Made by a program: the position numbers and the translations under genes
From: Suillus spraguei
Taxonomy: Eukaryota > Basidiomycota > Agaricomycetes > Boletales > Suillaceae
Direction: 5' to 3'
Assembly: GCA_016800925.1 (NCBI GenBank)
Contig: JABCPU010000304.1
Span: 17,411-81,410, forward strand
DNA: 64,000 nucleotides
Shown here: in pieces, positions 1 to 64,000 of the stretch
Numbering within the stretch: the first letter of the stretch is position 1
Layout: the number at the start of each line of letters is the position of its first letter
The notes under the pieces: generated by a model
Told to the model about the DNA's origin: nothing
Database searches by the model: none
What the model saw: only the letters and a program-made list of their open reading frames with translations

Positions 1-61
1 ATCGTCTCCTCAATTTACTTGGCAGCGCGTTCTGACTCCTCGGACCGGGAAAGCGGGAGGT

Positions 62-1880
62 TCAACCTTTGCCGTACCTGTCCTTTGTCTCTGCGCTACA
101 TCGCTTCCCAAGTTTTGTGGATGTCCTTCTCCTGCTTGGCTTCATAGTCAACAACAAGACAAGGATAGACCTGTCGGACCATAGAAACAGGAATACAAAC
201 GCGCATATTGCTATGGGGATCTGATGGTAACTTTTTGGTAATACTCTTCGTGGTACCTTCGATAAAATTGTCATTCAAAGCATTAATATGACCTGTGGAC
301 TTGGATCGTTTGCCCTTGATACCTGACTGAGCGATTTTCACAAATTGTGAAGGACACACTTTAACAGGATACTCCGAAAAGCCATCAGTAGACACATGTT
401 GGCGCGTTCCCAAAATCCTCGTGACCAATGGTTGCCACGAGAGTTTTGTCCTTCGAAGGAGGGTTGAGGGGTAAAAACCGCGCGACCATGGTCTACGTCT
501 GTCATGGCGAAATACTTGTTTACGAGGTAAGCCGGCATTCCGACTGCCTCAGCAGGGGAGGGAGTCAGTGACAGAGCTTTCACCATGCTCGAGACGCTTT
601 GTCCCTCTTTCTCGTCAGCTTCAAGCGCAACTCTCCTGAGAATCCTCATTATCGCTGCTTCCCACATCAGGCTTCGGAACCTCTTCATAATCGCAGTTCG
701 GTAACCCCATTCTCCGAACTTCTCCTGCAGAACGCTGCTGCATGTGCAAGATTCAGCTCGCCATTGTCGCGCATTTTCCACCACCTAGGCTTCCTACCCG
801 GGCGCTGCATATCGGGTCGATATAATTCTTGAGTATCTGCATATTTGGGAAGTCCGGTGGTAAGGGTACGGGTACCGAAGCTGTTTCTGGGAGTTGGTGT
901 GCAACTCCAAGTTGACGCCGGAGCGCCAGCCGAATGCTTCGGTAGAACGGCGGTGAAATAATTCGAGAAGTTCATCGCCAAATCCACAGCGAGCCAAGCC
1001 AAGCGCGATGATTTTGCCGACGTCCTTACGCCTTAAATCTTTTTAAACAGGCGAACTTAGCAGATACAAGTTGCACACATCACCGTAGTCCCCTTTGACA
1101 GGCATCGCAAAGAGAACAAACTCCCCTCTCGTGAGCCTTACCTCCGGATGCTTCCTGATAGCTTCTGCTGTGTATATCATAGCATGGTGTTTGCTAGGTT
1201 TGCCATCCGAGTCCAATGCGGGATTGGACTTGTTCCCAGAAAATGTTAGACTTGAACTGTGGCAACAAAGTATGTGTAACTTAGTATTGCAGAGGCAGCT
1301 AGGCTTACTTCTTGATAACCCGAAGAGCACCAAAAACTAGTGCGTCTACATCATCCGTCAAAACTGCGTCTATAACGCCGTATCTGTTGAGATGATCAGT
1401 TCGGCTTCTGCTTCACTGAGAGCCTGGAAAGTATCAGCAGTCGAGCGTGTTCAAATCACGTCCGCTTCACCATTCACCATTCCATGCCAAATACAGCATC
1501 TTCATCCCAGACGTAAGGCCATGAGATTCAGACCTCCCCATCTTGCTGCCTCGCTTTATCTTGGGTCTCTCATCACCATCAAAAACAAAGAGTGGTAGAA
1601 AGGGTAGTCGCGCCAATGAGCATAGGCGAAAGAATAACATGCGGAGTTCTGGGTTCTCGCCGCCTCTGCTGTGGACAGAGTGTTGATACCATATACTGGC
1701 GTCAATGCCAATACGAAAGGCGCGTTTCCCGGAATGATTCTTCTCAAATCCTTCGATAGCCGTGAGATTGGATAGTGACCGAGATTGTCCCGCTTTGCTC
1801 ACGACCTACGCATATGAGTTAAAATAATGTTTCAAAAAAGAAAGAAACCACGTTACCTCCTAAAGGCCTTGGACACCCAT
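62..1880 (-). pseudogene. Decayed XPG/Rad2-family (GEN1/Yen1-like) structure-specific nuclease
   Basis: Members of this family cut flaps or Holliday junctions; the N-terminal XPG-N and internal XPG-I domains carry the acidic metal ligands. The remnant reads MGVQGL at the start, then IGIDASIW and LFVFDGDERP (XPG-N), GEAEAEL-type and DAVLTDDVDALVFG (XPG-I), and GNKSNPALDSDGK followed by LTRGEFVLFAM and GDYGD. Introns with good GT/AG borders are still visible, for example one ending near 1801, so this is a genomic copy and not a processed one. It is broken at several points: the expected Trp codon 7 is TAG (1860-1862), an in-frame TGA sits at 1474-1476, and reading-frame shifts are needed near 1493, 1397, 840, 730 and 425. 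The C-terminal part (RVCIPVSM, VDYEAKQEKD) remains recognisable to about position 96. Two lesions are base substitutions, so sequencing indels alone cannot explain the damage. The family call is secure; GEN1-like rather than FEN1-like is inferred from the domain spacing. Confidence 0.83.
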
Positions 1881-2333
1881 CGTTGAAGAGTATTAGATGC
1901 GGCAGGAGGACCGAGGTTCCATATTGATGGTCATTAACACGAAACGTTATAGTCACGTGCTGTGTGACACTGGTACATTGCCATCATTCCGTGCTTGCGT
2001 AAGTTGGCAACAGAAAACACAGTGTGGTATCAGTGTATCAGTACCATTACTGTGTATACTGCTATGAACGGTGAGATTCAAACCCTAATCGTAGTATGTA
2101 AACCGTTGTGTGCTCAACAATCTCAGTTCCCAAAGTTCTCGCAAAGTCGGCGGCGAGTCGCAAGTGATCAGATCTTTTGCATATGAAGTCTTGGGTCTCC
2201 TAGGCAGACCAATAATAGGAAGATCTGTTCTCTCTAGCTATAACTTTAAGCTCGTTAGGACCTTTAGAAAATTGTCGAATGTAAGTTGCACAATTTGAAG
2301 GTCGTAGGTATGAAGAAAAAGGTGTAAGTGTTA
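1881..2333. other. Intergenic spacer, no gene seen
   Basis: This stretch lies between the start of the decayed XPG-type gene and the 3' end of the RDH54-like gene, both on the minus strand. Only short random open frames are present. It should hold the old promoter of the former and the terminator of the latter, but no specific motif can be assigned. Confidence 0.5.
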
Positions 2334-5300
2334 TCAAACCGTCGAGTCCTCTGCCACATCATTCTCTTCCAAGGTAGTGACAGACGTCTTCTCAAAAAGG
2401 AACGAAATGGTTCCACCAGGGACATCACGAACGGATAACGGTTGTGTCGCTTCGTCCATAGCCGTAATGTTGTCGAGGTCAACGGCCGACAAAAGTGAAT
2501 CAAGCCTTGATTTCGGCTGCGGAAGGTCTTCTTTGTCATCGCTCACCCTTGGAAGAACCAGATGACGCAGGATGACATCGTGTATATTGTCGCTCGACAA
2601 TTTCTGCAGGCAATTGATGTGTGTCCACTCTCCGAGCGATGCAAGCTCCGCCTGTTTCTTCTTCATGTACTACAGAACCATAGTCAACATAATTCTGTGG
2701 ATGGTGAATAAAGGAATTGAAAGCCTTACTGCTCCATCCATCTTCTCAATGTGGCGAGGTTTGACTTGGGACGCATTGACGAAACCGGTTCCTATTGGAT
2801 CTTCGTCGTCGTCATCCTCACCGACTTCTATATCATTCTCAGAGACACTCGTCATGTTGTCACTAAGATGCTTTGAACCGGCATCGCATCCGCAATCCAG
2901 AAGGTCGTGGGTGTTGCAGCCTGTCTCAGGATGGACTCGGAAAATGTCCCGAAGCTGTAAATGAAGGTATCAATGACTGGTCACCTCTTAGGCGAAAAAA
3001 GAAATACATCTTTCCGTGAAAATGAATCTGACTTTGAGCCGGACGATCCCTTGAATGTGATAGTATAAACTCCATCAAGTAAAAAAACAAAATATTGGCT
3101 TACCGAGCCCATAAGAGCTTAACAGTTACAATTTAGCGCCGGAATCCGATAGAACAGATAATTCACTCACAGTTGCTGAGTCCAATCTTGGTCACTTGCC
3201 TCTGATAGATTTTCTCTTCCAAGGGGCGATATAAGCGCGTTACACACCTTGTCAGTAGAGACGCTCACCGTCGATTGTTCCTGCAGTGAGAAATCGATAG
3301 ATGAAGACCGGCCGTTTCTGTCCATCACTACAATGATTTGATAAGGACAAGATACGTTCGATGATTTACTCATTCACCGATGAATGCGTGCCATGGACTG
3401 AAGGTCATGACTTAAATGGGTGATTTTTAGGGCCATTTTATGTTCAGATGATACGCTACACACCTTGGGTTCCAATCGGAATCTATCAAACATAATCTTG
3501 ACGCGCCGATAAGGTTGAGCCCAACGCCGCCCGCTTTTGAGCTCAGCAAGAATAGAACTTTCCCCACAAGGTCAGATTGATATTGATAAGTGCGAATTGA
3601 TAACCTACAATGGTTGTACTGCGATGATTGATTGAAGGTGTTGACATACTCCTGCCTTTTCGCTGCTGGTGTCTGACTGCGGCAGTGTGATGTAAGACAA
3701 AAAATACTACAATGTGAAATAAAAACTGTACCCGTCGAGCCGAAAGTAAGTATAAGATTTCTTCTTGCAGAAGGCTTCGATCAAATTGAGGGTTGACGTA
3801 TAATGTGAAACAATGATACATTTTTCTTGGGTGCGCTGAATAACGGTCAAATAAAGTTGTGCAATCACTCAAGCGGACTTACCTCTTTGATGACTTTGAG
3901 CAGGTGCGACAACGCCAGAAGCTTGCCTGATATGAATATTTAAATTAGCCAATGAACCTCATTAAAGACACGGGGCCCACCGCTCATGGAGAAGTCTTCG
4001 ATTTGGGGATCCTTAGGTAACAAACTCAAGGCGTCATCGATACCCGGACGGCGAATTGCATTCGCGTTTGTCGCTCTTGCCTTGTCTGCTTGAGCTTTAA
4101 GCAACACGGGACTATTGCTGACTTTTGTGAGCATGTTGATCAAAGCAAGCGACTCTGCGGTCGGTCCATCAATCAGCCTATCTAGCTTATCGGGGTTAAG
4201 AATAGCCGAGAATATGGACAATTGCAATTGTGTCGGAGTGATAAACACGACGTATTCGTCTGTTCAGAATGTCAGATAGTTTAAGTACGATTAGAGAAAA
4301 AGGATACGTTTTGGCGGAAGATAATTCTTGAGAATGGTGGCTTCCCGTCGCAATACGAAACTTTTTGCGATCAAAGACAGCTTTTAGTGTCCTTCAGCAG
4401 CTGAACGAAGCACAATTGTTCTACGAACCTGAGCCGATCGAGCCTCGCCAAGCTCAAGTTCCTTATCCGTGCAATCTGGTGCTCTACTTTTGAGGATAGG
4501 GGCCTCGTAAACTCTACGGAATGTAGCATGATCATCTGCGAATATTCCTTTATTTGATTATTCCTTGTGAAGTAAATCTCTGCAGCTCACCGAGCAGTCC
4601 TGGGTTACAAAAGCTCGCCTTTGATAAGTTAGCGCTAGGGAAGTGATCAAAATAGATGCCTAATGCGCACCATGGCATGGAATTCACTCAAATCATTCTG
4701 AATAGGAGTACCAGACAGAATGATTCTTCGAACAGTACGTAATGATTTAAACATTGTGGAGGTCTTATTGTTTGATGACTTCAGTCTGTGTCCTACCGAG
4801 GGGTCAATATCATGTCTATTCTACCCGCATCAACTGACCTTCATCACAAATAACCAGGCCGATCGGAGGACTATGTGGAACATCAGATTTGCATTCCTTG
4901 CAGCGGCAGAAAAATTCTACTTACTTGCAATATGCCAGATCGTCTCTGACTGGGGTAAAATAAATGCACAACAATGAAAAATGTGCCACTCACATGACAG
5001 ATCGAAGCTTTTCATAGCCAATGATTAAAACCTGATGCAATCGTCTGATACGTTGATGAGCGGAGAGCCCCAATCAACTGGTGTCAACACATACGAGTTG
5101 AGAAATTGCTTGATGGTATATTTGTCCTTGTCGCCTGTGAGAATACCAATACGATCTCTCCCTAACCTTAAAGTCCAAGTTGAAACAAATCTCGCATTAG
5201 CACGATTCTTTCCTACCACTTGTGAAATTCGGCGCGCCAATTCTGTTCGCTGGTCAGAAGATAGCGAGCACGACTGAAGCATAGACACGAACATTGACTA

Positions 5301-7204
5301 GCGATACAGGGCATACGATCAAGGCCTTGCCGATTACTGGCCCAGCGCCAACGTAGGGATTCTGCTCTGTGGCCAGCTTGGAGATTGTAACACAGATATG
5401 AGACAGCAAACTTACTGAGAAGTGTCCACACAAGAGAAATTGTCTGTAAAACGTGTCACCGAGTGTGAACAATGTCGAATGAACGAACAGACCTGGAGGG
5501 TTTTCCCCAGACCCCTGGAACCTGAGCATCAACGTTTGCATGCAAACTGACAGACTGAACACTTACATCTCATCAGCGAGTATACACCCTTGACCCTCAT
5601 GTCTTCGCAAGCCCATGACACATTCATACATAAACTTGACGCCTGTAACATCTTGCGCTATCAAAGAAATGACATATCCAGATAGTATGAATACCTTCGA
5701 TCTGATGTGGACGAAGCTGTCTTGCAATGATGGGATCTAAGACGACCGCTACAGTGGGCAAGTTCCTGCAATGATATTTCAGGTTCGCTTCAATAGAAAC
5801 GCAACGACAATGCGTACTTCTTGTTGAACTTCGTAGCATGCTCTGGGGTTGTCGCTTTCATGACGATTGCTCCCTCTGCTTCGGGATCATGCCTGGCTGG
5901 CTTAATAACCTCGCCAACAAGGAGCTGAAGGAGCTTACAATGGCTCATTAGGCTTTTTAATTTGCTTCTGACCATAGAACGACGCGGGGGGCACGAACGC
6001 TTTTGAAGTACCTGGAGACGCAACTGTGATATCATTCTCTTTGCCAGGGAGAGTACTCTTCGCCTGAAGCAGAAACGAGGGCTTGTGTGGTGAAGATAAC
6101 ACTACCGGCGAATTTTCCTCCGGTTCAGGCAATATATCGTCCACTCCAGTGATGGAAGGCATTCGCGATGCTGGTACTTGTGAGTCCAACTCAATTTGTT
6201 TGCCACCGGCGCTGAAGCTGTATCCATTATGTAGAGGAAGTCCGTCCCATTCCTTACGGCCAAGTCTATAACGACCGTTCAGTGAGAGGCGGGCGATGAA
6301 GAAATCAAATCCTACTTACATTTTCCCCTTTTCTGATATCACAGTAAGCTTGTCACCGACATGGCTAACGAATGCATCACCATCCCAGGTCTTGTGCTTC
6401 TTGCTCTGCGGCTTCCGCCTACGAAAGTCAGCAGTCAGCACATATACAATATCAATATCCTCGCTCCTTGCTCACCAGTTAGCAGACCAGTAAGTGGCTG
6501 GCACATTTGCTTTCGAAGAGCCTGCGGAGGGAGGGTTCCGCGTGGACAGAAGATTGACAGGATGAAGATCAATAGCCCTTTTGTCTACGGCTTTCAATGG
6601 CGTCTTGTAAGGTACATTCATCTTCATCACCGGCAACGGAGCGACACGCAAAGAGGGTGTCACGGAGTTATTGCCAGTTATTTCAGACGATGGCATACTT
6701 CCCCGACCATAGCACTTTCCAGACATGTATTCTCCACGAGAAATCGGACGATCAATCCTGATCTCTCTCTCTCCAAATTTATACTCTCCATTCTCCTCAA
6801 CCTTGGGCGCATTTAAGGACCCAGCACTCATTCTGTTGGTGCGACAGCACAGATTAACCTTGATCCTCAGTTTTCTCGACCATAGAATAAAACGTACATC
6901 TTTCCTTCTAGGTCAAACATCGACCCTCTAATACCTGTAAGAACCAGGATGGCATCCCCGTCCCAGGTTTTGTGTTTCTTGTACTGGGGGTATCTCCTAG
7001 TACTTTGGAGTGAGTATAAAGGACTCAAGTTGGGACTCGCACGTACCACTGAATCATCCAGTACTCTTCTCCCCCATGATTACTGCTTGCACGACACGTT
7101 GAAGGACCTCCGAGTGCATTCTCAATCGCGACTTTCTTCCTGCTGGAAGTATCGAGTGGCAGCTTTCGTTTCTCGCCCGTCAGTGGTGACTGATACGCAG
7201 GCAT
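2334..7204 (-). CDS. RDH54: RDH54/TID1 (RAD54B-type) SNF2 DNA translocase, multi-exon
   Basis: Rad54-family Swi2/Snf2 ATPase of homologous recombination, a nuclear motor that remodels Rad51/Dmc1-DNA filaments. The start at 7202-7204 gives [16 protein letters not shown]. The N-terminal part contains [10 protein letters not shown] twice (near 7000-6950 and 6400-6370) and [20 protein letters not shown], the N-terminal block of Rdh54-like proteins. Helicase motifs follow: GCILADEM joined by a 29-nt microexon to GLGKTLQ (Walker A, near 5515), CDEG at an intron border (motif II, near 4845), [14 protein letters not shown] (motif III, near 4700), then [38 protein letters not shown] (motif V) and [14 protein letters not shown] (motif VI, near 3390-3330). 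The C-terminus ends [11 protein letters not shown] at 2334. I joined the exons by hand through about 15 GT-AG introns of 45-70 bp and found no frame disruption at the joints checked, unlike several neighbouring genes. RAD54 itself is less likely because of the N-terminal block and the TAESLALIN signature. Confidence 0.88.
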
Positions 7205-7553
7205 AGAATATACAAGTGAATGTTTTAGGCTTGATGGTGTAAAAGAAAAAAGGTATTCTGTAGAATGCTCTCAGGAAACGATAAATGTCTGACTCGAGAT
7301 GCTGTCGCGAGACGCGTCGGTGGCGCCGACATATAAATTGCTATAATTGATATTGGTTTCGGTTGTTTCCGGCTGACAGCCAAGTATACTTTAGATTCAA
7401 AAGCAAAACAGAAACATGAAAGGTAACAGTAAAAAGCAAAACAAGGCAAACATAGTATTTAGGGGGTACGCAAGGAAGCCCGTCCTGTGTATAGAACCCC
7501 AAGTGACTCGATCACTTGGTGACCCCTAGCACACCTCCTCCACTATCTATGTC
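7205..7553. other. Intergenic spacer between two minus-strand genes
   Basis: About 350 bp between the RDH54-like start and the amidohydrolase stop. It should carry the RDH54 promoter and the downstream gene's terminator. No gene or distinctive motif is visible. Confidence 0.5.
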
Positions 7554-10200
7554 TTAAACCTGTCCAAAGGCAAGACGCCCATCGATCACCGTAGCTTGAA
7601 CTTTGGTGTTCAAAATTTGATCTACAGGAATAGTCATGATGTCTTGAGATAGCACCACGTAGTCTGCCCGTTTTCCTGGAACAAGGGAACCAAGGTCGCC
7701 TTCGGTAAACGAAGCATATGCAGCATCGATCGTCATGCCTATTGATTATTTTTCATATCAGTGACGTCTATATTTGAGTACTCTCCACGGTGAAGTACCT
7801 CTTAGAGCTTCCATGCGAGTCAGCCGTTGTTCTGGGAACCTGAAAAATATACATGAGTTCAATGGAATGTTTTCCGACCAGAAAACCATACCATCCTGAC
7901 GGGCCACTAGGTGATTCTCCTTCAGGAGAAAGTCTCGCAATAGCTGCATAGAACCCGGAGAGCGGGTTCATGTCTTCCACCGGGAAGTCAGATCCCAAGG
8001 CAAGTCGAGAACCGTGGTCAAGTAAGGAGCGGAAGGCGTATAAACCCTTTACTCGCTCAGCGCCCTAGAAAACGATGAATGCCTGTAAATGCCAGACGCT
8101 ATGATTGCCATGAACTCACAAGACGATCTTCCGCAAACCACATATCACTGATACTATTCCGCCCATATGATACATGTCATTAGCAAACACATTCGGATGA
8201 ATGATTCAACGTACGCGTGTGTAGGTTGAATACTGGCAATAACTAAATGGCGGGTGATCATTTTACTTCCATTAATATCAAATAAAATAGAATGCTCACC
8301 TCCAAGCTTTCCGACACGTTCCATATCGGTCTTCGTTAAGATCTGAGCATGTTCTAGGCGAGGTCTGAGTGCTGTCACATTGACGTCCTTCAAGGCCTTC
8401 TCGAATGTGTCCAGAACCACACCGTTGGCGTAATCCCCGATTGCGTGCACGTTCTTCCAAACAGGAACAAATTAGGCATATTCTTTTGCGATCGTCGGCA
8501 CTCACAACTTGCCATCCATCTCTTAGATATTTGGGTATAACATCAGTCAAAACTTTGGGGTCCAAACGCATGAATCCTTTCGTATGAGGGTTATCACAGT
8601 ACGGCTCGTGCAGCTGAGAGATGTCAAGAAAAACGCAAAAATGGTCAAGGGACTTCTCACCGCTGCTCCACCAGAGCGTAAAGCACCTGTATAACTAGTC
8701 AGTTTAATAGCTTAATACTATCACCACCGTTTTACCGTCAGCGAAGATCTTGACACTGCGAGCATTTAGCCTGCCATTCCCTGCATTGATAATTGGTTTT
8801 GAGAGATTTCCCCAGTAAGGACTGCTTTCCTCGAAGTATCTCATCCCATAAATTCGAACCTATGAGTTGTGTGAGCTATAAAATGACGGTATCCTTGCGC
8901 ACTTACGGGAAGATTTCCTGCCGCCGCCTGCCTGTATGAATGATGTCAGATGTGTCATTATATTAGGATGTTTAGAAGACCTTTTGAAGAACTCAAGTGA
9001 AACAGGGTCGAACCCTGCATCATGGATGGAGGTTAATCCACAGGACAAGGCATCAGTGACTGCGGTATTGAAACGTCTCAGCAAGTTCTGTTCAGTTGGA
9101 GCTGGTCTCTTCACCAGGTTCTGGGCATTGTCGAGAAAAACACCTGATTATCGATGTAAGCTATTTTAGGCCATATCTCCACAAAGAAAGAACGGAACCA
9201 GTTGGATTTCCAAATGAATCTTTCACGATAACGCCGCCTTCCACTTCTGATGGCAACGGAGAGCTCAATGCGAGAGCTTTCTTCGAGATCCACATTGCGT
9301 GGCTGTCCTTGCTTTGTAGGACGACCGGCCGTCCGCGGACTATCGGGTCCATCTCTAAAGCGTCCTGCAAAAGAACGAGCTTTAAACTTGTGTAACACGT
9401 GATTTCACGAAGCTCACCGAGGTTGGCCATTCTTCCGCTGGCCAAGAAGTGTGGTCCCATCCCCAACCTTCAACAAATTTTGAAGAATCATTGAGTATGT
9501 CATTGTTATCCAAGATATATTGTCGGACGAGTGCAACTGTGTCTGAATCGCAGTTACACTACTTAGTTCGCTCCTGGGACGAGTCATTCTTATGCAAACC
9601 TTCGAGCGTCTTGCCACCTCCAAGAGGAAGTTCTCTAGTTGCACCGTATTCGAGAATGTGCGCATGTGAGTCTGAGGAGTTGAAAAATTGCTCAAGATAA
9701 ATTGTTTCTTTACTTGCAGCTTACCACTGAGCCCCGGAACCACGATCGAAGACTTGTCCAAATAATGTATTTGAAGAGAAGAACGAAGGCGACCACTGGC
9801 AACCCAACGCGCCATGACATCCTCTAGAGACATAAAATCAAAGATAAGCCTGATTCGACTGCCTATAGTCCATTTTTGACATACCTAAGGAACCAGTATC
9901 GAATATTAAGGACCCCTCCACAACAAGGCACTGAACGTTTGGCACAACATGATCCACGGTGTAAACACGAGCACCTGATGACGAGCAAAGTGCGTAAGAA
10001 TGTGAGAGTGATGAAGTTTCTTCGGAGGATATAAGCCAAGCCCCAAAACCAGCAAGGAATAGGATTGCCGTGACAAGACGAGAAAAACCAAGTCCAGACA
10101 GCACCGAAGGCAGTACGGAAACATTTCTTTGAGCCAGAACATTCTGAGGACCGGTATCAGCAAATTCGCCAGGACCCTGGCGTTTACGCATTTCGGACAT
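7554..10200 (-). CDS. YtcJ-like metal-dependent amidohydrolase (amidohydrolase family 3) with N-terminal membrane anchor
   Basis: Members hydrolyse amides or related C-N bonds with metal ions in a TIM barrel; the substrate here cannot be predicted. The ATG at 10198-10200 (MSEMRKRQGPGEF) precedes one hydrophobic helix (RLVTAILFLAGFGAWLI, residues about 45-62), so the enzyme is probably membrane-anchored or secreted. An in-frame ATG at 10251 is an alternative start. Then come YTVDHVVPN, SIVVPGLSDSHAHILEYG (the HxH metal ligands of the barrel), VLQSKDSHAMWISKKAL, CGLTSIHDAGFDPVS, VKIFADGALRSGGAALHEPY, MHAIGDYANG (His ligand), RPRLEHAQIL, MGSDFPVEDMNPL (Asp ligand) and the C-terminal PGKRADYVVLSQDIMTIP. 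All expected metal-site motifs are present. Introns of about 50 bp interrupt the gene; the exons I joined stay in frame. It ends AFGQV at 7554. Its divergent neighbour across a 1.3-kb spacer is HRD1. Confidence 0.87.
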
Positions 10201-11517
10201 GGCTGGCACAATGCCTTCAGTAATAAAATATGGGGAATATTCGACAACCACCCCACCTTTTAAGTTTCAATCGTGCAAGGTGGGGAAGTTTTGAGTGATT
10301 GGTGATAGAAGCCAATCTTTGTTGACATTTTATATAAATCCGACAGCAATGGCATGAGAATATGATTTCGGGGGAATCGAAGGAACGAAACGTTCCAACC
10401 ACTAGCTTAGCGCGTCTAATTCTGATTTTGAATTTTTCTGAGGCGCTAAAGATTAGGTTGCCTGCCCTGCAGCGACAACTCCGAGTCGGAGGCTGCTTGC
10501 TGAACCTGAAACCAGTCACGCGACCCTGTAATTCATTCAAATTTTGGTCGGGAACACGATCCGACTTACGGCCATTACCCAAGACTCATCATGCTCATTC
10601 CCGCGTCTCGGATGTAGTACGTTAAACAATGTTGAAACATTTACCACATGACAAAAGTGGTGATGGCCAGTGCATCAACAAAAAAGACTGCGCGTGGCGT
10701 GTATCATAAGCGTATAGCTTAGCGAATGAATACTTGAGTAGCCGCAGTAGAGACAAACCCCGAAGCAGAATGATAGAAGGTATGTATGGTAATGCATTTT
10801 ATGGCGTTTGTGTCTAGCCTAAACGTTTCACGAACTCGGCCGACAGCAGCTTAGCGCTTATTATAAGCGCTAAGCACGTCCATTTTTGCCAAATCTTTTA
10901 CTATAACCCATGAGGACGCGGGGAGCAGAGCTCGAAGCTAAAAGTTCCGACTTTCAATATGTGGTAATGTATATTCTACTCAAGGTTAGTACTTCCACCG
11001 CTAGCGCCCTATTTCTTCTTGCACCGTCAAATTCGAGCAAGTTTTGCCTGCTTTCTTTTACCCACATTTCACTAGCCCAGCATTATCTACTCCATTCTTT
11101 CGCACCATCTCGCACTTTCCCTACATGCTCGTGCACCCTTGTCATACTGTCTAACGCTGTCTCGCAGTCATTGACTCTTTCACATCTTTTCTCTTGTCAG
11201 TTCACATCACACATTATGACTACCATTACTTCTATATTCAATACCAGCACTTACCATTCGTCTGCTGACTTTACTTCTGTTATACCTCATAAGTTTGGGC
11301 AACACTTAATTGCACACCTCGTAGTACTCCTGAGTGGCTGTTTGTGTGGTCTGCCGGCGGCGTACTCCCAGATTCAAAATCCGTGCACAACCAGCGGTTT
11401 GTGACGTGACCGTGAGAAGACATCGAGTTTATGACACGCACTTCACTCTCATCCAAGTTAACGCGTTAACGGTCGAACAATAATTCTTTTGCTATACTCC
11501 TTCTAGCATTTCTGAGA
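10201..11517. promoter_or_regulatory. Divergent promoter region between the amidohydrolase and HRD1
   Basis: This 1.3-kb spacer separates two head-to-head starts, so both promoters should lie here. It contains a perfect 12-bp inverted repeat at 10849-10875 and a long pyrimidine-rich stretch on the plus strand (about 11020-11215), as is common upstream of fungal transcription starts. The open frames here (for example 10910-11404) have no recognisable protein features, and I do not call them genes. Confidence 0.45.
10849..10875. repeat. Perfect palindrome, 12-bp arms with a 3-nt spacer
   Basis: GCTTAGCGCTTA is followed by TTA and then its exact reverse complement TAAGCGCTAAGC. It lies in the divergent promoter spacer, about 650 bp from each start codon. 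It could be a dimeric regulator site; no factor can be named from the sequence. Confidence 0.6.
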
Positions 11518-13983
11518 ATGCCCTTCAATGGTTTTCTGCGGCAGGGAGCTCACCCAATCCTGGCTTCATTCAATCATCACAAAGTTCTGCTCTATGGTCT
11601 AGTCTCAACAATTGCTGTTTCAGCAACCATCACAAATGCACTCCGCTGTCACAGTAATTTCTATTCTGTAGCAATTTACCTTTCAAAGAGTAATAGAAGT
11701 GTATTGGTACGCAATATATTAATTGTGATTCAGGATGTACTAAAGCAGCTTTCAGATACTTGCAAATTTCGGCCTTCTCATTGCATTGCTATGTGGGCAG
11801 CTCGTGCAACAGATATTCTTCGGTGCCCTTCGTCCTCAGGAGGTCGAGGTAGCTTTCATTCAGTTGATCGTTGATTATGTGCTTAACTATCACTAGCGGT
11901 TATATGACCGTTTATGGTTTTTCGTCACGGAATCTCTACTGGCATTCACAATCTTCCGGGATGACTTTGATATTCCATTTGCCTTGATGTTCGGCTTTTT
12001 GCTGTTTGTCAGGTCATTCCACTGGCTTGCTTCGGACCGAATTGAATGGGTATGTATCCTACTTCGTCTCATGCTGCAATGCACTTAGTCATAAATTATA
12101 ATCTAGATGGACCAACGCCCATATCCTGGCCCACCTACACTTTTTCATATTCGAATGACCACTCTCTTCGTCATACTTTGGTGCACAGATCTATTAATGT
12201 TTGCGGTTGCGGTTGAAAGTACACTCAAAAATGGTATAGGGGGCATGATGATGTTCGCAAGCGAGGTGCGTGCTCTGCATGTCCCATTTAGTTATATTTA
12301 ACATTCATCTAGTACGCTATCTTGATGGCGAGCGCTATGAACACTACGGCAAAGTATTGTGTTTGTGTTATCGACTTGAGACGCGCAAGGCAAAGGGGTG
12401 GCGAGAATGCGCCTCCATGGCAAAATAAAAGCATGTGGGTTTTCTATATCGAATTGGTTACCGGTAAGCAATGTCCTTGTCGATTAAGAACTCTCCTAAT
12501 CGTTTAATCGTTACGTTTTTTTTTCCAGATTTCTTAAAACTCACCACATACCTTCTATTCTTCCTCCTTATCGTGGCGTTCTATGGATTGCCGCTAAACA
12601 TCATCCGAGATGTTTATCTCACTGGGCGGTCATTTGTGACGCGGTTGCGCGCGCTTGTTCGATACAGAGCTGCCACCCGCAATATGGATGAGCGCTACCC
12701 TGATGCGAGCGAAGAAGAGATGTCAGCCATGACAGATCGAACGTGCATTATCTGCCGTGAGGAGATGCTTGTCCGCGGGAACCAGGGAGACGATTCAGGC
12801 TCGAACCCTGCACAACAGAATTCTGATGGCCCCAACACTACCCCCAAAAAGCTGCCCTGCGGTCATGTTTTTCATTTCTATTGTCTTCGATCCTGGCTCG
12901 AACGCCAGCAAAGCTGCCCAACGTGGTGCGTTAATTCGCATTGCGGAATCTTGAGATCTCTCTCATGGTATATTCTTTTTGCAGTCGACGCAGTGTGCTT
13001 GAGAATCCCACGCAAGAACAGCAGCGTGCTGCGGGCGCCCAGGTAGGACCAATACCTGGACAACCAGTCAATTTTGGCAACCCCATGGCCCCAGGAAACC
13101 AACCCAAGCGCCTCGCAACGTTAATAATCAGCCGCCAAATGCGGTTGCTCAGGGATGGTTACCCGGACAAGCGCCAGGCGTTGTTATTCAATACAATATC
13201 CAGTACCAAGGCCCACCACCTTCACGGGATGCATCTCAAGCTATGGCTACGGCTCCTCCTCAGCCTGTGCCTCGCTTTCCTGGGTTTGCTGACCTCGATG
13301 GACAATGGCGTCAGTGGGGTATGGATCCCCGATGGTTTGGTGATGAGCCTTCGGGGACCTCAGATCAACCCTCGGCCATCACAGGTGACGTAGGGCTGAA
13401 TCCCCGAGATGCCGCTGCCGCAGCTGCCTCGCAGCGATTAGGACATAAGAATACCCAGGGATCTAATGAACCTGCATTATCTAATGGCACACCTGCTGTC
13501 AAGCTTACACCTGGTGAGGCGCCAAACGTATCGCCTTCTGATGTCGTTTCTACTATGCGAAATTCACACTTGGCAATCCCTTCTTTGATTCCATTATGCG
13601 CCCATGAAATTCCCTCTCGAGGCGGCGTTGGCCCGTCACACACTCACTCGTGGCAGCCACTTCCATCATCCTCAAATGGTGATATGATGCCTACGTCAAA
13701 TGGCAGCGCTTCCGTCTCCGTGGACACCGTTCAGACGGCATTACGTGGGCTGCCACCCAATCTGACAGAGGAGCAGCTAATACTCATGGATCAAATTACT
13801 CGAGAAGCTATTGATGAGAGACTCAGGATACTTGAAGGGGTTTCGGTTGCAGTTAATCGTTGTGTGGAGGATCTCACGCGCGTACGAAGCGCCTTGCCAG
13901 TTTCTAGTAATACACCATCAGCCTCAACTGTCGCTCAATCATATGATACACCATCCTCTGCTACTGAAGAGTCTAACACGTAA
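11518..13983 (+). CDS. HRD1: HRD1/synoviolin-type ERAD E3 ubiquitin ligase
   Basis: Polytopic ER-membrane RING ligase that ubiquitinates misfolded proteins during ER-associated degradation, normally with HRD3/SEL1L and DERLIN partners. Exons that splice cleanly are 11518-11706, 11756-11848, 11897-12049, 12107-12265, 12313-12463 and 12529-12925, then one from 12985. The N-terminal half gives the multispanning region with family signatures SNFYSVAIYLSKSN, VQQIFFGALRPQEVE, FRDDFDIPFALMFG and WLASDRIEWMDQRP. A RING-H2 finger follows: CIIC, then LPCGHVFHFYCLRSWLERQ and CPTC, giving the C3H2C3 pattern. The C-terminal cytosolic tail is Pro/Gln/Ser-rich. The reading frame changes between 13042 and 13243. 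Either one C is missing in the CCC run at about 13105, or a 110-nt intron (13043-13152, GT to AG) is removed; both give the same downstream frame, ending at 13983. The start at 11518 is the only upstream ATG in frame but yields a slightly long N-terminus. Confidence 0.92.
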
Positions 13984-14064
13984 CAACACTCATACTGTTA
14001 TGACACCGTCGAATACCATCTGACTGGGCTCCAAAATTGTATACTTGGCTTATCTAATTGGTGC

Positions 14065-15061
14065 TTATTCAAGCGTTAAAAGGAGCGCTTTAGCCTTACG
14101 CTTTACAGTGTCGGTGTCTACATTTGATTTATCTACTTTAGAGTAGAAGGTCTTGTATACTTGCCCAAGAACTTTGCGGGAGTCTCCATCGAGTGTTATT
14201 TCAGCGATGACCTCGTTGAGAATACGGTCGATATCTGCTTCCGACATCAAAGGGGGTAAGAAAGCCGCAAGAATGTCTGCTTCGCGATGTTCCTTTTGTG
14301 CCAAGTCGGGTCTGGAAGCATTGATGAACTGAACGGCAGAATCATGCTGTACAAGCAAATAAATTAGGTGATGAGTAAATGAATTATCAGCGAAATGAAA
14401 TTCTAAACCAACACGTCGTGAGGTGGCTCTTCGTAGAATGGCCGTTATAGCGGAGGACGAGACGGGTGAACCAGCTGACTTGTCAGCAGCATAAACTTCG
14501 GAGAGAATAGACTGCGTCATTAGAAGTCAGAACCTTAAATTAGCATCATTGTAAAAGCTCACGCGTATTGTTGTGGAAGTTACTGAATCCTTAGTCTGTT
14601 TAAGTGTTTTTATTGGCAGGTGAATAGTACCGATTCAACAGGACAGTCACCTTCATAGCGGTTTTGACTCCGGACAATAGTTGTTGGCGGACATCTGTAT
14701 GAATTTTTTGAACCTGACGATACGCTTTTCAGTGTGGCTGAATGTTGCTGACCTGTGGCTATTCCTGATGTGGCAGAGAAGGCGCGCGACATCATCAGCA
14801 TTTTGCAATGCATTTGCATTTGTTTCAAGGAACGGAGTGGAAGTGTGATCATGATCGTTGCAAACAGTCCAATTTTGAACTCCGCACTCTCGTCTGATGC
14901 AACCATGGAACCGTGCATCAACGTTGTCAACTCTCAGAGGGACACAAAGATCACTTACCTGCATGCGGGAGTTCCTGCGGTAGCGAACTGCACTATCTTG
15001 ACCGAACCTGACTGATATTTACTCCGAGTTGATGTCGTGCCCGAGCCGTGATCTGCTGCAT
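14065..15061 (-). CDS. AIM41: AIM41-like mitochondrial GatB/YqeY domain protein
   Basis: Small YqeY-domain protein; in fungi the family is called Aim41 and is mitochondrial, and the YqeY fold resembles the tRNA-binding tail of GatB. The recognisable part reads DVRQQLLSGVKTAMK, TKDSVTSTTIR, then SILSEVYAADKSAGSPVSSS, ITAILRRATSRR, RPDLAQKEHREADILAAFLP and EADIDRILNEVIAEI, ending LLLTLE at 14065. Introns are inferred at about 14595-14648, near 14530, and at 14346-14411; the last is a 66-nt, stop-free intron. The 5' end is not resolved. An upstream stretch reading VQFATAGTPA looks like a mitochondrial targeting region, but I could not connect it in frame to the first conserved exon. The start at 15059-15061 is therefore provisional. 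Confidence 0.78.
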
Positions 15062-16560
15062 GCCACTAGCAAAGCCAGCTACTGCTTTTGTGCGTAGGCT
15101 TCAATGGAGGTGTTACCTAGGGTTCTTGAGCAAAAGTATATCTTGTCATGCCCTTACGTGCCCAAATCGTGCCCTCCTAATCCATCTGGTCACCCCTCCA
15201 GCACCTTCCAGCACCCAGCCATATGCTCTTTTCATCCCTCCTAGTCCTCTGGTGCTTCTCTATATCTAACTTCAACAACCACAACTCGGATCGTGCCCTC
15301 TAGCGCCTTACGTGGCTTCCTGCTACCTACGCTTGGTCTGGCACTTGCAACAGGAGGTGCGACTCCACTCTAGACAATACTCTATTCTTTCTAGTACCCG
15401 ACCTGCCCCCAGATTGAACCGACACGACGACACCACTTGAAATATCCATATTCCTTGATCTCGAAGAGCAGTTGGCCAGTATCTGCGTTCCAGCGTTACA
15501 TGGAGCCCTCTTGTGCAAGTCTTGTGATCCGCTCGCTATGTATCTCTAGTTAATAGAGTCTACAGCGTTAGGATACCAATCGATGCATCCGCTGCAGCTT
15601 TCTGTCCCACCCACGGATCGCCGACCATGTGGTACTCGTTGTCTGAGGTCACATTCTACTATCTACGCTTGCGCTCTCAAGCATTATACATTATTCATCC
15701 GGAGATACTACTACCATTCAGCCTATCGTTTCTCTGTTGCTATCAAAAGGCTTCTCTACCGACGAATTGAACCATCGTCCACCGTGCCCATTATATCGCA
15801 TCTTGTGCCCAAACATGGGGACTTGTTAGGAGCGACCGTCGATATCGCACACCGGCGTCAGGCTAGACGTTCTGGGATTGATTGTTTCCAACGAAACAGT
15901 TGGTTAACAAAGTAACCGAGGGGTGAGATGTTCTATTCGCGTCCGGAAACGAGTTGTCCAGAATTATCCATCTCGACCATGAGAACTCACTGCTCGTACT
16001 ATATTCTTCGCTCACCTGGTCACACCCCTCGTAAAGGTGTTGGTTCGATGAAACCTTTATGAGTCCGTTGTCTCGATATGGTGTTTTTGACATCCAACAA
16101 CTGGAATTATTGCCAGAGAGGAAGCACTTATTTCCCTCCTGTTTTCGTTTGAGCCAGTCGGTGGGTATCACAACGCGGTTGCTTACCTTCCCAACGTGCA
16201 TCCTAGCGGTGCTGTGCACCATATAGTAGTAGATCATTTACGTTCGTGCAACTTATGTACCGGTCGCCTGGATCTAACAACACTTCATTTCATGCCTTTC
16301 CGTCTTCCTGACCTGATGTGCTTGCCTCAGACTCTTCGCGAGGATATGGTCTTGATCGAGGAATGTGTTTTGTGTCAGGCAGACTGGATCGAACTGCCAG
16401 TGATGCAAAGCTCGAGCGTTATGTTAGTTCAGAGCAAGAAGGTGACATAGTCGAGGTTGTGAGATTAGATTGGCAATGCCATTACGAGACTCAATATCCA
16501 ATCAATATCTCCACCATACAGGTAGCTATTATTTACGACATGCTGCTACGTTGTAGCATA
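15062..16560. other. 1.5-kb gene-poor stretch, nothing recognised
   Basis: Open frames here are short and have no family features on either strand. It ends exactly at the TA target site of the pogo-like element. The base composition looks like degraded sequence, but I find no terminal repeats or coding match that would identify an older element. Confidence 0.4.
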
Positions 16561-17896
16561 CTATGCCTCACGGTGGAATCGTCACCCCCGAAAGTCGTCA
16601 CGACCTAAATATCTCACTCAATTCTTACCTCTACACACAATTCAGAACTTGAGTCGATGTTTCTATCATGCACCTTTCATTGCGAGGTTGAACGATCAAT
16701 TTTTATTAAGAAACGGTGAAGTTCATTGAAAGCCGTCAAAGTCACGCTGGTGACAGCCAGCCGAGCGCTGCCGTGGCGGAGTTCTAAAAAATACTACCAC
16801 TGGCTGTTGACTGGCTGTGACGACTTTTCAGTGAGCTGACACATTCAGGCATGGTTCGCCCAAAAGGCAAATCACGAGAGTCGCGTGATCCCACTTATGA
16901 GCAGCGGATCCAGACTGCCATCCAGGGGATTACAACCAAGGTCTACAAGACCATCAAAGAAGCCGCATTGGCCAATAATGTAAGCTAGTATTTTGCCCTC
17001 TCCGAGTCACTGTTTTAATAACTCTCATGATTTTATCAAACTAGATACCTCGCACAACTTTGGGTGAACGGTACTCAGGGGAACATAAACCACGTCGCGA
17101 GGCACATGTAGGTCAGCAGATCCTCACGCCTGCACAAGAGCAGACCATTCTCGACTGGTGCAACCTTAATTCATCAATGGCCAAGCCTCTTCACCCAAAG
17201 CAGTTACGTGCTCAGGTTTTTGATCTCACTGGTCATTATCCAGGACACAACTGGCACTATGGCTTTCTACGCCGGCACCCTGCTCTTTGTATGTCAAAAC
17301 CACGTGGGCTAGATCCCAAGCGCAGCCAGAACTTCAACAAGGCTACGATTGGGGAGTTCTTTGACATGCGGAAGCAGCTCTGTTTGGCAATGGCAGAACG
17401 CGCGCGAGAAACGCCACATCAGCAACTGACAATTCAACTACCATCAGCGCTGCACCCATTGAAATTCCACCCATTCCAGCACTACCTGCCAATAGCTCTC
17501 ATTATTCTTCTCGCGAACATCCTAATGATTCTAACATAAATAGTCCTGATCCACGCCATGAAATACCTTACAATCCTCCTGTACATCCAACTCGCAGCAA
17601 CATACCAGCATCTCAGCAATTTTCCGGACATTTTACTTCACACCAGCATCAAGTTCATTTGCCTCATCATGGACCACATAGTTCTCATTCTCATGAAGCA
17701 TTTCCTGCACCATACAGCCATTATAATTACAACCACATCCCCTACAATACTCCACGTCACACCAACCAATCATAATTTTTGACCTGTAACAATTTTTTTA
17801 GGCGTTGCCGAGCGGAATTTGAAAGCGGCAGCAGTGAACTGCTGTGACAAAGTGTGACTGACGACTTTCGGGGTGACGATTCACCGTGAGGCATAG
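16561..17896 (+). mobile_element. pogo/Fot1-like Tc1-mariner element, internally deleted
   Basis: About 38-40-bp terminal inverted repeats are seen directly. The left end 16561-16600 begins CTATGCCTCACGGTG, and the right end 17859-17896 is its near-perfect reverse complement ending CACCGTGAGGCATAG. Both ends are flanked by TA (16559-16560 and 17897-17898), the target duplication typical of the Tc1-mariner superfamily. The element is 1336 bp. It encodes only a DNA-binding protein (16851-17539) and no DDE/DDD catalytic domain, so it is non-autonomous. The TIRs differ by only about two single-base insertions, which suggests fairly recent movement. Confidence 0.88.
16851..17539 (+). CDS. pogo-type transposase N-terminus: paired helix-turn-helix (Psq/CENP-B) protein, 207 aa
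   Basis: Two exons (16851-16979 and 17045-17539) joined by a 65-nt GT-AG intron give a 207-residue protein. The first exon (MVRPKGKSRES, then IQTAIQGITTKVYKTIKEAA) is a Psq-like HTH. The second (IPRTTLGERYSGEHKPRREA, ILTPAQEQTILDWC, LTGHYPGHNWHYGFLRRHP) is the CENP-B/Tc5-type HTH that binds the element ends. After KPRGLDPKRSQNFNKATIGE, where a full transposase would enter the DDD domain, the frame continues into a stretch without family similarity and stops at 17539. The missing catalytic domain makes it an end-binding remnant that could compete with an active transposase elsewhere in the genome; that role is inference. Confidence 0.82.
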
Positions 17897-18194
17897 TATG
17901 TGTGCGAATCAACACGCGCTTGAAAACGTGCTTATTGCTTCAAGACCCCAAACACTGCCATGAGTCGACCCCACGCGCTACTGCCCGCTCCAAGCCACGC
18001 CTGTTCTGCGTCTGACACTCAGTTACTTTTCAGTGATCCGTTTTTTTTTTCACTCGACGTATGAAAATTGACTGCGGAACAGCGTCGAATCAGACTGTGA
18101 CCTGCGGGCTTGACCTGTGACTAGATTCAATCTTTCAAATTTTTCATACGCGATAGTTTCGGTCATCCTACACTTTCAACAACAGTTTGCACCC

Positions 18195-19697
18195 ATGGAA
18201 CCTGATTTCCCCTCGCCTGGGACGTTCGTTTCATCCATCAAAGAGTCTTGCCAGATCGCGACAGCAGCCGCACATATCAAGGTGAGCTTTTTGACGAGTA
18301 CATGTCTCTCTGCGTCCAAATTTGTCTTTGTGACTCACTTCAATCCACCATTTATGTCTGTTTTACTGTCCTTGCAATCTATCCCGTGGATTTTGTATCG
18401 ATCTGCCATGGATTTCTGTTTATGAACAGCCTTTGACTGGTTGATACGTTAGGTCGAAGATGCTGCTATCAGACGCCTCCTGGAATCTTCGTCCTTTCAA
18501 TCCTCGTTTCATCGTCTCTCAAACTCCCATGGACTTGCATTCCCTCTCAAGTTCCCCTCACTCTTATCAGAGCTAAACTTTTTATCCGTTCTTTCTCTCC
18601 TCAACTTCGCTTCCGGCTATCGAGTGCCACTTCACGAACAAACAGGACGAGGTGCATGGGATAATATACGGGCGTTCACATTTTCTCTTTATCTATCCTC
18701 CGCGACGGGACAGGGTGATTTACTTTCTGCAAAAGGCATGAAGACAATGAGTGAGCAGCAAGTCGCACAACATATGGGTGTCACGATCCACATCGAGCGA
18801 CCTCATGAAAAGATCCCGGGTGTCACAGTTGGGGAACTTGGTGGACCAATATATGAGCTGGTGAAGCTGATCAGCTCAACCCTAACTGAGACGGGTCAAA
18901 TCCTGGACGCTTCAGGATATTCGGACTTAGGAGGCTTTGTTTTGGAGAGCTTGAAAGAAGGTGCAAAGGCTGATCCAAGTGCAAGTCTTGGAATCGTGCT
19001 AGAGAGGGTGGGCCGTGATCTTTTACACCTCCCAGCGAACGAATGATCAACTCTTTTGAATTAGTTGGTCAGAGCTATTCCAGCTTTCCGCGACATGGCA
19101 GTTGTTAATGGGAAACGTAAGTGGGCGGCAAATCACGGCTAAAACTGTCATCGCACTCATCGTATTTTCGAAGCGGTGTACTGCTTCAAAAAGGCACTTT
19201 TTCTTATCCATGCAGTGAAGATTCGTTTTGGTGCCTCGCCACCGTTTCCCATCCCCAGCACAGCTCAGGCACCTGTGTTCACTGATAATGTTCTACCGTC
19301 CCTTTTGGTTCACTTGGGGGTTTTGGACCTGACTGGGGCATCCCACGGACTCCGTAACTTGTTCCCTGGTGCCGAGAGCAAAGATAAGATCAATACTCTC
19401 TTGGCCTTACCTCCTGAAGCTTCACAGGCGGTTGCGCAAGATACCAAGGAAACACTCCCGAAGGATGGTCCTGTACTCACGACAGAGCAGGCCTACATTT
19501 TGCGTGCTGCTGCGGTACACGCTTGCGAGAAAATTGTTGAATATGCAAGGGGCGATGAACAAATCAGTGAAGCGCAAACATGGCTGAAAGATGTCACATT
19601 ACCCGAACTAGATATCTGGCTCTGGGCAGTAGCCAAAGACCGACCAGATTACAGAAAGCTGGAGAGATTTGTTCTGCGGGGTACAGTGTTCTTTTAG
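18195..19697 (+). CDS. Queuosine salvage protein (DUF2419; queuosine-nucleotide N-glycosylase type)
   Basis: The family releases queuine from queuosine nucleotides so that the base can be put into tRNA wobble position 34. Four exons splice cleanly: 18195-18281, 18453-19007, 19065-19116 and 19174-19697, giving about 405 residues. Family features seen are LLNFASGYRVPLHEQTGRGA, WDNIRAFTFSLYLSS, IPGVTVGELGGPIYELVKL, RAIPAFRDMAVVNGKPVYCF, KKALFLIHAV, VFTDNVLPSLLVHLGVLDL, LTTEQAYILRAAAVHACEKI and the C-terminal LPELDIWLWAVAKDRPDY. The start gives MEPDFPSPGTFVSSI, with no targeting peptide, so a cytosolic location is likely. No frame problem was found. The DUF2419 assignment rests on recall of family patterns rather than on a search. 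Confidence 0.8.
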
Positions 19698-20604
19698 AGG
19701 CTTTTAGATGCGGCTTAGTAGCATTAACAACCCAGTTTGAGTTACTATGGCACGGTCACACACATACTACCCGGGTGTCGAAATGACATAACGATGGATG
19801 ACACGTTGACGGGCATGACTATTCTGAAAACTCAATTACAATCCCTCGTCCAGATCTTGGCACTCGGAGGCCGCAACGTCTAGAGGAATAATCGTTACTT
19901 TGTCATGGCAATATGGCCGCCATCTGGAGATCGTGGGTGAGCGTTGCTGACTCGGAATTGTTCGGGGAAGTCAATAAGTCTAGGCCGCCTTAAGCATCGT
20001 TTGCGTGTACTATGGTCATGATCACACAGTTTTTGCGTAAGCAGGTCCATGAGGCGTTAGTCTACGCAAGGACGATTAGGCTGCAATTTCCAAATGAGTG
20101 ATTGATGATCAAGCAGCGATGACACGGGATATGATCAAACGGACAGCCCCGCGGGCCGGAGTCCCTGGACACCTCGTAGGGGCGCCTGTGCAGATGGAAG
20201 AGCTCCTCACAGGATGTTTAGGTGAGAAGAGACGCCTCGTCTAATCTATAGTACCAGATTTAGGTGTGAAGGGTTCCAGAGGTCAGGACTGTTGTGAGAA
20301 GATACAACACGTCCATCATGTAAATGATGACTTATGTCCAATGGCAATGCTTGACCGTCGTGCTGGAAATGAAGATCCTGGTAGACAGTGCCATTGAAAG
20401 ACTTATCAGCCATCAAGATGGCTGCGACAATATCTGAGTTGTCTGGGAGACTTCTATCGAGACAGGTAGTAAAGCCTGACTCGGAAGCGGACAAATATAA
20501 ACTGTACAGGCATTTGGGAATCGAAAGAGATACTTATAACTTCCCAGCTGTATTGCCCAATAATTACCGAGGACCAACCACCCGGGTATATCTGGCAGCC
20601 TGAA
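19698..20604. other. Intergenic spacer between DUF2419 gene and NAD kinase
   Basis: About 0.9 kb between two plus-strand genes. It should contain the DUF2419 terminator and the NAD kinase promoter. Open frames at 20246-20603 show no protein family features; an upstream noncoding or first NAD kinase exon here cannot be excluded. Confidence 0.4.
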
Positions 20605-23572
20605 ATGTTTGAAGAGGTTGAGACGTATTCAACTCCACCAAGCTCACCAGCGGCAGAAGGACGAGCGGACGGTATGCCCACAGAAACGTGATTCAACCCT
20701 CGTTATCGAGAAAAAATAGTCGGCTATCGCTGTTATCGTCGTTGGCGTTGCATACGAATGTCGTATGGCATCATGATGTTTTAGCAGAGCTTTCAGGAGC
20801 AAAGGCTGTGGCACGACGGCTAAGTCCAGGTGATGATCTCACAACCCCAGTTCACCACGACTTCCTTGTGGCACCACCATCTATCGAATCACCCAGATCA
20901 GTTTCAAGCTCGAGCTTAAGCTCTAGTCCCAGTTCATCATTATCAATGCCCATGTCTGCAAAGTCACCTTGCTTCGTGCATTCACACCTAGATAAAGGAG
21001 CATCACTACAGGACTGGCTTGACGTCCATGCAAAGGATAACGAGGTACTCGGTGCAGACGTCGGAGTCGCCAAGGCTCTTAAGCAACATCATCGGCCTCG
21101 ACACCACGTTGAGTTGCCTTGCCCTGATGGAAGTAGCTATGCACTCTCAGAAGATGACGATAACGATACGTATGGCGGCAACCTGACGAAACAGCTGGCT
21201 GAGACAGCAGTCGGGGTTCGTGAAATGAGCAAGCAGCTCGGTGAGTGTTGTTCTTATTCTCATACCATCCATCCACTCAACAACCATGCACCTTCAGGAC
21301 GTGCTCGAATAAGATCTAATATCCAGAGCATCCTCATCGTAACCAAGGCCAGAGATAACCGCCTTATCAAACTGACACGTGAGCTTGCATTATATCTGAT
21401 GCTCAAACATGGTCAAGGGGGTCGAGGCCTTATTGTGTGAGTTTTGAACCTTGAATATCATTCAGGGTGTTTTATGAGGACTTCACCAGCTATGTGGACC
21501 ATCAACTGCGCAACTCGAGGAGGTTCGACGCTGAAGGCATACAGAGAGACCATCCAGAATTATTTGAGCCTCTCCCACGAAGACGGTCGTCTAGCAATTC
21601 TCTCTCTTCCTTATCATCATCATCCACTCATCAGGACGATCTCAACACGCACCAGGAAGGTCAGCTACGATACTGGACTAGTGATATGTGCCGCAATAGT
21701 CCACATCTCTTTGATTTTGTCATTACGGTAAGCGACCCAGCTCACACGTCTCTTTGAGTCAACTCACTTCGATGCTTAGCTTGGAGGAGATGGCACTGTT
21801 CTTTTCACGTCATGGCTCTTTCAACGAATTGTTCCTCCCGTCCTCCCTTTTGCCCTCGGCTCCCTCGGCTTTCTCACTAATTTCGACTTTGCCGATTATC
21901 AAGCGGTCGTAGACTCAGCCATCGACTCAGGTATTCGTGTCAACCTACGCATGCGATTCACTTGTACAGTCTACCGTGCTGTATTCGACAAGAAAAAGGG
22001 CCGCAAGGCCGTGAAAAAGGGTGAAACAGGTGAAATCATGATGAAGGACGTAAACAAAGGAGGATGGGAGGCACTCGAAGGAGGCTGGTCTGGTGGATTT
22101 ACCACCTCGGAGGGTGGTAAGTGTTCGAGGGACAAGGAAATCATGTGTTTCACAACAAGACCAGTTGAGACGTTTGAAGTTCTCAACGATCTTGTGGTGG
22201 ACCGGGGACCCAGTCCCTATGTCAGCTTGCTTGAATTATTTGGTGCGTTACCTCTTCCGATATTTGGGGTATATATGTTTATCATCATGAAGGCGACGAA
22301 CACCATATGACAACTGTGCAAGCCGATGGGCTTTGTGTAGCCACGCCCACCGGTTCCACTGCTTATTCAGTACGCTTCTCACCATCACTGGTTGGTCACC
22401 GATATTAACTCTTTTCTTGTGTAGTTATCTGCCGGAGGGTCCTTGGTTCACCCGGAGATACCTGCAATCCTCATCAGTCCTATTTGCCCTCATACGCTAT
22501 CCTTTCGTCCCATGCTCCTTCCCGACAGTATGGAGCTCCGTATCTGTGTCCCATATAATTCTCGTAGCACAGCTTGGGTGTCTTTCGACGGCCGAGGACG
22601 TGTGGAACTGCAACGTTCGTCATTATATGCCACTTTCATTCAGTCGCTTACTTTTCTAGCAGAGGGTGATCATATTAAAATAACTGCTTCCAAATACCCT
22701 TTCCCAACTGTTTGCGCGGATAAACAGTCGACTGACTGGTTCCATGCCATCTCACGAACTCTGAAATGGAATGAACGCGAGCGTCAAAAATCGTTTGTTG
22801 TAGTCGAAGAGGGCCCATCACGGAAATCCAGCACGGGTCAAACGAGAGGTCCTGAAAAAATCAAGCAAGATGTTATGCTCGATGAAACTTTGGAGGATGA
22901 AGAGGAGGATGAGACGACGTCTGACGAAGAAGATGATAAATTTGACATCAATGACTCCTCGCCCGAGGCTTCGGCTAGCGGACGTATTGGTACTCAAATT
23001 CCGAACCAACTAAATGCTAAAGATACTGCATTCGGTATCGCAAAAGCTTGCGAGGAAATGGGCTCTCAGATAGATGAAGATTTGCTCTCGACACCGGAGT
23101 TGGCTGCTCTTGCGCTTGGTCAAGGCCGTCGCCTCAAATTCTCTCGTTCGGCCAAATCACGTTCGCGTTCAAGATCGGGTTTGCGTTCTGGTGTTGATAC
23201 TCCAGGGCGGTTCGCTGGACCCACACATCGTCCTCCTCATATCAAACCCCACTACATTGATGATCAATTAAGGACGCCCTCTCCTGCACCTTCAAATTCT
23301 TCGGATGACTCATTGTCGAATATGGACGTTGCTCACGTGGTGCTCGGGATGATATACATTCTCGGGAGCAATATTCAAGTGCTCGTAGTCGCATTCCCAA
23401 AGACAGGGAATTTAACGATAATCTTCAAACTCCCACCATGGCAGACACACCCTCGGGTCGTAGAAATAATCACAGAGTGGATTCGATGGATTACGACCAA
23501 CATCATCCCCGCGCCTTTGCTGTCTGGGGCAATGACGAGTCCGATAGTAATGCAAGTGACAGCGATGCTTAA
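20605..23572 (+). CDS. NAD kinase (Utr1/Pos5-type ATP-NAD kinase)
   Basis: Phosphorylates NAD(H) to NADP(H). Core motifs are clear: FDFVIT spliced to LGGDGTVLFTSWLFQR (the GGDG catalytic loop), ALGSLGFLTNFDF, NLRMRFTCTVYR, ADGLCVATPTGSTAYSLSAG (conserved TPTGSTAYS) and a C-terminal TWVSFDGR-type WVSFDGRGRVEL. Introns occur at 21241-21297, about 21438-21466 (only about 29 nt, oddly short), about 21729-21780, about 22243-22292 and about 22369-22424. Two frame breaks are needed. ATG 20605 (MFEEVETYSTPPSSP) connects to the open frame from 20688 only if one base is restored near 20670. The natural C-terminus, SARSRIPKDREFNDN to NASDSDA with stop at 23570-23572, needs one more base near 23318. As printed, the long frame instead runs to 23651 with an unnatural tail. 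A Ser/Arg-rich segment (near 23140-23190) and an acidic segment (near 22885-22940) follow the kinase core, as in other fungal Utr1-like proteins with extended tails. Confidence 0.9.
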
Positions 23573-23852
23573 TCATTTGGAATATGATATGTTAGAACTT
23601 CCTCACCGTTCTTCTGCTGCCCTATTTCCTTCCTGTTCTTTTTTAAATTAATCACTTTACCATACCCAGACATCTTAAGTGCTTTGTGTTTGCTAGCATC
23701 ATTACTTGTACCATTATTTTTATGCGTGTGTTGTGGATTTTAGGGATTTCTGGTCACGTGGGATCTGCTTATGCACGCGACTCCTCTGCAGTGTCCAGCA
23801 AAAAGACCTCATTTCATCGAAAGTTGGTACCTGCAAACTGTAGTAGCTGCGC

Positions 23853-26090
23853 ATGATTTGTTCAGCGACTGAAGCCAGTGGTAGCCACCTCACCACGTCA
23901 CGCATCAACCGGTTACTGAGGCCTTTACGCAACAAATGCTTGAGTTTGAGCAAGTTATTGTCCGCCGCTCGACATAGTGTGTCCCGCAGCACGGACTTGT
24001 CACACAGTCAAGACTGGCTACTTGATTCCCCTTCACCACTTGCTCTCCTTCCCCAACCGCCCTCTGCCACTAGAGGGAGGTTATATTTTGACAGAGCAGA
24101 AGACCTGGAGCTCTCTCGCTTGATATACGCAGTCTGTGATGCTTTTCGATGTCTCCTCCAGGTCACGCATGGAACGGTGCCAGGGGAGTCAATTCCCAGC
24201 CTGGCAGCTATGTGCTGCTTCGTAGTCGGAGAAAATGTTCCGTTCAGTGGCACCGGAACGCGTGACGGCCAAGAGGAAACGGTAGATGAAGATGAGGTGA
24301 TGAAAACCGTGGAGGACATCTATGACACTATCCCAACCTATTATCGACGGTGAGTGGGCCTGGACATTTATCTACGGAGTTTCATTGTCCCTCCTGCAGA
24401 CATTCGATCGCGTCCCATGCACTTTCCCTTGTGCTGACACTTTGTCCGCACCATCATACGCTTGTCAGGACTCTTCTGGACATCTGTTTGTCTTTTGGTC
24501 TAGTTCACGAATCCCGTCGTTTGCTCAGCATAACCCTTAAAATTGCCTTCCTGTCTACCACATCACCTCCTCCAATCACACACCCAGGACATGTCACCTA
24601 CCTTGCCGATCTTCTCGCTCAATGGGTATCCAGGAAAAGCGACACAGTGCCTTCTAATGCCATTCTACTCTTCTCAGTCTCGACGTTCTCGCAAGCGGTC
24701 GTAGATGCGCTGGCTCAATCAAATGTCTCTTTATGGGCATGCAAAGCGGTCGCTAGGTTCTCTCGCAGTGTTGAGGTGGCCGACATCGACTGTTTTGTTA
24801 CTCTTCTGGATTCTTTGGTCGAAACCATTCATGATCATTACCCGGCGCGGTCTGGAAAAGGGAAGGAGAAAGAAACGCTAGATATTGTGGCTATTCGCTA
24901 CAGTTTGCATGATTGGATGAACAGGCTGTTTGCAATCACCACTAGTACCTTTGCAGCACTTGCAGATGAACCTGCCGTCCCGATGTTGACTCTATCATTA
25001 TGTTACTCGACCGATGTCGAACCTACGGAATGCATACACTGAGACTGGATGCTTCGCCTCAACCTTCTCAAGATGAACTTCCTGACGCAATCACGATACT
25101 CGCCACGCACCTTCACGTTACATGTTCACAGGCGGATTATAATTCGATTCTCTTGGATTTGCTTCGTGAGGTTTCACCTATTCCCGGAACGTTCACTCGT
25201 CTCGTTGAGCATATATATCGAGGTTCCGCACAAGATTTTATGATATCACTACAGCAATTCTCTTCAGCTTTGCAAACTCACAAGCTACTACAGTTGGACG
25301 CCTCCCTGTGGGCCTGCGCCCTTCGTGTTTTCGAGAGCACTCCGAAAGGCACCTCGAAAGAGATTCAGAGATTCAAGCTTCTCTTGATCGAAGGCGTGGA
25401 CGAAGCTGAGCGCCGGTTATTTGGAGCTGGTCTACCTGATAGCAGCCCAGCCGTTCGACTACCAGGACAGAGCAAGAAGAGATCCCGCGACACGCACCAT
25501 CGTAGGCCGAGCGGAGAATGGGAGTGGGAGGAAATGGTTGGCTGCTGGATCCGCAAGACGCCTGCTCATGTGAAGAAAAGGGGGGAAATTACACACGTTT
25601 TGCACGAGAGCCCGGTTTTCATTAAACGTTTGTTGCGCAGAGGCAGTCGTCGGTATGTGGTTCAGGGCTCCTCTCGTGTCACTGTTCCACACAAATCCGC
25701 AAGGTTTGCGATGGGGTCTACCGCATCCAGGGCTCGTGATCGTCTTTCTTCGCCTTCCTCGCGGGAAAGCGAAAGTTTTGCGGAAGATCCAAATGATGAT
25801 CCTTGGCGGGGTGGAGAAAACGAGAAAGAAATGTCAAGTTCGCCGATGGCGGGACGTCGTCTGGCACTCAGACCGCGCCACTCCAACTTTCTTCAATTCT
25901 GATGGACGCGCAAAAGAACAGGGTTAATCTACATGAACCTAAACCTCCTACGACCAGCATCTTATCCAGTTCCAAACAATCGCGGCCTTCGTTATCTCGG
26001 AAACTATCTGTCTATCCCCCTGCGGCTATGTTGCCTTCTGATGACTCTATGGACTTGTTTGCGTATGCAACCTCCCCGCCTAGGACATAG
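23853..26090 (+). CDS. Large protein of unknown function, probably one gene across three frame blocks
   Basis: Not recognised. Three blocks on the plus strand read as one protein: 23853-24352 (MICSATEASG start, with RLYFDRAEDLELSRLIYAV and SIPSLAAMCCFVVGENV), a 48-nt GT-AG intron, then 24400-24990 (leucine-rich helical segments such as LARTLLDIC-like VRTLLDICLSFGLVHESRRL). The next block is about 24995-25860 (SIMLLDRCRTYGMHTLRL, GVDEAERRLFGAG, GEWEWEEMVGCWIRKTP), and the last is about 25865-26090, ending SDDSMDLFAYATSPPRT. Frame changes near 24993 and 25862 have no splice sites and each fits a one-base indel. The middle is helical and repeat-like; the C-terminal third is basic, Ser-rich and probably disordered. 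The acidic D-rich C-terminal motif resembles those of scaffold or nuclear proteins, but no function should be inferred. Confidence 0.6.
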
Positions 26091-26246
26091 TTTTGATTGC
26101 TTTGTGACGCCTATTCTGTAGATTCACATATGACATTTGAATATTACATAATATTCAGACATGTAGCGTTTGCTCACGTGTTTAGAATGAATCAGATTCT
26201 AAGGTAGTTAGAAGTCTTTACAAAGTAGCTTGCCTGGACTCTGATC

Positions 26247-26543
26247 ATGGCATCAAAAGGGACACCTCTTCCTCTTCACGACACCCTACGAGACCTTGCT
26301 CTTCTACGGGCGTCTTCTGTAGACCTCTCTGGTCTGATTGCTGACTCGGACGATACGACGTCCTCACAGGCCCTGAGAGAGGTTGAAGGGGTCGAAGAGT
26401 CCACAATACAATCATACGCATTTGTGAGGGAAATGCGCACGGCGTTGAGAATACACAATTCAGGGGAAGTACAAAAGCAAGCGACAAAAATTGAGAAGGT
26501 GCAAGTGGAGCTAGTAGATGTGTTGGGAAGTCTGTCGGATTGA
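26247..26543 (+). CDS. Small helical protein, 98 aa, function unknown
   Basis: Single-exon frame with a good ATG (MASKGTPLPLHDTLRDLAL). The second half is strongly amphipathic and charged (SYAFVREMRTALRIHNSGEV, KQATKIEKVQVELVDVLGSL), so it looks like a coiled-coil subunit of a complex. It sits 156 bp downstream of the preceding gene on the same strand. Coding is supported by the absence of stops and by the helical periodicity, not by a family match. I do not recognise it. Confidence 0.55.
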   Translation: MASKGTPLPLHDTLRDLALLRASSVDLSGLIADSDDTTSSQALREVEGVEESTIQSYAFVREMRTALRIHNSGEVQKQATKIEKVQVELVDVLGSLSD

Positions 26544-26885
26544 GATACCTGGTACGTAACATTATAAATTCATCGGCCTCCAGTTAATTTTCTTATCTAG
26601 GGCGCGTCCTCTACATAATATTCTCGAACTTGAGATATATTGTATGTTGACTATATATCTATATGTCATGCAGGTTCATTCCTGTTATTTGGCACTTCGA
26701 TCTTGCCACTGTCGCATAATCCAATCAAGTATGCTAAGTACTAGCTTGTTAGCTGAACTAGTCGTTGTACTACGGTGATATAATGCATTCGCGCTTATGA
26801 GAATTACTACTAGTAACGTGCGAGGGAACGTTATACTGCAAGGTTGTTATCACGGTAGTAACCCATTGACAAGTCCGAGATTATC
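26544..26885. other. Intergenic spacer between convergent genes
   Basis: About 340 bp between the small plus-strand gene and the 3' end of the minus-strand GTPase gene. It is AT-rich with no open frame of note, and presumably holds the two terminators. Confidence 0.45.
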
Positions 26886-27653
26886 CTACGGTTGATTTTC
26901 GTCTCTAATATGCTGCGCCACCTGCCGAGCCACCTCCTTGGTCATTCCGCATCGTTTTGTGAGGATCCCAATGACATCTGTCTTTTTAGGACGTCCAACC
27001 ACAAATTCTACAAGCTTGGCAATGAACGAGCCAAGCCATCCTTGTCCACCGGTCCACCCTTCCATGGATGCATTGCAATGAGCCTCAACCACTCTACGGA
27101 GTATTCCACGCGACTCCTCGTACTTGTCTCTATGTCTCCCGTCGAGAAGATCTGCCGCAGTTATGCATGCGTGTCCCACAGACCTGATGTTATGCTTCTC
27201 CAAGTGGCCCACATTCCGCTCGTACCAGTCTTCCATCCTCGTCTCTCTTTCGAGGTTTGTGACGACTAGCGCGAGTGGGACTTTTTCCTCGCAAAGAAAT
27301 TCGAAGAACAACCTGTAGTTGCTCTGCATGGTTGCCGTGACTCTACCTCCGCGTATACAAAAGAGCAAGAGGTCGATACCTCCACGTTCTTTCAGAGTGT
27401 TGATGAGGCCATATGCGTTTGAAATTGCAGTGAGGTAGTCTCCAGTTTGTAGACGGGGCTCCTCGAGGCCGACCGTATCAAACACCTTATATCGAGTTCC
27501 AGTATCGAAGGTTATCAGGTACTCTGTCCAATGCAGAGTACAGCGGTGAGAGTCGGGCGATATGTGCGCAATCCTTTGGCCTGCCATCAGGTTAATGACA
27601 GAGCTTTTGCCCGCTCCTGTTTCCCCAAAGATGACGATGTTCCGACTCGGCAT
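26886..27653 (-). CDS. P-loop GTPase, 255 aa (AIG1/septin-like TRAFAC G domain), intronless
   Basis: A single uninterrupted frame. G1/Walker A is GETGAGKSSVINL close to the N-terminus (residue about 10). A switch I-type Thr lies in HRCTLHW, and G3 is VFDTVGLEEP (DxxG). The position of G4 reads LVVTNLE, so the canonical NKxD/TKxD is degenerate. The protein resembles the G-domain proteins that form lineage-specific families in mushroom genomes and is closest in layout to AIG1/IAN GTPases; the cellular role is unknown. The C-terminal region (WLGSFIAKLVEFVVGRPKK) is amphipathic and could contact membranes. A paralogue is transcribed divergently from 28289. The gene is intact. Confidence 0.75.
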   Translation of the reverse strand: MPSRNIVIFGETGAGKSSVINLMAGQRIAHISPDSHRCTLHWTEYLITFDTGTRYKVFDTVGLEEPRLQTGDYLTAISNAYGLINTLKERGGIDLLLFCIRGGRVTATMQSNYRLFFEFLCEEKVPLALVVTNLERETRMEDWYERNVGHLEKHNIRSVGHACITAADLLDGRHRDKYEESRGILRRVVEAHCNASMEGWTGGQGWLGSFIAKLVEFVVGRPKKTDVIGILTKRCGMTKEVARQVAQHIRDENQP

Positions 27654-28288
27654 CTTTTGTTAGACTTGCAGTCAGCGATATTCAATCCTTTAAGTTAGAT
27701 ATAGCGCTACTCGTACCTGTGTACTGTGGTGATTCCGTACTGTGCCGTTCGATGGCAATTGCCCAGAATGGCCCTATTTGTAACTGATATATATGATACG
27801 AAAGGTGGTAGTAGAACCACGCCTCCTTGGTGCGTTTTTCATAATTTACATCATCCTCTTGTCTCAAATCTTAAACGCCCGACAGGGAGGCACCCGCCCT
27901 TTGGTGGCTAGCTGCCTTGATCGATCTTTCAGCAATCGACGGTGACATTCAATATCTGCAATGAAACTGCTGCGAATGCCAGAATCTAGATGGACATGCA
28001 CAAGCCATGCCTGTCATACGATTCCAAAAAGGAATCCAGCTATTTCAATGCTCGCCACGTTTTGATGTCGAAGTCCTTTCATCGGATACTTCCGCATTGC
28101 AGCCCTCATAGTCGTGGTACAGGGTGCAACACGTTGGTTCTGGCCAAAAGCACTCACCACGGAGGCAATCACTTTAACGCCCAGCAGCTGTTACCATCTC
28201 TTCGATAGACTTACCGGTTCGTATAAGCGAAGTAGGCTTGTGCTTACCTCTTTTTGCAAGACTAATTTAATTTGGTCTACCAGAGAAG
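27654..28288. promoter_or_regulatory. Shared divergent promoter region of the two GTPase paralogues
   Basis: About 635 bp between two head-to-head start codons. Both promoters must lie here, and co-regulation is likely but inferred. No recognised factor site or long repeat was found; open frames (for example 27726-27911 and 27990-28208) lack protein features. Confidence 0.45.
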
Positions 28289-29207
28289 ATGTCTAATAGG
28301 CACGGCTCCACAGACACGACAAGTTCAGTAGATATAAGGAGTACATATTCACAGCAGGTTCGTGATTTACGAGATCGGTCAATGCGATTGATGTTGATGT
28401 CTTCTGTAGGGATATCAAGCTCGACCGCGTAACGTAGTTCTCTACGGGGAGAGCGGTGTGGGCAAAAGCTCGCTTATAAACCTTATTATGGGCCGTGATG
28501 TAGCAAAAACATCTCCTGACGCCCTCGCGTGTACTACTACACATGCTCCTTATGATGTAACAATCGGCGGGAAGTGCTTCAGGCTATGGGATACAGCAGG
28601 TATGCATTCTTTCATGCTCAAGGTTTTGATCTAGAGCGACCTAATGATCATATTGTTAGGGTTAAACGAGGGCTCAGAAGGCACAGTGCCTGCGGAGATG
28701 GCTGAAAGGAACTTGACTACGTTCCTCCGAGGTCTAAACCAGGAAGACGGTGTCCATCTTCTTATATATTGTGTGCGTGGAACACGAGCAACGAAGGCTT
28801 TGCAGACCCACTACAAAATATTCTCGGCAGTCATCCGTGATAGCACAGTGCCCACAATTATTGTGGTGACGTGCCTGGAAGACTTCCGTCCGGTGATGGC
28901 AGAGTGGTGGAACAGCAACAAGGACGAGCTTGCGACATATGGAATGCAATTCTCTGGATATGCTTGCGTCACAACTTTGAAGGATGGATCTATGGAGTCC
29001 CCTGATATTCACCAACGTCGTGCACAGTCCTATGAAGACGTCTGCAGAAGCATCCTAGACCATTGTTCGCAGACCCCTCACAAGACGTGGGGTACTGATA
29101 CTATCAAAGATCAGCGAAGCTTCCTCGCCATTTTGCTGCGGAAATTAGCTCGTTTTGTTGGAAGTTCCCACCGTGACCAAGACACCTTACAAGCATCTTT
29201 GCCATAG
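28289..29207 (+). CDS. P-loop GTPase paralogue (AIG1/septin-like), three exons
   Basis: Exons 28289-28357, 28410-28599 and 28660-29207 join with GT-AG introns to about 268 residues. The first exon is a Ser/Thr-rich leader (MSNRHGSTDTTSSVD) absent from the partner gene. Then come NVVLYGESGVGKSSLINL (G1), ACTTTHAPYDV (switch I Thr), RLWDTAGLNEG (G3) and IIVVTCLEDF at the G4 position, again without NKxD. Later segments match the partner gene in order: a hydrophobic DGVHLLIYCVRG strand, a Trp-containing EWWNSNKDEL helix, and a C-terminal FLAILLRKLARFVG helix. The two genes are clear but diverged paralogues. The function is unknown. Confidence 0.75.
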
Positions 29208-30082
29208 CTAATTCTTATACGAACGAATTCTGTGGAGTGAAATGGATACTGACTTCACAGTACTTGCCAGCGTGATATTGATTGAATTTCTATCATGACT
29301 CGATGGCATAACTGGAGTGTTTGCTGCAATAAGTTGCACGCAGGGTTCAAGAATGACTACTGAGTACTGAGTCACCACCATTCGTTGACTCGTGGTAAAG
29401 CTTTGAAATTTGAGCATCGTGCTGCCAGTTGGATTGTTATTTAGTATATGTACGTAACAGTACGTTGTAAGCACTGGGACCGGGCCATTCCGCCCAATTC
29501 TGCCTTCAATAAACTCTGGTCTGGACCATTTGGCCAGCAAAGACAAGCACTCAGCAGATCGCGCTCCGGAAGCGGGCCTCCACATATCAAAATTCAGCTG
29601 CTCGCTATCAAGAATCTCGATTCTTGCTGCCTCACCTCAAGCTACGTGACCGTGACAGCATGATCATAATGATCAGGCTGCTGAAACCTGGGTCAACCTC
29701 TGACACTTGTCCGACTGCGTCAGTACGCATCTATGCAACCGTATATTGCGACTTTCCAGAAGACAAATGACGATCTGCTCTCAACCGCCGTCTCGAATAT
29801 GAGGCTCAGGCTGTGGTAACTGCATTGGGCCAGTGCAGTGACCCAGCCTGAGCCTCATATTCGAGACGGCACTTGCAATCCGCCGCAATTTCTCGCCTTG
29901 AACAGTCATGACAGCCCCCAGCGAAGGAAGTGGGGAAGCTTTCTTGGGTATCACTATCACTGTTCTTATCTCTAACGTTATTAATATCAGTTGCGGAGAG
30001 CCTTTTATCAACTTGTCCGTCTTATCTCTAGTGAAGTTTTAGGCCTCGATATTGCCCTCGTCTCACTCTATTCCCGAACGAC
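29208..30082. other. Intergenic spacer with a long hairpin
   Basis: About 0.9 kb between the GTPase and amidase genes. Apart from the hairpin at 29787-29870 I see no feature. Part of it must serve as the amidase promoter. Confidence 0.45.
29787..29870. repeat. Long hairpin: about 37-bp arms, about 10-nt loop
   Basis: The left arm starts GCCGTCTCGAATATGAGG and the right arm ends with its reverse complement CCTCATATTCGAGACGGC. The first 27 bp of the arms pair perfectly and the remainder pairs with a few mismatches. It lies about 200 bp upstream of the amidase start. Confidence 0.8.
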
Positions 30083-32174
30083 ATGCCGCATTGGACCCAA
30101 CTTGTTGCTGAGAAGAAGGAGAGGCAGTTCAAGTCCATTCCACAAGAGTGGCTTGTGTCCCCTCCTCCAGACTCTACTCTGGACGTGACTGGTTTCCCGG
30201 AGACGTGTGGCCTTCTAACTGCACGAGAAATTGAGATTACCAATACTTCGGTGGTCGTTTTGTTGGAGAAACTCGCATGTGGCGAATGGACAGCTGTAGA
30301 CGTTACCACCGCGTTCTACAAGCGGGCTATTATTGCTCACCAGCTCGTGAGCCAATTTGTATGGATATTCGCTTAACTAGATTGTATTAACTGGCAAATG
30401 AGGTCAATTGCTTGACGGAAATCTTTGTTGATTACGCATTAGCCCGAGCAGCTGAACTCGATGATCACTTCAAAAGGACAGGGAAGGTCGTTGGTCCCCT
30501 CCACGGGCTGCCAATCTCTCTAAAGGATCAAATATGTATAAGGGACTAGAAACTACTATGGGTAAGTAATGATTGATGATTTGCTGCTTCCGATAAATAA
30601 ATTGCTGGTCTTAGGTTATGTTTCGTGGATTGGGCGATACGCAGAGAGAAACGCTGTGCTGGTCGACGTTCTGGTCGAGTGTGGAGCCGTACCATTTGTC
30701 CGCACCAATCTTCCACAGACAGTCATGGTGAGCGCACCCTCAACATACTTCGGGCTGCTATTCGGATGCTGAACGTTCTTCAGTGGCCAGAATCCTTCAA
30801 TAATATCTTCGGCAGGACGACAAACCCATATAACCGCTCTCTGACCCCTGGCGGGTCCTCAGGAGGAGAGGGTGCGTTGGTTGCCCTGAAAGGAAGCCCT
30901 TTGGGGGTGGGTTCTGATATTGGGGGGTAGGAAGGGATTTCAAACTACGATTGGTAGCAACCTTCTGACGCCTTCTCCACAGTTCTATTCGTATTCCCTC
31001 CGCATTTTGTGGCTTATACAGCCTGCGACCATCATACGGACGTGTACCGTACTGTGGTGCTCTCAATTCACTCGAGGGCCAGGATTCGGTTCTCTCTGTG
31101 TTTGGTCCCATGACAAATAGCGTCAACGGGGTCAAAGCCTTCATGAAAGCTGTTATAAATGCCAAACCATGGCTTAAAGACCCTCTTGCGGTTAGAAAGA
31201 AATGGCAAGAAGAGGAGTACAATCTCGCGGACCATGGATCCGGCAAGGACCTGTGTTTTGCGATCATGTGGGATGATGGAGTCGTCGTACCTCATCCCCC
31301 TATCAGGAGGTCTCTAGAAATCACTAAAACAGCTCTCGAGAATGCGGGCCACAAAGGTTTTTCTCGTATAACTCTTCTGCTGAATTACACTTATTTGGCA
31401 GTAGTTGTTGATTGGAAGCCTATGAAGCATAGGTTGCTTGCAGATACCACGGCAAGGAGTTATGTTTTTGTAGCTGTACTGCCCATTGACCGAGCAGTGC
31501 TGTGCAGCGGAACATTTGGAATGCTGCTTCTGCCGAAGACTACATGATCACGACCTCTGTTACAGGGGAGCCGATAATTGCAACGATGGAGCTAGATGAC
31601 TCGAATGCTGCGGCAGCACCCTTCCGTCCGAAGAAGATCGGTATCACTGCATACCAACTTTGGCAAGTACAGAAACTGCGCAAAGATATCCGGAAAGAAT
31701 ATTTGGACCATTGGGAAGCAACGGTGTCAGAGACTGGCACCGGTCGGCCTGTCGATGCTATCATTTGTCCAGCTTCATCGTATGCAGCAACTCCCCATGG
31801 GAAGAACAGGTCAGAGTCTGTGTTTCCGGAGTGGGACTGTCATTAATAATGTACAGGTACACTAATTACACCACGGTTTGGAACGCGCTCGATTATCCCG
31901 CTGCAACTTTCCCTGTGACCACTGTTGACCCCACTCTGGATGCGAAGAAGCCTCGCCATGTTTTTTACGACGACTTTGATAGGGGTATATACGACATGTG
32001 TGAGTACTCACCAGCACCCAGTGATTTCTCTATAGGCCGACGATTGATTCAGATGACCCGGAGATATTCAAGAACGCACCGATTTGCCTGCAACTCGTTG
32101 GTCGCACTCTAGAGGAAGAGGCGGTCATAAAAATGACTGAAATTGTTGATGAGGCACTAGCAGCCGCTAAGTAA
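30083..32174 (+). CDS. Amidase-signature family enzyme (fungal amidase/acetamidase type)
   Basis: Ser-cisSer-Lys amide hydrolase, probably cytosolic; the substrate is not predictable. The start is [15 protein letters not shown] at 30083. The catalytic triad is visible: Lys in [10 protein letters not shown], Ser in [18 protein letters not shown], and nucleophile Ser in [20 protein letters not shown] (its codon spans the intron ending at about 30981). The PNYNRSL-type motif reads [13 protein letters not shown]. Later conserved pieces are [84 protein letters not shown] and [15 protein letters not shown]. It ends EALAAAK at 32174. About eight short introns are inferred. The frame breaks once at about 30540: the printed codons after LKDQICI reach TAG, while one extra A or G in the run gives KGLETTMG. 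It is otherwise intact. Confidence 0.86.
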
Positions 32175-33179
32175 ATCCAAGGTACAGAGCAATGATGAAT
32201 AAAAAAACTCTTCAATTTATACCTTTCTCCAATACGAGCACAGGCTGGTCTCTTCCTGAGCCCTGCCTGGCCCCTGTTGCCTGCCCCTCTCACGCATTAT
32301 GTCCTCTCCCCTCAACATTATTCAATTGTTGTTGATCATGAATCCTGCGACGACTCAGACCGATCAGAAATCATCCAAACAAGCTGGACCGTGCGCGACG
32401 AAGTCCATTGGCGCAATGTTCAGTACAGTAAAGTGGCCGTGAATTAGAATTAAATGGAATGGTCTATCAGCTGCATACTATGACCATGACCGTGACAAAT
32501 GGGCATTTCGGTGAATTTGGTACATTGGGTTGGCCGTTTGCCGTTTGCCGCGTGTGATATCTGGAGGAAGTGAGTCGCTGTTGAGTCCGGTTGTGAAAAG
32601 TAAGATACGGGTGTGGGGGTTATGAGTGCTGCTCTGAGGGAGTAATTTGCAGCTGGGTATTCGGGCGAGGGGATGGTGCATGTCATGTTGAGTGGGAAGG
32701 CCTATGGTGTACGGTCTTTCGTCCGCGCCCCTGTAGTCGTCCTAGTATGACATAGGCAATTGCGTTCAAAAAATGATTTGATGTTGCAGAGGTGGAAGGG
32801 GATGTAGATGTAGACTGATAGGATGATGAAGACGATGCAGATAGGATGATGTTGGGGTGAAGGTGGAGGATGTCACGGTAGGAGAGGACGTTAGAGAGGA
32901 AGTGGAAGCTGCTGGCGAGGTGAGACCACCGTAAGTCCAAGCGCCGTACTGCCTGAGGGAATCTGGAAGGTGAGGGCATCAGTATAGTACACAATGTATA
33001 GTTATCTTGAAGCACATTTCTTCGGCCATAGAAACGAATGTGCAAACAAAACCACTCACACTTGGACCGTAGTAAGTGAGTGGGAGCTGAAGGGCGGTCT
33101 CGCTGGTTACAGTTTGCCCTCCAGCATTTTTGGACACGCATAATTTCCTCCTCATGTTAATTTGCATTAAAAAGGGCGA
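32175..33179. other. Gene-poor spacer, no gene supported
   Basis: One kilobase after the amidase. A minus-strand frame at 32683-33141 of 152 codons is Ser-rich and low in complexity with no family features; I do not call it a gene. A stretch near 32530-32555 shows a short direct repeat (GCCGTTTGCC twice). Confidence 0.35.
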
Positions 33180-33760
33180 TGGCCTGACGGCCGCCACGTA
33201 AGTAGCGACCACACCAGACAAGAATGACGCACCTTAATCAAGAGTAGGAGATGTGTTTTCTTGACATTGGCGTCCACGAACAGGAACCCGAACGCCAATC
33301 AAAGAGAGCGCCAACAAAGAGAGCACCGACCAAAGGGCGATGGCCGATTTGTCTTTGCCTGCAGGGCCAGATATCCGCAGCACGCCTGGAACGTTGTCCC
33401 CAGTGCTGCTGACCCAGTCCGTGATCTGGGATAGGATTTCCGTGCGCGTCCCTTCAAGGCATTCTTTTCTGGCATCTAGTCCTGCGCCATCTGCAATATC
33501 ATACCGCCGAGGCCCGATTTCTTCTAAAAAGGTGTGAATATATGCCAAGTGACGAGGACGTTCGAACACTTACCCATATCATGGACATGTATAGCTATGT
33601 CATGGACGGGTATGACTACATCGGAAGCAACCTGGTCCCAGAAGCTTTGCATAAGCCTATCGAAGACGTCATTGTACTTTTGAATCGTATCTGTTGTTCC
33701 CGAGGTGACGTTCTTTCCGAGTCTGCTCCCTGTAATGATAGTATAAGCTTAAGATGCTCA
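33180..33760 (-). pseudogene. NACHT-domain (NLR-like) gene fragment, N-terminal part only
   Basis: Basidiomycete NACHT proteins have a helical N-terminus followed by the NTPase. This fragment reads TIQKYNDVFDRLMQSFWDQV (near 33690-33640), then after a small intron DARKECLEGTRTEILSQITD, VPGVLRISGPAGKDKSAIA. The Walker A would be GPAGKGKS, but here it is GPAGKDKS, a Gly-to-Asp change at a key P-loop position. The sequence loses family character soon after SAIA and the rest of the NACHT domain and repeat region is absent. It is a truncated, non-functional piece. Confidence 0.75.
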
Positions 33761-34299
33761 ATAAAGCAACGGCTTATTAAGACTCAAATATTATTGGTCT
33801 CCAAATAATTTTTGATAAAATATTTGACGCATTCACAGAGTCATGTAAGACAACCGATGGTGAAGTCAGCAACGTGGCGTGAGAGTCCTCCCGGGAGCTG
33901 CCGGACAACTCTGGTTCCGGTTTTGCTGATGGCCCCTTGTTGTACAACTCTCAAGTAAACACGAAACAGCTAGGTCTTAGGTGAGAGAGTTTTGCTCATC
34001 AATATCATAGGGTTCTAAATATTCCTCTGATCTCCCTCCTAAAAGGTGCAATCGCAAACGGTTGACGGTGCTCGCCTTATCTGGTCTGCAGTGATTGGAC
34101 TTTCAACGATCTCATGGCATACAACATCACCGTCACGCCTCAGTCGCCTGAACAGTTTTTTCGTCAAAACCATGGAACGCTCTTGGAGGGTGTAGATCCA
34201 TCCCTCCTTAATCCCAGCCATAATGACGAGAATATCTCAGACGCCATTTTCGAATATCTAGGCCATCTTGACCTGGCTACATGTCATACTAGGACGACT
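33761..34299. other. Spacer with an unassigned open segment
   Basis: The plus-strand stretch 34114-34290 (VTPQSPEQFFRQNHGTLLEG, NENISDAIF-type residues) looks protein-like, but I could not place it in a family. It may belong to the damaged gene that follows or be an independent fragment. Confidence 0.3.
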
Positions 34300-35140
34300 A
34301 CAGGGGCGCGGACGAAAGACCGTACACCATAGAATATGTGGACTTGAATTGGTTCAAAGGAAAGCGGAGCAAACACGTAGAAGAAATGGAACTTGCGCGC
34401 ATGCGTGCTAAGCTTGGTACAGTTTTCCATTCTTCCTGTCGACAACTAACAATTAGTTCATGTTAGTTCTTACGCGCCCTCAACGAGACATTTTTGATCA
34501 AGTACAGCAGTTTGTATTGCAAAACCCCAGGAAACCCTCACAGCACCGTACTGCGGCCCTGACAATGCCTAATACGTTTCCCACTCGGGAACGGAAGTTC
34601 ATCAGCACCCTGGCGGAGGAGTTGCATTTGTCGGTTACATGGGATGAGTACGATGAAGAGGATCAAAATCTTGTCACATGGCGGCTCCCAGGATTTTTGG
34701 ACAAACCCTTGGCAGAAACTGATCCAGAGCAGGCTAACGGAGACAGTAATAGTGAGAGCAAGTAGGAAGATGTGGAGGAAGATGATGAAGAAGGTAGGGC
34801 TGCAGTAGATCGAGTGTCAAAGAAATTCGACAAGGCCCCTGTGGTGGATGATGATGAAGAAGGTGGGGGTTTTGACGCACGACATGAACAATCCATCAAC
34901 GACAAAATGTCCGAATGGAAGAGAGGATATTACAAGGTGCGTCCCCACCTTGTATACCGTTCGTCAGACCAACCGGTTGCACGACAGGAGAAACTTGGAA
35001 TCTCCTATGATGACCCTAAAGAGATGGACGACTTGATATACCGCTACGCAGAGGGTCTACAATGGGTTATGCATCACTATTACAGTGGGATCGCCTCCTG
35101 GGGCTGGTTTTACAATTACCATCACGCCCCGCGGATATCT
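34300..35140 (+). pseudogene. Truncated XRN1-type 5'-3' exoribonuclease fragment
   Basis: Intact Xrn1 is a large cytoplasmic mRNA-decay exonuclease of more than 1300 residues; only an internal stretch is present. It reads WFKGKRSKHVEEMELARMR, LVLTRPQRDIFDQVQQFVLQ, TRERKFISTLAEELHLSVTW, DEYDEEDQNLVTWRLPGFL, then EGRAAVDRVSKKFDKAPVVD, FDARHEQSINDKMSEWKRGY, and after a retained intron (34936-34990) EKLGISYDDPKEMDDLIYRY and SGIASWGWFYNYHHAPRIS. An in-frame TAG (34763-34765) interrupts it, and both ends are missing. The retained introns show it is a DNA-level fragment. It stops abruptly where the tandem repeat region begins. Confidence 0.83.
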
Positions 35141-35274
35141 GGTACTTTTTACATTCCCTGTCCTCATTGTGCTATGTTCACATTTTCTTCAAGATTTACG
35201 CGACCTTGGTGACAAGTCGTTCATGTTCAAGCTGTGTAAACCTTTCCGTCCTTTCGAACAACTATATATTTGGT

Positions 35275-35870
35275 TTTGCAGGCGCACCCCTGTAAGCGTC
35301 ACCCCGTCACCCTCCCATATAAGGTATCTGGTTATGCAAGTGGCTGTCCGTCACCCTCATATTTTTTTCCCATATGCCATTTTTTTCTCTCTTGGCTGTA
35401 TCATCGTCACCTTTCACCTTTTAAGCGTCACCTTTTCCCTTTCAAGCGTCACCTGTGCAGGTGCACTCCTGTAAGCGTCACCCCGTCACCCTCCCATATC
35501 AGATATCTGGTTCTGTGAGTGGCTGTCCGTCACCCTCATATTTTTTGCCCAGATGCCATTTTTTTATTTCTTGGCTGTATCATCATCACCTTTGACCGTT
35601 CAAGCGTCACCTTTTCCCTTTCAAGCGTCACCTTTGCAGGTGCACCCCTGTAAGCGTCACCCCGTCACCCTCATATTTTCTGCCCAGATGCCATTTTTTC
35701 TCTCTTGGCTGTATCATCGTCACCTTTGACCGTTCAAGCGTCACCTTTTCCCTCTCAAGCGTCACCTTTTCCCTCTCAAGCGTCACCTTTTCCCTTTCAA
35801 GCGTCACCTTTGCAGGTGCACCCCTGTAAGTGTCAACCCGTCACCCTCCCATATGGGTATCTGGTTGATA
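35275..35870. repeat. Tandem repeat, about 178-bp unit, four copies
   Basis: The phrase CCTGTAAGCGTCACCCCGTC recurs at about 35288, 35468, 35647 and 35823, giving periods of 180, 179 and 176 bp. Each unit also carries a nested short repeat (CAAGCGTCACCTTTTCCCT and variants), which is expanded in the third unit. The array directly follows the truncated XRN1 fragment. The stretch 35910-35925 next to it contains CCCTAACCCTAA. Confidence 0.85.
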
Positions 35871-35999
35871 GTGGATCGTAGGTTGCGTAGGTGGATGGCT
35901 CAGTGCTTGAGACCCTAACCCTAATCTATGGTTTAAATTTCGGTCGGAGAGAGAGAATTTCCTTTTGTGGAAGAATTAGGGTTGACTGTGTCATGATGG

Positions 36000-36375
36000 A
36001 CGGGATGAGCAGCGGCTCTCTCAGGGGACCGTCCATGCACTGTCATGTGATACTCATATGATGTGTACCCTGCCCACCAGCGGCTCCGTGAGGGGACCGT
36101 ACATGTGGACAATCCATGCACTGTCATGTGACACACATATTATGTGTGCCGTGCTCACCAGCGGCTCCCTAAGGGGACCGCACATATGGACTATCATGTG
36201 ACACTCATATTATGTGTACCCTGCCCACCAGCGGCTCCGTGAGGGGACCGCACATGTGGACAATCCATGCACTGTCATGTGACACGCATATTATGTGTGC
36301 CGTGCTCACCAGCGGCTCCGTGAGGGGACTGCACATGTGGACCGTCCATGCACTGTCATGTGATACTCATATTAT
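36000..36375. repeat. Tandem repeat with alternating unit length (about 69 and 81 bp)
   Basis: CAGCGGCTC occurs at 36010, 36078, 36159, 36229 and 36309, so spacings alternate 68, 81, 70, 80. Two unit types alternate: one preceded by ACCCTGCCCAC and one by GCCGTGCTCAC. The real repeating unit is therefore a dimer of about 150 bp. Confidence 0.8.
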
Positions 36376-36569
36376 AAGGATTTCTGTAAATGGGTTAGGT
36401 ATAAAATGTGGTTTGGTTACCCCTAAGGCCCGTAAAAACAACTTCATATTCAAGTAGGTCATCAAAACCTTCATATATAATCTACCTTAAGCCCTACAAA
36501 ACAGTAATAAATAGTCTAAATACAATATTATAACCAACACATATAGAGCACTGAGCAACCAGAAAATAC

Positions 36570-36723
36570 TCATAGCATGAGTATATCAAGCCAAGTTAAT
36601 AAACCGACCATGTATTACAGAGTTTATTTATGTGAAGTATATACATGTATATACTTCATACATAAATAAAGTCTTTATTACTTGGTTGGTTTATTAACTT
36701 AGCTTGATATACTCATGCTATGA
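36570..36723. repeat. Long AT-rich palindrome, about 75-bp arms
   Basis: The left arm starts TCATAGCATGAGTATATCAA and the right arm ends with its exact reverse complement TTGATATACTCATGCTATGA. The arms meet at a central TATACATGTATA with a few mismatches inside. It lies about 190 bp upstream of the unknown long gene. Confidence 0.85.
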
Positions 36724-36828
36724 ATCAATATGTGGATATACGCCGCATATAAAACAGTAGTGAACGCGGTACACATTATGGTACGCCCATAATTATAATG
36801 TAGCAAGTATACTATATATAATTGTATG

Positions 36829-36884
36829 TATAACCCGCCCTCACAACGGTAGTGAGTGCGGCGATCTTGTTTCGTTGATACAAT
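36829..36884 (+). repeat. Left copy of the 55-bp direct repeat bracketing the unknown gene
   Basis: Begins TATAACCCGCCCTCACAACG, contains TGAGTGCGGC and ends GATACAAT. The same order of blocks recurs at 42291-42345 beyond the gene's 3' end. A related partial block (CAGTAGTGAACGCGG) lies at 36755-36769. Confidence 0.6.
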
Positions 36885-36914
36885 CATCATCATCAATCAC
36901 TATATACATTAACA

Positions 36915-39900
36915 ATGCCTCCCAAGGGTAGAAGATCTGGTGGAAAGAAGACTGGAACGTCAGCAGTGAGTCGAATTCTAAGGAAGATGAGAAGACATAC
37001 TGAAATGAAATGTTAAACACTTATCAGGTGGGATCGGTAGCCAACCTTCAATTGGATACAAGACCTGTGAGAGCAGAAGCACCTGAGAATGACTTGGGGA
37101 AAGAGACACAAAGATTGGATACCTTGGTTGCTAAATGTAAGGCTGGCATTGCATGGTTGAATATCTTGACGTTTGCCCACCGATTTAAATTCGGCATTTA
37201 CAACAATCGTCCTGAGAACGAAACAGAGACAAACAAATTCATATCAGTGTTCAAAACGAAAGGAATCGTGCCGATGAAAGACGTTACTGCGATCCCCATC
37301 ATCATCTCCAAGAAGCGCATCGGAAACTGCGATGCTCTTGTGAGCGACTTCTCGGATCCTGACGTAGTATATATCAAAACGTAGGTCTTCTTGCGATATA
37401 ATTAATTACTCTACAGGGATATAATGATGTCAATGATGACGATGCTGAAGAAGACCAAGACGAAGATGTCATTCGTCAGCTTATCAGCAAGAAGACTAAA
37501 GGGGGCGCCAAACCTAGCCAGCCCTTGACACCTTCTACAGAGGTCTTCAGCCCTTCGAAGGCCACAGGTTGTCAAGACAAGTGTGCTGACGATGACAATG
37601 AGCCACGAGATCAAACGACCCCGAAGGCTCAGATGTCTGCTCCAAAGCCTCGCCCCATTCCTCGCAAGAAACGTCAGGCATCTCCTGTTCGTGCTCCTGT
37701 AGAAGATGAAGCACATACATCACCTTCTACTTCAGAAGATACCGTAAATACACAATGTGAGTGTTAGAATATATTACTTGCTTACCAGACTCCCATCGTC
37801 TTCTGTGCATATATTCTGGCTAACCAACATTACTTCTCACAGATAATTCATCTGATGTGCTCAGCAATGATGGCAGGCAAGACAATGAAGCTCTTGTCGC
37901 CCTGGGTGTAATGGACGACACCACTCATGACACCGACATCATCCTTGGCGACGCTACTCTGCCAAACGCCTCTGATACAACGGTTGTATATGCGGACCCT
38001 AGCCTAGTTAGTGGTACGTGACTCACCAACCCTATCGACATACCAACTTGGTTCCTTCCAGAAGAGAACATGGCCGCTGATAAGACAGTTCTATTAGCGT
38101 CTCAGACGTCTTCCTTGTCCTGTAATCTCATTGCCATTCTTCTTGCTTATAGTCAATACTAACTATTGTTTCAATTACAGTACAGGACCATGATCTTTTG
38201 GGTACGATCCATAACTCATCCTCGGCACCCCCTACTGAAGATGATGATCGGCCAAAAGGTTGTGCTACGGATGATACCACTTGGTTCGAACAGGAGGATG
38301 TCGATGAACTGGCCACTTCTCAAAGCAGCCGTGCTGCTGATCCTGATGCTTCTGTTGAAGAACTTCTCGCCACTCCTGGACCCGAGTGTAAGACGCTTAT
38401 AGAACTGTTGTCAGCGCGTGCTAAACCTCTTTCTCCGTGTGTTTGCTTTTGACAGCCTCCAAACTTGTCCCCACTCAGCCTTTGACTCAGTTGGTAGAAG
38501 AGGTCTCGTCTGTTGTCCACCCTGGTGCGTTTAGTATCATGCTGTAATCTCTCATTGCCAAGTCCAAACCTAACCCTCTTAGCTACTGCTCCCGCTCCCG
38601 CTCCACCTGTCACTGGTTCCTCTACTACTAAACGTCCGAGGACCCACACAGGTACGTCCCCTTAGACTTCACTTCAGTGATATCAAATAACCAACCATCC
38701 TATCGCAGGTGCATCCTCTGGCTCTTCCACCTCTGGCCATGGCAAGAAATCACAGAAGAAGAAGCCTAGGATATGGCGTGCTGCCATTGACGCACAAGAC
38801 ACTGGTGCAGATGAGGTCATCATTATTCCTGGCATGTGATGGACTCATATTTGTCGTTCAATTTCGCATCCTTTGTGCTTCTTTAGAGTTTTGTTTCTGC
38901 CATTGCCTGTATCCTTTGTTTGTCGTCGTCTTAGTGTCGCTCATTCAATCTGCTTGTCTGCAATGCTCTGGCATATCAATGGATGTTGCTCCTACTCAGA
39001 AAATACATCTGAAATGCCGATTGGGCAAAGTGCCCTCTGACATTCTTACAAACAGTTCGTATTTGGCATAGTTCAGGTTTGCGTTCATAAGCACCCACTT
39101 TTGGTCATGCTAGTACGATCGCAGTTTGTCACCGCCGCAGGTCCATCAATGGATCGCACTCACACTTGCACTAGTTGCATTCTCTATTCTCTATTTCATT
39201 GCGGCTCAACTGCACCGTGTCGTCTATATTATTTTAGAGATCAAGTCAAGCTTATGTTGTCTTCAGAGTGCCCACCAGCGAACTCGTTAGCATTTGTAAA
39301 TGTCCGTTATGCGTGCAAGTTAAGCTTTAATTTCAGTCATTTTGCAGATGGCCCTACGTTACCGATGTGCTGCTAGTTGCCCTTTTGTGATTTGATATCC
39401 CCTTGGGATGAACCGAACTACTCAGTGGCATGTTCGCTTCTGATTTGCCTAGTGTCTCCAGCCTTTCTATGGACTAACCTCATTGAGTCTATTTTCCTTC
39501 CATAGGCCCTGAATGTGATAGCCTTACCATTCCAACAACTTCGCTTGCGCTGCCTTGCATTGTGCGTCAGGTTGCTATATGACTCTTTCGATCATTTCGG
39601 TTCGCTACCTTTTACCGGCCCTTTTGCATCCTAATGTGTGCAAGTCACGCCAGGCTGGAACATTGGTCGAGTCGACCTGATTGGGATGCAAAGGAGCCAT
39701 TAATCGCAGCCTCCTTGGATCTTCGCAGATGCTTTTACCATATTGCTCTTTCAGACTTCTGACCTCCCTCCTTTTACCAGCTATGTTACATTCCAATCAA
39801 GTCGACTCGACCGACGTTCCAGCCATAGCTGGCGTGACTTACACACATTAGGATGTAAAAGTGCCGCTAAAAGGCAGCGAGCTCAAATGTTTGAAAAAGT

Positions 39901-41870
39901 CCTTTCTCGACCTCAATTTGCAATCTGCCCTATGGCAATGCACCTGCTTCCAAACACAGCAGCCGCATCTCCCATGTATCTTGTAAGTTTTTTTTTCTCA
40001 CCTTTTCTGCATTTTTCATTTCTATCTCGCTTTCTTGACATTGCATTTGCACGGCCTCTTTTCGATTTCTAGCAGCAGGGTCTTCCTACCTTTGCTCCTT
40101 GTATCCGTACCACCACCACCATCAATAATCCGATCGCCATCAGCGCAGTCGACTGGCCCACTTTGGACAATCTCAATGTCCCAGCTATCGCTTCCAAAAG
40201 ATCCCAGGTGCTGACTTATGGCAACGATCATTTTGAGGCGAGGTCCTTTGCTCATTTCAGATGCTGAGGCCGGTGCTCACTTACTACTTGATTTTATTTT
40301 ATTTTAGGCATACAAAGCCAGCTTTCACATCGAACTGTCGGTCAACAAGCTCTCGCCCCACGTCTTTCTACAATATACGACGCAAGAACACCATTGCATT
40401 GTCATCGCTTTGGTGGCTTTGCAGTCCTACATGGCTGATGTGAAGACGTTGGTTGCTGCTGCAGTCAAGAAGGAATGCTCGAGCGAAGCTGAGGATATGG
40501 ACTCGAACGAACATAGTCCCACGAGAGACAAAGAGCGTCTCAAATCTTTGCAGAAATGGTTGGCTTCGGAATACCCTCTCGGCTACAAAGACCGATCGTA
40601 TGAATACTTACTGAGATGCATAGTCAGTGACCTGAACGATTTTTCGCAAGGTCTTCCCAATTCTTCCAAGGAGAAGTTGAGCATGCAAGAGTTTGCTGCA
40701 TGCATCTGCAAGATGACTTGTGTGGACTCTCCTTCGTCGGTCGCGGCCCCTCTCATCTTAACAGCGCCATCCACCGCCGTCTTGCGCATCGCTTATGCTC
40801 GGATGCTCAAATACGCTCCTCTAAACTCGCCTGCAGCAGCTGAGAAATTTATTCAGCAATGCTACATCATCGCTGCCAACCATCTCCAGATTCAGCATGT
40901 TCCATGGCATGCGCCTCATTCGGGAGGTAAAGGTCGTCCGTCGCGCAAGGCCATCCATAACTCATGGGTGAATCTCGGGAAGTCGTCGTTGGCCAATAAT
41001 GCGGGCGTCGGTCGAGCCAACCCTCAACCGGTGGACATGGCAGCAGAGGCAGCGAAGAAAGCAGATGCATCGGATGCTCGAGCGCCATGGGTGGTCGAGT
41101 CTATAACGCTTCAGTCTCTCCCTCACTTCTTTGGTCGGGACAGTCTTCCTGATGAATTCACATTGGAGAACATCGAATGCAAAATGGACGAGCTGTTGAC
41201 GAAGATATACAAATGGGTTTTCGCCAACTTCGACCGAGAAAAGCCGCTTCACAAGATAGCCTTGCTCGCAGGGATTTACTTCAGTCATGTGTTGCCGGAC
41301 ATGTTCTGGGATGTGAAAGACAAGCCTACGAAAGACAAGCTTCTAGGGGAATATGCGACCATGCATGCAGTGAGAGCACTTCCCTGGAAGGCCAACAAGG
41401 GCAGTCGCAAGGGAAGCACCTGGAGGGCGCAGTTCGTGGCTATGGTGCCAGCATACATCATCTCAGTGTATGAGCATGAGAGCCCTTTGCGAGAATACTT
41501 CAACAACTGGAGGGCATTCCCGACGCCGTGGAATGCAAAGAACAGCGCTAAAGGGATTGGATCGCTGAATTTGGTGAGGATGGGGCTGGCAAAGGCCCGC
41601 TGCAGTCAGATCTTCAAGGGCGGCGCCCCATTGTCTGATTGGGTGCTGCTCACCAATGAGGAGTTGGTGATGAAGCACAGTGAGCTCATGGGCCACCTCG
41701 AAGACCGGCAGTACGGACCTTTCAAGATCGCAGTTGCATTCTTCGGGCTTGATAAAGCAGTGGAAATAGGAGCGACGACCGGCACATACACCAACCATCC
41801 TGCAATGACATCCATCGCACAGAAGAAGCGCCAGCTCCCAAGGGCGAATCAGATTCAGAGGTTGAGATAA
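36915..41870 (+). CDS. Long multi-intron gene of unknown function inside the repeat island
   Basis: Not recognised. Exon 1 (36915-36965) starts MPPKGRRSGGKKTGTSA; exon 2 (37028-37380) gives VGSVANLQLDTRPVRAEAPE and AWLNILTFAHRFKFGIYNN. A series of short, mostly phase-1 exons follows at 37417-37756, 37843-38013, 38062-38121, 38181-38390 and on to about 38840. These are acidic, Ser/Thr/Pro-rich, with a basic KKSQKKKPR patch. Exons between 38.9 and 40.2 kb are uncertain, and a foldback sits there. From 40311 a clean 3' splice site opens the main block (AYKASFHIELSVNKLSPHVF), which runs uninterrupted to 41870. It includes LQKWLASEYPLGYKDRSYEY, FFGRDSLPDEFTLENIECKM and LLAGIYFSHVLPDMFWDVKD, with no membrane segment. 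Intron borders and codon use look like a live gene. One base seems missing at the exon 2 donor (near 37381). The N-terminal half looks disordered and regulatory, and the C-terminal 500 residues look globular. Confidence 0.6.
39608..39874. repeat. Foldback: about 80-bp inverted arms around about 100 bp
   Basis: The left arm (39608-39685) contains CATCCTAATGTGTGCAAGTC and GGTCGAGTCGAC. The right arm (39786-39874) contains the matching GTCGACTCGACC and GACTTACACACATTAGGATG. The arms differ by a few substitutions and a 6-nt gap. It falls in the poorly resolved middle of the unknown gene, either in an intron or as an insertion. Confidence 0.8.
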
Positions 41871-41912
41871 TAGAACATGCCCAGAACAAACGACACCGGC
41901 ATTAGAACTACC

Positions 41913-41947
41913 ATGACCGCGCTCACAACTGTTGTGAGCGCGGTTTA
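41913..41947. repeat. Palindrome just past the unknown gene's stop
   Basis: CCGCGCTCACAAC is followed by TG and then its near-exact complement TTGTGAGCGCGG. Single-arm versions of the same block (TGAGYGCGG) occur in the bracketing direct repeats, so the three sites look related. It lies 45 bp after the stop codon and could also act as a transcription-end hairpin. Confidence 0.65.
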
Positions 41948-42290
41948 GTATACACATGCACGTACATGAGGAGGCAACATATTTGTGAAGGGTATACGGT
42001 ACTTGAAACAGCATTTAATAACCATCCGTTGGCTATGTTGCATGGCTGCAGGTGTGACCGCATGTTCAGACTTATGCCTCCGATACAACGGTTGCGTGTG
42101 CGTCGTACACGTACATTTTGTTTGTTACAATGTAGGGCTGTTTGATTGTACAAACATACTATAAAAGGCGTGCCTTGCTGTCCGGCATCAATAATGTGTA
42201 CTGTGTTCTGACCGTCATGATGTGGGTGCTTGTCCAACTGTGCCATTATATGCTGATATGTGCACTAAATTTGTAGACTGATGCTGATGC

Positions 42291-42345
42291 TATAACCGCC
42301 CTCGCCACTGTTCTGAGCGCGGCCATAGCGGTGTAGCGATACAAT
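42291..42345 (+). repeat. Right copy of the 55-bp direct repeat bracketing the unknown gene
   Basis: Begins TATAACCGCCCTCGCCACTG, contains CTGAGCGCGGCCAT and ends GATACAAT. It matches 36829-36884 in block order and length with perhaps 65-75 percent identity by eye. Confidence 0.6.
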
Positions 42346-42659
42346 TATTGTATCGCTCGAGATGTCATGGTTGCTGCGCTGGCAGAACCAAATGAGTTCT
42401 ACAGGACAGGGTTGCTGGTCCGAGTTGTGACAGGCGGCATAATTTTGGTTGGTAAGTAGAAAGAATAATTGTTCATATTTGGTATTCACATTGTGACGGT
42501 CGAGAACGTTGTGACGGCACAGGTTTCTACAATGAGAAAGGGCTGGGTGATCGATGCGCCTGGCAGGGGTCATATCTGCATGGACACTGCGTACCTTGAA
42601 AGAAAAGAACAAACCTTTCTTACGAGGTACACACTGTCCATGCATACATGGGAAATTCA

Positions 42660-43400
42660 TACCGCTGCCACTATATACATAATGTTCTACATGCAGTTCC
42701 ACAGGCCATGTGTTGGTGTACGTAGAGAGAAAGGTTACTACTTACTTGCGCACCTGGGTGCAGATGGATGAAGAAAGGGAAATCCATCCTGCTGCGCCTA
42801 TGTATCATAAAGTTCATGTACCAAGTAGGGGTGCACCTGGTACATGAGACCGAGTGCATGCATATATGTCGATCCATGCCACCACCCCTATGTAAATAAT
42901 GCTCTATATACAATTCCACAGACCACGCGTCGGTGTACCTGGAAAGGAAGGATACTAGTTCCTCGCGAGGCTGGGCGTACCCAGTCCATGTGGATAGCCC
43001 AGTTCACAGCAAAGCTGCATCCCATCTCAAATATGATCATCAGATGTGATCTTCATATCTGATCTCCATGATATCCGGACATACTCCTGTCAAGTAGTTC
43101 CACACTTCCCTTCAGATCCACAGAGCTCCGCTCCTCCCCCACCAGAACTCCCCCTCAGATTTCATCCGAAATTTGGGGCTCATATTCAGGAAAGGGACAC
43201 AGTATATAAGCTGAGGCCAAGCCCTTCTGATGGACGTCCAGGATTGCCTGGCCGCACCAGCTTGAAGAAAGAGAAAGCCATGCCGCTGCGCCTATATAGA
43301 TAATGCTCTATATACAATTCCACAGGCCACGCATCGGTGTACCTGGAGAGGAATGATAGTAGTTCCTCGCGAGCCTGGGTGGACCCAGTCCATGTGGATA
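42660..43400. repeat. Three dispersed direct copies of a repeat about 100-120 bp long
   Basis: Copies begin near 42665, 42884 and 43278. Each carries TAATGCTCTATATACAATTC (or a close variant), then CCACAGGCCACGC-like sequence, TCGGTGTACCTGGA and a CTCGCGAGCCTGGG-like end. The last copy leads straight into the palindrome at 43377. No coding frame is conserved across them. Confidence 0.7.
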
Positions 43401-43544
43401 ACCCAGTACACCGCGAAAATGGATGTCCATACTGGGTATTAAAGATATTTTCTTTGTCAACTGAAGAAAATATTTGTAATACCCTGCAGTATGTGCATCC
43501 ATGTTCAAGGTGTACTGGGTTATCCACATGGACTGGGTCCACCC
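43377..43544. repeat. 168-bp inverted repeat with about 82-bp arms
   Basis: The left arm starts GGGTGGACCCAGTCCATGTG and the right arm ends CACATGGACTGGGTCCACCC. The pairing continues inward through ATAACCCAGTACACC and ATATTTTCTT with a few mismatches. Confidence 0.85.
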
Positions 43545-43574
43545 GAGAAAATATTGTCAATACCCAGTAGTATC

Positions 43575-43657
43575 ATTTTAGAGGGTTTTTGCAAGTGGGT
43601 TGGGTTTGGGTTCAGGTTGGGTTCTCATTTTTTGGCGTAGAGTTATATAGAGTCACT
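43575..43657 (+). repeat. Left 83-bp direct repeat flanking the 87-bp satellite
   Basis: Begins TTTTAGAGGGTTTTTGCAAG, runs through TTGGGTTTGGGTTCAGG and ends TATATAGAGTCACT. An essentially identical copy lies on the other side of the array at 44457-44539. Confidence 0.88.
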
Positions 43658-44456
43658 GTTGGTATAGAGCTATATCACCTCATATAGGACCATATATATA
43701 TGCGCTGCAGGCAAGAGATATATCATGGTACCAAATGGCACTGGACCTCGATGGGACTATGTGAGCCCATATAGGACCATATTTATATGCGCTGCAGGCA
43801 AGAGATATATCATGGTACCAAATGGCACTGGACCTCGATGGGACTATGTGAGCCCATATAGGACCATATATATATGCGCTGCAGGTAAGAGATATATCAT
43901 GGTACCAAATGGCACTGGACCTCGATGGGACTATGTGAGCCCATATAGGACCATATATATATGCGCTGCAGCTAAGAGATATATCAATGGTACCAAATAG
44001 ACCTCGACCTCGATGGGACTATGTGAGCCCATATAGGACCATATATATATGCGCTGCAGATAAAAGATATATCATGGTACCAAATAGACCTCGACCTCGA
44101 TGGGACTATGTGAGCCCATATAGGACCATATATATATGCGCTGCAGGTAAGGAATATATCATGGTACCAAATAGAACTCGACCTTGATGGGACTATGTGA
44201 GCCCATATAGGACCATATATATATGCGCTGCAGGTAAGAGATATATCATGGTACCAACTAGACCTCGACCTCGATGGGACTATGTGAGCCCATATAGGAC
44301 CATATATATATGCGCTGCAGCTAAGAGATATATCAATGGTACCAAATAGACCTCGACCTCGATGGGACTATGTGAGCCCATATAGGACCATATATATATG
44401 CGCTGCAGATAAAAGATATATCATGGTACCAAATAGACCTTGACCTCGATGGGACT
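43658..44456 (+). repeat. Tandem satellite, 87-bp unit, about nine copies
   Basis: The landmark GGACCATAT occurs at 43687, 43774, 43861, 43948, 44036, 44123, 44210, 44297 and 44385, so the period is 87 with two 88-bp steps. Units are nearly identical. The unit is divisible by three, so frames at 43725-44000 and 43987-44187 stay open and repeat a 29-residue peptide (VPNGTGPRWDYVSPYRTI...). That openness is a by-product of the period and is broken at each 88-bp unit. I do not call it a gene. Confidence 0.9.
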
Positions 44457-44539
44457 ATTTTAGAGGGTTTTTGCAAGTGGGTTGGGTTTGGGTTCAGGTT
44501 GGGTTCTCATTTTTTGGCGTAGAGTTATATAGAGTCACT
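44457..44539 (+). repeat. Right 83-bp direct repeat flanking the 87-bp satellite
   Basis: Same sequence as 43575-43657, starting in the truncated last satellite unit (GGGACTATTTTAGAGGG) and ending TATATAGAGTCACT. Confidence 0.88.
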
Positions 44540-44679
44540 AATTATCTTAACGGGGCTGTCTAGGGTAGCCAGGACGATGCAACCACGACGCAACTCGGCG
44601 TAACTTCCAAATCGAGACGACCATCTGATGCAACCTGCAGTCGAAATAGCCGGGCGCCCGCCTATTCTCATGGATTCTG

Positions 44680-44885
44680 GCGCAACAGCGACGCAACCTG
44701 GCGCAACTTGGTGCAACAGCGATGCAACTTGGTGCAACCTGGTGTAACAGTGACGCAACCTGGCGCAACTTGGCGCAACCTGGTGTAACTCGGTGCAACA
44801 GTGACGCAACCTGGCGTAACTTGGTGCAACTTGGTGCAACCTGGTGTAACTTGGTGCAACAGCGATGCAACCTGGTGCTACCTGA
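44680..44885. repeat. Short-period minisatellite of GCAAC-type units
   Basis: Degenerate units close to GCAACCTGGT and GCAACTTGGC repeat with a period near 10-11 bp. Mixed variants (GTGTAAC, GCGCAAC, GATGCAAC) show old divergence. Open frames on the minus strand here (Val-Ala-Pro and Leu-Arg rich) are by-products. Confidence 0.8.
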
Positions 44886-46380
44886 AGTTGAAATAGCCAG
44901 GGGCCTGGCTATTCAGCGAGTTTTTTCATGACTGCCAGTTCTTATGGATGGTAGGTGGAACTGCAATGCACCACCTTGAAAAAAATAGGCGGGCGCCCGC
45001 CTATTCAGCCACTTTTCCATGGATGCTAGTGTAACTCGGTGCAACTGCAATGCACCATCTAATGCTACCTGCAGTTGAAATAGCCGGGCGCCCGCCTATT
45101 CAGCCAGATACAATACGATACCACAGCAAGTCAAGCGACACGACAGCGATAAATCAAGCAATGCGATAGCAAAAATCATGCAACACGAACCCAAGTCCAA
45201 ACGAGGTCTTCGCCTCAGATAAAGCCACACGATAGCAACAAATAGCCAAAATCAAGCCAAGTCCCAACCCACGCCACAGCAAAAAATAGCAAAAATCATG
45301 CAAAATCAAGCCAAGTCCGAATGAGGTTTTCGCCTAAACCCACGCCTCACATCAAGCAAAGTCAAGCCCAGTCCTGACGAGGTTTTTGCCTAAAGCAACG
45401 CCTCAGATCAAGCAAATTCCGAACGAGGTTTTCGCCTCAGCCTAAATCGAGTCCGCCAGAAACCAGCATATCTAATGCACCAGCGCATCCGATGCAACCA
45501 GTACATCCGATGCAACCAGTATATTCGATGCAACCTCCAGAGAGACGACCGCAGCAATAAAACAAGCGGGCGCCAGCCTATTTCTCTAGCAGCAATAACG
45601 ACAGCGAGACGATCCAGGAGACGACCGCAGCAACAAAACGAAGTCATATAAAAATGAAATTTCATCATATTCGGAATAGACAGACGCCCGCTTATTTAGA
45701 AATGAAAACGATGGCAGAAGCATCACCATAGCATAAGACGCCACAGTTAGAACCAGGGTTCGGGCAGTTAGAGCTAGGCTTCGGGCAGTTAGAGCTAGGC
45801 TTCGGTGTCTCGTCAGTTAGCCTGGTTCGGCTGAAAACGTATTGTCTCGGTGTCTCGGTTCTCGGTACCATGATGCCACGATAGTCAAGACAACGATACG
45901 ATACCACAGCAAGACGAGCCATACGACAGCAATAAATCAAGCAACCTAATAGCAAAAATCACGCAAAATGAACTCGAGTCCGAACGAGGTTTTCGCCTAA
46001 AGCCACGCCCGAGATCAAGCAAAAATCAAGCCAAGTCTGAAAGAGGTTTTCGCTCAAAGCTACCCCTAAGTTTCTAAGGCAGGGAGTACACCCCGTCCTA
46101 GGGATGCGCGCCTGCCAAATTCATGGCGCACTGCGCGCAGAAGGTGCGCGCCAGCCAGAGGTAAAGTTTCTAAGCCAGGGAGTTCACCCCATCCTCAGTG
46201 CGCGCGGCGCGCAGAGGGTGCGCGCCAGCCAAGCAAAGTCAAGCCCAGTCCTGACGAGTTTTTCGCCAAAGCTACGCTTCACATCAGACAAAAATCAAGC
46301 AAAGTCAAGCCCAGTCCTGACGGTTATGAGACCCCCTAGGATCCACCTAGGATCCATTTTTTTCTATTCTTCTCTTTCAT
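44886..46380. repeat. Complex dispersed repeats; no gene
   Basis: Several short motifs recur: GGGCGCCCGCCTATTC (near 44655, 44995, 45090), GAGGTTTTCGCCT and variants (near 45212, 45322, 45372, 45425, 45985, 46041), a roughly 90-bp direct repeat at about 45115-45205 and 45896-45990, and two copies of an AAGTTTCTAAG to GTGCGCGCCAGCC block (about 46069-46155 and 46164-46232). No coding capacity is supported. Confidence 0.7.
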
Positions 46381-46384
46381 TCTC

Positions 46385-47350
46385 ACAGAATGTGGGCTTC
46401 CAGGACTCCCACTTTGTGTGGGGCGAAAAACATTGGACCACACTGTCATCCCACACAAAAGTGGGCTTCCAGGACTCCCACATTGTGGAGGGTGAAAAAC
46501 AACACATCGGACCACCCTATTATCTCACACAAAAGTGGGCTTCCAGGACTCCCACTTTGTGTGGGGCGACAAACAAAACATCGGACCACCCTATTACCTC
46601 ACACAAAAGTGGGCTTCCAGGACTCCCACTTTACATGGGGCAACAAACAACACATTGGATCACCCTATTATCTCACACAAAAGTGGGCTTCCAGGACTCC
46701 CACTTTACATGGGGGCAACAAACAACACATTGGATCACCCTATTATCTCACACAAAAGTGGGCTTCCAGGACTCCCACTTTACATGGGGCAACAAACAAC
46801 ACATTGGATCACCCTATTATCTCACACAAGTGGACTTCCTTGACTTTCACTGTGTAAAGGTCAAAAAACATTGGACCACACTGTTCATGCAATACAAAAG
46901 TGGGCTTCCAGGACTCCCACTGTGTAATGGTCAACACACATTAGATTAGCCTCTCATCCCACACAACTAATTTTGTTACATAGTGGGAGTCCTGGAAGCC
47001 CACTTTTGTATTGCATGACAGGGTAATCTGATGTGTTTTGACCCCCACACAAAGTGGGAGTCCTGGAAGCCAACTTTTGTGTGGGATGACAGTGTGGTCC
47101 CATGTTTTCCCACACAACAGTGGGCTGCCATGACTCCCACTCTGTGTGGGGGTTAACAATATCAGATCACTCCATCATCCAACACAAAGGTGGGCTTCCA
47201 GGACTCCCACTTTGTGTGAGATACAAAAAATATTGCACCACCCAGTCATTCCACACAAAAGTGGGCTCGGGGCTCCCAGTGTGTGTGAGGGTCAAAATAT
47301 TAGATTAACCATTCATCTCATCAGAAAGTGGGCTTCCAGGACTCCCATAT
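46385..47350. repeat. Array of about 73-bp units built around an imperfect palindrome
   Basis: GTGGGCTTCC or a close variant occurs at about 46392, 46461, 46535, 46609, 46683, 46759, 46830 and 46901, at 69-76-bp spacing. Two units (46981-47075) are inverted, and four more direct ones follow (47118, 47191, 47260, 47327). Each core is itself a partial palindrome, CACAAA-GTGGG...CCCAC-TTTGTG. A plus-strand frame, 46104-46949, is open only because of the repeats. Confidence 0.85.
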
Positions 47351-47394
47351 ATGGGAGTCAAAAATATCAAACTACCATGTCAACCAATTTTTTC

Positions 47395-47751
47395 AAGTTC
47401 TCGAATCTCGATGCAACTCACACATTTTCAGATACACAAAAAATACAAGATTGTTCTTGATATCAAGTCTCAGTCCAGATTTTCTTGGGACAATGAGTTT
47501 GGTGCTGGTATTGACAGTACATCAGAGGCAGTATGGGCTGCATATGTCAGGTTATGTTTTTTTGTCTCGTCATAATCTATGTATCTAATTTTGACTCAAG
47601 AGGTGCCCTGATGCTGCACCATTTCACAATAAGGGATGGCCACACTTCAATGAAGTTGATGCTCTTTTGTCTGCCACTGCTTCGAAAGGAACTCACGCAT
47701 TTCATGCTGTGCTCGAAGAGCCCTGCGAGCCTCGATTTTCTGAATGAAGAG
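47395..47751 (+). pseudogene. Myb/SANT-like DNA-binding domain remnant (Harbinger-associated type)
   Basis: Reads IVLDIKSQSRFSWDNEFGAG, STSEAVWAAYVR, then after a short intron (about 47548-47610) PDAAPFHNKGWPHFNEVDAL, SATASKGTHAFHAVLEE and a stop. This is the pattern of the Myb/SANT-like proteins that accompany PIF/Harbinger transposases in fungi and are also found as stand-alone genes. The N-terminal helices and any transposase are missing. The coding frame is intact over the visible part, but the gene start is lost in the upstream repeat array. Confidence 0.6.
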
Positions 47752-50700
47752 GGTCTTTTGCAGTCTGGGCCTGGGCAGAAGTTGTGCGAGGATCAGAATA
47801 CTCTATTAGAAAATTGCTGTTTGTTCGTCAAGCATGATAAATTTTGAGTCATCCAGCCCAGAGTCCCGTAGTTCTTGAACCAGTGCATGAAATACGTGTT
47901 TCCACATCCCAAGTTCATTTTTGATCCTTTCCAGATGTCCATTGAGAAGTTCCTGGACCCAAGCAAAGCCAGACAATATAGCAGTATGATATGGTGCTTT
48001 ATCAAGGCATGGAGTAATATAGGCTACAGCAATTGTAATAATTAGCTGTGCAATCATTGCTGCAACAGTCTGCAAGAGACAGAGCCTTTGTGGTAGGTCC
48101 TTTGGACAAGACATGGTATGATGTCAGCGCAGTTTTGCCCCTACGTTAGGGGTGGGTGAGTGACATTGGAAGGTGCCAAAAGTCATGCCAGGTTGTGTGG
48201 GAATAATCTGTACAAATAATCCAAAGCGATAATCTGCATAATAATCTGTTGCTGTACAGGCCCTTTGCAATATGCTGAATCCTTGCCTCCTCCTCTTCTC
48301 AATGTGCACGAGCAAGCTCGAGTTTCATCTGCTGCAGTTGTTGGCCCATGAGGTCACATTTGTGCATATATTCTTGCTCAGCAAGATGCATTGTATGTTT
48401 GCATTCATGTCGAGTGTCCTGCACTGTAAGGTCCTTAGACCAGATGTCACATTTAATTTTCATTTATTTGATGTGATTGTTCTCAGCATGATGGTCACAT
48501 TTTTCAATGATTGATTGGATCAGTGCCTGTGCCATATCAGAGAACTGTTCAGTGGCACTGGACATGTTATTGTTGTTGGGATGCTTATGTGATGAGGGAC
48601 GAGTGACGGGGACTGGTTGGGGTGACCCACTATGAGTGGATGCCCCAGAGAGTTTCATGATTTGGGATGCTGAACATTTTCAAATAGGAGGACTTGGCTT
48701 ATGAGAACCAACATGGAGGCCCTGCATTCCACAATGAGCACTGAAATCAGAGTCTTCTGGGTCCTATGGTGTGGTGTCATGAGTAGAAGTAGAAGTAGAA
48801 GTAGATTGCTGGAAATTCAAAAAAAAAAAGAGTTGCCATTGGACTGCATATCACTGCCATCAGGTGCAAGAGCATCTGGGGAGTTCAGTGACACTGCATT
48901 TGTGTCATTAAAAGGACATGTCAAAATTGAAGTGATCGGAGGGCAAAGATGTTGAAAAGGAGCAAATGAGAAAGATGTATGAGAAAGATGTATGAGAAAT
49001 ACTAGGAGCCAATGATGAAGAGCAGGAGGATGGTGGTTGTTGCATGCAGGAGAACTGATCTGTAGTAATTTAATCAGCTGCAGGCACAGGGTCAACATCA
49101 TCTGGATGAATGTCGGTATTGTCCATGTCCATAATTTTGCCATCTTTGAGTACATTTTTCTCTTCATAAAAAACTTGCACATCTTTGCTGCCAGACATGT
49201 TAAAGTGTTGTAGTGCTGCAGACTCAATCTTGTCCAGGGTCTGCAGATGACGATACTGTGTTTCATGCTGGATTGGTTCTCCACCAACTGTGAAGCTCTG
49301 GTCACCACAGGAACTTCACTAGTTGTGAATCTGCAAGCAACAAAATTAACGGGTGAGCAGCCAATGACAACTATGACTCACCAAGAAGTGTCTTTGTCTC
49401 TGGGTCCTTCTGCAGGTCATCAAACATCATCCCAGTCCCAGTGCCCGACTGCTTGAGGGTTGCATTGACCTCATTGTATTTGTGCTTGAGTCTAAAACAT
49501 CTGATCAGTCATGGACAGATGAATAGATGACCAAAAAATGCAGAGATACTTACATTCCAAATCACATCTGGACAGGCTTGATAAAAGCCTTAGGGTTCTG
49601 CTTGAAGAGGAGTCTCATCTCAGGATCCTCATCATTTGCAAATACAGAACCTGCAAGCTGCAGGTAGTATGTTTCTTTAGGTACACCACTCTGCTTCTTT
49701 TTCCTGCCCTGGTCCTTGGCGTCCTTCACAGAACCTGAGAAGAGTTTGATGTGCGTGTCCTCATTATCTTTACACCAGGCAATGAGCCAAAAGGTACAAG
49801 CACTGTGAGTTTTCTCCTATTGGATTGGTTTCCTTGTGATATTAGCAGGAGGGAGTGCACTATTGGTGATCTGTGGCGTGTTGTCTTCATCATCTACTAA
49901 TGCTATTGCACTAGCAGAAGCTTTTCCCTTTGCATCACGCCTAAGTTGTGTTTGACCATGAGTCCATCAAGCTCTAGCACATGCCATACTGTTACAGATG
50001 GTTCCCAATGACAGGGTGAGTAGCAATTAGGGATTGTGTAATAGCAGAGAGGTTGGCAATGGCAATGACGGTGACGACAACAACAATGTCAAAGAACAGC
50101 AGGGCAGGGCAGAGTTTGAAAAATGCCAAGCTGCTAACATTTGGCAGTTCTTCTCAGTGTGCAAACTTTGAATACCACTATCATAACACTGATTACCAAC
50201 AGCTTAGACTCTGTTGGGATTGGGATTTCACCCAACTTCAACAAACTTCAAGAAACAAAACAACATGGTCAAGTAAGCATCAGTCATGGTGTGACATCTT
50301 CTTATTAGTGGTACTCAGAGTAACTTTCATAAGGCTCAATAAATGCTCTGTAAAACCAACTAATTTATTCTCCAAAAACACATATTACAGTGAACTATCT
50401 CCATATTATATGAGTGAATGGACGTGCATAATATCCTGTATGATACGGACCAGTGGACCATGGGCCCATGGTAGAAATATCCTCGTTGATGACAGATGGG
50501 CTGGGAGGAATATTATTCCTGATGACAGCGGGTGGGCCCATGCAAGGAATATGTAGAGTAGATGAGTGGGCTGATGTACATGAATATCCGGTAGACGGAT
50601 GGGCCGACATAGTTGTATATCATGTAGATGGGTGTATCAAGGTAGATGTGTATCAAATAGACAGGTATGTGAAGGGTACTTGTTATCACATACATGGGTG

Positions 50701-53700
50701 GGCCCAGACACATATTAAATTAGATGGGTATTAGATGGGTGGGCTGAGAGTGTTATATAAATATTTATTAGACAGGTGGGCCGAGGGTGTTGTACAGTAT
50801 ATTATATTAGACAGGTGGGCTGAGGGTGGTAGGTTGTGTCTTAGAGACAGGGTTGGGAACACATTCCCTTGTCCTCTTGAGGACACCTTTGATAGGCTGG
50901 TGGGAGGTCAGAAAATGTCAAGAACAGAAACAAGAAACTCACCTTTGCTGGTGCTGGCACTGGCTCAGGCACTGCCGCATTGTCCAATTCCATGTCATCA
51001 TCACTAGAGATGATGGCCTTAAATTTGGATTTGGCGCATTGGCGCTTGGGCTGTGGAGTGTTGCTTGGGCTCCTTGTGCTCATGGCATGGAGTTGCGGAT
51101 GCTTGCCACACTCCAGTTGGCGGCCATGGTCATCAGAAGTATCCTCTACTGGGACAGCCTTCTCCTTACCCTTGCCCTTGGAAGGCCCTACAGCAGGTTG
51201 TGTGGCAGGCGGCATGGGTTGGCCATACTCAATGGTAAGTGGGTACAGAGGGCTGGCCTTGCTGCGTGGATCTTCTGGACCAATATTAGTCCAAACTGGC
51301 ATGCTCACTACATTGCAAAAGGAGGAGTCCAGGTGTTCATATAACTCTGCTGCCGCAGAGAGTACCATGGGCAGCACAGATGTGGCCTGCAGGGCATAAA
51401 TTGAGAATACACGACTCTATATTTATATCAGCACATTTATTTGGCAATGTGATTATAATGAAAAAAAACATACCAAAGCATGTGCCATCTCCACTGCAAT
51501 GGGGATGTGCTTGGCCGAGCAGGTACTCGATCTTGTCACCTGCCCAGCAGAAGGTGTCAGCGTTAATGGTGTCAAATGACATGTTGAATTTCAGGGGAGT
51601 ATTATATGATAAGTGGCAATGAAGTGATTGAATTAAGTACAAGTTTGACGTGGAAGTTTAAACCAGTGGTTGCTGATTATGTCATCAAGATTTCCCAATT
51701 CACCACATTGTTCAATAGACCATTGTGGGTCCATCCACTGAAGATGTCAGTGACATAATGGCTGCCTTTGTTATGCTGAGATTCATTAGTGGTCCACCCC
51801 ATGTCAATGAGCCACCGAGATGTATGACTGGTCAATAGAATGAACATGTAAAACTATTGCTGCTGGCAGGTTGATGCCGATGCATTGATGCTGCCCCACA
51901 TTGATGGTGCTGCGCTTTGTGCCTGCAACCTTGCAACATCATACAACATGTTTTAAATATTTTTTCATTTCATGTCCATATGGTAGCATTATGTACATTA
52001 TTAAATCAATGGATGGAGCACCTGAAACAGCCAATGAGCATTGTACATGTCCTTGTTTCCTGGTTCAGAGACTGACAAGTCCACATGTTCAAACTCCAAT
52101 TTCATTCAACTTAAAATGGCACTTGAGATCACCAGAGATCATATTCATCATGTCATCCACTGAACAAAGTTACCTGTCCACCCAAAGAGCAGTGGGTCTT
52201 GCTGACATTGCAAGCATCCTTGAGTTCACCGCATCCTGATTGCTGTCTATACAGATGACTCTTGACACAAGCAACCTTGTCAAATCATCCAAAGTCCGAT
52301 ACATCATGACAAAGTATCTGATGTGGGAAGGAGATGTAAGTTCTTTTGCTGGACACTGATATATATAGACTGATCACTGACCAAACAGGTATTTATTTCA
52401 CCTTGGGTGAACTATTGTGAAGGCATGGGCATCAGCCCGCCGCTCTCTAGAAACCTCCGGGTCTTTGTCAGCATGCTTGGCATGAGCCAGATGGAGCTAC
52501 TGAACTACCAGGAGTTCTATGATACATTCCTGAGGCTGCCAGCATCGCCTTCTGGTGCATGGGTAACTGGCCACATCATCAGAACATATCCAATGGCCTG
52601 GTGGAAGCAAGCCTTTGACACCACAGATTATCAGATGTTTACTGCCAACCTCCCCAACTTTAGTGACATCAAGGCAATGGTCAATTCGCACTTTGAACAA
52701 TTGGTGAGTCTTCTTTCTCCTGGTCCTTAGATAATCTGACATTTTAATGCAGCCAGAGGGCTGGTTGCTTGTGACACTGGTGACATTGATTGATTCAAGG
52801 TCAACACTGGACGTGCAGCAGTTGGCCAACATCCAGGCTGGCATGAGGCAAGAAGGAGATCACAAAGTTGGACTATTAGAGAGCAAGGTTGTTGAGGCAT
52901 GGCTAATGTGCATGCCACCATTGCCGCTACAGAGCAGCTGGTGAATTACTTGAAGGGGGAGGGAGAGTAAGTCATTTATTGTTAGCATGTAGTTGTAATT
53001 GTACTATAATGTGCGCCCAAGAACCTTGCCAATCAACTATAATGAAATTTAGATTGGCAGCAGATGCACAGTCTCTAAGAATGGGCTGTCAGATACCCGA
53101 TCCCTGAGATACTTGTGATACTGGCAGTTAACATCATAGAATGTCAGTGCATGCTGAATGCTGCCGGCGTTGTGTTTCAATGCCTCACACAAGGCATAGT
53201 CCATGTGTATCTGCCTGATCTTTGTTTGCTAGCATCTCAATGGCAAGGTAAATGTGCACACCTTTCTCCCTTCTGAAAATTGACCATTGCATGTGGAACA
53301 AAACAACCATGCCTGGCACATGCACAACCACCAATGCCAATTGCTTCTAGCCTGTGCCAGGATGCATTTGCTTGATTTACAGCTCGATGATTGTTGCATT
53401 CTGACCGTTTAAGTGGAACAATGAAGCTGCTCCTCCCGAAGTCCAGGCCAATGTCGCTGAAACCAAAGGTGCTGATATGATTGAGCATTTCCATTTCTCC
53501 ACTGAAATGTTCAAACAGGCTGGCACAAGGGTCTTTGTGATGTTGGCATTGCAGGACAGCAGAGGCAAACTGATGTTAGGAGCATAAGTGTTGTCTATCT
53601 TGGACTCTTGTTGATCAAAGGTCTAATATCTGATCACAGACATGACCACAATGATCAATTTGGCAGCGCCAAAAGCTTCATGAAGACGAGGAATTGGGAT

Positions 53701-54097
53701 GAGATATTTATGCCGGAATGGTGGCAATATGCTAGGGAACAATTTGGTGAAATGCCCAGCTTCTGGTCCTCATTGATGTCCTAACAATTAGCAATTATCA
53801 GATGTCCAGGATGATGAAGTTCCACAGGTCATCACCTCCAAGAAATGACCTGGAGGAAGACAATGATGGGTTACCTATGCTTCCCGAAACCATGTGTTTG
53901 AAGCATGGTGAACAGCAGCATGTCATTTGGTTGTTCTTGACCAGGCATTACAGTAGGTGGATGTCCCATTCCTAATATTGACAGGACTGAAGGTTTCACA
54001 GGGATGTGTATGGGAACAGAGAAAGTCAAGGCGGCGGTGCCCTGGGGTGACTTAATCAAGAATCAATCAGATTTCCTAGATGGCACCTACTGGCCGG
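47752..54097. other. Transposon debris, mostly unassigned
   Basis: Both strands carry protein-like pieces that I cannot place. On the minus strand, 49245-49070 reads HLQTLDKIESAALQHFNMSG and DNTDIHPDDVDPVP; 51640-50930 reads FCWAGDKIEYLLGQAHPH and then a Ser/Pro-rich tail with KRQCAKSKFKAIISSDDDME. On the plus strand, about 52280-52960 reads VNYCEGMGISPPLSRNLRVF, FLRLPASPSGAWVTGHIIRT and TANLPNFSDIKAMVNSHFEQ, joined by short introns. These resemble transposon-associated proteins of mushrooms, but no family is certain. A degenerate tandem repeat of AGACAGGTGGGC-like units lies at 50560-50830. No intact gene is supported. Confidence 0.45.
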
Positions 54098-57000
54098 CAG
54101 ATGAGAAACTGTAAGGCAGATTGTAGCAGATTTTTGATTTGGAGAAACAAAGACTTGACGTATGTTTCTCCCAATGTATTACTAAGACTTGTACGCGCTG
54201 TAGGTGAAAGAAAAGAACTTCGCATCCCTATCACCCTTCACTCGCGTACTCATTTAAAATCTGTCGACACCACTGCTGTGATTGATTCAGGCGCAGCCGG
54301 AACATTCATCTCTGAAGAGTTTGTGAAACTCCATCAAATCACACGACGAAAACTCAAAACACCGTTTCGAGTTACTATGGCAGATGGAACTCTTATAAAA
54401 GGAGGACCAATCACACACTACTGTCTCCTAGTGGTCAAAATTGATGAATGAACCATGTATGGAAAATTCAATATCACCAAACTAGGAAGAAGAGATCAAA
54501 TTCTTCTGGGAATTCCGTGGTTACGAGCAATGAACCCAAACATAGACTGGGCCGCTGAAACACTAGTCCTTCCCCGAACAACGAAATCGGATGAAATTGA
54601 AATTGATATAGATACCGATCGGAAGAAGAATGGATTGCCCCCGATCTTCAATTGTCATTCTAAGAAATGGCAACATTCCCAACTTCCGAGATCCCTCGTT
54701 ATCCCTTCTATTCCTAACAATTCTGAACCGGAAGTACAAACATCATGCACCACCGATCCCATCCCACGTGTACAACTGCCTCGACCAGTATCACGATTCC
54801 CCGTGCAGAAAAGCGCAAGAATGAATCTGAACCCGAGCATTGAGTCGGACAAAAACCTATTGAGCAACGACCAATAGAAGAACAGAAGTATGGAAAAAGA
54901 AAAGCAGAAGAAGAGATCCCTGGACGGATACAAATGTACCAAAATTATCCAAGTTTTATGTTCTCCCAAAAATGCTTCAACATACTCCCTCGGCTTCAAT
55001 TGAGGAAATTCCTGATGAAGAAGAACCCGTGCCCTCGTTGATCCCAACAGAGGATGATGACCAATTCAATACAATGCAAGATGACTGGCATGAGCCAGAA
55101 GTCTGTGAGATCTCCTCCTACGAACTTGGCGATGGGGAATTTCTTGTGGAATACGACACCGATGGAGTTAGCATGAGAATCATAGAAGAAGTTTCCATGG
55201 ACACACCCCTCACACATGATGGAACTTCCCGATTCAAACAGCTCTCCAACTATTCCGCAATTTCCCTTCCTCCTCCAAAATACAGTAACAAAGCTCAGGA
55301 ATTCGCCACGGATGAGAAGGAAAAGAAAAAGAAATCTTTCGAAGAGTTGGTCCCGAACTACTTGCACGACTTTGCAGACGTCTTTGCTAAAGACGGACTG
55401 AACAAATTACCCCCTGAACGCCCTGGTATTGATCATCGAATCGATACTAAACCCAGTTTCATCCCTCATACATCTAAGGTTTACCCACTATTGGAAAAAG
55501 AACGTGCTACCATTAAAACATTTATTGATGAAAACATTGCGAAAGGTTTTATCTCAGAATCAAAATCACCCCAAGCCAGTGGTTTCTTCTTTGTGGGAAA
55601 GAAGAGTGGAGAATTACAGCCCTGTCAAGATTATCGCTACATCAATGATTGGACAGTCAAGAACGCCTATCCGCTCCCACTCCCTATCTCCCTTGTTGCA
55701 CGTCTTCATAAGGCACAGTTCTTTACGAAAAATGGATATCCGGTCCGGTTATAACAATATTCGCATCCATCCCGATGATCGCTGGAAAGCTGCTTTTACT
55801 ACAGAATTCGGCCTTTTCGAACCGAACATCATGTTCTTCGGCCTCTGCAATTCACCGGCAACTTTCCAGGCATACATGAATCGCACCTTCCAACAGGAAA
55901 TCAACGAAGGATGGATGGTTATTTACATGGACGACATCCTGATTTTCTCTACAACAATGGAAGAACATCGTGAACGAACCAGATGGGTTTTGATGAAGAT
56001 ACGAAAAGAACATCTGTTCTTAAAACCGGAGAAATGCACCTTCGATGCAAAAGAAGTGGAATATCTTGGAATGATAATTCGTCCCGGACAAGTTGCTATG
56101 GACACTGCCAAAACCAAGGGAATCTCCGAATGGCCAGTTCCAAAATCTGTAAAAGATGTTTGATCATTCCTCGGCTTTTGCAACTTCTACCGCACGTTCA
56201 TTTCCCATTATTCTGACATTGCTCGACCTCTCATCGACCTAACAAAGAAAGATAAGGCCTTTGATTGGTCAACTGAATGTATGGACACCTTCGAAGAATT
56301 GAAACAACGCTTCACATCCCAACCAGTACTCCGTAACCTGATCCTTCCCGACAATTTGCTATTGCTACCGACGCTTCGCTTGTAGCAACTGGCGGAGTTC
56401 TCTTGCAAACTGATGAGAATGGCGTTTATCACCCATGTGCATATCTCTCACAGTCTTTGAACCCCGCAGAACGCAATTATCAGATCTTTGATCGGGAACT
56501 TCTTGCCGTAATCGGGGCATTGAACGAATGGCATCATTATCTCGAAGGGAACCCTCACCCTGTCCTGGTATTCACCGACCACAAGAACCTTCTGTACTTT
56601 AGAAGTGCACAGAAGCTTACCCATCGCCAAGCATGTTGGCAATTGATTTTGTCCATTTACGACATTGAACTGCATCACGTTGCAGGTACTAAATTAACAG
56701 TACCTGATGCACTATCTCGCCGGCCCGACTACGACTCCGGCAACGATGACAACGTGGACCAGACCCTCCTCCCTGATGCTCTATTCATTCATCTTATTGA
56801 CACTGACCTGAAGGATGTGTTGTCATCCTCTGACCCCCTTGACGACTCTGTCTTTAAAACAGCATCCGACGCCCTCGATGGCGTGTGCCTTCCCCCATGA
56901 AGTCGGCACTCTCTGACTGGAAAATTGAGGAGAATGTCCTCTACTTTAAGAATCATGCTACATTCCACCGGCACATTGTCCCGATATCCTGAAAAGGTAT

Positions 57001-58242
57001 CATGATCATCCTACCGCGGGACATCCCGGTAGATACAAAACTGAAGAACTCGTCAAACGAGAAGCCTGGTGGCCTGCTATGGGCTCCTATATTCGGAAAT
57101 ATGTCGAGGGTTGCGCCCTTTGTCAGCAAATGAAAGCCGATACTCACCCCGTTCGTCCCCACTTGCCCCGATTCCTTCTCTGCGACTCACCCCTTTTCTC
57201 AGGTCTCTATCGATCTTATCACTGACCTCCCTGTCTCTGGAGGCTTTGACAGTATCATGGTCGTGGTAGACCATGGCCTTATGAAGGGGTAATTATTATC
57301 CCCTGTTTGAAAACCATCACTTCTGAGGGCGTTGCTAAACTATTTTTGAAACACGTCTACCGACAATTTGGACTCCATGACAAAATCATCTCAGATCGAG
57401 GTCCGCAATTCCTTTCTCGCTTCTCAAAGGAGCTTGCCCGCCTTCTCGACTACGTCATCGCTCCATCTACGGCCTATCACCCACAGACTGATGGTCAAAC
57501 TGAAAGGCTAAATCAAGAACTTGAAACATACCTGCGCATCTACTGCCGTAACAATCCCGAAAATTGGATAGAGCATCTACCAATCGCCGAATTTGTCCAC
57601 AACCACCGAAAAACATGATGCAAGGAATGCATCCCCCTTTTATTTGATGATGGGATATGAACCACGAGCTATTTCTCACCTTATCCCTGATTCATCAGTT
57701 TCCGCAGCAGAAGATCGAGTACGATCCCTGCAGAAGATAAGAGAAGAAGCAATCGCCTGCCATAACATTGCAATGCAAACAATGGCCGAATGATCCCGAG
57801 GAGATAAGTACATTCCATGGAAGATCGGAGATAAGGTCTGGCTATCTGCCGCTAACCTCAGGCTCAAACTCCCATCAAGGAAACTCGCACCAAAGCAATA
57901 CGGACCTTTCCCGATTATTGATGTCTTATCGCCCATCACGTTCACACTCAAACTTCCCCCACAGTGGAAAATTCACCCCACGTTCCATGCTTCTGTCTTA
58001 TCGTCCTATAGCGAAACGGACGTACATGGTCCGAACTTCCCTGAACCACCACCTGATATCATTGAAGAGAAGAAGAATATGAAATAGAAGCAATTATTTC
58101 TCACAAAGGAACCGGCACTCGCCGACGCTTTCTTGTTTCCTGGAAAGGATATTCATCGGGAGATAACGAATGGCTCCCAGAAAAGAACTTGAAGAACTCC
58201 GCTCGAATGTTGAATGCTTATAAAAAGCAACACTCCCTCTGA
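54098..58242 (+). pseudogene. Chromovirus pol (PR-RT-RH-IN-chromodomain), disrupted
   Basis: The protease active site is AVIDSGAAGTFISEEF (near 54275-54320). Reverse transcriptase covers about 55380-56160, with SGFFFVGKKSGELQPCQDYR, MDIRSGYNNIRIHPDD and the catalytic VIYMDDILIFS. RNase H (about 56350-56720) has [22 protein letters not shown] and [10 protein letters not shown]. The integrase zinc finger is YHDHPTAGHPG with CALCQQM (56998-57130). The core has [26 protein letters not shown] and [12 protein letters not shown], carrying the three acidic residues. The chromodomain is at 58081-58240 (FLVSWKGYSSGDNEWLPEKN). Breaks: stop after protease (54449), stop at 54875, one extra A near 55733, TGA at 56161, further shifts near 56370, 56895, 57180 and 57290, and a stop at 57617. 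It is dead as printed. Confidence 0.9.
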
Positions 58243-58296
58243 TTATCCTCCAGTCAACCAACTGCACAAAGCACTTGATCAACTACCACCATCGAA

Positions 58297-58890
58297 ATGT
58301 CTTTCCCCACTGCATACATCACCCCTGTCACCATTGCCAACAATGACATCGACTCTGATGCTGAACACTACGGAACCCTTGCCACTGAAATCGACAACAC
58401 CTCATACATCGAAGCCGCCCTTCTATGTGAAGGACACGCCCTTGAAATTGAAAGAATTCTCACCGAAAGAGGTGCCTTCCCGGCCCTCCTCCTCGTCAAC
58501 ATTATCCGTACCGCCGCTCTCATCGAAGCCACAGCCAATGAAACCACAGATGCTACGTATCGTCAACGCTTCCTACATCTTCAAAAACGTATTCGTTCTT
58601 ACGCTATGCTGTTGCTTCCCAGTTCTTTTAAAAGTGATGTTGAAGAAGCTATTCACATCGTGGCCGAACGTCGAGCAGGCATTGCTCGACCTCCCTCTCT
58701 GCAGAAGATTCGCCACTTCCTATTCCAGCACCCCCTGCTTTGCACATGTATTCTAGTGTTGATGCCCTTGCTGGCTTATGCACTGCTGTCCAAGAGATCG
58801 GGCAGCTCACCAATACAGTCGGGAAACCATCCAGCCAATCAGTCGCTGAAACCAGAGCAGCCAGAAATTAGTCGAAGAAGCCATCACTGA
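58297..58890 (+). CDS. Extra ORF downstream of the chromodomain, 197 aa, one membrane segment
   Basis: An intact ATG-to-stop frame (MSFPTAYITPVTIANNDID) lies between pol and the 3' LTR of the plus chromovirus copy. The first 130 residues are helical and charged (YIEAALLCEGHALEIERILT, RIRSYAMLLLPSSFKSDVEE). One strong hydrophobic helix follows (LLCTCILVLMPLLAYALL, residues about 148-165) with a short basic and polar tail. It has no retroviral envelope features: no signal peptide and no Cys pattern. No family is recognised. It could be an accessory protein of this element or a captured host exon. The frame is intact while pol is broken, which is unusual. Confidence 0.5.
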   Translation: MSFPTAYITPVTIANNDIDSDAEHYGTLATEIDNTSYIEAALLCEGHALEIERILTERGAFPALLLVNIIRTAALIEATANETTDATYRQRFLHLQKRIRSYAMLLLPSSFKSDVEEAIHIVAERRAGIARPPSLQKIRHFLFQHPLLCTCILVLMPLLAYALLSKRSGSSPIQSGNHPANQSLKPEQPEISRRSHH

Positions 58891-58957
58891 TTTGCAACAA
58901 ATGCAAGCCGACCTCGCTTCTCCCCGAACCCCATCCCCCATCGAATAACCGACTTCA

Positions 58958-59759
58958 TTGTCTCCCATCGTAGTCTTTATGACCATCCTGCATGGTTATA
59001 CGAGCCCTGTACAGAGGAACAGTGTGAGCTGCAAAAAGATTAGGGATCCCGTGGCTGAACTAATAGCACTAGGTCCTCGCCTTCGCGACCTTCACATTCA
59101 TCCTCCCATGTCTATCCCATCATCATTCGGTCCAATGGATCCTGTCTCGCCAGTCTTAGTAAAAGACTTAGGCACCACCTCTCCGTCCTCCTCTAACGAA
59201 CTTCTCGCGGTTGCTGAACGAGGGACTACTCCTGACCTTCTCGCATCCGCATACACGCTAAACAGCAAGCAACAGGCACAGCTTCGACGTGACAATGCCT
59301 TCGCCTTAAAATGCATGACACGGAAGAAGGGTAAGAAGCGTGCTAGATCCACCAGTCCTACACCCGTCATCTCACCATCACCATTATGCACGTCTATTTC
59401 CACACTGATGAGAATATGAAATGCCGAGTCTGTGCATCATCGGACATTGACAAAAGAATTGTCTTGACTATCAGTGCCAAATCTGTCTGCGACACGCTCC
59501 CACCCATCTGTCCATTTATTGCCCTCAGTGTCATGGGGAACCACCATTTATGCTTACCTGGAAGGACAATGGATTTTATGATGCATTGCATAGGTGGGAA
59601 CAGTATCTTATTAACCGTCGACGACGAAAAGAAGGTCGACGGGCAAGGATTGTAGCAGAGGAGGAAGCGGCTTACATGTTAGGAGGAAGTGCTGCTGATG
59701 AAGACGTCGCTAACTATGACGACTATGATCCTGTCTATGATGACAATAGAGATGTTTGA
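58958..59759 (+). pseudogene. Zinc-binding accessory region before the 3' LTR, frame-shifted
   Basis: Two blocks make up one likely protein. 58958-59419 gives a Ser/Pro-rich section with a KKGKKRARSTSP basic patch. From 59406 a putative zinc module reads CRVC, then one frame over CQIC, CPQCHGEPP, then FYDALHRWEQYL and a basic RRRRKEGRRARIV stretch, ending in an acidic tail (DDYDPVYDDN) at 59759. The three CxxC pairs suggest a treble-clef or ribbon finger. A shift near 59465 separates the first CxxC from the others. It could be nucleic-acid binding. Its position between pol and the polypurine tract ties it to the element, but no known gag knuckle (CCHC) is present. Confidence 0.45.
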
Positions 59760-59783
59760 AAGTCAGTGACTTTCACCGTAATA

Positions 59784-59792
59784 CAGGGGTAA
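59784..59792 (+). promoter_or_regulatory. Polypurine tract-like priming site
   Basis: CAGGGGTAA lies immediately upstream of the LTR start TGTTACAG. LTR retrotransposons prime plus-strand DNA synthesis at such a purine run next to the 3' LTR. Short but correctly placed. Confidence 0.6.
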
Positions 59793-60264
59793 TGTTACAG
59801 TTGTATGTGCCTCTATTCATTCTTCATTTATCTCCTTACTTGTATATCATGTCACATGACTTGACTCATATGCTCAACGCATCTGTACAATACATGCCTT
59901 CCTTATTAGGATATGCAGTTACATTCTCACGGTTACTTGGTCTGTGCGCATATATCTACCTATTAAGCACAGTGTACTTGTAGTAGATTCCTTACTTTAA
60001 TCTTACTAGGTTTTACCTGGAACTTCCTTCACTTAGGTCTCCAACCTAAGTCGTCTTGAATCGTCTCTAAGTCTAAGCACTCCTTAGTCTTAGTCTCTAT
60101 TCTCGTAGAACCTCTTAGACTTGTCTTTGAGGCTGAACCCTTGGTTGTACTCGGAATGCGTTCCTTGTACTTTCACCTTGTCCTCTTCTGGACATTGTAG
60201 AACTTCCCAGCAGACCGCCTGTGTCTTTTCACTGTCGCTGGTGACGCCACCCTAGTTCATAACA
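59793..60264 (+). repeat. 3' LTR of the plus chromovirus copy (472 bp)
   Basis: It starts TGTTACAG and ends TTCATAACA, so the termini form the inverted pair TGTTA/TAACA with the canonical TG...CA. No coding features. Sequence homologous to the minus copy's integrase gene starts at the very next base (60265). A second LTR copy is not seen in the window, so the 3' boundary rests on the terminal motif and the abrupt junction. Confidence 0.72.
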
Positions 60265-63200
60265 CCGATCTTCCATGGTTGGTACTTATCTCCTCGGGAT
60301 CGTTCTGCCATAGTCATAGCAATATTGTGGCATGCAATGGCTTCTTCTCGGATCTTCTGCTGCTGGTATGGTAGAATCAGGTATTAAATGGGGAATGGCG
60401 CGGGGTTCATATCCCATCATGAGAAAGAATGGTGAAGCATTTCGGGCATTGTGTTTTCGATTATTGTGAATGAACTCAGCGATAGGGAGATGTTCTATCC
60501 AATCTCCAGGATTGTTGCGGCAGTAGATATGCAAATATGTTTCTAACTCTTGATTGAGTCGCTCGGTTTGACCATCAGTCTGAGGGTGGTAAGCCATAGA
60601 TGGAGTGATGGCATAGTCGAGGAGTCGGGCAAGTTCTTTTGAGAAACGAGATAGGAACTGCAGGCCACGATCAGAGATGACTTTGTCATGGAGTCCAAAT
60701 CGGCGATAAACATGTTTCAAAAATAACTTGGCAACACCTTCGGAAGTGATGGTTTTAAGGCAAGGGATAATAATTACCCCCTTCATAAGGCCATGGTCCA
60801 CCACGACCATGATACTATCAAAGCCCCCTGACACGGGGAGGTCGGTGATCAAGTTGACAGAGATTTGCGAAAAGGGACGGGAAGCAGAGGACGGGATTGG
60901 CAAAAGGGGAGGGTGGACCGGATGCGTGTCTGACTTCATTTGCTGACAAAGGGCGCAACCCTCAACATATTTACGGATGTAAGCACCCATAGAAGGCCAC
61001 CAAGCTTCCTGTTTAACAAGTTCTTCAGTTTTGAAATGACCAGGATGACCAGCGGTGATATGATCATGATAATGATTAAGGATGGCAGCACGATGGGCAG
61101 GGGGAATGTAAGCGTGGTTCTTGAAATAGAGTATGTCATGATCAATCTTCTAATCAGACAATGCCGACTTCATCAGAGGAAGACAAACACCGTCTAATGC
61201 ATCCGATGCAGTTTTGAATACAGGGTCATCCAATGGATCAGAAGTAGCCAATACATCAAGTAGATCATTGTTGATAAGCTGGACGAACAGGAAATCAGGA
61301 AAAAGCACGGTGTCTTTATTATCACGAGAACCATCATCATGATCCGGGTGACGTGAGAGGGCGTCTGGAGCAGCTAGTTTAGTACCCGCAACATGATGTA
61401 ATTCAATGTTAAAGAGTGACAATGTCAATTGCCAGTGAGCTTGTCATCGTGTTAACTTCTGTGTGGTACAGAAATATAGAAGGTTTTTGTGATCAGTGAA
61501 GACAAGGACAGTATGGGCACTTCCTTCAAGATAGTAACGCCATTCATTTAATGCACGGATGACTGCAAGTAATTCCCAATCGAAAATTTGACAGTTACAT
61601 TATGCAGGGTTTAATGACTGAGACAAGTAAGCACATGGGTGGTAGATGCCGTTTTCATCAGTTTGCAATGGGACACCTCCGGTCGCTACAAGAGAAGCAT
61701 CGGTTGCGACCGCAAATTGCCGGGATGGATCTGGATTGCGAAGTACCAGTTGTTTGATGAAGCGTTCCTTGAGATCTAGAAAGGTGTCCTGACATTGAGT
61801 TGTCCAAAGGAAAGGAGTGTCCTTCTTTGTGAGATCGATAAGGGGTTGTGCAATATTGGAGTAGTGGGAAATGAATGTGCGGTAGAAGTTGCAGAAGCCG
61901 AGGAATGACCGAACATCTTTTACCAATTTCAGAGTCGGCCATTCAGTGATTCCTTTGGTTTTGGCTGTGTCCATAGCCACTTGTCCAGGACGAATTATCA
62001 TCCCAAGGTATTCCACTTCTTCTGCATCGAAGGTACATTTTTCCGGTTTCAGGAATAAGTGTTCGTTTCATATTTTCATCAAAACTCGTCTAGTCCATTC
62101 GCAGTGTTCTGCCATTGTTGTAGAGAAGATCAGGATATCGTCCATGTAAATAACCATCCATCCTTCATTGATTTCTTGTTGGAAGGTGCGATTCATATAC
62201 GCTTGGAAGGTTGCCAGGGAATTGCAGAGGCCGAAGAACATGACATTTGGTTCGAAAAGGCCGAACTCCGTAGTAAATGCTGCTTTCCAGCAATCATCAG
62301 GATGAATGCGAATATTATTGTAACCAGACCGAATATCCATTTTCATAAAGAATTGTGCATTGTGAAGGCATGTGACAAGAGAGATAGGGAGTGGAAGCGG
62401 GTAAGCATTCTTGACTGTCCAATCATTGATGTAGCGGTAATCTTGACAAGGACGTAATTCTCCACTCTTCTTTCCTACAAAAAAGAAGCCACTAGCTTGA
62501 GGTGACTTCAATTCAGAAATGAAACCTTTCGCAACATTTTCGTCGATGAACATTTTAATGGCAGCGCATTCCTTTTCTTACAACGGGTAAACCTTAGATG
62601 TACGAGGGATAAAACCGGGTTTGGTATCGATACAATGATCTATACCAGGGCGTTCAGGGAGTAGTTTGTTCAGACCATCTTTAGCAAAGACATCCGCAAA
62701 GTCGTGCAGGTATTCCGGGACCAATTCTTCGAAGGGTTTCTTTTTCTTTTCCTTCTCATCCATGGCAAATTCTTGAGCTTTATTACTGTATTTCAGAGGA
62801 GGAAGGGAGTTTGTGGAATAGTTAGGGAGTTGTTCGAGTCGAGAAGTTTCATCACATGTGAGAGGTGTATGCATGGATACTTCATCAATGATTCTCATGT
62901 TAACCCTGTTGATGTCATATTCCACAAGGAATTCTCTGTCTCCGAGCTCATAAGAAGAAATTTTGTGTACTTCCGGTGCATGCCAAACATCCTGCATTGT
63001 ATTGAATTGTTCATCGTCTTCGGTAGGTATTGTGGTTGTCATGGGTTCATCCTGATCAGGAATTTCTTCGACGGAAGGGGTGAGCAATTTGGGCAGTACG
63101 AAGTACTTAGTTAACTTTGGGATGTTATGAGCTCGTCCTCCGAGATTGTCGTCAGGTTTCCGTTTTCCATGTTGTTGCTCTTTAACCAGTTGTTGTTCAA

Positions 63201-63990
63201 CTGGTTGCGATGGGGATGGTCAAAATTCTGGTTCAGATTCGTTTCTCTACATGAGGAATGGGCGATACAGGACGCTGTGGTAATTTTACTTGTGGAGGAG
63301 GGTTGTCGATTATGAACTCGTCAGGAATGTTAATGGAAGGAGCGACGACGGGTTTTGGAAGTTGTGAATTTTGCCATTTCTTGGGGTGGCAATGAAAAGC
63401 CGGGGGTAGCCCGTTCTTCTTCCGATCTGTGTCTAAGTCTAGTTTGATTTCGTCAGACTTCGTTGTTCGAGGAAGGACAAGTGTTTCAGCAGCCCAATCT
63501 ATACTTGGGTTTATGGCGCATAACCACAGGATTCCCAGAAGGATTTGATCTCTTTGTCCAAGTTTGGTGATATTGAACTTTCCATACATGGTTCATTCAT
63601 CAATTTTTACCACTAGGAGACAGTAATGCGTGATCGGCCCTCCCTTGATAAGAGTTCCATCCGCCATAGTAACTCGAAACGGTGTCTTAAGTTTTTTGTT
63701 GTGTGATTTGATGGAGTTTCACAAACTCCTCGGAAATGAACGTCCCTGCTGCGCCAGAATCAATAACAGCGGTAGTGTCAATGGATTTTAAGCGGGTACG
63801 CAAGTGAAGGGTGATAGGGATACAAAATTATTTTCTTTCACCTACAGCATGTACAAGCCTTAGTAATACATTGGGAGAAACATACATTGAATCCTTGTTT
63901 CTCCAATTTAAAAATCCTCTATAATCCACCTCACAGTTTCATCTTCGTCTTTGACTTCGGTTTGATGGAGCAGAGTCTTCTTCTTCTTTT
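60265..63990 (-). pseudogene. Chromovirus pol, minus copy, disrupted
   Basis: The protease region (63780-63600) carries the DSGAAGTFISEEF site. RT lies in 62553-62068 and 62016-61900 (MDIRSGYNNIRIHPDD, IYMDDILIFSTTM), RNase H near 61730-61450, and the integrase H2C2 finger and core in 61090-60286 ([33 protein letters not shown]). Breaks include a TAA where the plus copy has a Glu codon (near 62579), shifts near 62060, 61600 and 61430, and loss of everything after PRR at 60286. Dead copy. Confidence 0.88.
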
Positions 63991-64000
63991 CAGGACAGTT
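60265..64000 (-). mobile_element. Second chromovirus copy, minus strand, truncated at its integrase and running off the window
   Basis: Same family as the plus copy, with near-identical protein motifs throughout. It ends abruptly at 60265, at the sequence corresponding to plus-strand position about 57825, before the chromodomain. Its gag-side continues beyond 64000 (lysine-rich CPEKKKKTLLHQTEVKDEDE at the edge). Confidence 0.88.

What the first reader, a model, noticed from the sequence alone, without database searches (positions are those of the whole stretch)
36570..42345. Unknown multi-intron gene bracketed by direct repeats and palindromes: candidate undescribed mobile or selfish module
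A roughly 5-kb gene with many short phase-1 exons, no recognised domain and a 500-residue intact C-terminal block lies inside otherwise non-coding satellite DNA. A 55-bp direct repeat ending GATACAAT flanks it (36829-36884 and 42291-42345). A related palindrome (CCGCGCTCACAAC...) sits 45 bp after the stop, and a 154-bp palindrome sits upstream. A live-looking gene in such surroundings, with repeat brackets, is what a cargo-carrying or self-propagating element would look like.
Basis: partly seen in the sequence, partly recalled or inferred. Interest (0 to 1): 0.8.

Follow-up and report, generated by a model that had tools for sequence, protein, structure and literature searches.

The report
Mushroom transposon with ParB-like gene
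The odd gene is the shrunken remains of a multi-copy jumping DNA element of Suillus mushrooms whose longer copies encode a protein predicted to be shaped like ParB, the bacterial DNA-partitioning clamp, together with a second protein of unknown function.

Summary
The gene is real, and it is not a single-copy host gene. The window is Suillus spraguei contig C486, and the feature is a decayed copy of a dispersed element. Seven insertions with distinct left flanks share one precise left end (TATAAGG or TATATAGG, always after AT). Two insertions have an uninterrupted counterpart of their target elsewhere, and one interrupts gene 2 of a relative.

Longer copies carry two genes. Gene 1 (about 1,100 aa) has a predicted N-terminal ParB/sulfiredoxin fold with a GQHR motif. 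Gene 2 (about 1,340 aa, DUF8190-type) has no recognised fold. The window copy lost 2.5 kb of gene 1, including GQHR, and 3 kb of gene 2. A second insertion (C158) has the same gene-1 deletion, suggesting movement in trans.

They are two of a set of 27-bp palindromic sites spread through the element: candidate binding sites for gene 1. The right end was not found, the strand-transfer enzyme is unidentified, no fully intact gene 2 of this family was seen in this genome, and ParB kinship rests on a predicted structure and a motif, not on sequence scores. My searches of the paper library found no description.

The parts
36371..36372 (+). AT of the target site, immediately left of the element
   Evidence: All 7 distinct insertions have AT immediately before TATAAGG or TATATAGG. 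The uninterrupted counterparts on C489 (...GAGCAT|GATACC) and C503 (...GGATATT|CCTTAG) contain it.
36373..43576 (+). Mobile element, internally deleted copy. Left end precise; the right limit is the last base shared with C1093/C606 before the next repeat, not a proven terminus
36570..36723 (.). 154-bp inverted repeat in the leader; in C1093, C723, C485 and C550 it is duplicated
   Evidence: 64-nt arms, 91%
36915..38839 (+). Gene 1 remnant: ATG context MPPKGRRSGGKK..., N-terminal piece, then the tail ending VIIIPGM; the central ~2.5 kb (GQHR motif and helical region) is missing
37369..37370 (.). Deletion junction 1 (about 2.5 kb lost relative to C1093, C723, C485, C550); same junction in the C158 copy
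38935..38946 (.). Short deletion junction (about 220 bp absent relative to longer copies)
39569..39913 (.). Inverted repeat between the genes (85-nt arms 81% plus 39-nt arms 87%)
39887..41870 (+). Gene 2 remnant (annotated BDR07DRAFT_1542915, P0001): C-terminal half of a DUF8190-type protein, frameshifted near its end
40073..40074 (.). Deletion junction 2 (about 3 kb lost: N-terminal ~600 aa of gene 2), AGCA shared at both break points
36743..36769 (+). 27-bp palindromic site, 7 mismatches to the 41917 copy, upstream of gene 1
36835..36861 (+).
38393..38419 (+). 27-bp palindromic site, 8 mismatches, apparently just inside a gene-1 intron (follows GTAAG)
41917..41943 (+). 27-bp palindromic site, perfect palindrome, after the gene-2 stop
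42296..42322 (+).
43577..44459 (+). Different dispersed element carrying the 87-bp array. Its left end (TTTAGAGGGTTTTTGCAAGTGGGTTGGG) resembles this element's left end and also follows AT

Best explanation
The feature is an internally deleted, non-autonomous copy of a Suillus mobile DNA element. Shown: copies share one left terminus inserted after AT; longer copies elsewhere in the genome carry gene 1 (predicted ParB/sulfiredoxin fold; open along residues 22-911 in C550) and gene 2 (DUF8190-type; nearly complete in C1093 but frameshifted near its end); 27-bp palindromic sites are scattered, mainly in non-coding parts; two insertions at different places share one deletion junction. Inferred mechanism: the gene-1 protein binds the palindromes as an NTP-dependent, ParB-like DNA-bridging clamp and assembles the element, gene 2 performs or recruits the cutting and joining at AT, and proteins from complete copies move deleted copies such as this one in trans, like Ac on Ds. 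The order of these steps and the enzyme are not shown.
Confidence: 0.55

Rival explanations
1. Rolling-circle (Helitron-like) element or passenger: replication starts at the fixed left end, stops at variable right points and inserts at AT, with the Rep-helicase supplied by another element; genes 1 and 2 are accessory.
For: AT at 7 of 7 left junctions; one fixed end with variable 3' divergence points; no terminal inverted repeat found.
Against: No Rep or Pif1 helicase domain in the gene-1 and gene-2 proteins scanned. The left end begins TATAAGG, not the canonical TC (recalled). A 3' CTRR end was not looked for.
Confidence: 0.15
2. Left portion of a giant cargo element organised like a Starship: genes 1 and 2 at the left end, then variable cargo including satellites and other repeats, with the right end tens of kilobases away.
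For: Left end always precise while sequence behind the genes differs among copies. The right half of the target was not found on C158 (42.7 kb to the contig end) or on C606 (56.7 kb).
Against: No orphan right half of the C503 repeat next to element sequence was found (23 matches; 21 are on contigs, at adjoining positions, that gave left-half matches; of the other two, C769 has the left half and C1013 is a weak relative whose 201 bp read show no element). No tyrosine-recombinase captain was recognised. Some 3' differences may be assembly errors or later deletions.
Confidence: 0.2
3. Copies spread by segmental duplication or gene conversion in satellite-rich regions, not by transposition; genes 1 and 2 are a fast-evolving host gene pair.
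For: Several copies sit in small, satellite-rich contigs; C1190, C1168, C1016 and C695 share a flank.
Against: The left junction is base-precise in seven different flanks, two with uninterrupted counterparts and one within gene-2 coding sequence.
Confidence: 0.08
4. Single-copy conserved host gene with chance repeats nearby.
For: The annotated protein P0001 exists as a predicted gene.
Against: Three full-length matches of the block (the window, C1093 and its near-identical C606) and other contigs with parts of the element in the same genome; deletions and a frameshift in the window copy.
Confidence: 0.02

Closest known systems
ParB-CTPase fold proteins (ParB, Noc, KorB, PadC; SspE by recall; sulfiredoxin in eukaryotes)
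   Same: Predicted N-terminal fold of the gene-1 family and a GxHR motif placed between a strand and a helix; palindromic DNA sites nearby, as parS is for ParB (recalled).
   Different: No sequence-level match; a long helical insertion between the motif helix and the next strand; a ~900-residue C-terminal part without match; nuclear, intron-bearing gene on a fungal repeat; no ParA seen. A 2025 survey of the fold names sulfiredoxin as the commonest eukaryotic form; the words fungi, fungal and transpos occur 0 times in its main text (PMC12704722, passages read).
KDZ (Kyakuja, Dileera, Zisupton) and Plavaka DNA transposons of basidiomycetes
   Same: Basidiomycete DNA elements that can carry extra genes; two Kyakuja families are reported to lack terminal inverted repeats (PMC12730594, passages).
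   Different: Those encode named transposases and make target duplications of 2-8 bp (passages); here no known transposase was recognised, the left end differs and any duplication is unknown.
Starships
   Same: Fixed left end with conserved genes next to it and variable sequence behind (possible).
   Different: Starships are reported from Pezizomycotina and classified by a tyrosine recombinase (PMC12289983, PMC12134995; abstracts in listing); no such gene is recognised here and the right end is unknown.
Helitrons
   Same: AT target, no terminal inverted repeat found, one-sided variability (features of Helitrons recalled).
   Different: No Rep-helicase recognised in gene 1 or gene 2; different left terminus.

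Membership tests
ParB/sulfiredoxin fold superfamily | Predicted three-dimensional fold of the N-terminal domain | tested here: met
ParB/sulfiredoxin fold superfamily | Nucleotide-binding GxxR motif after a strand | tested here: met
   G147-Q148-H149-R150 invariant in the 17 aligned gene-1 proteins (a second, extra N-terminal copy in P0023 reads GQHQ); strand 142-144, helix from 148. Deleted in the window copy. That the motif binds nucleotide is recalled.
ParB/sulfiredoxin fold superfamily | Detectable sequence profile match (Pfam/NCBIfam) | tested here: not met
   No ParB family hit.
ParB/sulfiredoxin fold superfamily | NTP binding and loading at a palindromic site | not testable with these tools
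   The 27-bp palindromes are candidate sites only.
ParABS partition system | ParA-type ATPase partner | tested here: inconclusive
   None recognised in the gene-1 and gene-2 relatives scanned; sequence beyond the two genes was not annotated.
Cut-and-paste transposons with terminal inverted repeats | Terminal inverted repeats | tested here: inconclusive
   No inverted copy of the 24-base left end with up to 6 mismatches in the window and tiles held, and the 7 genome matches are all left ends. The right end is unknown, so absence is not proven.
Cut-and-paste transposons (KDZ, Plavaka, hAT, etc.) | DDE transposase | tested here: inconclusive
   No Pfam match to one in the proteins of either gene family that were scanned; gene-2 fold unresolved.
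Helitron | Rep-helicase protein | tested here: inconclusive
   No such domain in the gene-1 and gene-2 proteins scanned; sequence to the right of gene 2 in the long copies was not scanned.
Helitron | Insertion at AT | tested here: met
   7 of 7 left junctions follow AT; AT present in both uninterrupted targets. Right side unseen.
Starship | Tyrosine-recombinase captain (DUF3435) | tested here: inconclusive
   No match in Pfam scans of gene-1 and gene-2 proteins; other sequence of the element not scanned; that the captain is DUF3435 is recalled.

The most novel reading that the evidence does not exclude
A new class of eukaryotic mobile element whose machinery is built on a captured ParB-type, NTP-dependent DNA clamp. 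The clamp loads on a set of dispersed, parS-like palindromes inside the element and cooperates with a new recombinase (DUF8190) that inserts at AT and can act one-sidedly, joining a fixed left end and replacing the right flank. Deleted copies that keep ends and palindromes move in trans.
Probability: 0.25. Interest if true: 0.9.

Novelty: new variant of a known kind. Interest (0 to 1): 0.62.

Why it matters
In eukaryotes the ParB fold is known mainly from sulfiredoxin (PMC12704722, passages). A nuclear mobile element carrying a ParB-fold gene with its own set of palindromic sites would be a ready test of whether a bacterial-type partition clamp can serve transposition or maintenance of a selfish element in a fungus. 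It also gives a left end and a copy list to a repeat family whose genes are found in many Suillus genomes and are annotated there only as hypothetical or DUF8190 proteins.

Tried and rejected
Single-copy host gene: rejected. The 55-bp brackets as element ends: rejected; the left one lies about 460 bp inside the left end and the right one about 1.2 kb before the right limit. Terminal inverted repeats: none found. Insertion, rather than deletion, as the cause of the extra 2.5 and 3 kb in other copies: rejected, because those stretches encode conserved gene-1 and gene-2 residues, and junction 2 shows a short shared AGCA. Telomere repeats as a clue to chromosome ends: TTAGGG x4 gave 0 matches, its reversed control 2; uninformative. 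Viral or prokaryotic relatives of gene 1: 71 and 43 pattern matches, none confirmed at E 1e-3; plasmids none at E 10. Gene-2 fold: poor model; the PDB second look and the viral library gave no convincing match. ParB was not in the 50 rows shown by Foldseek. Searching for the right junction through the right half of the C503 repeat: nothing. A genome-wide count of the 27-bp motif and of gene-1/gene-2 family members did not complete because the server was busy. A right end for the 87-bp element was sought in L064-L066 without success. One search printed nothing because of a fault in my script; one search replaced it.

Full report
WHAT THE WINDOW IS. The window is contig C486:17411-81410 of an unnamed 86.2-Mb genome. 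Its annotated protein BDR07DRAFT_1542915, on a contig of the same length (81410), is labelled Suillus spraguei, an ectomycorrhizal basidiomycete (lifestyle recalled).

THE OBSERVATION. The 520-residue open block (40308-41870), the palindromes and the repeats are there, with no Pfam hit. But the '55-bp brackets' share only a 27-31-bp palindromic motif and GATACAAT, and they lie inside the element.

MULTI-COPY ELEMENT. A search of the own genome with 36370-42500 hit ten other contigs at 95-100%, and further contigs at lower identity. Left ends agree to the base: AT|TATAAGGATTTCTGTAAATGGGTTAGG (one subgroup TATATAGG), with different sequence to the left. C1093 and C606 match over 19.8 kb including flanks (99.2%) and count as one locus; C1190, C1168, C1016 and C695 share one flank and count as one. 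That leaves seven distinct insertions including the window. AT precedes the element in 7 of 7. Uninterrupted counterparts of the target exist for C158 (C489, 96.5% over 1.5 kb, GAGCAT|GATACC; three more relatives at 83-85%) and for C1093 (C503, GACGGATATT|CCTTAG). In C723 the insertion interrupts gene 2 of a relative at about residue 117 of P0037. C723, C550, C485 and C606 are 99.5-99.9% identical to C1093 inside, so movement was recent; the longer aligned segments of the window copy are 95.5-97% like C1093, its leader 99-100%.

THE RIGHT SIDE IS UNSOLVED. Window and C1093 agree up to ...AGTAGTATCAT (43576). There the window continues with another dispersed element, the 87-bp-array element, which also follows AT and whose left end resembles this one. 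Other copies depart from C1093 at different points: C550 at C1093-equivalent 7999, C158 at 6936, C695 at 5576. The right half of the C158 target occurs at 4 places, none on C158. The right half of the C503 repeat occurs at 23 places (up to 3 mismatches), none on C606 or C1093. So the element may insert one-sidedly, may be much longer than seen, or the regions may be rearranged or misassembled. I cannot tell which.

TWO GENES. Longer copies carry 2.5 kb, about 220 bp and 3 kb that the window copy lacks. Gene 1: 17 proteins including the query P0018, all Suillus; the complete-looking ones are about 1,070-1,250 aa, and P0023 (1,400 aa) has a doubled N-terminus. In C550 the exons align to P0036 from residue 22 to 911 with stops only in inserts that look like introns; C1093 shows frame breaks in gene 1. 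Gene 2: 35 proteins and 20 (each from a capped candidate list); those with species names are all Suillus except P0070, Leucogyrophana mollusca. Several carry the label PF26608.1 and some the name DUF8190; that these are the same is inferred from the shared rows, and the local Pfam scan did not reproduce the label. My exon model from C1093 agrees with the annotated P0064, from a contig of C606's length, along most of its length; they differ by one residue at one junction and around one exon. C1093's gene 2 is frameshifted near its end, C485's is interrupted by the 87-bp element, C723 runs off its contig, so no fully intact gene 2 of this family was seen here, although full-length relatives such as P0049 (1,323 aa) are annotated in S. 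spraguei. Gene 1 and gene 2 are linked in other species: predicted proteins that run from one into the other (P0033, P0018) and hits on contigs of equal length in S. occidentalis and S. clintonianus (same contig inferred from length, adjacency not shown).

PALINDROMIC SITES. The perfect palindrome at 41917 is one of a set. At up to 8 of 27 mismatches the window has 5, all in the element; Markov controls give a mean of 0.04 per 64 kb, maximum 1 in 100. The consensus was taken from the element itself, so this shows repetition, not function. C1093 has 11 sites at up to 10 mismatches: tile 1874, 1957, 2176, 2268, 3273, 5289, 6145, 6569, 9546, 13325 and 13704 (8 of them at up to 8). One further site in the element (12761, 11 mismatches) and one in the flanks (18998, 9) are at noise level. 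Two strong ones, 3273 and 5289 (3274 and 5301 in C550), fall in inserts of the gene-1 alignment read as introns; others lie upstream of gene 1 and after gene 2. The weak one at 6145 and its window counterpart 37969 lie in an apparent exon.

NON-AUTONOMOUS MOVEMENT. The window and C158 share the same gene-1 deletion junction (GACGTAGTA|TATATC; one substitution next to it in C158), at different insertion sites, 97.7-98.2% identical around it. The simplest reading is that a deleted copy moved, so functions were supplied in trans (inference). The gene-2 block shows dN 0.025 and dS 0.055 between window and C1093 (29 and 18 differences), consistent with some constraint followed by decay.

HOW IT LIKELY WORKS. 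Gene 1 as a clamp on the palindromes, gene 2 as the joining enzyme or its recruiter, insertion at AT. The first two are inference; AT on the left side is shown. Rivals are a Helitron-like mechanism and a giant cargo element; the hallmark protein of neither was recognised in genes 1 and 2.

LITERATURE. DUF8190: 0 papers. ParB with basidiomycete and transposon: 5 papers, listing only, none apt by title and start of abstract. ParB-like, fungal transposons, KDZ: 2 papers, of which PMC12730594 was read in passages. Sulfiredoxin/ParB search: 103 papers, 12 listed; PMC12704722 read in passages, which name sulfiredoxin as the commonest eukaryotic form; the words fungi, fungal and transpos occur 0 times. 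Suillus with giant transposon or genome-expansion terms: listings only. Suillus spraguei with transposable elements: 0. Starship-like terms with Basidiomycota: 1 paper, listing only. Novelty is therefore within this library; Repbase was not available.

Noticed in passing
window 43577-44459 (and C1214, C1256, C1101, C616, C435, C847, C485): A second dispersed element with an 87-bp array. Its left end TTTAGAGGGTTTTTGCAAGTGGGTTGGG resembles the left end studied here and also inserts after AT, once inside the C485 copy of this element; in several contigs the arrays stand in both orientations.
   Followed up: partly
window 39007-39356: The stretch between gene 1 and gene 2 matches 16 other contigs at 74-80%: perhaps a shared regulatory or terminal module of related families.
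   Followed up: no
window 42335-42357: A second perfect palindrome type, AGCGATACAATTATTGTATCGCT, next to a 27-bp site; GATACAAT also follows the 36835 site.
   Followed up: no
window 44645-45100: Four similar palindromes of the type AATAGCCGGGCGCCCGCCTATT in the satellite right of the element.
   Followed up: no
window 22443-23651 and 26886-27653 (-): Host-type coding sequence: NAD-kinase C-terminal domain and an MMR_HSR1-type GTPase, so the window is not all satellite.
   Followed up: no
C1093:20747-22247 and C503:299669-301168: High-copy repeat (40 places scored, 93-100%) that is the target of the C1093/C606 insertion.
   Followed up: partly
P0031 (S. ampliporus): A predicted protein in which a gene-2-like N-terminus precedes gene 1, suggesting tandem copies or a different gene order in some families.
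   Followed up: no
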